Position numbers and translations under genes: made by a program. 30,818 bases of DNA, taken from IMG/VR virus record IMGVR_UViG_3300032053_000334, positions 1 to 30,818 of that record. One strand, 5' to 3'. How positions within the stretch are numbered: position 1 is the first letter of the stretch; every line of letters begins with the position of its first letter. The DNA comes from a virus. The notes under the pieces were generated by a model. That model saw nothing but the letters and a program-made list of their open reading frames with translations, had not been told where the DNA came from and made no database searches. Below, one piece after another: positions 1 through 30,818 of the stretch.

Positions 1-169
1 CACCTAATGAAAATGGTAGCCACTTTGTACCCTGTGTTGACGAACACCAATAAAACTTATTCGGTACGGTATTCGCAGCGGGTAAAGCCGAATAGTTAGC
101 CACAACAACAATTTGTGACCCACTACCGCCCCCAGCATTTTGATACCCGTCTAAGTAAACTATTCCCAT
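1..169 (-). CDS. Partial virion/tail-fibre-type protein, cut by the left window edge
   Basis: ATG at 169-167 opens a frame that stays open to base 1, giving 56 residues of the N-terminus. The start lies one base after the stop of the upstream gene at 171. The peptide begins MGIVYLDGYQNAGG and contains ANYSALPAANTVPNKFYWC followed by STQGTKWLP. I recognise this Gly-rich start and the 'FYWCSxxQGTxWLP' wording from small appendage proteins encoded near tail fibres in Bacteroidetes phages. That recognition is from memory and was not searched. The position after the lysis genes fits a late accessory fibre or tip protein. The C-terminus is not visible, so length and domain content are unknown. Confidence 0.6.
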   Translation of the reverse strand, partial: MGIVYLDGYQNAGGGSGSQIVVVANYSALPAANTVPNKFYWCSSTQGTKWLPFSLG

Positions 170-170
170 C

Positions 171-536
171 TTAGTAGTGTTTGTTATCCATCATTGTTAA
201 GGTCCCTGTAAGTAGTCCATCCGTTGCGCTTGAAACGTAGCCTACCTTTATAAATCCACTTCCTAAGCTGTTGATTTTAAAAGTTAAACTATCGTTGCCA
301 CCAACAACGGGCAAATCATAATAAACAACTCCCTGTTCTAAATCGCGCAATGGGTATTTATCCCAATGGACGGCATCTATTCCGTAAAATAAAGATATTG
401 TACCAGTACCAACTAAGCCCGTCCAAAAAAATTGAAATGTCATGTTATAGTCAGCAGATACTTCAAGCACAAACGCATCGTTTGACAATGTCATGTCAGT
501 AGCATTAAATATTGGTTTACCGTTTCTTGTACTCAT
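171..536 (-). CDS. Small beta-rich protein, probable virion accessory protein
   Basis: This 121-residue protein starts at an ATG that overlaps the stop of the spanin-like gene by 4 bases (ATGA), so it is probably translated by coupling. It has no signal peptide or membrane segment. The composition is beta-type: alternating hydrophobic and Ser/Thr/Gly residues, with FWTGLVGTGTISLFYG followed by AVHWDKYP. That resembles the 'GTxxLxxSxDGxxW' pattern of small beta-sandwich phage structural proteins. Both flanks (a lysis gene and a fibre-type gene) are late functions, which supports a virion-associated role. I do not recognise a defined family, and the function is an inference from composition and position. 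Confidence 0.55.
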   Translation of the reverse strand: MSTRNGKPIFNATDMTLSNDAFVLEVSADYNMTFQFFWTGLVGTGTISLFYGIDAVHWDKYPLRDLEQGVVYYDLPVVGGNDSLTFKINSLGSGFIKVGYVSSATDGLLTGTLTMMDNKHY

Positions 537-1102
537 TTCATTATTAATATTGTTGCAGCTACTCCAAAGATAGCTATTGCGCCGCCTTTTACCTTATTCC
601 AATAGTTATTTTTTTCTAGTTTTTTAATTTGCTTTTGCCCTGCTTCAATTTCCTTTTCTTGAATGGCAACAATTTTATTAGTATTAATGATAATTGTATC
701 TTGTTTATCGATAATTTTCGCTTGTTTATCTATTTTTTTATCCTGTACATCTATAATAGTGTCAAGTTCTTTTATTTGATTGTTCAAAGCGTCGACATAA
801 GTAATTACAATCGTATCGGTAATAGTTACGGTTTTCTCTAAGTACTTAATCGTTTCACGCCCTTTAATTACTTTGTATTTTTTGAATAACAAAGTAGAAT
901 CTAAAGATGAAATTTCACCGTGCAAGTCGCAAATTTCATCGACTAAAGCATTATTATCAACGTTTAAACTATCAACGTAGTTTTGTGAATAACTTGGTGA
1001 TGTTGCCGTTGGTTCGCATGATTTGATTTGCAAAAATAAAAGTATTGCAATTCCTAAAACTAGGACAAATAAAGCTGATTTGTATGTTGCTGTTATGTTC
1101 AT
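533..1102 (-). CDS. Spanin-like protein: N-terminal hydrophobic segment with Cys29, long coiled coil, C-terminal TM
   Basis: This 189-residue protein has a hydrophobic segment at residues about 9-26 followed directly by a cysteine (IKSC, Cys29). A long charged coiled coil follows at about 50-168, with repeated Ile/Lys/Gln/Glu heptads such as IIDKQDTIIINTNK. A second membrane segment (about 173-188) ends in a lysine at the extreme C-terminus. The gene overlaps the lysozyme stop by 4 bases and sits last in the lysis cassette. This layout matches unimolecular spanins: outer-membrane lipoprotein N-terminus, periplasmic coiled coil, inner-membrane C-terminus. The sequence before Cys29 is not a clean lipobox, because Lys27 sits at -2. 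An i-spanin with two membrane segments is the main alternative. A role in outer-membrane disruption is inferred. Confidence 0.65.
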   Translation of the reverse strand: MNITATYKSALFVLVLGIAILLFLQIKSCEPTATSPSYSQNYVDSLNVDNNALVDEICDLHGEISSLDSTLLFKKYKVIKGRETIKYLEKTVTITDTIVITYVDALNNQIKELDTIIDVQDKKIDKQAKIIDKQDTIIINTNKIVAIQEKEIEAGQKQIKKLEKNNYWNKVKGGAIAIFGVAATILIMK

Positions 1103-1632
1103 TTTGTAAAGTATAAATCTGATTCAGCTTTTCTACGATTAACCAATCCATTTAATTTTTGTTTCTCTCCTGCTTCATCAATTAATCCGTCGCCATCATC
1201 ATCTTTTTTGTTTTTAGTTCCATCTCCCCCAAATACCCACTTCATAAACTCATTCGCTATTGTCGGGTCATTAGGATTTGCATTTACTTTTTTAAGAAGT
1301 GTAGAAGCTTTTAAAGCTCCAACTCCCGCATTGTAAGCAAAATCGACTAAAGCATCAAATTGATTTTGATTTACTTTATCGGTAGTATAGGAGTCAACTT
1401 GTTTTTCAAAGTAAGACATTGCAACTTGTAGAATCTTAATTGCTCTTTCTTTTGTAATTGCAGGGTCAGTTAATTTAACCTTTGTCCCATCCTCATAAAA
1501 TGTATTTCCAAAACCAATAGTTGGTATTCCTGCAGGACATTTGTATGGTTTTAAATACTTTGTTACGTTTCCTCCACATTCAAACTTTTCTACGTGGTGA
1601 ATAAATCCATTTGATACTTTTGTAATTTTCAT
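1099..1632 (-). CDS. Endolysin, GH24 (T4-type) lysozyme with inserted calcium-loop-like segment
   Basis: This 177-residue muramidase would cleave the glycan strands of peptidoglycan at lysis. The GH24 signature is clear: a FE motif (Glu18), then YKCPAGIPTIGFGNT (residues 30-44), and the later core NQNQFDALVDFAYNAG (88-103) and LVNRRKAE (163-170). In this family the triad is Glu, Asp or Cys, then Thr. Here it would be Glu18, Cys32 and Thr38, with the normal five residues between Cys and Thr. The stretch between Glu18 and Cys32 is about five residues longer than usual. Between Trp132 and the LVNRR helix lies an extra acidic loop, DDDGDGLIDEAGE (144-156), of EF-hand type. There is no export signal, so it needs a holin. 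It starts one base after the stop of a nested 27-residue TM peptide. Confidence 0.93.
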   Translation of the reverse strand: MKITKVSNGFIHHVEKFECGGNVTKYLKPYKCPAGIPTIGFGNTFYEDGTKVKLTDPAITKERAIKILQVAMSYFEKQVDSYTTDKVNQNQFDALVDFAYNAGVGALKASTLLKKVNANPNDPTIANEFMKWVFGGDGTKNKKDDDGDGLIDEAGEKQKLNGLVNRRKAESDLYFTK

Positions 1633-1633
1633 A

Positions 1634-1717
1634 TTATTCAGTTAAAATAAGCCACATTATCGTAATAAAGAAGCCTAGTATTAATAAGTAAGTATTATTC
1701 AGTTTTGGGCTGTTCAT
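1634..1717 (-). CDS. Nested 27-residue single-TM peptide in the lysis cassette
   Basis: An ATG at 1717-1715 inside the 3' end of the 85-residue holin candidate opens a 27-codon frame. It ends with TAA at 1636-1634, exactly one base before the lysozyme ATG. The peptide is MNSPKLNNTY, then a continuous hydrophobic segment (YLLILGFFITIMWLIL), then TE. GGAGGG lies 4 bases upstream of the ATG, a clear Shine-Dalgarno-like site in a genome that otherwise lacks them. Those bases also encode Gly-Gly of the overlapping gene, so the match could be incidental. The exact fit between the two neighbours and the TM content argue for a real gene, perhaps a holin or antiholin partner. The function is unproven. 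Confidence 0.6.
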   Translation of the reverse strand: MNSPKLNNTYLLILGFFITIMWLILTE

Positions 1718-1952
1718 TTGTCCCTCCTTTAAATTTAATGATTTGCTCCGTTGTAACAAGTCCTAAAAAGAATCCAACACCTACCAAATCAATAATTAAA
1801 ATGTTCTCTGTAAACTCATTATTTAACCCCCAAACATAGTGCATATAAACAACACATACGGTTAAAGTAAAAGCGGTAAGTTTTCTTCCGCTAAATCCAT
1901 TATCTCTTTTGTTGTCAAAAGAGCCTAAAATATTTCTATAAAATTCTTTCAT
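1695..1952 (-). CDS. Holin candidate with two TM segments
   Basis: This 85-residue protein has a charged N-terminus (residues 1-24, with DNKRDNGFSGRK), TM1 at about 25-43 (LTAFTLTVCVVYMHYVW), a short loop, and TM2 at about 51-68 (ILIIDLVGVGFFLGLV). The C-terminal tail is polar. It starts on the last base of the preceding gene's stop (TAATG) and lies two genes upstream of the lysozyme. Size, two-helix topology and position fit a small phage holin that would permeabilise the inner membrane to release the signal-less endolysin. The sequence style resembles holins in flavobacterial phages. Its neighbour is also a two-TM protein, so which one is holin and which antiholin cannot be told from sequence. 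Confidence 0.65.
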   Translation of the reverse strand: MKEFYRNILGSFDNKRDNGFSGRKLTAFTLTVCVVYMHYVWGLNNEFTENILIIDLVGVGFFLGLVTTEQIIKFKGGTNEQPKTE

Positions 1953-2152
1953 TATTTATCTTTATTTTTTTTTCCTAAGTACCTGTATTTTTTAATGTTA
2001 TACGCTCCTAAGATAATAAACGAAACAATTGATACAAACTTTAAAACGATACCCGCTAGAATATCTATCTCCGTCATATTAAGACCGAAGATTCCCGTAA
2101 TCATTCCAACGTAAATTAGTGCTATGTCTGTTGTGTGTCCGTTAACGTTCAT
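1952..2152 (-). CDS. Small two-TM protein, second holin/antiholin candidate
   Basis: This 66-residue protein has two hydrophobic stretches, at about residues 10-24 (IALIYVGMITGIFGL) and 30-51 (ILAGIVLKFVSIVSFIILGAY). The C-terminal tail is strongly basic (KKYRYLGKKNKDK). It is the first gene after the hairpin at 2199-2226 and overlaps the next gene by one base (TAATG). Paired small membrane proteins directly before a lysozyme usually form a holin/antiholin system. That role is inferred from topology and position only. Confidence 0.6.
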   Translation of the reverse strand: MNVNGHTTDIALIYVGMITGIFGLNMTEIDILAGIVLKFVSIVSFIILGAYNIKKYRYLGKKNKDK

Positions 2153-2198
2153 TGTTTAACTTTATAACTGTTTTTCTTAAATAGTGTTTTGTTTATTT

Positions 2199-2226
2199 AA
2201 CGTATTCCCCAAGTGGGGAATACGTT
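2199..2226 (-). terminator. Perfect 12-bp-arm hairpin before the lysis cassette
   Basis: AACGTATTCCCC and GGGGAATACGTT are perfect inverted arms around a 4-base loop. The stop codon of the 46-residue gene overlaps the first bases of the structure. No U-run follows on the minus strand (AAATAAAC follows), so this is not a classical intrinsic terminator. It could be a terminator of another kind, a processing or stability structure, or a binding site. It separates the tail-fibre block from the lysis genes. Confidence 0.5.
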
Positions 2227-2365
2227 AAGGATTACTTTGTCCGTCGTCACTATCCCACTTTCCAAATTTCCATGCTTTTCTTGGCTCGCTCCATTTACTT
2301 TGACCCCTATTGTCTTGTTGGTCATCATCTGATTCATCTTCCCAAATGTCGTATTCGCTTGGCAT
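2225..2365 (-). CDS. 46-residue acidic, tryptophan-rich protein of unknown function
   Basis: The ATG at 2365-2363 shares one base with the stop of the preceding repeat peptide gene (TAATG), the same junction used by its neighbours. The product is very polar. It has an acidic N-terminal part (EYDIWEDESDDD) and a C-terminal part with regularly placed Trp residues (SKWSEPRKAWKFGKWDSDDG). No membrane segment, cysteine or known motif is visible. The stop codon runs into the hairpin at 2199-2226, so it is the last gene of the fibre block. It may be a small chaperone or virion decoration, but there is no direct evidence. Confidence 0.6.
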   Translation of the reverse strand: MPSEYDIWEDESDDDQQDNRGQSKWSEPRKAWKFGKWDSDDGQSNP

Positions 2366-2541
2366 TATCTTTTCTTTTTAATTATTTGTGCAAATCCTTT
2401 TGGTACATCAATTTCAACTTGAATACCTTTAAAAGTAGTACCTATTGGTACAGCAGTAGTTTCTGTCTGAATACCTTTAAAAGTACTTCCAACGGGGACT
2501 TCTGTTGTTTCTGTCTGTATACCTTTAAAAGTACTTGCCAT
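2365..2541 (-). CDS. 58-residue peptide made of three tandem 16-residue repeats
   Basis: The ATG at 2541-2539 overlaps the stop of the beta-helix spike gene by one base, and the stop at 2367-2365 overlaps the next ATG by one base, so the frame is locked on both sides. After Met-Ala the protein is three copies of a 16-residue unit: STFKGIQTETTEVPVG, STFKGIQTETTAVPIG and TTFKGIQVEIDVPKG. A basic tail ending in KKKR follows. The DNA repeat has an exact 48-base period, with copies beginning near 2421, 2469 and 2517 on the plus strand. I know no family for it. Placement directly after a spike gene suggests a spike-associated or virion-surface peptide. Confidence 0.7.
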   Translation of the reverse strand: MASTFKGIQTETTEVPVGSTFKGIQTETTAVPIGTTFKGIQVEIDVPKGFAQIIKKKR

Positions 2542-3980
2542 TATGGTAATATTACTTCATTGTTTCTTAAAGTTATTCTGTATTTAATGTACTGTCCAAC
2601 TATTCTGCTTCTTGTTGCATGGTCGTAAGCATCATCACCACTTCCAACACCTGATGCATCTATATAAGGGATTCCCTCCAATGGAACTTTAATCCATGAA
2701 GCGGAATAAGTAACATCATCAGAACTCACTTTTATTTCCACAGTTTCAATATTTGGAGAGGCTTCGTCCGCACTCCTTACCGTATCAATGGTATAGCCAT
2801 TTGTATAATCAACAATTGAGGCAGGAATTGTAATTCTTTCAATGCGTCTATCAACTGTCGCAAACTGAATACCATTTGTGTTTGTTACAATTGAAGTAGT
2901 ACCCCCTGATTGATAAATCTCTCCTGTTCCTTTTGTTGCATTTGCATCAATAGTCCAATTTGCATCATCTGTATTTTCTGCCCCTCTCGCAAATCCAAAA
3001 GCCCCTATTTGTTTTCCATCATACCCCCCGTTACCATTTGGTGAAGCGGGGGCGTAAGTTAAATCGGATGAATTTAAAACAGTGTTAAACTGTGGTGAAG
3101 CTGATGAGGATTTACCATTAATGTCAAAAGTTACTTTTCCAATAATAGCCAAATCTCTTGATGTATATACTGAATTATTTATAGTTATTTTGCCAGCTAA
3201 AGTGCCAACTATATGATTGTTGTAACTTGGAGTATAGTTGCTTTCGTCATATTGGTAAATTTTAGTTGTAGAATCAAAATAATTATCTCGGTAAGTAAGT
3301 AAGTTAACTAATCCTGCTGATTGAACATAAACGTAACTACCTAAGAACGAGTTTTTCTGTATAAAAGTAGTCCTATAATTAGAAGTTCTTATAAAGTTAA
3401 TTGTATTATAACTCGGCATATCAAAAACGCATCCCTCTAATAAATCAAAATTAGCTTGTTCAGCGTAACCAACTTGCTGATTGTTAATGAATGAAACATT
3501 AAATATTCCAACTTTTACAGGTGGAATATACGCGGAATAATAAGCACCAAAATAAATATTTTGGGGAAAATCTTTAATAGTTATTCTACCAAAGTTTCGT
3601 TTTTTATTTCCACTATTAATGTCATAATTAAAAGAAACCCAGCTATTTGATGCTGCACATAATTTAAAACCGTTGTGTGTAGTTGCTTTTATAGTAACTC
3701 TACCCTCAGCAATTAAAGAAACACCCCCAAATGGTCTATTTAAAAAATCACCCTCTTCAAAGTAACCTGTTGCAATAATATCAACATTTGTAATCGCCCC
3801 TCCATTTCCTGCACTTGCACACTCATCAAGTACTTTTTGTATGGAATTATATGGGGCTAAATAGCTACCAACATTAGCATCATCGCCTGTAAATGGGTCA
3901 ACATAAAAAGTTTTGTCGGTCTGCTTGTTAGCTGTTCCACCAACCCTCCCTGTTTCGTTATAAAATTGCCAAGTTGCCAT
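2541..3980 (-). CDS. Tail spike/fibre with right-handed beta-helix (pectate-lyase-like) fold
   Basis: This 479-residue protein has a short N-terminal adaptor (about 1-22), then TFYVDPFTGDDANVGS, continuing into YLAPYNSIQKVLDECA (residues 24-55). That is the typical opening strand and cap of phage pectin-lyase-fold spikes ('YVDpxtGdDxnxGsxxxPyxTiqxA'). The body consists of short Gly/Asn-rich beta rungs. The last ~100 residues look like a separate beta-sandwich ending in ITLRNNEVILP. Such spikes bind or degrade surface glycans; no catalytic residues can be assigned here. It overlaps its neighbours by one base on each side and is the second beta-helix protein in the tail block. A host-recognition role is inferred. 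Confidence 0.75.
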   Translation of the reverse strand: MATWQFYNETGRVGGTANKQTDKTFYVDPFTGDDANVGSYLAPYNSIQKVLDECASAGNGGAITNVDIIATGYFEEGDFLNRPFGGVSLIAEGRVTIKATTHNGFKLCAASNSWVSFNYDINSGNKKRNFGRITIKDFPQNIYFGAYYSAYIPPVKVGIFNVSFINNQQVGYAEQANFDLLEGCVFDMPSYNTINFIRTSNYRTTFIQKNSFLGSYVYVQSAGLVNLLTYRDNYFDSTTKIYQYDESNYTPSYNNHIVGTLAGKITINNSVYTSRDLAIIGKVTFDINGKSSSASPQFNTVLNSSDLTYAPASPNGNGGYDGKQIGAFGFARGAENTDDANWTIDANATKGTGEIYQSGGTTSIVTNTNGIQFATVDRRIERITIPASIVDYTNGYTIDTVRSADEASPNIETVEIKVSSDDVTYSASWIKVPLEGIPYIDASGVGSGDDAYDHATRSRIVGQYIKYRITLRNNEVILP

Positions 3981-4264
3981 TAGATTTCAGTTAAAGTGTA
4001 AGTACAAGATGCCATTGCACAAGATTCATTGCTTTGATACGTTCTATCAAGAACCAAAGTAAATTCTGTCGTAGTATAAGTCTGTGTTTTAATCCTTGTT
4101 AAATCTGCTCTACCACTGGATCTTACGACTGTTTCCTCTGTGTTTACAGAGGCATTGTTCATAATGTTGTTTTGAACCCAATTTTGTGCTTCTTGTGTTT
4201 GAGCGTATAAATCTGTGTTTGTTTCGTCCCATTCTATTAATGGGTTTGCTTGTAAAGTTATCAT
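3980..4264 (-). CDS. Small virion-associated protein of unknown function
   Basis: I start this 94-residue protein at the ATG at 4264-4262, which overlaps the upstream stop as ATGA. A longer reading from 4324 would run 64 bases into the upstream gene. The protein begins MITLQANPLIEWDETNTD and has a helical stretch with many Gln/Asn residues (about 17-36). A beta-rich C-terminal half follows, containing TTTEFTLVLDRTYQSN and two cysteines (CAMASC). There is no membrane segment. It sits between two fibre/spike genes, suggesting a tail-tip accessory or fibre adaptor. No family is recognised. Confidence 0.6.
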   Translation of the reverse strand: MITLQANPLIEWDETNTDLYAQTQEAQNWVQNNIMNNASVNTEETVVRSSGRADLTRIKTQTYTTTEFTLVLDRTYQSNESCAMASCTYTLTEI

Positions 4265-4689
4265 AATTCTGTTGCTGTTAAATTTAATACCGCTAATGTT
4301 CCTGTTGTATAAGTTATTTTCCAAACAATTCTTTGACCTGCTGTAAGGGATATTGTGCCCGCAAATGGTAAAGTTACCGTTACATCTGCTGCATCGTTAA
4401 TGCTGTATTTTAACGTAGCTACATTGTAGGCTGTGATAGCTGTAATGTTAGTATCCACCGTAAAGCGTTGTAATACATCTAATACTTCATTAAAGGAAAT
4501 TTCATATACATATCTTTTACCAAAAATATCTCTTACTTCCCCTGTAGTATCTTTCCAATAGATTAACCCATCACTTAAATCCTTGAAATAAGTGTTATTA
4601 GCTAATCCTGCATAGTCGCCTGAATTAGTTACCTCTTTAGTGTACTTAATCCCGTTACCTCCCCTTACTTGTTTATCAGTTATAGCCAT
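4261..4689 (-). CDS. Small beta-rich tail-region protein of unknown function
   Basis: This 142-residue protein begins MAITDKQVRGGNGIKY and continues with AGLANNTYFKDLSDGLIYWKD, which reads like the short turn-rich modules at the front of phage fibre proteins. The C-terminal half (about 65-142) is beta-type, with VTVTLPFAGTISLTAGQRI and ITYTTGTLAVLNLT. That looks like a small jelly-roll or immunoglobulin-like fold. No enzyme motif or membrane segment is seen. It belongs to the fibre block and overlaps the next gene by 4 bases. A structural fibre-tip or adaptor role is an inference. Confidence 0.6.
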   Translation of the reverse strand: MAITDKQVRGGNGIKYTKEVTNSGDYAGLANNTYFKDLSDGLIYWKDTTGEVRDIFGKRYVYEISFNEVLDVLQRFTVDTNITAITAYNVATLKYSINDAADVTVTLPFAGTISLTAGQRIVWKITYTTGTLAVLNLTATEL

Positions 4690-4693
4690 TATA

Positions 4694-5047
4694 TTATGCG
4701 TTTAATTGATTAGTTATTTCAGCTTCAATTTCCGCTCTTGCATCACGTAAAGCGGCATAAAATGTAGGTTGTTCCGTAGCAATTACAGCCAAGTTAACAA
4801 TTTGCGAAATATCTCTACCGTTTTCTTTGTAAGTACTAACAATTCTCGGTTCTGCACCATTACCATACTGAGCCTCTTGTAATTGCACCACAGCACGTTC
4901 TACTATTAAATCGTAGTAAGATGCAAATTCTGCTTTTAGGGTTGTTAAATTTGAGATAAAAGGGATGTTGTAATAAACACCCTCAAACAAGCTACTAATT
5001 TCACTTGTGTTAAAATCTACTGAAATATTATCTAAGTCCATCGCCAT
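4694..5047 (-). CDS. Small helical protein in the tail-fibre block
   Basis: This 117-residue protein is mostly helical and acidic, with no membrane segment. It contains AEFASYYDLIVERAVVQLQE and a C-terminal helix, PTFYAALRDARAEIEAEITN. The start ATG at 5047-5045 lies 4 bases after the stop of the 608-residue fibre gene. A small helical protein directly downstream of a fibre gene could be a fibre-assembly chaperone. No family is recognised, so this is positional reasoning only. Confidence 0.55.
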   Translation of the reverse strand: MAMDLDNISVDFNTSEISSLFEGVYYNIPFISNLTTLKAEFASYYDLIVERAVVQLQEAQYGNGAEPRIVSTYKENGRDISQIVNLAVIATEQPTFYAALRDARAEIEAEITNQLNA

Positions 5048-5051
5048 ATCG

Positions 5052-6878
5052 TTAAGAAATTATATCTGCATCCTCTATTATTGTTCCGCCTACCAAATCA
5101 GTTAATCCTAGTGTTCCAGTTTTAGCTGCCAAAAAAGACGCTTGGTTTGTATTTAATCCTTGTGTGTATATTTTAACGTCTTGAACTGTTGCGCTATCAC
5201 CTACACCTATTTGAGTAGAATCATAAGTAATTATTGTACCGCCTTTACTTATAAAAGTTCCGCCCTCTTTCCAAATTAAGTAAAGCGTTGACGTTGTATT
5301 CGCTGATGAATCCAGTACTCCATTGCTTAACAATTCAATTGTTCCTGTAACCGATTGCCGTAAGCAATACGCTTTCCCTCCACCTGTTGTATTATTTATT
5401 AAACCGTTGTAATTATTTATCCTTAGTTTACCTGCTGAAATTGTGCCTTGCAAACCCCTATTGTTATCCCCATGCAAAGTAACAGTTACAGTTGACGAAC
5501 TTATGTTAAAGGTTGATGCTGCTACTACGGATGAATAAGTATCAAAATACAGGTCAATACTTATAGTGTTTGAGCTGCTTAAATTCATTGTTTGCCCACC
5601 TATATAACCAGCTCTTATTGTTCCGCCACCAGTCCCGCTTATAGTAATGTTGTACAATCGTTCTATATCTGCGTGTCCACTTACGTGTTCGTAATCCGTG
5701 GTTTGACCGTTTAATTTTAAAACCCCGTAGGTGCTTCCGTTAAACTTTAACGCGTCCATATTTGCCACGGTTAAAGTAGCAACTAAAGCTGTATTGATAT
5801 TTGCTTTATTTATGTATGCACTATTAATTACAACATTACCAATATTTGAAGTTTCTAACCCTATTCCACCTGTTGAATTTTCAATCCTATTTCCGTTAAT
5901 GAAAACCTTTTGACATTGGTACAAATAGATAGCGTTTGTGGTTGTACTAATAATCTCAGGACAATCAATATAAACAGTTCCCGATGAAGGAAGTACAGCA
6001 TAAGAAGCGGTAGATTTTATTCTAACCTTAAATCTAATATTGTGGATTCCTGAATTGGTGGAAATTGTTTCATGGCAAGCTGCTGCGGTATTTTCACAAA
6101 TATTTCCTTCAAACGTATAATCTGTGGCACTCATTCCATCATAATAAATACGACCACAACTTCCCGTTCCGTAAAAATCACCATCACCATAAACAGAACA
6201 CCCAACACTAAAACCGCTTGTATTAAACATAGCCCCTGTTGTTGTTTTGGAAAATATAGCTTTTGGCATAAATACCCAATTAACACCGTCTTTAGCGTAA
6301 CCATTTGTAGTGGTTAAGGTTAAAGCGTATGATCCTGACATTACATGAATAGTATCACCGCTTAAAGCTACTGAACGAGCTTGTTCGGGTGTTAATGGCT
6401 TCCCTAAGTTCCCTAAAGCGTTTGCGCGTGTTTCTGTATTAGAACCTGTTGTTGATACATAAAGGATATTACCTAAGGCTGTACCTCCCGCTAAAGCTGA
6501 AATAAGCACGTACTTTAATGCGCCCGCATCTTCAATTAATACCTTTTCAGTCCCTGTCGGTGATGCTAAATTTGGTTTGTTACTGATTATTGTAGGATGC
6601 GCTGTTAATGCTGTTGCGCCTGTTACTTCGCTTGTGTGTGTTGCGTTTGGTGTTATCGCAACATCTCCCGAACCTAGTAAACTATTAGAATTAACCGTTT
6701 TTATTGTTGTTCCCGATACCAAAGCTAATTGAAGTATTGTTCCGTTTGCTAACGTGTCAATAGTATCAATCATTGTTTGATTGTGGTCGCTTGGGTCTAT
6801 GCTTTGGTCAGGTACACTATTGTTTAATGTAGCTAAATTTGCGGCTTTTAATGCTGGTATGGTAATTAGATTTGCCAT
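5052..6878 (-). CDS. Tail fibre/spike with phage fibre N-terminal modules and beta-helix body
   Basis: This 608-residue protein has two clear parts. Residues 1-135 carry fibre-type modules, including TIKTVNSNSLLGSGDVAI (about 58-75), the 'lingxSLLGsGdi' wording common in phage tail fibres. A low-complexity Thr/Ala/Ser linker follows. From about 140, ILYVSTTGSNTETRAN and the later ARSVALSGDTIHVMSGSY mark the start of a right-handed beta-helix with many short Gly/Asn/Ser/Thr rungs. This is the likely main receptor-binding fibre or spike. It lies 3 bases downstream of the 829-residue tail protein. No catalytic residues can be assigned. Two beta-helix proteins in one tail block may mean two glycan targets. 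Confidence 0.75.
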   Translation of the reverse strand: MANLITIPALKAANLATLNNSVPDQSIDPSDHNQTMIDTIDTLANGTILQLALVSGTTIKTVNSNSLLGSGDVAITPNATHTSEVTGATALTAHPTIISNKPNLASPTGTEKVLIEDAGALKYVLISALAGGTALGNILYVSTTGSNTETRANALGNLGKPLTPEQARSVALSGDTIHVMSGSYALTLTTTNGYAKDGVNWVFMPKAIFSKTTTGAMFNTSGFSVGCSVYGDGDFYGTGSCGRIYYDGMSATDYTFEGNICENTAAACHETISTNSGIHNIRFKVRIKSTASYAVLPSSGTVYIDCPEIISTTTNAIYLYQCQKVFINGNRIENSTGGIGLETSNIGNVVINSAYINKANINTALVATLTVANMDALKFNGSTYGVLKLNGQTTDYEHVSGHADIERLYNITISGTGGGTIRAGYIGGQTMNLSSSNTISIDLYFDTYSSVVAASTFNISSSTVTVTLHGDNNRGLQGTISAGKLRINNYNGLINNTTGGGKAYCLRQSVTGTIELLSNGVLDSSANTTSTLYLIWKEGGTFISKGGTIITYDSTQIGVGDSATVQDVKIYTQGLNTNQASFLAAKTGTLGLTDLVGGTIIEDADIIS

Positions 6879-6881
6879 CTT

Positions 6882-9371
6882 TTAGTTGTATTTTTGTGTA
6901 TATTTTCCACTATATTTTCCTAAATTAATATCAGAACAACCTAATCTAGCACTTATCTTATACTGCGAATTGTTAAGGTTTAATTTAGTTTTATCTATCA
7001 ATCCCTCCACGCGAATTTTGGTATCACTAACTTTAGTCATTTTCGCTTGTGTTTCCCCCGTTAAAGGTATTAAAATATTTTCGGTATTTGTTAAAATGCT
7101 GCTTAACATTTCAATTTTAAAAAGCCCTCCATTCCTATACTCCTCTATTCGAATAACTCCGTAGTAATCATTTATATCGCCAACATCCCCCATCAAATCT
7201 TCTAAGTCAAAGTCTGCTTGAATCCATGTATTCTCAGCCGATAAAATCGCGTTATTTCTAACACCATTCGCATCGAATCCTAAGAACAAACTATTTGTTT
7301 TTGTGCTATCGTATGTAGTTATTGCACCATCATAGACAATTGATTCCTCGTATTTTCTAACGGCAAAGTCAAAAGAGTTCTTTGTGTTTACTTCTAAGCC
7401 TTGACGCAATACTTTCATATTTACGTTGTATGTTAGCTTCCAATTCGCTAAATCGTCCTTTGTAGACCAATCGTTATTTAAGTTGTTATTCAAAAGCGTA
7501 TTATCATAAAACACACTTGGAACGGTTATTTTACTAATCCAATCTTCCCAACGGAATCGGAATGAATAAATCCCTTTGTAGGCTTTCAAACTTCCAACAT
7601 CGTTTAACGGGTCACGGAATACTTGCACCGCGTTTTTCTCCAATCCCGATACCATTTGGAATCCCCTAGTCGTATCTATGTTGATTTGCTGAATGTTCGC
7701 ATTGTCTTTTACAAATCCTGTGCAATCGTAAGCGTTACTTTCTAAAACGTAGCTTTCATTTGTTACGTAGTTGTAACCCTCTATTGTGAACTTTATTTCC
7801 TCAATCGTTTCATCTAGCGTCGTGTCTAGGCTTATGATACTCCTTGCGCTTATTTCATCTTCAACACACCCCTCATAAAACATTGAACCTACTTGCGTCG
7901 ATTCTTGCGCGTGTCCTAAGAATGAATTTGTAATATTAAATTGCTCTGTTGTAATCGCTGGCAATGTAAACGATGAAAAGTCCGATATTAACGAAACCCT
8001 ATCTGTAAAATTTACATTTACCGCTAAGTTATCACCAACACTTACCCAAACAAGATAATTCAAATCGCTAGTATCAACCGCCTCCATAAACGTTTCAAAA
8101 GCTGAATTAGGCGCGAATCGTCCGCGAAGTGTTACTGTATTAGCTTGTAATGTTATTGAACTAAATTCAATATCCATCCTTGCACCGTCAGCATTTGTGT
8201 AGCCCGTGAATGTTTGCGCCGCAGTAGATGAATTTAAAACTACCGAATCCGAACAGCCGTTATACATCACATTTTTGTGATAAGGTGTTAACTTATCCGA
8301 ATAGTATGATGGTGTCGACGGTGTCCAAACAAAGCCTAGCTTATAATCAAAAGCCGATGTTGCACCAACTTGATTAATTATAATGGTAAAGTCTGTTTTC
8401 CCGCCGCTAGCTATTCCACTAATTGGAATACCTAATTCATTAAATAGTTGAACTTGATTAATTGAGTAATTATTTACCCCTCCATTATAGTTTTCGTTAA
8501 ACCATCCCGTATTCCCTTTCAATACACTTTGCGCCCCACTTACTGATACGTTAATATTTGGATTGTTTATTTCTGGTAGTATATTAACTCTAAATATATC
8601 AGTCAAGCACTCATTACCCTTGTAAGGTGTAGGAAGTGTTAAATTTGTCAAATCGTCAACTACCTCATAAATAGGCGTTATGATAAATTTGATTTTTATA
8701 ATATATTTTTTTAAAGTTCCAGATACAGTTGTATTTCCTTGTATTGTTGCTGATAAAATAGCCCCGCCACTCTGATAACTGAACGGAATTAGATTGATAG
8801 GCGCAGAAACAGGCGCTACAATTGAATTATGCTTAAATGTTAAAACCGTGCCATCAATCAAACTAGATAAATCGCCGCTTCCTACTTGTGTATTGGTAGT
8901 TAAGCCATAATAAAACTCAACTCCTTTGAATGGGTTTGTATCAGTACAAGCTATCGTTAATCCACTCCATTCGTAATCAATTGAATTTATTGAATTTTGA
9001 AATGGCATGAAAGTATCACCAACATTTAACAAATCAACAATCATTAAAGACGGTGTAAGTGTTAATATTTTCCCCGTATGCGGTAGTCCCGCAATTGGAA
9101 TTGGCGCACCGCCATTAGTAGTAAGATTTGCGATAAGTGAAACAAGTTGACCAACGGCGAAACCCTCATCAAACCAACTACCCGACAATCTAGTAACATG
9201 ATTATTATCGGTTATCTTAACTTGTGTTTGGTAAGTTGATGTGAATAGTATTTCAGCGTCTAAATCTAATTTCAATTCCACAACGTCGCCAACGTTACCG
9301 ATTAACCACGAAGTAGTTGTACCCGTATAAAAGTTAGTGTATTGCCTATTTGTTATTAGCGCCGATGCCAT
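6882..9371 (-). CDS. Large tail/baseplate structural protein
   Basis: This 829-residue protein is beta-rich, with no membrane segment and no recognisable enzyme motif. It lies between the putative tail-hub protein and the main fibre, where siphoviruses encode tip or baseplate proteins and upper fibres. The first 150 residues look like small beta-domains (GNVGDVVELKLDLDAEILF; LTPSLMIVDLLNVGDTF). The middle contains several 'VxLRGRF' and 'YxxGFxW' type strands, and the C-terminal part (about 600-829) has more Trp and charge. The start overlaps the end of the 87-residue helical gene by 26 bases. The tail-structural call is firm from position; the exact component is not known. Confidence 0.65.
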   Translation of the reverse strand: MASALITNRQYTNFYTGTTTSWLIGNVGDVVELKLDLDAEILFTSTYQTQVKITDNNHVTRLSGSWFDEGFAVGQLVSLIANLTTNGGAPIPIAGLPHTGKILTLTPSLMIVDLLNVGDTFMPFQNSINSIDYEWSGLTIACTDTNPFKGVEFYYGLTTNTQVGSGDLSSLIDGTVLTFKHNSIVAPVSAPINLIPFSYQSGGAILSATIQGNTTVSGTLKKYIIKIKFIITPIYEVVDDLTNLTLPTPYKGNECLTDIFRVNILPEINNPNINVSVSGAQSVLKGNTGWFNENYNGGVNNYSINQVQLFNELGIPISGIASGGKTDFTIIINQVGATSAFDYKLGFVWTPSTPSYYSDKLTPYHKNVMYNGCSDSVVLNSSTAAQTFTGYTNADGARMDIEFSSITLQANTVTLRGRFAPNSAFETFMEAVDTSDLNYLVWVSVGDNLAVNVNFTDRVSLISDFSSFTLPAITTEQFNITNSFLGHAQESTQVGSMFYEGCVEDEISARSIISLDTTLDETIEEIKFTIEGYNYVTNESYVLESNAYDCTGFVKDNANIQQINIDTTRGFQMVSGLEKNAVQVFRDPLNDVGSLKAYKGIYSFRFRWEDWISKITVPSVFYDNTLLNNNLNNDWSTKDDLANWKLTYNVNMKVLRQGLEVNTKNSFDFAVRKYEESIVYDGAITTYDSTKTNSLFLGFDANGVRNNAILSAENTWIQADFDLEDLMGDVGDINDYYGVIRIEEYRNGGLFKIEMLSSILTNTENILIPLTGETQAKMTKVSDTKIRVEGLIDKTKLNLNNSQYKISARLGCSDINLGKYSGKYTQKYN

Positions 9372-9609
9372 ATTTCAACTTCATTTCATTTGTCAAACGT
9401 TGTACTTCAAGCATATCAACTTTAGTCGATTTACTCATTAATTCGTTTGACTCTTTAACGAATTGTTGAAATTTATCTTTATCCTCTGGCTTTACATCTT
9501 TAAAAGCTTGATTAATCATTCCATCAAAAGTACTCTTTAATAAAGATAGGCTTTCACCCATTAGCTCTATATTTTTAAGTGCTTGTGTTAGATTTTCATT
9601 CGCCCTCAT
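9346..9609 (-). CDS. Small helical protein between two baseplate genes
   Basis: This 87-residue, highly charged protein is predicted to be nearly all helix. It runs from NLTQALKNIELMGESLSLLK through KFQQFVKESNELMSKS to VQRLTNEMKLKYG. It overlaps both neighbours: 14 bases with the upstream hub gene and 26 bases with the downstream 829-residue gene, a coupled arrangement. The size and coiled-coil character suggest a small tail-tip adaptor or assembly factor. No family is recognised. Confidence 0.6.
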   Translation of the reverse strand: MRANENLTQALKNIELMGESLSLLKSTFDGMINQAFKDVKPEDKDKFQQFVKESNELMSKSTKVDMLEVQRLTNEMKLKYGIGANNK

Positions 9610-11374
9610 TATAAGATAGTTTCAGATTATTTGTGTAAAGATATGGAATTTTGTAATTAATTGTAGCTTTTTCATTATAAACATCCCATTCAATATCTGA
9701 AATTTCACCTATACTTCCATCGGGTGCAATAAATTTATTATTTTTCGTTAATAATTGCCAATCTTCGGAGCAAAACGGAATAGTAACCCCCGTATAAACT
9801 TTGTATTGATTATGAATGTTTTGCCCTGTTTTTGAATCTAATATAGGAACAAAGCTATTAATCTTATGAAAATCCCATAAATCCGAAGCCTGTAATTTAA
9901 AACCCGCTGGAATAACCTCGTTATCTATTCGCATTAATTTATCAGTAGAAATCGTATCAGCAGTTAATACCATCATTCCGATACGCTTTGTTATCTTAGA
10001 CGCTAAAGATGAATTACCGCCTAATTGGTTTATTGCTTTATCAACACTTTGAGCCATTTCTTTTAAAGCCTTTTCAACTACTGTTAAATCATTTTTTCTT
10101 GATGCTAAAGCAAAAGGCAATCTAACTTCACCTAAGTTTTTTACATTTACAAAAGGTCTGGTGTTTATCGATGCCGCTGTGGTTATTACTTGGAAGTTAG
10201 TACCTAGAAAGTTTTCCAATGTGTTTTCATCCTGTATATCCGTTTGAAAGCTGATCATAAAATTCGATAGCATTTCATCCGTGTTGTACGAATATTCAGA
10301 CAGCCTAATATCTTGATTTGTTTCTACGTCTGGCAATGTCCACGCAGCAGTACTATCCCAATAGTCCGCACGTTCAAAAATTAAAACGTTATTATCCAAT
10401 TTTATCGACGCGTTAAACATTTGCTTCATTGTCCGCAAAAAGTCGCCAAAATTGTAAACGGAACTATTTTGATTTGGGTGTCCTAATCCATTCGCCCCGC
10501 CTCCAATCTTACCCCGTTCAGATTTAGACGGCAAATAAGTAAGGTTTGACCATAGTGGATTATTGAATATACTTGATTGAAATGTTAAGCCCATATAAGC
10601 GCAACCAACCTCGAACATTCGTTTGATTTTCATCCCGTAGTAACGTCGAACAGGAGGAAACAATTGGTCTATCAATTCCTCTGTCATTTTTATCAATGCG
10701 TACGTAAGCGCAATTGCATAGACTAAATCAAACAGTAAGTTAAGCCCAGCACTTATCAAGTCACCAACACCAAAAGCCAACCCCGCATTGATGCTTTCTA
10801 AAAACTTTGCTGTTGATTTGCTTATGTCTTTTACGCTTTGAATTAATGCTTGTGTACTCATGTATATTGACAAAGAAAGCATTACCAAAGCAAATGTCTC
10901 AGGACGTTGATTTAAAACGTATGGGATTTGAACGTAGTCGGATTGCGTAACAAATTTTTGATTAAAAAGGTAAGCAAAGCTAAATGAATCGGATTGATTT
11001 GTTAACCAGTCTAAGGCTTGTTTTTTCTTAATCGTCGCTTCAACTTCATCGCATGAAGTGAACTTAGCCCCATCAACTAAGTCAATATACCCGTCTAATA
11101 TTTGTGTAACTAATTGCGTTTGATGTTCGCGTAGTTTAATCGCGTATGGTATGCCCTCGAATATTCCAACACCTCCTTTTAGCCCGTCCGATACGTGCTT
11201 CAAAATTGTTTCGGCATCTTCCAAAACGAACTGTAATGAATTGGTGCTAACTTCGGCTTCGCTCTTATCTTCGACGGTGTTACCCGCCCCCCATTTAGTG
11301 ATTAGCTTTAGTTCCCTAGCGTTCTTTGGTGTCGCTTGTTCTACTCCGTTTATCTCAAATATTACGTCAATCAT
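9596..11374 (-). CDS. Tail hub/baseplate protein downstream of the tape measure
   Basis: This 592-residue protein directly follows the tape-measure gene with an ATGA overlap, the usual place for the distal tail or tail-hub (Dit/Tal-like) proteins. The N-terminal ~130 residues (MIDVIFEINGVEQATPKNAR; LVTQILDGYIDLVDGAKF) look like a beta-domain of the hub type. Two hydrophobic helical stretches follow, at about 160-178 (FALVMLSLSIYMSTQAL) and 199-232 (SAGLNLLFDLVYAIALTYAL), which is unusual for a hub. They could be buried helices or membrane-penetrating segments used during DNA entry. The C-terminal half is mixed alpha/beta. The tail-component call is strong from position; the membrane role is speculation. 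Confidence 0.65.
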   Translation of the reverse strand: MIDVIFEINGVEQATPKNARELKLITKWGAGNTVEDKSEAEVSTNSLQFVLEDAETILKHVSDGLKGGVGIFEGIPYAIKLREHQTQLVTQILDGYIDLVDGAKFTSCDEVEATIKKKQALDWLTNQSDSFSFAYLFNQKFVTQSDYVQIPYVLNQRPETFALVMLSLSIYMSTQALIQSVKDISKSTAKFLESINAGLAFGVGDLISAGLNLLFDLVYAIALTYALIKMTEELIDQLFPPVRRYYGMKIKRMFEVGCAYMGLTFQSSIFNNPLWSNLTYLPSKSERGKIGGGANGLGHPNQNSSVYNFGDFLRTMKQMFNASIKLDNNVLIFERADYWDSTAAWTLPDVETNQDIRLSEYSYNTDEMLSNFMISFQTDIQDENTLENFLGTNFQVITTAASINTRPFVNVKNLGEVRLPFALASRKNDLTVVEKALKEMAQSVDKAINQLGGNSSLASKITKRIGMMVLTADTISTDKLMRIDNEVIPAGFKLQASDLWDFHKINSFVPILDSKTGQNIHNQYKVYTGVTIPFCSEDWQLLTKNNKFIAPDGSIGEISDIEWDVYNEKATINYKIPYLYTNNLKLSYNEGE

Positions 11375-14300
11375 AATCGGTTTTTATTTACACGGTAACG
11401 GCTTATTGTTCGCTTATTGGCTACGATGTTTGTTTCAACAATGTCAAGGTAGGAATCACGTAAGTTTTCGACGTTCACTTGTTGCACGGGCTTATTCTCG
11501 ATTGCTTTTTTCACATCGTTTATTTCGGCTTTCAAACTACTAAAATCAACTACCATTGTTTGTCTTTGTGGAATCATTGCCACTTGACCGCCGAAAACGT
11601 CGCTGGATAGTGAGCCGCCGTCTAAGGATTTAGTAAGGCTCATAAAGTTATCACGACCTAAAGCGTTCATTTGTTGCGCTGATAAGATACCTTCGCCACC
11701 CTCTACCATTACAGGAATACCCCCGCTTTTAGCAGTGTGTTTATCGCCTCTAAAAATACCCCCTCGTTTCACTAATGTATCTTCAATTGTACCATATTCA
11801 CCAGTACCATCTCCGAATGCTTGTAAGCTAGATTCAATACCTTGCATGATGGCGAAGTCAGTTAATACTTTCACGATTGCGTTATTATCTCCACTACTTG
11901 CGGCGCTTGAATAGGCTGAATAAAGAGCTTTAATTTTTTCTAATTGTATTAGCTTCTTTTGGGCTTCTAACTTTTGGTTTTCTAGTTTCGCCAATTGCGC
12001 TTCCTCAAATGCAAGTGTATTTTCGGCTCCTTGCATTGCTAACTCTTGTTGCTTTTCAATTTGATTGTTTTGTGCATCAATCTTTTTTTGAATCTTATCT
12101 TCTTCAGCTTGTGCGATTCTTTCTAAAGCGTCAATTGTCATATTAACTAAAAAATCCGTTTGCTCTTTTATTCTAGCTTTATTCTTTGCTTTCTTTTCAT
12201 CTTCGTACTTCTTGTTAATAGCCGCTTCATCCTTTAACGCTTTTTTGTCAATTTCAGCCAACAATGCCGCCTCTAAATCTGCTTCATACTTTTTATCCTT
12301 TATTGCTTGTTTTCTAAGGGTTTTCGCGAAATTGTATGCCGCTATTTCTTTTTCTTGTTCAGTCTTTTTTTCATCTATTATATTTTCTACTTGCAAAGCT
12401 TTTAATTCTTTTAACCCCTCCTTGTTTAGGTCAAATCGTTTTTTTCTTGCGTTTTCTTCAATTTGTTCAATATCAATTATTAATTGCTCATTTATCAATC
12501 TAATTATTTCAGCTTTTTTTATTTCACTACCTATTGATAAATTAACCTCCCTTATTCTATGTTCTGCATTTATTTGTGCTTGAGTAATTAACTTTTCTTC
12601 CTCATTCTTAATATCTCGAACGATAGCATCTTGTGTTAATTTTTCTTGTTGGTCGCTTAGTTTTATATTTTCAGCGTCAATTTGAGCTTGAAGTACTCCA
12701 AGTAAAGCATCTCTTTTTTTATCTAAGGCTTTTACCTCCTTATTTATTTGAAGTATTCTTTCTGGGCTATTTGTTGCCTGTTGTTCTTCGTTTAACTTCT
12801 TAGTTTTTTCTGCAATTTCAGATAGTAATCCTAGTTTTACTATATTTTCTTCAATCTCTTCTTTAATTTCTTCAACAATTACTTTGGAAGATTCTTTTTG
12901 AAGATTTATTTGGTCTTTTATTAAATCATTTAAAGCAGCTTCCTCAATAGCTAATAATGCCTTTCTGTTTTTTAATGCTTGTATTGCATCTGCTAATTTT
13001 TCTGTTGAATTTCTTTGAGCTTGATTTGACGCAAAAACACTTTGATTTTGACTTAATGCTTTTTGTACATTTCCTCTAGTGTCTAATATATTTAAAAGTG
13101 TTTCAGCTCTTTTTATTTCATCCATTTCAGCTTTTTGAATAGCTTCAAGTCCTTTAACTTTTTTATCTATTGCCTCTTTTTCTGAAACCCCTGTTGCATC
13201 AAGTAATCTTTTTTGAGCCTCTGCAAATTTAATCTGCGCCTCCGCTGCTCTGGCTGCTTGTTCCTGTATTTGTTCCTCTTTCTTTTGAATAACTATTTTT
13301 TGGATTAAACTTTTATTTACCGCCTCTAGTGCTAAGTTTAAATCCTTATTGCTTACCGTTTCAGCATCTATATTTTTAAGTAAGTCTGGATATTGCGTCT
13401 TTAAATCATTTATCAATTCTATCCTACGTTCAGTTGTTGTATTAATTGACATTAATTCAGCTTTTGCGGCAAAAATATTAGTCCTTTCTTTTTCTAAAGA
13501 TTCACTAACTTTTTCCGTACTCGTAAAAAAGCCCAATAATTTAGTAGTTCCATCTACTATTCCTCTCAAAAAACCATTTAACAATCCATCTCCCTCTTCA
13601 ATGCCTAAAATAAAACCCTCCCAAGCCGAACTTAATAATTTAACAGAACCACTAAGGTTATCAAGCTGCTTGTCTGCCATTTCTTGCGCTGTTCCTTTTG
13701 CGTCTTGTAATGCTAAAGTCATTGTTTGGATGCTGTCCGCACCCTCTAAAAAAGTGTTGAAAGCACCAACACTTCTTACATCGGTCAATTCTAAAGCCGA
13801 AGCTAAATCAATACCCTCGTTTTTTAATTGCTTTAACCCTTTTACTAAACTAGGAATATCTTTTACAGGCTCTTTTAACGATTTTGCTAGCTTACCATTT
13901 GAATCAGCAAGATTTAACAATATGTTTCTAGTTGCTGTTGCGCCACTTGACGCATCAAAACCAGCGTTTGAAAGTTGCCCTAATAAAGCTGTTGTATCTT
14001 CAATTGTAAAACCAAACGCTTTTGCTACTGGTGAAACAGTTGCTAAATTTTGAGCTAAATCTTCGAAATCTAATGCCGTTAAAATTGTTGACTTTGCTAA
14101 AACATCCGTTACCCTAGTGGCGTGTGAAGCGTCTAAACCAAATGCTTGTAATGCAGAACCTACTAAAGTTGCGGTTTCGCCTAACCCGCTACCCATCGCC
14201 GCCGCACCATCAAGTATTGAAGCCGTCATTGCGTGAATATCATCAATTGGAAATCCTAACTTACCTAATTCCGTTTGCAATCCTGTAACCTCCGTTGCGG

Positions 14301-15093
14301 TAAATGAAGTACTAGCGCCTAAGGCTTTCGCTTCTGCAACTAAACTTTTTGCTTGGTCTTTTGTTATTCCCAAAACCGCGTTTAAGTTACTGTTCGCTTT
14401 TTCAAAATCGGAAAATATACCTACACTGCTTTTTATTACTTGAAATACTGCGGTTATTCCCGTTGCTATTCCTAAAGCGCCTAAAGTCCGACCTAAACCT
14501 TGAAAAGCTTTTGCATAATTACCTACATTACCTTGACTTCTTCCGATGCTTTCATTCAGCTTTTTTACCTCCGCATCTTGCTTTTGTATAGTTGCGTTTA
14601 AATCCTTACCCGCTTTTGTACTATCCCTTTCGGCGGCGCTCATTGATTTATATTTATCAATGTTTTGTCTTAGCTGCGCTTCAAGTTGTTTTAAACTTCC
14701 TTGTTGTTGCTTTTCAACTATAATTTCGTTTTTTAAAGCCTGTGTTTGTCCTTGTATAGCAAGTTTTAGTTCCTGTTCTTTTTTAGCTTCTTCAGTTTTT
14801 AAACGAATCGATTGCTCTTCAAGTTTTTGAAGTTGGCTTTTAACCTCCTTATTTTCTTTTAGTTTAGTATTTAGCGATGCAACTTTTGCTTCTAATTCAG
14901 CTATTTGCTTTGATGAATCAGGATTAACAATGTTTAAGTTTTTAGCAGCGTCTTGCGTCTTTTTAAATTCATCACGAATGCTTTGTGAAGCCTTTGAGTA
15001 AATCGAATCAAGTTCTTTTATTTTTTTTATTAACGCGTCCAGCGCTCCGTCATCTTGAAATAAGTCGCTGTATTTAATCGGATTTTCTTCCAT
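11371..15093 (-). CDS. Tail tape measure protein (TP901-type core domain)
   Basis: This 1240-residue protein has three parts. Residues 1-190 form a long charged coiled coil. A Gly/Ala-rich hydrophobic stretch (about 203-227) leads into the TP901-type core (about 227-430), with FSDFEKANSNLNAVLGITKD, ALGASTSFTATEVTGLQTEL and NAGFDASSGATATRNILL. From about 530 to 1090 it is again coiled coil, very rich in Lys, Glu, Gln and Ala, followed by a short globular C-terminus. It sets tail length and occupies the tail tube before DNA release. The common 1.5 angstrom per residue rule would give a tail near 185 nm. It starts 20 bases inside the end of the tail-chaperone frame and is followed by the hub gene. 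Confidence 0.93.
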   Translation of the reverse strand: MEENPIKYSDLFQDDGALDALIKKIKELDSIYSKASQSIRDEFKKTQDAAKNLNIVNPDSSKQIAELEAKVASLNTKLKENKEVKSQLQKLEEQSIRLKTEEAKKEQELKLAIQGQTQALKNEIIVEKQQQGSLKQLEAQLRQNIDKYKSMSAAERDSTKAGKDLNATIQKQDAEVKKLNESIGRSQGNVGNYAKAFQGLGRTLGALGIATGITAVFQVIKSSVGIFSDFEKANSNLNAVLGITKDQAKSLVAEAKALGASTSFTATEVTGLQTELGKLGFPIDDIHAMTASILDGAAAMGSGLGETATLVGSALQAFGLDASHATRVTDVLAKSTILTALDFEDLAQNLATVSPVAKAFGFTIEDTTALLGQLSNAGFDASSGATATRNILLNLADSNGKLAKSLKEPVKDIPSLVKGLKQLKNEGIDLASALELTDVRSVGAFNTFLEGADSIQTMTLALQDAKGTAQEMADKQLDNLSGSVKLLSSAWEGFILGIEEGDGLLNGFLRGIVDGTTKLLGFFTSTEKVSESLEKERTNIFAAKAELMSINTTTERRIELINDLKTQYPDLLKNIDAETVSNKDLNLALEAVNKSLIQKIVIQKKEEQIQEQAARAAEAQIKFAEAQKRLLDATGVSEKEAIDKKVKGLEAIQKAEMDEIKRAETLLNILDTRGNVQKALSQNQSVFASNQAQRNSTEKLADAIQALKNRKALLAIEEAALNDLIKDQINLQKESSKVIVEEIKEEIEENIVKLGLLSEIAEKTKKLNEEQQATNSPERILQINKEVKALDKKRDALLGVLQAQIDAENIKLSDQQEKLTQDAIVRDIKNEEEKLITQAQINAEHRIREVNLSIGSEIKKAEIIRLINEQLIIDIEQIEENARKKRFDLNKEGLKELKALQVENIIDEKKTEQEKEIAAYNFAKTLRKQAIKDKKYEADLEAALLAEIDKKALKDEAAINKKYEDEKKAKNKARIKEQTDFLVNMTIDALERIAQAEEDKIQKKIDAQNNQIEKQQELAMQGAENTLAFEEAQLAKLENQKLEAQKKLIQLEKIKALYSAYSSAASSGDNNAIVKVLTDFAIMQGIESSLQAFGDGTGEYGTIEDTLVKRGGIFRGDKHTAKSGGIPVMVEGGEGILSAQQMNALGRDNFMSLTKSLDGGSLSSDVFGGQVAMIPQRQTMVVDFSSLKAEINDVKKAIENKPVQQVNVENLRDSYLDIVETNIVANKRTISRYRVNKNRL

Positions 15094-15436
15094 TTTGTGT
15101 TTGTTGTTTTTTTAACATTTCCATTAAACTGTAAACCTCCAAAACGTTCATCCCTTTAACGCTTGTATTCGTATGGCTATTCAAACCATGACAAACCATT
15201 TGATAATTCTTTTCATGCTCCACTTCATAACTCTGTTGCCCCATGAAGTTTTTAGGCTTGTATAAGCTAAGTAAAGCCTGTTCAATCTTAAATAAATCCT
15301 TTATAAATTGCTCGTTATCCTCATTCAACATTATGTCGCACATCAATAAAATACGTTCCTTTCTATTTAGCCTACTTTGGAAGTCATGCGACCCGTCGAA
15401 CAATGTAGGAAAAAAAGTATGCAGTTCAAATTCTAT
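15074..15436 (-). CDS. Tail assembly chaperone, downstream part read by -1 frameshift (gpGT-like)
   Basis: This frame is open from the A10 run of the upstream gene to 15074 and has no good start of its own. The only early start candidate is a TTG at 15403. Read through a -1 slip at the A-run it continues as IEFELHTFFPTLFDG, then SHDFQSRLNRKERILLMCD, giving about 120 extra residues. The conceptual fusion with the upstream 135-residue protein is about 255 residues. Siphoviruses and myoviruses make such short and long chaperones (lambda gpG and gpGT) immediately before the tape measure, which they coat during tail assembly. The frame overlaps the tape-measure start by 20 bases. The frameshift is inferred from frame geometry and synteny. 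Confidence 0.8.
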   Translation of the reverse strand: MEFELHTFFPTLFDGSHDFQSRLNRKERILLMCDIMLNEDNEQFIKDLFKIEQALLSLYKPKNFMGQQSYEVEHEKNYQMVCHGLNSHTNTSVKGMNVLEVYSLMEMLKKQQTQNGRKSD

Positions 15437-15840
15437 TTTTTTTTTACGTCTGATGCCGTTTCTGACACCGTTTTAACGTCCAACCCCTCTTTGCTCAAAT
15501 CGAGCAACAACGCTTTCAATTTATCTTCGCTATAATCTTCCATCGCTTTACCGTTCACCTTGCTTATCAAGGATGCAAACGCTAAGCCTTTACTGCTATT
15601 TCCTGTTAATATGTTATTCACCACTATTCGTAAATTTAATAATTCGTTTTTGGCATCGTCGTACATTTCCTTGTTTAGAAATTCGTAAATGCGAACCGTT
15701 ATTTTGTCAAAATCTTGCACCGTCGCCCCTAGTTCACTATCCAACATCACATACTTATTGAACGCATTAAACCGCTCAAATGGCAGTTGGTCAATACTAT
15801 CAAACAATTCAAGGTCAAACTTTCCTATTTCTAATTTCAT
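15433..15840 (-). CDS. Tail assembly chaperone, upstream part (gpG-like)
   Basis: This 135-residue, mostly helical, acidic protein lies two genes upstream of the tape measure, where the short tail-assembly chaperone is expected. It begins MKLEIGKFDLELFDSIDQLP and contains two helical blocks, about 53-80 and 92-117. It ends in DVKKK, encoded by GTA followed by nine of the ten A residues (plus-strand T-run 15436-15445) and then TAG. That homopolymer directly before the stop is a plausible slippery site for the -1 extension. The start overlaps the upstream membrane-protein stop as ATGA. The short product would be made in excess and the fused product in minority, as in lambda. Confidence 0.8.
   Translation of the reverse strand: MKLEIGKFDLELFDSIDQLPFERFNAFNKYVMLDSELGATVQDFDKITVRIYEFLNKEMYDDAKNELLNLRIVVNNILTGNSSKGLAFASLISKVNGKAMEDYSEDKLKALLLDLSKEGLDVKTVSETASDVKKK
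15436..15445 (-). promoter_or_regulatory. Probable programmed -1 frameshift site, A10 run
   Basis: Ten T residues on the plus strand give A10 in the mRNA, ending one base before the G of the TAG stop context (GTA AAA AAA AAA TAG). Slipping back by one base converts the stop into ATA GAA TTT and joins the two chaperone frames. A-runs this long are known to support slippage in both transcription and translation. I did not compute a downstream stimulatory structure. Confidence 0.75.
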
Positions 15841-16088
15841 CGTACTATGTGAATTAACCCCGCTACCATTAACGGGATTATGAAGTAAAGATAATTAAAA
15901 TCAACTAAAAAAAAAGGTATCATAATCAACAATGTAAGGTGATGCGACAAACAAAAGTTGCATACAACCATTTTGTATATGAAGTTGCTTTTTACCCGCA
16001 TTTGTACCCATTCGATTAATCCAATCTTTTCAATTAGCAACATTGCCCCGTTAATAAATAAAGCCGTTACAAGTGTAAATTCTAACAT
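15837..16088 (-). CDS. Small membrane protein with CxxC motif inside the tail module
   Basis: This 83-residue protein has hydrophobic segments at about 5-24 (TLVTALFINGAMLLI), 51-62 (LTLLIMIPFFLV) and 66-82 (YLYFIIPLMVAGLIHIV). The conserved-looking motif CNFCLSHH (Cys43, Cys46, His49, His50) precedes the second segment. It overlaps both neighbours (7 bases with the tail-terminator-like gene, 4 with the chaperone gene), so it is translationally embedded in the tail operon. A membrane protein is not an obvious virion part. I recall similar CxFC-containing small membrane proteins in Bacteroidetes phages, but know no function. An assembly, lysis or exclusion role is possible. Confidence 0.65.
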   Translation of the reverse strand: MLEFTLVTALFINGAMLLIEKIGLIEWVQMRVKSNFIYKMVVCNFCLSHHLTLLIMIPFFLVDFNYLYFIIPLMVAGLIHIVR

Positions 16089-16657
16089 TCTTCTTCAATT
16101 GTTAGTTCCAAATTAAATTTAAAAGCTACATAAGGATAGCTAAAATACTGCTTTTCGATTTGCTCAAAAGTGTAGTTGCTAAAAATATCATTCAAGTTTT
16201 CATCGATTGATTTGATAACCACCCTTGCACCAATCAACATCGCGTTTCGTAGCTTATCCCTTACATCCTTTTTTAGTTGCTCGGCAAAGTAATAATTCGC
16301 ACCCTTTGCACCGTCAATCTTTTTTAAATTCGCCCAAACGATAATACTAATCGGAACAGAATAATAGTTAACCGTGAATTGGTCAAAGTCGCCAACGATA
16401 GTTTGGCTACCAACTTCAAAGAAGCTTTGTGCTTGTAAATTGTCATTGAATTGTACGGGCAAATACTCGGCGCTACCTTTGTAAACAAATGGCTGTTTGG
16501 TTAATTCACCGCTTCGCATTTCTTCCTTAACGTATGAACGCCCAAAAGAATAAGTAAGCCATGTAATCGAGCCTAATAACGTTTGTAGTTCGGCAATAGT
16601 AGCGTCAATAAAAACGGGATTTGGTGGAATTGGAACTGTTGGTGTTGCGTATGCCAT
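16082..16657 (-). CDS. Tail completion/tail terminator-like protein
   Basis: This 191-residue alpha/beta protein lies between the gp10-like neck protein and the tail chaperones, where HK97-type phages encode the tail terminator. It has a Pro-rich N-terminus (TPTVPIPPNPVFIDATIAEL), a central beta region (QTIVGDFDQFTVNYYSVPIS) and a helix with QLKKDVRDKLRNAMLIGARV. It ends in a strand, YPYVAFKFNLELTIEEE. This small alpha/beta layout fits tail terminators, but sequence identity to them is usually too low to see. It starts on the last base of the previous stop (TAATG). The role is inferred mainly from gene order. Confidence 0.45.
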   Translation of the reverse strand: MAYATPTVPIPPNPVFIDATIAELQTLLGSITWLTYSFGRSYVKEEMRSGELTKQPFVYKGSAEYLPVQFNDNLQAQSFFEVGSQTIVGDFDQFTVNYYSVPISIIVWANLKKIDGAKGANYYFAEQLKKDVRDKLRNAMLIGARVVIKSIDENLNDIFSNYTFEQIEKQYFSYPYVAFKFNLELTIEEEC

Positions 16658-17091
16658 TATATTTTTTGTTTAATTAGTTTTATCAACTGTCTTTTTAGTC
16701 CACGTTCGGCAAATAGCGTTTTGTTTTCTTCGCTTAAACCTAGTATTTTATTGCCGTATTTTTTTTGTAGCTTATTGGTTTTCGAATCCGTTGCACTAAT
16801 TACAAATGAATCGTTATTTGTTTTTAAGGTAAATGATTTGTAAAAGTCGCCCGTATCTTTCAAAGTAACCCTATCGCTTATTTGTCTTTTGCTTTTCTTT
16901 ATGCTTACCGTTGTTCGTGAATAAGCTGGCTCGATGTCGCTTGCATCAATATTTTGCCCGTCAATCAATTGTGAACGGTTTAAATCCTTTGCAAAGTCCT
17001 GTTCCAATATCACCAAAGTTTTTACAATATCATTTAACCCCCCGTTTTTTAGAGCTATTAACTTCTTTTCTAAGGTTTGGAATGGTAGCAT
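16657..17091 (-). CDS. Neck/head-tail joining protein, HK97 gp10-like
   Basis: This 144-residue basic protein has a helical N-terminus (TLEKKLIALKNGGLNDIVKT), a region with AYSRTTVSIKKSKRQ, and then LKDTGDFYKSFTLKTNNDSF followed by SATDSKTNKLQKKYG. The sequence of L-x-D-T-G-x-F-x-x-S, beta strands, then a K-x-x-x-L-x-x-x-Y-G turn is typical of gp10-like tail-completion proteins of Bacteroidetes phages. Such proteins sit between the head connector and the tail terminator in the virion neck. It starts one base after the stop of a 58-residue gene and ends with a TAATG junction. Confidence is moderate because the family is defined mostly by synteny. Confidence 0.5.
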   Translation of the reverse strand: MLPFQTLEKKLIALKNGGLNDIVKTLVILEQDFAKDLNRSQLIDGQNIDASDIEPAYSRTTVSIKKSKRQISDRVTLKDTGDFYKSFTLKTNNDSFVISATDSKTNKLQKKYGNKILGLSEENKTLFAERGLKRQLIKLIKQKI

Positions 17092-17092
17092 T

Positions 17093-17269
17093 TTATTTTA
17101 TCAATTCATGTTCAGTTAACTTTCCATTTTTAGCGTCCTTTATTGATCTTTCAAGTCTTTTTTTATTCGGCTTAGCAGATAACAAATAAGCGGTAACTAC
17201 ACATAATTCATCAAAGCATTTTCGCTCTTCTTTTGTAAACAACTCCTTATATTTTATGATTTTTTTCAT
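17093..17269 (-). CDS. 58-residue basic protein of unknown function
   Basis: The ATG at 17269-17267 lies two bases after the upstream stop, and the TAA at 17095-17093 lies one base before the next ATG, so the frame fills the apparent gap exactly. The protein begins MKKIIKYKELFTKEERKC. It has a helical centre with FDELCVVTAYLLSAKPNKK and ends in a charged tail, NGKLTEHELIK. It is soluble and Lys/Glu-rich, with two cysteines. No family is recognised. Position between connector and neck genes suggests a virion-assembly role, but that is only context. Confidence 0.7.
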   Translation of the reverse strand: MKKIIKYKELFTKEERKCFDELCVVTAYLLSAKPNKKRLERSIKDAKNGKLTEHELIK

Positions 17270-17271
17270 CC

Positions 17272-18417
17272 CTAAATACTTTTTATTGTTACACCATACT
17301 TTTTATTGTCAGGTAAACAAGGGCTATCAATCTTGCTAAAGTCAAAATCAATTGATTTAATAGCGTTTTCCAATGTCAAAGCTAAACCAAGCTCATTAGT
17401 TTCCTTGTCGCCCTCTAAGTCCCTTATAATCATGTTTCTATTAACCTCTGTTAATCTGTTTGCTCTGTTTGAGTGCTTGATGTCATTCAACACATCGACC
17501 GCCACTTGCTTCCCTATCGCATCCGACCAAATGATTTTATTTTCAATAAAGTATTCCGATAAATCACATTGGATTGTCGTTGCGAAGTTCATCCCATAGT
17601 TATTGTCAGGTGTGTAAGCCGCATTGCGGTAATCAAACATTTCATCAACTACGTATTGCGATTGTGGAATGTACATTGGCATAACCTCCATAAAGTTTAA
17701 ACGTGTGTTCCAAATCTTTACCGCACTTCTACCAGCACAGCCGCCACAAAAGTTCTTCCAATTCCAATCCTTTTGTAGTGCCATTCCCGTTACATCATCT
17801 TGATAGTAACCAATGTAAAACAAACCGCCCGTGTCGTAATCTTCTGAATAGTACTTTAATTTGATAGGCTCACTTAATGTTAACCATGTCATTGAACCAG
17901 CAATCGTAGTCGATGCCGTTACCGTTTGAATCGGGTCAACTTGCGACGTGTGAAAAACATGGATAGGTAACGCCGTTTGTGTTGCCGTGAATTGAATACC
18001 TAAACGGTCAATTGTAGCCGTTACTCCGTAGCTTTCTTTTAGCTTAATTTCAAAGCCTACAAACTTACTTTCATTTGTAATAGTATTGTTGAACCTCGCA
18101 ACACCGTCGAACATAGCAGAACTGTTTAAAATCGTTTTTGTAGTCTGCATTTCCTTTTTGAACATCGAAAACTTTGTAAACACTTTTATAATCGAAGCAT
18201 CGACACGCTCATTCAAATAATCTTCCAAGTCCTTTGTTTCGGGAATCGCATTTACTATCGTTTCAATATCAATTAACGGGTGGAAATCATTGTAATACAA
18301 TCCGCTATCTGTTGCCAATAATGATGGCATTGTTATTTGTGGTACGGTAATGTCGCTTGAATTTCGCCACCCGTTAATTGATTTGAAACCTTGCTTTATT
18401 TTTGCTATGTCGAACAT
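17272..18417 (-). CDS. Virion structural protein after the capsid gene, possible connector or head protein
   Basis: This 381-residue protein is the first gene after the capsid gene and its terminator. There is no membrane segment. The N-terminal part is helical (FDIAKIKQGFKSINGW; IDIETIVNAIPETKDLEDYL). A beta-rich middle (about 115-210) follows, then a Cys cluster at FCGGCAGRS (about 225-233), and a mixed C-terminus with DLSEYFIENKIIWSDAIGKQ. Connector proteins are usually shorter, so this could also be a head or neck decoration protein. A Bacteroidetes-specific structural family is likely, but I cannot name it. The call rests on position and on the absence of enzyme motifs. Confidence 0.55.
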   Translation of the reverse strand: MFDIAKIKQGFKSINGWRNSSDITVPQITMPSLLATDSGLYYNDFHPLIDIETIVNAIPETKDLEDYLNERVDASIIKVFTKFSMFKKEMQTTKTILNSSAMFDGVARFNNTITNESKFVGFEIKLKESYGVTATIDRLGIQFTATQTALPIHVFHTSQVDPIQTVTASTTIAGSMTWLTLSEPIKLKYYSEDYDTGGLFYIGYYQDDVTGMALQKDWNWKNFCGGCAGRSAVKIWNTRLNFMEVMPMYIPQSQYVVDEMFDYRNAAYTPDNNYGMNFATTIQCDLSEYFIENKIIWSDAIGKQVAVDVLNDIKHSNRANRLTEVNRNMIIRDLEGDKETNELGLALTLENAIKSIDFDFSKIDSPCLPDNKKYGVTIKSI

Positions 18418-18444
18418 CGTGTAAATTTTTTATAAAAGTAATAA

Positions 18445-18479
18445 AAAAAGGCTTACCGATTAAAGTAAGCCCCTTTTTT
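18445..18479 (-). terminator. Intrinsic terminator downstream of the major capsid gene
   Basis: GGCTTAC (18450-18456) and GTAAGCC (18465-18471) form a 7-bp stem with an 8-base loop. On the minus strand it is followed by a T7 run and preceded by an A6 run, so it can work in both directions. It closes the capsid transcript. Genes further downstream need either read-through or their own promoter. Confidence 0.85.
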
Positions 18480-18498
18480 CTATTAATCAAACCCAATA

Positions 18499-19563
18499 CT
18501 AGGATGCTGAAATCTCACCTTTGAAAATTGCACTTGGTAACGTTGCAATATCTCTATTGTAAGCAGTTACAAAGCAAACATCGGTAGACCAGATAAATGT
18601 TTCTTTTACTGAAGCGGTAAAGCCCGCAGCACCAGAACCACCGTTGATACCAGAATTGTTAGCACACTCTTTAAAGTAATGTACTCCCATTTCTAAATCA
18701 ACAATCGGAACCATAACAGTTTCGAAGTAGTTATCGGAATTGATAATAGAACCAGCAATTGCGTCAGGCTCATTTCTGTTCATTGTTGCCAATGTACCTT
18801 TTGGCATTGCATAGAAAGTAGATTCTTTACCAACGCCAACTGATACTCTGTTAGAATATCCAAAGTTATAATCTCCAAATTGGAACATTGTGTTAGTACT
18901 ATTTGCCGCCCCTTGATTTGCATATTGAGCAACAGTAGACTTCAACGTTTGTGAACCTAAAACAGAATATGCACCGTAGAAATCATCTTGAGATAAAATT
19001 GCAGTACCATCGTTAAAGATTAACCCTTTTTGAGCCTGTGTTACTTGAATAGCGTCACCAACTAAAGCCCCGTATTTTTGACCTACACCGATAAAAGGTG
19101 AAGTCATTACTTGCGTTTTGTCAGTTTCTATCAATGCAATCGCAGTTGTGTCCAAAGTCGCAGCGAATTTTTTCAAGTATTTCAACAATTTTCTGTTATA
19201 GTCAGCTTGATACTTGATATCGTTGTTCATGTAAGACGCTGGTGTCATTGTAAAACCAAATTGGTAAGTTACAAAAGTCAAAGCGTATAATTTAGAAACG
19301 TTTTCAGTATCGGCAATTGTACAAGTTCTTGCACTACCAATAGTAACGTCCGCACCATCAATTACAGGAATTGAAAGTGTGTTACCAAAACTCATTTTTG
19401 CTTTGTCGATAATATCGGCAGAAACAATTGATTCAGGTGAATTTGTGTCCTCAACAAATAAAGCGTAACCGCCGTATTCGGATAACCTATCTTCGTTTTT
19501 ATCGAAGTTGTTAGGGTACATTGCGCGTAACCCTTGTGTTAATGTATTTGCTAAACCAGCCAT
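18499..19563 (-). CDS. Major capsid protein
   Basis: This 354-residue protein follows the scaffold gene and is framed by its own leader (19564-19655) and a strong terminator, the usual setting for the most abundant virion protein. It lacks an N-terminal delta-domain-like coiled coil, which agrees with a separate scaffold. There is a probable long spine helix at about 115-143 (DYNRKLLKYLKKFAATLDTT). The C-terminal half (about 230-354) is beta-rich, with FYAMPKGTLATMNRNEPDAI and VPIVDLEMGVHYFKE. This fits an HK97-fold capsid protein of the Bacteroidetes phage type. The final residues (GEISAS) leave no protease tail. Confidence 0.85.
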   Translation of the reverse strand: MAGLANTLTQGLRAMYPNNFDKNEDRLSEYGGYALFVEDTNSPESIVSADIIDKAKMSFGNTLSIPVIDGADVTIGSARTCTIADTENVSKLYALTFVTYQFGFTMTPASYMNNDIKYQADYNRKLLKYLKKFAATLDTTAIALIETDKTQVMTSPFIGVGQKYGALVGDAIQVTQAQKGLIFNDGTAILSQDDFYGAYSVLGSQTLKSTVAQYANQGAANSTNTMFQFGDYNFGYSNRVSVGVGKESTFYAMPKGTLATMNRNEPDAIAGSIINSDNYFETVMVPIVDLEMGVHYFKECANNSGINGGSGAAGFTASVKETFIWSTDVCFVTAYNRDIATLPSAIFKGEISAS

Positions 19564-19655
19564 TTTTTTAAGGTTTAAAAGTTTATAATTTAGTTAAAAA
19601 TTGTTCTCTTTCTACCCTTAAAAAGAAATTACTGAATGTAAAATTACAAAAAAAA
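19564..19655 (-). promoter_or_regulatory. Leader and possible promoter of the major capsid gene
   Basis: This 92-base gap contains TAATTTTA (minus strand, 19646-19639), a one-mismatch version of the Bacteroidetes -7 box TAnnTTTG. The element TTTAAGGGTAG (19622-19612) follows downstream, and an A/T-rich start region lies before the ATG. The same 11-mer with nearly the same spacings occurs upstream of the 202-residue structural gene. No convincing -33 TTG was found, so the promoter call is tentative. Confidence 0.4.
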
Positions 19656-20561
19656 TTAACGTAAAGGTAATCCATTCGAAAATTCTTTAAATAATTCATT
19701 CTTTTTAGCTTGGAAATCCGTTTTACCCTTAAGGAAACCGTCTGCTAATAAAGATTCTTCTATCAATGTGTTAAGCTCCATTTGCGTTTTAGCGTGGCTA
19801 AAGCTAACAGAACTTTTTGATTTTGTTTTGTTTGGGTCTTGACCGCCGCCCCCTGTTACTACCTTTTTTTCAACTAAGATACTTTTCAATCTTGATTGTA
19901 AAAGGTATTCCGCAGTAGCCTTTTGAGCAGTTTTAGAATCGGTTAACAATGTGTCACCATCGTAATAAACAATAGACCCATCCTCCATAACTTTAGCGCC
20001 TTTCATCAAAGAGTTGAACACCGTTTCGATGTAAGTATTCTTAACATCTTCTGGCAATTCACTATTCAATTCTAATTTCGCAATAGCATCCGATAAATCA
20101 CCCTTGATTTTCATTTGCATTCTTTCCGTTTGGAATTGGTTGATAAAGTTTTCCTTTTCCTCTATTTGTTTTTGTAGGCTAGATTTTGAAGATTCGTACA
20201 AGTCTTTAAAATACTTCGCTTGTTCGTTGTTTTCCATCTTCAACTTCAATTCCTCATTCTCCTTTTTGATTTGGTCAAGTACATCGGTATTAACGCTTTT
20301 CGCTTTTTCATTCACACCTTTAAAGTGTTCTTTCCAAAATGTGTAAGACTTAACGCCCTCTGGCTTTTTTACTCCTGTTACTTCTTCAAAATCACGGTCG
20401 TACCCTCCATGCAATTCGCCTATCTTTTGCCCGATAATCTTTTCGGCTTCAATCTTAGCGTAATTGTTAAGGTATTCTTTACCCGCTTCGTGCTGTGCAA
20501 TCGTTTCAAGAACTTGTCCCCTTTGTTCTTCGTTGTTTAATAATTCAATAATGCTTTCCAT
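19656..20561 (-). CDS. Capsid scaffolding protein
   Basis: This 301-residue, highly charged, mostly helical protein lies directly upstream of the major capsid gene. The central part (about 95-150) is a strong coiled coil with DQIKKENEELKLKMENNEQA and SSLQKQIEEKENFINQFQTE. A more compact helical region follows (about 151-240), then a Gly/Lys-rich linker (VTGGGGQDPNKTKSK) and a basic C-terminal helical segment. The coiled coil, flexible linker and C-terminal capsid-binding-type helix are the common plan of phage scaffolds. No protease motif is visible, so capsid maturation would not involve this gene as a protease. The start is at the only early ATG, 30 bases after the upstream stop. Confidence 0.75.
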   Translation of the reverse strand: MESIIELLNNEEQRGQVLETIAQHEAGKEYLNNYAKIEAEKIIGQKIGELHGGYDRDFEEVTGVKKPEGVKSYTFWKEHFKGVNEKAKSVNTDVLDQIKKENEELKLKMENNEQAKYFKDLYESSKSSLQKQIEEKENFINQFQTERMQMKIKGDLSDAIAKLELNSELPEDVKNTYIETVFNSLMKGAKVMEDGSIVYYDGDTLLTDSKTAQKATAEYLLQSRLKSILVEKKVVTGGGGQDPNKTKSKSSVSFSHAKTQMELNTLIEESLLADGFLKGKTDFQAKKNELFKEFSNGLPLR

Positions 20562-20591
20562 AATTTCCCTTTTTATGTGTATAATTTAGTT

Positions 20592-20915
20592 TTAATCTTC
20601 TGTCGTTGGTTCTACTGCTTCCACTTGTTTGCCTTTAGGCTTTGCCACCTCGATAGGTTTGCTTGGGTCGTGTAGAATGAATGTGTACTTGTACCCGATT
20701 CTTCTTGTTTGGTCTTTAACTCCAAACCATGCTTCGGGTGTGAATTTACGAACACTTGAACTTGTGTCGTATGTTTCGCGTTCTGAATCGTGTTCACGAA
20801 CCACAAATAAAACGTGGTACAAATGCGATTCTAGTTCGTTAATTTCTGTTGGAACTTTAACGCCCCAATCACTCTGAACGTTGCCCTTAACGGCTTCATA
20901 GTTGTTTGCTTTCAT
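20592..20915 (-). CDS. Small protein between portal and scaffold, unknown function
   Basis: This 107-residue protein starts 3 bases after the portal stop. It begins MKANNYEAVKGNVQSDWGV and has a mixed alpha/beta centre with ELESHLYHVLFVVREHDSER and KFTPEAWFGVKDQTRR. The C-terminal tail is charged and Pro-rich (EVAKPKGKQVEAVEPTTED) and looks disordered. There is no membrane segment or cysteine. Genes in this slot often encode small head or portal-associated proteins, or a scaffold partner. I do not recognise the family. Confidence 0.6.
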   Translation of the reverse strand: MKANNYEAVKGNVQSDWGVKVPTEINELESHLYHVLFVVREHDSERETYDTSSSVRKFTPEAWFGVKDQTRRIGYKYTFILHDPSKPIEVAKPKGKQVEAVEPTTED

Positions 20916-20918
20916 TGT

Positions 20919-22658
20919 TTATTGATTTAGATTAACGCTATTTGATTTAATTACTTCATCAGCATAAATAGCTAACTGCTGATTAATTTCATTTATTTTT
21001 TTATCGAATGTCAAATTTTCCCCAAAGAATAAAATATTAGTTTGCTCTCTCTCAAAACGTGCAATAAAGTTATTAAACCTAATCTTAATTACAAAATCCG
21101 TTTCCGAAACCGCTCCTAAGCCTTTCAATGTCGTAGCTTCTTCAACGCTATTATGTGGCATCGGATTAAGATTGTACAGAATCCAAGCCCTATTAATTTT
21201 GTTTTTATTCCCTTTATATTTTGTGTAAATGATTTGCTTATAAATACTGTCCAATTCCTCGTCAGGTTCTCCATCGTCTTTAGCTTTCTTGTATTCTTCT
21301 TGTAATGTTGAATAGTCTTTTAAGTAAAATTCATCTCCATAAAACACAGTACTACCTAAAAACGAAACACCATATCTTAAACGTGCTACCGTATCATTGG
21401 CGAATTTATGAATCCTTTCAAAGCTAGTCTTAATGTTAATCAAAACATTACGTCTACTCTCAAAGCTTCCTACTACTTGCATTTCGTTTATCGCTTGGTC
21501 ATTTATTAGCGCACTTGTCGCACCAATAACCTCCGATTTGATTTGAATAGCTTTAGCGCTTAGTTTAGCGGTCAAATATTCCAATGGCTTAACGTCCGCA
21601 GAAACAATCTTAACGGGGTCGCTTAAATCGGGTGAATCGCTTGTTTGTGGTGCTGGGTATTCAAAGTTAGTCCCCGCCCCAATTAACTCCCTAGTTTCGC
21701 ACGCTTTACATTTGATTTGGTGGTACGTTGTTTCTTCTTGTTGTAAAGCGTCGTTGTACATTCGTCTTTCTTCTTGAATGTAACCACCCTCACACCCCTC
21801 GAAGTTGCAAAGCTTTTCCATACTTACTACGATAGGATAAGCGCTATAAAGGTCAGCGTGTTCCTTGAACGTATCTTGTGCTAAGTATTTATCTAGTTGA
21901 CTTAATGAATCGGTGATGGGTGATTTTTTAAGTATTTCACAATCGCTTTTTAATGGTTTGTCCCAAAAGAATGAAGCGGGGCAATATCCTAAGCCGTGAG
22001 CCGATTCGCTTACCAATGTAACCACATCGCCCACCTTTTGAACTACCCTATAAAATTCATTGTCGTAAACCCCGTATAAACATTCATCTTCTCTTTCTTC
22101 AAGTTCAAAGATAATATGTTCAACTTTGCCCGTTGATTCGTCAACATCCACCGCTAAAACATCGTCAATTTCGACAAAGTAATAAAATGGCTGCGGTCTA
22201 TTTCCCTCCTGTTCGGTCGGAACATCAACTACTAAGATTGAATTAATCCCTGTTTTTAAGCACTCAAAACCCTTAGTTTTAAAGAACTGTCTATCTTGTA
22301 AGTATTCTTGTAAATACTTGTTAAAATCATCTTGTAAATCAGTATTGGTAAAGTCATAACCAAAGAAAGCGTTTTGACCGTCAAACACCCTGTATAGTTC
22401 GCTCCAAATCTCGTTCGTAATGGATAATGTCGCAAACGGTGTTTTAATCAACTGCTCAAATCGTTGGTACTTGTCCTTTGGCAATATGCCACGAACCCAC
22501 TTTAGGAAATCGTTAAATGCTGGGTTCTTACTCTTTTCCGTTATTTCGGTTTCGGAATGAAGTTTGAGCCTATTTTCGTGCTTTACGGCTTCGAGTATCG
22601 TTGCTTTTTGTGGTGGCTTCGATAACAATATCCGTATTTGGCTTAATTCTAAACTCAT
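20919..22658 (-). CDS. Portal protein with a zinc-ribbon-like insertion
   Basis: This 579-residue protein lies between terminase and scaffold/capsid, the standard portal position. The N-terminal part holds alternating helices and strands (EYLQDRQFFKTKGFECLKTG; VDVDESTGKVEHIIFELEE), as in portal wing domains. Residues about 355-420 form long helices containing DQAINEMQVVGSFESRRNVL, matching the portal stem region. Between wing and stem is an unusual Cys4 arrangement: Cys284-x4-Cys289 and Cys317-x2-Cys320, likely a zinc ribbon. The C-terminal ~60 residues are helical (crown type). The ATG lies inside the preceding small gene with an 89-base overlap, and no later Met is near. The portal call is based on synteny plus layout. 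Confidence 0.75.
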   Translation of the reverse strand: MSLELSQIRILLSKPPQKATILEAVKHENRLKLHSETEITEKSKNPAFNDFLKWVRGILPKDKYQRFEQLIKTPFATLSITNEIWSELYRVFDGQNAFFGYDFTNTDLQDDFNKYLQEYLQDRQFFKTKGFECLKTGINSILVVDVPTEQEGNRPQPFYYFVEIDDVLAVDVDESTGKVEHIIFELEEREDECLYGVYDNEFYRVVQKVGDVVTLVSESAHGLGYCPASFFWDKPLKSDCEILKKSPITDSLSQLDKYLAQDTFKEHADLYSAYPIVVSMEKLCNFEGCEGGYIQEERRMYNDALQQEETTYHQIKCKACETRELIGAGTNFEYPAPQTSDSPDLSDPVKIVSADVKPLEYLTAKLSAKAIQIKSEVIGATSALINDQAINEMQVVGSFESRRNVLINIKTSFERIHKFANDTVARLRYGVSFLGSTVFYGDEFYLKDYSTLQEEYKKAKDDGEPDEELDSIYKQIIYTKYKGNKNKINRAWILYNLNPMPHNSVEEATTLKGLGAVSETDFVIKIRFNNFIARFEREQTNILFFGENLTFDKKINEINQQLAIYADEVIKSNSVNLNQ

Positions 22659-22788
22659 TGTCTATAAATTCATATTGTGAATCCTCCGTTAATTCAAATG
22701 CGCAGTTCTTTAAGCGCAAAATGGAAAGGGCGTGAGCCTTTTCGAACTCACGCACTTCCTTAGATTGTTTAATTTGTAGCTTAATCAT
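22570..22788 (-). CDS. 72-residue protein overlapping the portal start
   Basis: This ORF starts 4 bases after the stop of the 202-residue structural gene and shares its last 89 bases, in another frame, with the portal start. The peptide begins MIKLQIKQSKEVREFEKAHA, has a beta-type middle (SQYEFIDNEFRIKPNTDIVI) and ends in a basic tail (KSNDTRSRKARK). The close spacing to the upstream gene favours a real gene. The long overlap is unusual in this otherwise tidy genome. No family is recognised. Confidence 0.55.
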   Translation of the reverse strand: MIKLQIKQSKEVREFEKAHALSILRLKNCAFELTEDSQYEFIDNEFRIKPNTDIVIEATTKSNDTRSRKARK

Positions 22789-22792
22789 TCGA

Positions 22793-23401
22793 TTAAATTG
22801 CTGTTAATGGATTAAAAGCTGGTGTAACGATAGCGTAATCTTTAGACCATCCAGCGTTCAATTGGAAAGATAACGCGTTTTCATCTTTAGTAGCGAAACC
22901 GTTGTTTGTTTTGTCCCCAACAAAGAAAGAACTAATTGGAAATGGTGTGTAAACCGCTGGGCTTAATTCTTGTGCAATAATGTTACCATCAGCGTTAAAG
23001 AAGTAAACACCTGTTGCATTTTCACAGTTGTAAGATTGCAAAGCTTGAATTACTGCGCTTGACAATGATTTGAACATTCCCGAAGCTGCTGATTTGTTGA
23101 TTCCTACTAATTCAACTTCACCGTTCAAAGTAGTGTTATCACCACCACCGTTGGTAATAGCTTCACCCGCCGCTAAAGCAAAGTTGTAAATGAATGGACT
23201 TACTTGAATCTTTGTTGCATTAGCAGCGGCTATTTTAGTTTGCCAGTCAGCTAATACAGTGATTACGTTGTTAGTTCCGCCGTCAAAATCATCGCCTGTT
23301 CTTTGGATAGCGATTTTTTGAATCTGTCCAAAGTTTTCAGGGCAAGTGTTTGGTGTAATTGTGGTTATCGCCGTCGGTAGAGGGCAGTTGCAATTCAGCA
23401 T
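22793..23401 (-). CDS. Structural protein, possible major tail tube protein
   Basis: This 202-residue protein is preceded by its own promoter-like leader. After a short Cys-containing start (MLNCNCPLP; TCPENFGQIQKIAIQ) it is beta-rich. It contains AGEAITNGGGDNTTLNGEVE, SLSSAVIQALQSYNCENA, then VYFFNADGNIIAQEL, and ends KDYAIVTPAFNPLTAI. The 'S...iqaLqsyxcE...vyFinadGniI' wording resembles tail-tube-like structural proteins that I associate with Bacteroidetes phages, recalled rather than searched. No tail-tube candidate sits in the usual place before the tail chaperones, which supports the idea. A capsid decoration protein is the main alternative. Confidence 0.55.
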   Translation of the reverse strand: MLNCNCPLPTAITTITPNTCPENFGQIQKIAIQRTGDDFDGGTNNVITVLADWQTKIAAANATKIQVSPFIYNFALAAGEAITNGGGDNTTLNGEVELVGINKSAASGMFKSLSSAVIQALQSYNCENATGVYFFNADGNIIAQELSPAVYTPFPISSFFVGDKTNNGFATKDENALSFQLNAGWSKDYAIVTPAFNPLTAI

Positions 23402-23517
23402 AATTTTTAGATTTAAAGGTTATTTAATAATTTTACTTATTGAACCTACCCTTAAATTCAAATAATTGTATCAAAGATATAAAAAAATATTAAGTTTGAT
23501 GCTGGTTAATCATTTTA
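23402..23517 (-). promoter_or_regulatory. Promoter-like leader of the virion module
   Basis: On the minus strand TATCTTTG (23479-23472) is an exact match to the Bacteroidetes -7 element TAnnTTTG. TTTAAGGGTAG (23456-23446) follows, and the ATG of the 202-residue gene is about 45 bases further. No TTG was found 17-23 bases upstream of the -7 box, so the -33 element is missing or divergent. This is the best candidate late promoter in the window. Confidence 0.5.
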
Positions 23518-24096
23518 CTATATCACTATTTTTTTATTTATCAACCTATTTGGCGCCGATTTTGATAAAACGCTAGTCTTTATCCTGTCATACTCCTCAA
23601 AACATAGTTTAGCGGCTTGGTATAATTTTATACACTCTTCTTTGTTTTTAGAAGTGTGTAGAACAAATGATTTGCCTTCAAAATCTATTTTTGCTAAATA
23701 ATCCCCCCTTGTTGCAAAATAACTTACTCCAGTATATCCATTTTTGTTTTTCATTTTTGTCGCAACAAAATTTCTCTTAGTAATAAATTTTAAATTATCT
23801 AGTCGGCAATTTAATGGATTTCCATCTACGGCAAAAATAATATGGTTTCTAAGAAGTTTTATTTCATTAAAAACCGAATAAACAAGTCTATTAACAACTA
23901 CATTTTTATATCTTTTTTCATGCCTTAACGTTATAGCAAAAATAGATTTTTTTTTGGTTTTCAATATGTACTCTTTTGATAGATAAACACCTCCATTATG
24001 TTGCGTTCTTTCAATGGGGAGCCTTTTTACATTCCCGAAGTTACTAACTTGATAAATTCCTTCAAATTCTGGTACTTCTTTCCATATTTCTCCCAT
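23518..24096 (-). CDS. NUMOD4/HNH/AP2-type homing endonuclease with degenerate HNH motif
   Basis: This 192-residue protein has three recognisable parts. NUMOD4 lies at about 3-26 (EIWKEVPEFEGIYQVSNFGN), the DNA-contacting module of homing endonucleases. An HNH_3-like core is at about 67-106, including VDGNPLNCRLDNLKFIT. An AP2-like DNA-binding domain is at about 117-170, with NGYTGVSYFATRGDYLAKID. In the HNH core the family pattern H-x-D-G-N is here A89-V-D-G-N, and the usual H-R-L-V is N69-R-L-V, so expected histidines are absent. The gene stands alone between the terminase terminator and the virion promoter. It is probably a selfish insertion, possibly inactive or using different residues. 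Confidence 0.85.
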   Translation of the reverse strand: MGEIWKEVPEFEGIYQVSNFGNVKRLPIERTQHNGGVYLSKEYILKTKKKSIFAITLRHEKRYKNVVVNRLVYSVFNEIKLLRNHIIFAVDGNPLNCRLDNLKFITKRNFVATKMKNKNGYTGVSYFATRGDYLAKIDFEGKSFVLHTSKNKEECIKLYQAAKLCFEEYDRIKTSVLSKSAPNRLINKKIVI

Positions 24097-24206
24097 AATT
24101 ATTTAAAATGTAAAAACTTTCTCAAAATTGGTGCGTGGACAACCAAAATCGAAAAAAGTTTTTAGTAAATATTTTTTGAAGTTTCCACGCTTCGAATTGT
24201 AAAGAT
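24097..24206 (-). promoter_or_regulatory. Leader of the homing endonuclease gene
   Basis: This stretch holds TATCTTTA (minus strand, around 24207-24200), a one-mismatch -7 box starting right at the terminator T-run. It also has a 7-base inverted repeat, GCGTGGA (24133-24139) and TCCACGC (24184-24190), separated by 44 A/T-rich bases. No open frame fits here. The segment 24194-24216 resembles 23464-23487 on the other side of the endonuclease gene. Confidence 0.4.
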
Positions 24207-24247
24207 ATAAAAAAAACCATTACAAAATAATGCAATGGCTTTTTTTA
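24207..24247 (-). terminator. Intrinsic terminator after the terminase block
   Basis: CCATT (24217-24221) and AATGG (24234-24238) form the core of a short hairpin that extends through flanking A and T runs. On the minus strand A7 precedes and T8 follows the stem, so it can act in both directions. It lies about 50 bases downstream of the 70-residue gene that follows the large terminase. Confidence 0.75.
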
Positions 24248-24296
24248 AAATTGTATTATGAAAAAACTAATAAAGAACGTCCGCTATTAAGCATCG

Positions 24297-24509
24297 CTAA
24301 GATAATGCAAATTTGTGAATATCCAACACAGGGTTTTTACGCAAATACTTTTTAAGTTCCGTTGCAAAATAGTTGTACTTTAGATCGTCCTTAATAAAAT
24401 CCCGTTGCCCCGCTAGGAATGTATAAAATTCCATTTCTGTTACGGTGCTTGATGCCTTAGCGATTTTCTTACACATTTCTTTGATGTGCTTCTTTTGTTC
24501 GATAGTCAT
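24297..24509 (-). CDS. Small helical protein downstream of the large terminase
   Basis: This 70-residue protein starts 2 bases after the large-terminase stop. It is helical and basic, beginning MTIEQKKHIKEMCKKIAKAS, then EMEFYTFLAGQRDFIKDDLK and YNYFATELKKYLRKN. There is no membrane segment. It ends its transcript before the terminator at 24207-24247. It could be a packaging accessory factor, but no family is recognised. Confidence 0.65.
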   Translation of the reverse strand: MTIEQKKHIKEMCKKIAKASSTVTEMEFYTFLAGQRDFIKDDLKYNYFATELKKYLRKNPVLDIHKFALS

Positions 24510-24511
24510 AG

Positions 24512-25969
24512 TTAGTTTATCTGCCTTAATCCGACTTTGTTAGGTGTTATAAAATACTCAAAAACCGAATAGCAAAGGTTATCTACTTGGTCGTCGTGCG
24601 CCCCATTTGGGAAACTTACCACCTCATCTAAAAACTTATCGTTCCAATTCCCTTTTAATAAGCTTACTTTTCCCGCCTGTAAACTTGGGCTACAATCTTC
24701 TACCCTTGATATTTTACCCAAAGATACTCTTTTATTCGGTATTTCAATAGCGTTGTAACTTAGCTTTCTAAGCATCGAAACGATACTTTTACCACTTGCT
24801 TTAGGTTCTACGAATACCCTAGCGTTTTTTGTTACATTGTGAGCTTCAAAATACTTCGGTATGTAGTCTAAAAGTTGATATAATTCAAAATGAACCGTTG
24901 TGCTATTGATAATTATTGATTCATTCCTGTTGTAAGCCACTAGCATTATTGCCGTTGGGTCATTGTTTGTATTGGAAGTATAAGCCCCATCAATATAAAC
25001 ATCAAATTTGTAGTTCCTTTCGTTGTAATTATCCAATATTTGAAACCAATCGCGCTTCATCATGTTACCATCCTGTGCGCTAGGTCTTTGTTGATATAAG
25101 CTGTTGAACGTAATAGGAGAAAATTCACGTACTTTCAATATCCTTTCGGCGCTGTGTTTGTCCTCCCACAAGGCTTCGTCAATATCTCTAGGATCATCAA
25201 TATCGATTGCTTGTGGCAATGGCTTTGATTGCTCTTTGATAGCTGGTATTGCTAATATTTCCCATTGGTCGGCTTCACGCTCTAATAACCGCCCCGCTAA
25301 ATCGTCTTCGTGCCATCTAGTGAATAGAAGTAACTGCTTTGAATCATTGTGTAAACGGGTGCTGAAAACGTCCTCATACCACGCCCAAACATTATCACGT
25401 ATGGTTTTGCTTCGTGCTTCGGCTCTGTCCTTAAATGGGTCATCTATAATGCCAAAATCAACAGGCGTTCCCGTAAGTGAGCCACCAACACCAACCGACT
25501 TTAAAAACCCGCCGTGTCCAACTATCTCGAAAATACTGCTATTTCTTAACGCCCCTTTTTTAAGGTCATTTGAAACGTTTTGATTGTTTAGTGTTGTTTG
25601 TGGGAATAGCTCTTGAAATGGCTTATCGTCAATAATTGACTGAATATTCCTATTAAAACCACTTGCAAGGTCTTGCGAATAAGAACATATTGCAACCTTT
25701 AATTTAGGATTCCTACCTAGTGCATAAGCTGGGAAACGTCGTGAACTTATCTCGCTTTTACCGTGTTGAGGTGGTACGAATATCATTAGTTTATTCTTAC
25801 CCAAAGAGCCGTCTAAAAGAGCGTCTAACTTATCGCAAATCAACTTATGAAACCATTGTATGTTATAGTCGTCTTTAGTGTAAGTTATAAACTTATCAAG
25901 TGATTTTCTTGATTGTAAAATATGCTTTAGTTCGTAAAGTTTTAATAATTCTTGTGAAGAATTAGCCAT
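24512..25969 (-). CDS. Terminase large subunit
   Basis: This 485-residue DNA-packaging motor has an N-terminal ATPase and a C-terminal nuclease. Walker A is VPPQHGKS (65-72), and Walker B is probably VDFGIIDDPF (170-179) with the acidic pair 176-177. A coupling-type motif LLLFTRWHEDD lies at about 213-223. The nuclease carries Asp327 (YIDGAY), Glu388 (VFVEPKASGKS) and Asp459/460 (GAHDDQVDN), the three acidic positions of the RNase H-like fold. Length is normal for the family. The start overlaps the small terminase stop by 8 bases. It would translocate DNA through the portal and cut concatemers. The packaging strategy cannot be read from this sequence alone. Confidence 0.96.
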   Translation of the reverse strand: MANSSQELLKLYELKHILQSRKSLDKFITYTKDDYNIQWFHKLICDKLDALLDGSLGKNKLMIFVPPQHGKSEISSRRFPAYALGRNPKLKVAICSYSQDLASGFNRNIQSIIDDKPFQELFPQTTLNNQNVSNDLKKGALRNSSIFEIVGHGGFLKSVGVGGSLTGTPVDFGIIDDPFKDRAEARSKTIRDNVWAWYEDVFSTRLHNDSKQLLLFTRWHEDDLAGRLLEREADQWEILAIPAIKEQSKPLPQAIDIDDPRDIDEALWEDKHSAERILKVREFSPITFNSLYQQRPSAQDGNMMKRDWFQILDNYNERNYKFDVYIDGAYTSNTNNDPTAIMLVAYNRNESIIINSTTVHFELYQLLDYIPKYFEAHNVTKNARVFVEPKASGKSIVSMLRKLSYNAIEIPNKRVSLGKISRVEDCSPSLQAGKVSLLKGNWNDKFLDEVVSFPNGAHDDQVDNLCYSVFEYFITPNKVGLRQIN

Positions 25970-26438
25970 TTAGCTTTTTTTGGATTGCTAAAATCTTAGC
26001 ATCTATTTCGGATTCACTTAAATCCTTTGTATTTGTTTCGACTTCTTTCTTATCAACTAGCCCTAAATCCCTAGCAATTATATTAGCGTTAAAGATTCCA
26101 GCTGTTGCACCCTCAAACTTTTGATTGCGGATAATGTTATCTATATGTGTAATGACTTGGAAATAATCTTTATTTTCTTTATATGCGGATAAATCAGAAA
26201 CGCCTAAAAAAACATACAAACCCATCCATGTATAAGGTTTTTGTAAAGGTTCTTCATTATGAAAAGTTCCTTTTGCCGAAGTAGTAGTAGATTGTTTAAT
26301 TATTGGATTTTCATCTACCCATTCAAAATAAGGTTTACAAGCATTCCATAAGTCTATTGGCTTAGGAAAATTTTTAGGTTTTCCCAAAAATTCGGGATCT
26401 GCTAATTTCCAAAACTGATTGCCTTTAGGTGCTGCCAT
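25962..26438 (-). CDS. Terminase small subunit, gp3-like DNA-packaging protein
   Basis: This 158-residue protein begins MAAPKGNQFWKLADPEFLG, the usual opening of the gp3-type DNA-packaging family (small terminase). The central part, KPYTWMGLYVFLGVSDLSAY, looks like the family's helix-turn-helix region, followed by HIDNIIRNQKFEGATAGIFN. The C-terminal tail is charged, with SESEIDAKILAIQKKLNG. It recognises phage DNA for packaging and loads the large subunit, whose gene overlaps its last 8 bases. Gene order and motif agree well. Confidence 0.88.
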   Translation of the reverse strand: MAAPKGNQFWKLADPEFLGKPKNFPKPIDLWNACKPYFEWVDENPIIKQSTTTSAKGTFHNEEPLQKPYTWMGLYVFLGVSDLSAYKENKDYFQVITHIDNIIRNQKFEGATAGIFNANIIARDLGLVDKKEVETNTKDLSESEIDAKILAIQKKLNG

Positions 26439-26450
26439 ACCCCAAATTTA

Positions 26451-26732
26451 CTAAATATTTTGATATATTTCTTTTAGTTTACTATTCTTTTGCATTTTAC
26501 TATTTACGGATTCAATCAAAAAATGACTATTAGCATTTTTCATTCCTATCTGTTCACCCGCCGCTTTTATTGATAGCCCATCTTTGAACACCTTGTACAT
26601 GATATACATTCCTCTAGCTGTTGCGCCTTTTTTACGGTTACTAAAGTTAGTAGGAAGTATTTCTAGCTTAGCACATATTTTAGTGATAAGGGTTTCTTGT
26701 TCGTATGGTATTCCGCAATGTGGGCAAATCAT
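26451..26732 (-). CDS. Small DNA-binding protein resembling DnaA domain IV, with a CxxC knuckle
   Basis: This 93-residue protein starts MICPHCGIPYEQE, with Cys3 and Cys6 as a lone CxxC pair. Residues about 15-93 follow the layout of the DnaA C-terminal domain. A helix, ITKICAKLEI, is followed by a basic stretch (SNRKKGATARGMYIMYKVF). Then GLSIKAAGEQIGMKNANSHF aligns with the DnaA signature region, after which comes a final helix (NSKMQKNSKLKEIYQ). The signature residues that contact the DnaA box (D-H-T-T-V in DnaA) are not kept. It sits directly upstream of the small terminase, so a role in packaging-site or late-gene regulation is possible. The fold match is by eye. Confidence 0.6.
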   Translation of the reverse strand: MICPHCGIPYEQETLITKICAKLEILPTNFSNRKKGATARGMYIMYKVFKDGLSIKAAGEQIGMKNANSHFLIESVNSKMQKNSKLKEIYQNI

Positions 26733-26734
26733 AG

Positions 26735-26938
26735 TTATTTACGTATTATTATTTCTATTTTATCCAACAACAATTCAAAATCTTCTTGACTAACATGCTT
26801 TGGTTTAGAAATGTATAGAATAGGACTAGTTCCTTGATTACTAAATTTACCCCAAACAATACCTGATTTAATTCCAAATATACCATTCCTGTTTTTATCA
26901 TATTCAAATGATTTTAATTTGTCTGTTATCTTTTTCAT
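26735..26938 (-). CDS. 67-residue protein of unknown function
   Basis: I start at the ATG at 26938-26936, two bases after the upstream stop. The alternative TTG at 26944 would overlap the previous gene. The protein begins MKKITDKLKSFEYDKN and continues with GIFGIKSGIVWGKFSNQG, PILYISKPKHVSQEDFELLL and a C-terminal basic helix. It looks like a small alpha/beta domain. No family is recognised. Confidence 0.6.
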   Translation of the reverse strand: MKKITDKLKSFEYDKNRNGIFGIKSGIVWGKFSNQGTSPILYISKPKHVSQEDFELLLDKIEIIIRK

Positions 26939-26940
26939 AA

Positions 26941-27291
26941 TCAATCATTTTTTAAGCCTAAGTCAATAACTTCCTTTTCTGTAAAATAGGCATAAGTTAC
27001 ATCCTCTTTTGGCTCTATTTTAAAATAATTTACATGGATTACATTGGTTAACTTATTAATACAATACCACTTCTGATACCCTTCAAATGGTTTAGGCTGT
27101 GGTTCTTCGTAGGGTAGCCAATCTTGATTAATATCTTGGGTAATTTCATATCCATTATTAGTTCGTAGAAATACTTTATTTTTACCAATTGCTAATACTT
27201 CAACGTATGTTCCTTTAGTATATTCAAATAATCCATACTTTTTCCCTATCTCTAAAATAGTTCCATTACTTGCTGTTGCTGTTGTTTTCAT
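26941..27291 (-). CDS. SH3-like small protein of unknown function
   Basis: This 116-residue protein has an N-terminal half that reads as a small beta-barrel (GTILEIGKKYGLFEYTKGTY; VEVLAIGKNKVFLRTNNGYE). This 'LEIGKKYxxxE..KGxYVEVLAI' wording occurs in SH3-like phage proteins. A Pro-rich linker with WLPYEEPQPKPFEGYQKWY joins a second alpha/beta part ending DLGLKND. There is no membrane segment or catalytic motif. It belongs to the early/accessory cluster. Confidence 0.6.
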   Translation of the reverse strand: MKTTATASNGTILEIGKKYGLFEYTKGTYVEVLAIGKNKVFLRTNNGYEITQDINQDWLPYEEPQPKPFEGYQKWYCINKLTNVIHVNYFKIEPKEDVTYAYFTEKEVIDLGLKND

Positions 27292-27296
27292 ATTGT

Positions 27297-27758
27297 TTAA
27301 ATTTTATAGTTTTCTACTCGTTTAATCCACTCAAAATAAGCCTTAGCGTGTTCATTATCGCTATGAGTTGCTGTAATTTTATCTTTAAACTCTTGCATAG
27401 TTCCTTTGAAGCATCCGCAAACTATCTGTTCAATTTCATCATTCCAATAGTAGGTTGTTTGTGAATTTCTTGATCCTATTTTAGGGGATATAATTCTTTC
27501 AGGATTTGATTTGAAATTATTGCAGGAATCGCAGGAATTGCAGGAATCGCAGGACTTGCAGGAATCGCAGGACTTGCAGGAATTGCAGGAATTGCAGGAC
27601 TTGCAGGAATCGCAGGAATTGCAGGAATAGCAGTTAAAACAATTAACGCAATTTTTACAATTAATCAGATTAGCATTTTCAGCTTGGTTTTTGCTGTATA
27701 AATCGCAATCCCATCTATTATTGTTGGAATCAGTCCAATATCCGTTTATTTTTTTCAT
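27297..27758 (-). CDS. Cys-every-third-residue repeat protein
   Basis: I choose the ATG at 27758, one base after the upstream stop, giving 153 residues. The longer frame from 27830 overlaps the previous gene. Residues 1-33 form a Trp/Asn-rich head (MKKINGYWTDSNNNRWDC). From Cys34 to Cys79 there are 16 cysteines at exactly every third position, mostly CNS, CDS and CKS units, encoded by a 9-base DNA repeat (about 27516-27659). The C-terminal 40 residues contain CGCFKGTMQEFKDKI and HAKAYFEWIKR, a phage domain I have seen attached to other repeats. Metal binding or a solenoid of stacked cysteines are possible. No function is known to me. Confidence 0.75.
   Translation of the reverse strand: MKKINGYWTDSNNNRWDCDLYSKNQAENANLINCKNCVNCFNCYSCNSCDSCKSCNSCNSCKSCDSCKSCDSCNSCDSCNNFKSNPERIISPKIGSRNSQTTYYWNDEIEQIVCGCFKGTMQEFKDKITATHSDNEHAKAYFEWIKRVENYKI
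27516..27659 (-). repeat. 9-base tandem repeat tract coding for Cys-x-x units
   Basis: On the plus strand the unit is gcaggaatc, gcaggaatt or gcaggactt, repeated about 11 times almost perfectly, with more divergent copies on the right. Each unit codes for Ser/Asn/Asp/Lys plus Cys in frame. Because the unit is three codons long, slippage would change length without breaking the frame. Confidence 0.85.
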
Positions 27759-27759
27759 A

Positions 27760-28008
27760 TTATTTACCTTTTTTGATTCCTTTTTGACTAAAGTACACTC
27801 CATAAACAGGTCTATTATTTCTAGTTTCAAGTATTCTAGTAATTGCTAAAATAGCCTCTGACAGATTATTTAAGGTTTTACTATCTTTCCCCTTATTTGG
27901 GTTTACAGTAATAGTAGAATTACTTAAAGTATTATTTACAATTGGAGCTTCCTTTTCGTTTAGCTTCTCAATTAATTGTTTCTTTGTTAATTTGTTTAGA
28001 TTTTCCAT
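27760..28008 (-). CDS. 82-residue protein of unknown function
   Basis: This protein has a helical N-terminus (MENLNKLTKKQLIEKLNEKE) that reads like a SAP-type or similar two-helix DNA-binding start. A Thr/Asn/Ser linker follows, then a helix, DSKTLNNLSEAILAITRILE, and a C-terminus with NNRPVYGVYFSQKGIKKGK. It lies in the early cluster, 5 bases after its upstream neighbour. No firm family is recognised, and a nucleic-acid-binding role is only suggested by the basic ends. Confidence 0.6.
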   Translation of the reverse strand: MENLNKLTKKQLIEKLNEKEAPIVNNTLSNSTITVNPNKGKDSKTLNNLSEAILAITRILETRNNRPVYGVYFSQKGIKKGK

Positions 28009-28013
28009 ATTGT

Positions 28014-28355
28014 TTATTTTAAGTTAATACTTTCAGTTGATGGAAGTGGCATCCAATGGGTTACGTTTTCTATTTCGTAATCGTCTGTTCCATAGAAACA
28101 ATCAAATTCGCTTCCGTCTAAAGTTCCCGAATAACATCTTCCAACGTGTTGATGTTTCTTATTGTTTAATAATAACATAAAATCACTTCTAAGTCCGTCC
28201 CAATGCCCTGATTCGTAACATGGCAGTAAATGTCTTTTCTCCACACTTATCCACTGATTAGCGTCTTGAAAACCTTTGATGTAGGCTTTTCTAGCTTCTG
28301 GAAATGAATATAATTCCATAGCTTGTTTTTCTAGTTCTGTCATTTTATCTGTCAT
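28014..28355 (-). CDS. DUF551-like protein
   Basis: This 113-residue protein has a helical front (about 1-35: ELEKQAMELYSFPEARKAYI), then WISVEKRHLLPCYESGHWDG. It ends with IENVTHWMPLPSTESIN. The 'WIxVexxxLP...V..V/L......G.......ItHWMPLP' pattern is that of DUF551, a small domain common in phages and with no known role. The first ATG at 28355 overlaps the upstream gene by 11 bases. A second ATG at 28343 lies just after that gene's stop and is an equally good start. Confidence 0.75.
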   Translation of the reverse strand: MTDKMTELEKQAMELYSFPEARKAYIKGFQDANQWISVEKRHLLPCYESGHWDGLRSDFMLLLNNKKHQHVGRCYSGTLDGSEFDCFYGTDDYEIENVTHWMPLPSTESINLK

Positions 28356-28608
28356 TTAAAGGTTTAACTTTTTTCTTAACTCCATTTACTGTTATTTCTT
28401 TTATGCCGCCTATTCCATCATTAGTCCAACGTATTTCATCCATAATAGAATAAGTAGGATATTCTCCCGTTTTGTCCTTGATAGCTTCATTGGCCTCTAA
28501 AACAAAGTAAAAAGATTCTACAATGTCAGATAATAAAGTTTTGTAGTTATCCTTTGTCATTAGCTTTGAAATATCTCCTATGGTTTTAATACTGTGTTTC
28601 TTTTTCAT
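28345..28608 (-). CDS. 87-residue protein of unknown function
   Basis: This protein is basic at both ends (MKKKHSIKTIGDISKLM; KEITVNGVKKKVKPLNDR) with a helical centre, YKTLLSDIVESFYFVLEANE, and EYPTYSIMDEIRWTNDG. The start overlaps the stop of a 52-residue gene as ATGA. The bases around its ATG are part of a 20-base direct repeat that recurs 240 bases upstream. No family is recognised. Confidence 0.6.
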   Translation of the reverse strand: MKKKHSIKTIGDISKLMTKDNYKTLLSDIVESFYFVLEANEAIKDKTGEYPTYSIMDEIRWTNDGIGGIKEITVNGVKKKVKPLNDR

Positions 28609-28623
28609 TTTAGTAGGGTTTTA
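28604..28623. repeat. 20-base direct repeat, copy 1
   Basis: The plus-strand sequence begins ttcattttag and ends tagggtttta, identical to 28844-28863. On the minus strand it forms a leader reading TAAAACCCTACTAAAATGAA and contains the start codon of the 87-residue gene. Confidence 0.85.
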
Positions 28624-28763
28624 TTAGGTGTAAATTTAAAATTGAATCCGAATATAGTTATCACAAAACTACCGTAACCAACACCAATATAAAGTATAGG
28701 CAAATGATAGCTTTCAGGAAACTCTTTTGTTTTCCCCCAATGTCTTTTTAATGTTACTTTCAT
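28605..28763 (-). CDS. 52-residue protein with one hydrophobic segment
   Basis: The ATG at 28763-28761 opens a 52-codon frame whose TGA overlaps the next ATG by 4 bases, the usual junction in this genome. The peptide begins MKVTLKRHWGKTKEFPESYH, has a hydrophobic segment (LPILYIGVGYGSFVITIFGF) and ends FKFTPNKTLLK. AAGGAGG sits only one base before the ATG, too close for a normal Shine-Dalgarno. It may be a small membrane protein; the function is unknown. Confidence 0.6.
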   Translation of the reverse strand: MKVTLKRHWGKTKEFPESYHLPILYIGVGYGSFVITIFGFNFKFTPNKTLLK

Positions 28764-28843
28764 ACCTCCTTAGTTTTAGTTTTTTATACCTTCTTATTTT
28801 TATTTAACATTGCTTTTTCTTTCTTGGCATTCTTGGAACTTTG

Positions 28844-28863
28844 TTCATTTTAGTAGGGTTTTA
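28844..28863. repeat. 20-base direct repeat, copy 2
   Basis: This copy is identical to 28604-28623. On the minus strand it spans the stop of the zinc-knuckle gene and an ATG that opens only a 14-residue basic frame. It may mark a duplicated or recombined leader. Confidence 0.85.
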
Positions 28864-29085
28864 ACATTTACATTTAGGGCATATTTCTCCAGTACTTACC
28901 ATTTTTACCATTTCATAACAGTTGTAGCATTTTTCTAACTTAGGCGTTATAGAATCCTCTAGGCATTGAATGGCGATGTCTAAGGCTTGGATTAATTCTT
29001 GTTTAGGTTCTAAAAATCCTGCATAATTCGTTTTAATACAATCATTATACCTTTCTAAAATCTCTTTTGCTTCATTTAAGTTCAT
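28861..29085 (-). CDS. 74-residue protein with C-terminal zinc knuckle
   Basis: I start at the ATG at 29085, four bases after the upstream stop. A GTG at 29103 would overlap the previous gene. The N-terminal 50 residues are helical (NEAKEILERYNDCIKTNYAG; ELIQALDIAIQCLEDS). The C-terminus has CYNCYEMV and CPKCKC, two CxxC pairs that make a zinc ribbon. The helical part with 'QALDIAIxCLE' is common in small phage proteins that end in zinc ribbons. A nucleic-acid or protein-binding role is inferred. Confidence 0.7.
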   Translation of the reverse strand: MNLNEAKEILERYNDCIKTNYAGFLEPKQELIQALDIAIQCLEDSITPKLEKCYNCYEMVKMVSTGEICPKCKC

Positions 29086-29089
29086 AGGT

Positions 29090-29335
29090 TTATTTTTTGT
29101 CACTAATTATACTTCTTCTAAATTCAGGATTTACCCTAGCTTTTATTTGGTCTTGAATATCTAGTTTTTTGCTTTCAAGAAAACCCATTATTTTATAAGG
29201 ATTCATTTTATAAGATGATGAATTTACTCTGTATGTACCATCCTTTTCTTCTACTAATAAAAAATAAGCTTCATCATTTTCTGCTATTTTCTTATTTAAT
29301 AGCTTTTCGAATTGTTCTTCTTCTTTCTTTGTCAT
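29090..29335 (-). CDS. 81-residue protein of unknown function
   Basis: This protein begins with a charged helix (MTKKEEEQFEKLLNKKIAEN). A beta-type core (EAYFLLVEEKDGTYRVNSSS) follows, then a helical part with YKIMGFLESKKLDIQDQI. The leader TAAATAATATG before the start is the typical A/T-rich initiation context here. No family is recognised. It is part of the early cluster. Confidence 0.6.
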   Translation of the reverse strand: MTKKEEEQFEKLLNKKIAENDEAYFLLVEEKDGTYRVNSSSYKMNPYKIMGFLESKKLDIQDQIKARVNPEFRRSIISDKK

Positions 29336-29345
29336 ATTATTTAGT

Positions 29346-29861
29346 TTAAATTGTTTCGTTAATATTCCATATTTTAAAAGGTAAATACTTCCTACAAATA
29401 TCCGCTGTTAGTTGTTGGTTTTCTTTTTCAGCAGTATAAGAAGCAGCGGCAGCATAAGCGGCAGCATAATAAGCAGCAGAAGCATAATAACCAGCATAAG
29501 CGGCAGCATAAGCGGCAGCATAAGCAGCAGAAGCGTCATAAACAGAAGCAGCAGCATAAACATAAGCGGCAGCATAATAAGCAGCATCTAACTCTTCTCT
29601 ACTTGCTTTACCTTTTCCAAATTTTATAGCTATTTTTACAGCTTTTATACTTCTTTCATCTTTCATTAAGTGAATAACAGTTTTAGCGCAATAGCCTTTT
29701 GCCAAAGTCAATCTTTGTAAGTCATCAGGATTAGTTTTAGCAAATAGCCATAGCAACCAATCACCACGATGACAAGTTTTGTATATTTCTTTCCACGATT
29801 TATCAGCTGCCCATTCTAAAGCATCTTCACAAGCGTCAATCTTTATTAATAGTTGTTTCAT
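29346..29861 (-). CDS. Imm-5-like protein with Ala/Tyr-rich repeat
   Basis: In this 171-residue protein, residues 1-60 read ACEDALEWAADKSWKEIYKT, then CHRGDWLLWLFAKTN, the characteristic opening of the Imm-5 type family of putative immunity proteins that is frequent in phages. Residues about 92-142 are an Ala/Tyr repeat (AAYAAAYAGYYAS and similar), replacing the Ala/Arg/Trp repeat usual in this family. The C-terminus is short and helical (TADICRKYLPFKIWNI). The family name comes from toxin-system genomics, and a role for the phage copies is not established. Possible roles are host-defence interference or superinfection protection; neither is shown here. Confidence 0.7.
   Translation of the reverse strand: MKQLLIKIDACEDALEWAADKSWKEIYKTCHRGDWLLWLFAKTNPDDLQRLTLAKGYCAKTVIHLMKDERSIKAVKIAIKFGKGKASREELDAAYYAAAYVYAAASVYDASAAYAAAYAAAYAGYYASAAYYAAAYAAAASYTAEKENQQLTADICRKYLPFKIWNINETI
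29436..29588 (-). repeat. Ala/Tyr-coding short tandem repeat tract
   Basis: The plus strand is built of gcagcataagcggcagcata-type units of 12 to 15 bases, coding Ala-Ala-Tyr-Ala-Ala on the minus strand. Units vary by insertion of Tyr, Ser or Gly. Length changes would keep the frame. Confidence 0.8.
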
Positions 29862-29866
29862 AATTT

Positions 29867-30205
29867 TTAAATTGTTTCGTGTTTTTCTATTACTTCAAAT
29901 ATACTATCCCTTTCGTGTTCATATCCATCATAATTTTCCATAGCTAATTTCAAAGCCTCCAACAGCTCCTTTTTATCTTCTGCTGCTAATTTCGCGTGAG
30001 CTAGGAAGCCTTCTGTAAAACCCTTCCTTGCATCTGCGTTAAAATCATATTGTATATCTTCTTTTAAACGGTTAGGAAACTTTTCCAAAGCCTTTCTCTC
30101 TGCTAATTTCTGTAAATTCATCATTTCGTTACCTATTTTAATTACATTTTGTATGACCTCTAAAGGGGTTTCTGATAGAGTTTTCCTTGCGTATTTTGAT
30201 TTCAT
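29867..30205 (-). CDS. 112-residue helical protein of unknown function
   Basis: This protein is charged and mostly helical: PLEVIQNVIKIGNEMMNLQK, AERKALEKFPNRLKED, FTEGFLAHAKLAAEDKKELL, and a C-terminal YDGYEHERDSIFEVIEKHE. The start overlaps the stop of a 26-residue TM peptide gene as ATGA. The 'GFxxGFxAHAKL' type wording is common in small phage proteins with unknown roles. There is no membrane segment or catalytic motif. Confidence 0.65.
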   Translation of the reverse strand: MKSKYARKTLSETPLEVIQNVIKIGNEMMNLQKLAERKALEKFPNRLKEDIQYDFNADARKGFTEGFLAHAKLAAEDKKELLEALKLAMENYDGYEHERDSIFEVIEKHETI

Positions 30206-30282
30206 TTTCTTAAAGGCTTAAGCATTAAATAAACAATAATTGAAGTAACTAATGCTGTAATAATAGAATAGATTATTCCCAT
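30202..30282 (-). CDS. 26-residue single-TM peptide
   Basis: The ATG at 30282-30280 opens a 26-codon frame ending in TGA that overlaps the next ATG by 4 bases. The peptide is a single hydrophobic segment (MGIIYSIITALVTSIIVYLM) with a basic tail, LKPLRK, the layout of an inner-membrane peptide with a cytoplasmic C-terminus. It fills the only gap between its neighbours. The function is unknown. Confidence 0.6.
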   Translation of the reverse strand: MGIIYSIITALVTSIIVYLMLKPLRK

Positions 30283-30292
30283 TTCGTATAGT

Positions 30293-30763
30293 TTATTCGT
30301 TAATAATTACTTCATCCACTCCGTATTTCTCGGCTATTTCTTTTAGAGATAGTTTTAAGGTAGTTTTATCTAATGCAGGGTCGGTGGTTCTATATTCATC
30401 GTATAAAGCTACATAGCAAAAGATGCCTTTTTCAAACATATATAGCTTGTCGTCATTATGCAAAGCAGCGCATCTTTTGTTTATAATTGCGATAAAAGTT
30501 GCTTTAATCCACCTAATGTCTTCACTATTATACCTCACCCAAACTTCATCCCCATAAACAGGTTCTTTTTTAATGGTTAATACTAGTTCAAATCTATTTT
30601 TAAGGTAATAAAAATCATCACCTTTTAGTTTTAGTTCAAGTTCAATAACTATTTCAACTTCATAAACTTTACCCCGCTCTAAAAAATTAGATGAGAATCT
30701 ACTACTCATACACCTCACCATATCACCTACTTTGAAGTCTGTTTGTTGTTCTTTTGTTTTCAT
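30293..30763 (-). CDS. Protein with SH3-like domains, unknown function
   Basis: This 156-residue protein begins with KVGDMVRCMSSRFSSNFLER and then GKVYEVEIV, a typical small SH3-like barrel start. A second similar unit follows from about residue 68 (EPVYGDEVWVRYNSEDIRWI). The C-terminus (KLSLKEIAEKYGVDEVIINE) looks like a short helix-turn-helix type end seen in phage proteins of this class. The last codons are part of a 24-base direct repeat that recurs just upstream of the gene. No enzyme motif is seen. Confidence 0.65.
   Translation of the reverse strand: MKTKEQQTDFKVGDMVRCMSSRFSSNFLERGKVYEVEIVIELELKLKGDDFYYLKNRFELVLTIKKEPVYGDEVWVRYNSEDIRWIKATFIAIINKRCAALHNDDKLYMFEKGIFCYVALYDEYRTTDPALDKTTLKLSLKEIAEKYGVDEVIINE
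30299..30322. repeat. 24-base direct repeat, copy 1
   Basis: The plus strand begins gttaataattacttc and ends catccactcc, identical to 30781-30804. This copy encodes the C-terminal GVDEVII part of the 156-residue protein. Confidence 0.9.
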
Positions 30764-30780
30764 AATTTTAGTTTTAAATT

Positions 30781-30804
30781 GTTAATAATTACTTCATCCA
30801 CTCC
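30781..30804. repeat. 24-base direct repeat, copy 2
   Basis: This copy is identical to 30299-30322, 482 bases away. On the minus strand its frame codes GVDEVIIN, but a TGA lies four codons upstream in the same frame. It looks like the 3' remnant of a paralogous gene or a recombination scar at the window edge. Confidence 0.85.
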
Positions 30805-30818
30805 TTTATTTAATCAAT

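Follow-up and report, generated by a model that had tools for sequence, protein, structure and literature searches.

A conserved A-run as a candidate site of RNA polymerase slippage in a proposed tail-chaperone gene of Bacteroidota phages

Long-tailed phages classically and widely produce two forms of tail chaperone, one short and one long, at a fixed ratio, and this is usually credited to ribosomal frameshifting. The locus described here, in which two reading frames meet on a run of ten A's just before a tape measure gene, raises the question of whether it is such a chaperone gene and at which step of gene expression its second product would arise. It belongs to a group of head and tail genes on the minus strand of a 30,818-base IMG/VR virus record, the whole of which is called the window here (Table 1). 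An earlier note on this DNA had proposed a programmed -1 frameshift on the A-run. Comparison with homologous loci leads us to favor, with a probability of roughly two in three, slippage of RNA polymerase on the run, yielding a short and a long protein from one gene. Elsewhere in the window are an ORF with a cysteine-rich repeat (NSCDSCKSCNSC...; 27297-27830), an ORF rich in Ala/Tyr repeats (29346-29861) and, between the packaging and structural genes, an ORF (23518-24096) that by eye resembles an HNH homing endonuclease.

Table 1 Features of the candidate slippage locus in the window
Feature	Positions	Strand	Supporting observation
Small upstream ORF, its stop and the chaperone ATG overlapping as ATGA	15837..16088	-	PDS1 phage counterpart annotated DUF1360
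Upstream ORF, 135 aa, predicted short (G-like) product, C-terminus VKKK-stop	15433..15840	-	phrog_8914 positions 4-136, E 7e-36
A10 run, candidate slippage site (T10 on + strand)	15436..15445	-	A8-A12 at the same spot in 98/99 homologous clusters
TAG stop of the short frame, abutting the run	15433..15435	-	Matching (+1) frame in fused relatives also has a close stop, 73/81 vs ~46 expected
Downstream (-1) frame, IEFELHTFF...GRKSD, C-terminal half of the predicted long product only	15074..15436	-	phrog_8914 positions 135-247, E 9e-18; no conserved start codon
Tape measure protein gene, directly downstream	11371..15093	-	TIGR01760 E 3.8e-47; PhageMin_Tail E 3e-30

Two frames of one gene

Reading of the minus strand bears out the end of the upstream frame as the earlier note gave it, GTA (15447-15445) AAA AAA AAA TAG (15435-15433), and translation of the -1 frame past the run gives KKIEFELHTFFPTLFDG... 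with no stop until 15074, also as claimed, so that it runs into the beginning of the tape measure ORF. One extra A would lead to a predicted long product of 255 aa reading V-KKK-IEFEL... across the junction. Because a -1 ribosomal slip and a transcriptional slip that adds one A give this same fusion protein, the sequence of the window by itself is indecisive. The run is also unremarkable by composition, as base composition in this AT-rich window predicts 0.75 A-runs and 2.5 T-runs of at least 10 in 30.8 kb; its conservation, described below, exceeds chance, and the case rests on comparison.

The phrog_8914 profile (250 positions) covers both frames, whose halves meet at the A-run, and it matches all 57 fused homologs tested. 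Both parts form a single annotated ORF in named phages of Bacteroides, Parabacteroides, Alistipes, Elizabethkingia and Flavobacterium, with annotations that read virion structural protein, tail assembly chaperone or hypothetical, and two separate ORFs are annotated in Croceibacter phage P2559S. The profile match and the single-ORF relatives agree with the earlier view that the two frames are one protein. The window's frames are members of PHROG 8914, named 'virion structural protein', together with the tail assembly chaperones of Flavobacterium FPSV and Elizabethkingia TCUEAP2; the phage records of this family that were examined give one ORF (two in P2559S) and make no mention of recoding. A literature search, with most subscription journals outside its scope, found no published description of a recoding site in the family. 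Neither half had a match above cut-off in Pfam or NCBIfam, and no nucleotide relatives of the window were found among named phages.

Production of two separate proteins, with the second frame started at a TTG or an internal ATG and no fusion made, appears scarcely credible. In the -1 frame the 11th codon past the run is a TTG, both in the window (15403) and in a relative from another metagenome (L003), and the window has no ATG before residue 31. Among the 15 loci in which the second half lies at -1, as in the window (hereafter split), there is, however, no start codon common to its front, which agrees with the remark in the earlier note that this frame has no ATG near its front, only the TTG. 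The stretch from the run to the TTG, which had looked protein-like from the window, has a conserved E-L-x-x-F/Y-F-P, and most relatives carry one continuous protein. For the long product of the split members, IEFELHTFFPTLFDGSHDFQSR is a predicted tryptic peptide.

A structure model of a fused relative (L002) was confident throughout (pLDDT 94.7) and placed the run's three lysines (126-128) inside a long helix (115-136). Comparison of this model with the PDB by Foldseek and VIA-align gave no convincing match, the best viral structure matches (TM 0.91 and 0.85) are nameless, and a profile search for solved-structure homologs returned weak coiled-coil noise only. Since no solved structure is convincingly similar, the case for a chaperone function comes from gene order and the logic of two products. 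The position directly before the tape measure, already pointed out from the window, is confirmed by the TIGR01760 match, and among homologs a long tape-measure-like ORF lies within 500 nt in 89 of the 92 testable loci, with 78 resembling the window's tape measure. This arrangement suggests that the two frames form a single tail assembly chaperone gene, a functional analogue of lambda G/GT, with two products that would share an N-terminus through recoding.

The lambda gpG and gpGT tail assembly chaperones were reportedly treated by Xu, Hendrix and Duda in 2004 and are covered in a review (PMC5009743). Both systems have the gene directly before the tape measure and a short product together with one that shares its start and is longer at the C-terminus (predicted here), with the extension at -1 in the window. 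They differ in that the family described here has a pure A-run and no GGGAAAG-type site, mostly encodes the long form in frame, has no sequence relationship to lambda G/GT that we could find, and likely employs RNA polymerase slippage.

Conservation of the run and the form encoded in the DNA

Viral, phage and genome collections gave 168 homologous loci, which were grouped into 99 clusters at 90% DNA identity. The search patterns were degenerate at the codon level, and searches without the lysines gave the same picture; a prophage survey of 395 Bacteroidota genomes produced 3 matches, too few for use. A run of A8-A12 is present at the exact junction in 98 of the 99 clusters, and 97 have A9-A12, a length of about nine or more A/T being what a slippage site requires. 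On the same strand across all 99 clusters (~472 kb) there are only three other A-runs of at least nine. The three lysine codons are all AAA in 96 of 96 clusters tested, against a background AAA usage of 0.55, and elsewhere in these loci just one of 41 KKK sites is AAAAAAAAA; kinship among the sequences inflates naive probabilities, but the AAA contrast is nevertheless very large. The run is thus conserved as DNA and not merely as lysines.

In 10 of 11 clusters of near relatives with distinct flanks, all members have the same run length. This weighs against the idea that the run is kept for DNA-level phase variation, in which changes in length would turn production of the long form on or off in the phage population. 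Homopolymer runs of such length do mutate readily, and the encoded phase differs among lineages, but a structural-assembly gene that needs both forms is an unlikely target, and together with the constancy of the run this makes phase variation very unlikely.

Some members of the collection stand apart. The one cluster of the 99 outside the A8-A12 range is L108, the most divergent homolog; it comes from a Bacteroidota genome of 7 Mb, has A4 only and no A-run, and its protein is fused. Three MAGs labelled Propionibacterium, Bacillota and Clostridia (L099, L103 and L105) carry clear family members and are probably mis-binned contigs. A T9 run on the coding strand of the small ORF just 5' of the chaperone gene (15907-15915 in the window) was considered as a second slippery site; similar runs occur in only 2 of 99 loci, and it is probably non-functional.

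The two halves are fused in frame in 81 clusters, typically as GTC-A10-TAGA; the second half is at -1 in 15, including the window, and at +1 in 2 doubtful cases. One search pattern, [VTF]KKK[IV], favors fused members, and 81 versus 15 is therefore no census. Fused homologs and a conserved A-run, which the earlier note had suggested looking for, are thus both present among the relatives. A tree of 98 proteins, rooted for drawing only, has at least six changes between the fused and split labels.

One base would turn the window into the fused state, and the split could in principle reflect a sequencing or assembly error, or a recent inactivating frameshift in a gene whose true form is fused. Single records can indeed err: P2559S (L008, run at 2999-3006) has A8 and a +1 split, whereas its close relative L136, which differs at 41 of 500 flanking bases, carries A9 and is split at -1, and the P2559S record is therefore probably one A short. 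The other +1 member (L104) is from a low-coverage MAG, leaving both +1 cases doubtful. For the window, in contrast, the clade holds 8 split members and 1 fused, which indicates that its split is no assembly error and no private mutation, and L003, with about 65% protein identity, has an identical GT-A10-TAG. These two observations rule out sequencing error for the window, even as it is accepted as likely for P2559S. With the constant run length and the conservation of the A-run in fused genes as well, this explanation as a whole is highly improbable. The start of P2559S gp21 is annotated too far downstream.

Polymerase or ribosome at the run

We propose that the two classes correspond to one mRNA pair, with A(n), the short form, in split genomes and A(n+1), the long form, in fused genomes. 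RNA polymerase would slip on the conserved A9-A11 in mid-gene and produce mRNAs with n and n+1 A's, the former translated to a short protein with its stop just past the run and the latter to the long two-part protein. The window's DNA would then specify the short form, with one added A giving the long form; in most relatives the DNA would specify the long form, and one lost A would give the short form.

The fused members allow this to be compared with a ribosomal shift, as loss of one A predicts a stop soon after the run in the +1 frame, and a -1 ribosomal shift predicts one in the -1 frame. Against a null that kept the protein and local codon usage, a +1 stop within 16 nt was found in 73 of 81 fused members with about 46 expected, while -1 stops within the same distance showed no excess (52 of 81, 51 expected). 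The +1 excess held after thinning at 60% protein identity (32 of 37 versus 21.9, above all 500 simulations) and was suggestive only at 50% (13 of 17 versus 9.8). Isoleucine following the run is encoded by ATA in 40 of 68 cases, compared with 24 of 69 at other sites where isoleucine is preceded by AAA and followed by G (p = 0.004); ATA in this position creates a +1 TAG, whereas ATT would give an immediate -1 stop. Flavobacterium-type fused members (A11) are without a close stop in either alternative frame. On the other side of the run, valine in fused clusters is GTC in 50 of 59 and never GTG, with GTC making up about 20% for valine before lysine elsewhere.

A programmed -1 ribosomal frameshift on A AAA AAA would likewise yield the long product in the window and other split members, as in lambda G/GT; in most fused members it would yield the short one, as in E. 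coli dnaX. It would account for the second half being at -1 in all 15 split clusters and for the X XXY YYZ heptamer in the zero frame at the junction in both classes, and the 52 of 81 fused members noted above would reach a stop within 16 nt. A stimulatory structure downstream or a Shine-Dalgarno sequence upstream is common, but not universal, in such frameshifting. No RNA structure was found before or after the run, however, with a mean folding z of about 0 downstream in both classes, and upstream SD-like 4-mers are only weakly enriched (28 versus 19 expected) with none in the window. The run is also longer than the heptamer's seven A's in all but one exceptional locus, AAG is never seen, and fused members have neither a codon-level excess of -1 stops nor a preference for ATT over ATA. 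On this evidence we consider a ribosomal shift unlikely, if more credible in the split class than elsewhere, but still the strongest of the rival explanations. A point counting against polymerase slippage is that the trustworthy split members are nearly all at -1 and none securely at +1, when bidirectional slippage alone would allow both. Ribosomal and transcriptional slippage could also both be acting.

Among the parts of the original proposal that stand is probable recoding at the A-run. A -1 ribosomal shift, as first stated, is not supported: in most relatives this run lies inside an in-frame fused gene, their codon choice keeps the +1 and not the -1 stop, and no stimulatory RNA structure was found. 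RNA polymerase slippage, named in the earlier note only as an alternative to be separated, covers both classes and fits the data better than a lambda-type shift. We infer from the sequences that slippage occurs, that it is transcriptional, and that both products are made and needed.

Precedents exist for slippage in both directions. The short form is encoded by tssM1 of C. rodentium, with A11 and ~20-25% slippage, and the long form by tssM3 of Y. pseudotuberculosis, with A9 and 15-25% slippage (PMC4256274). As in the family described here, poly-A gives two length variants of a component of a tail-like machine, and short-encoded versus long-encoded mirrors split versus fused. The proteins are unrelated, the arrangement is rare among tssM genes but near universal in this family, and slippage was shown there experimentally, whereas here it is deduced from sequences. 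Transcriptional slippage on an A-run in Thermus thermophilus dnaX (PMC5009743) resembles the fused members in having the long product in one ORF and close stops in non-zero frames that give the short product; it differs in being a cellular replication gene, and here selection was detected on the +1 stop only. The tssM genes and Thermus dnaX are thus tested precedents for a process that would, on its own, account for both classes.

Stoichiometry presents a puzzle. With 10-30% slippage, short protein would predominate in split members and long protein in fused members, the latter the opposite of the ratio in lambda, which keeps about 30 G per GT (PMC5009743). Either the ratio is less critical here or slippage is much stronger in these hosts; the puzzle is no evidence against the site.

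A possible other step toward two chaperones

It seems somewhat probable that a lineage of Bacteroidota tailed phages replaced the chaperone's ribosomal frameshift by poly-A polymerase slippage, leaving the genome free to switch repeatedly between encoded forms. A large family thus appears to reach two chaperones by another step of gene expression, with a default product that differs among relatives, and the importance of the ratio is therefore directly testable in cultured phages. Slippage would also explain why the gene is annotated as one intact ORF in some phages and as two orphan ORFs in others, and, if true, would make the existing annotations predictably wrong.
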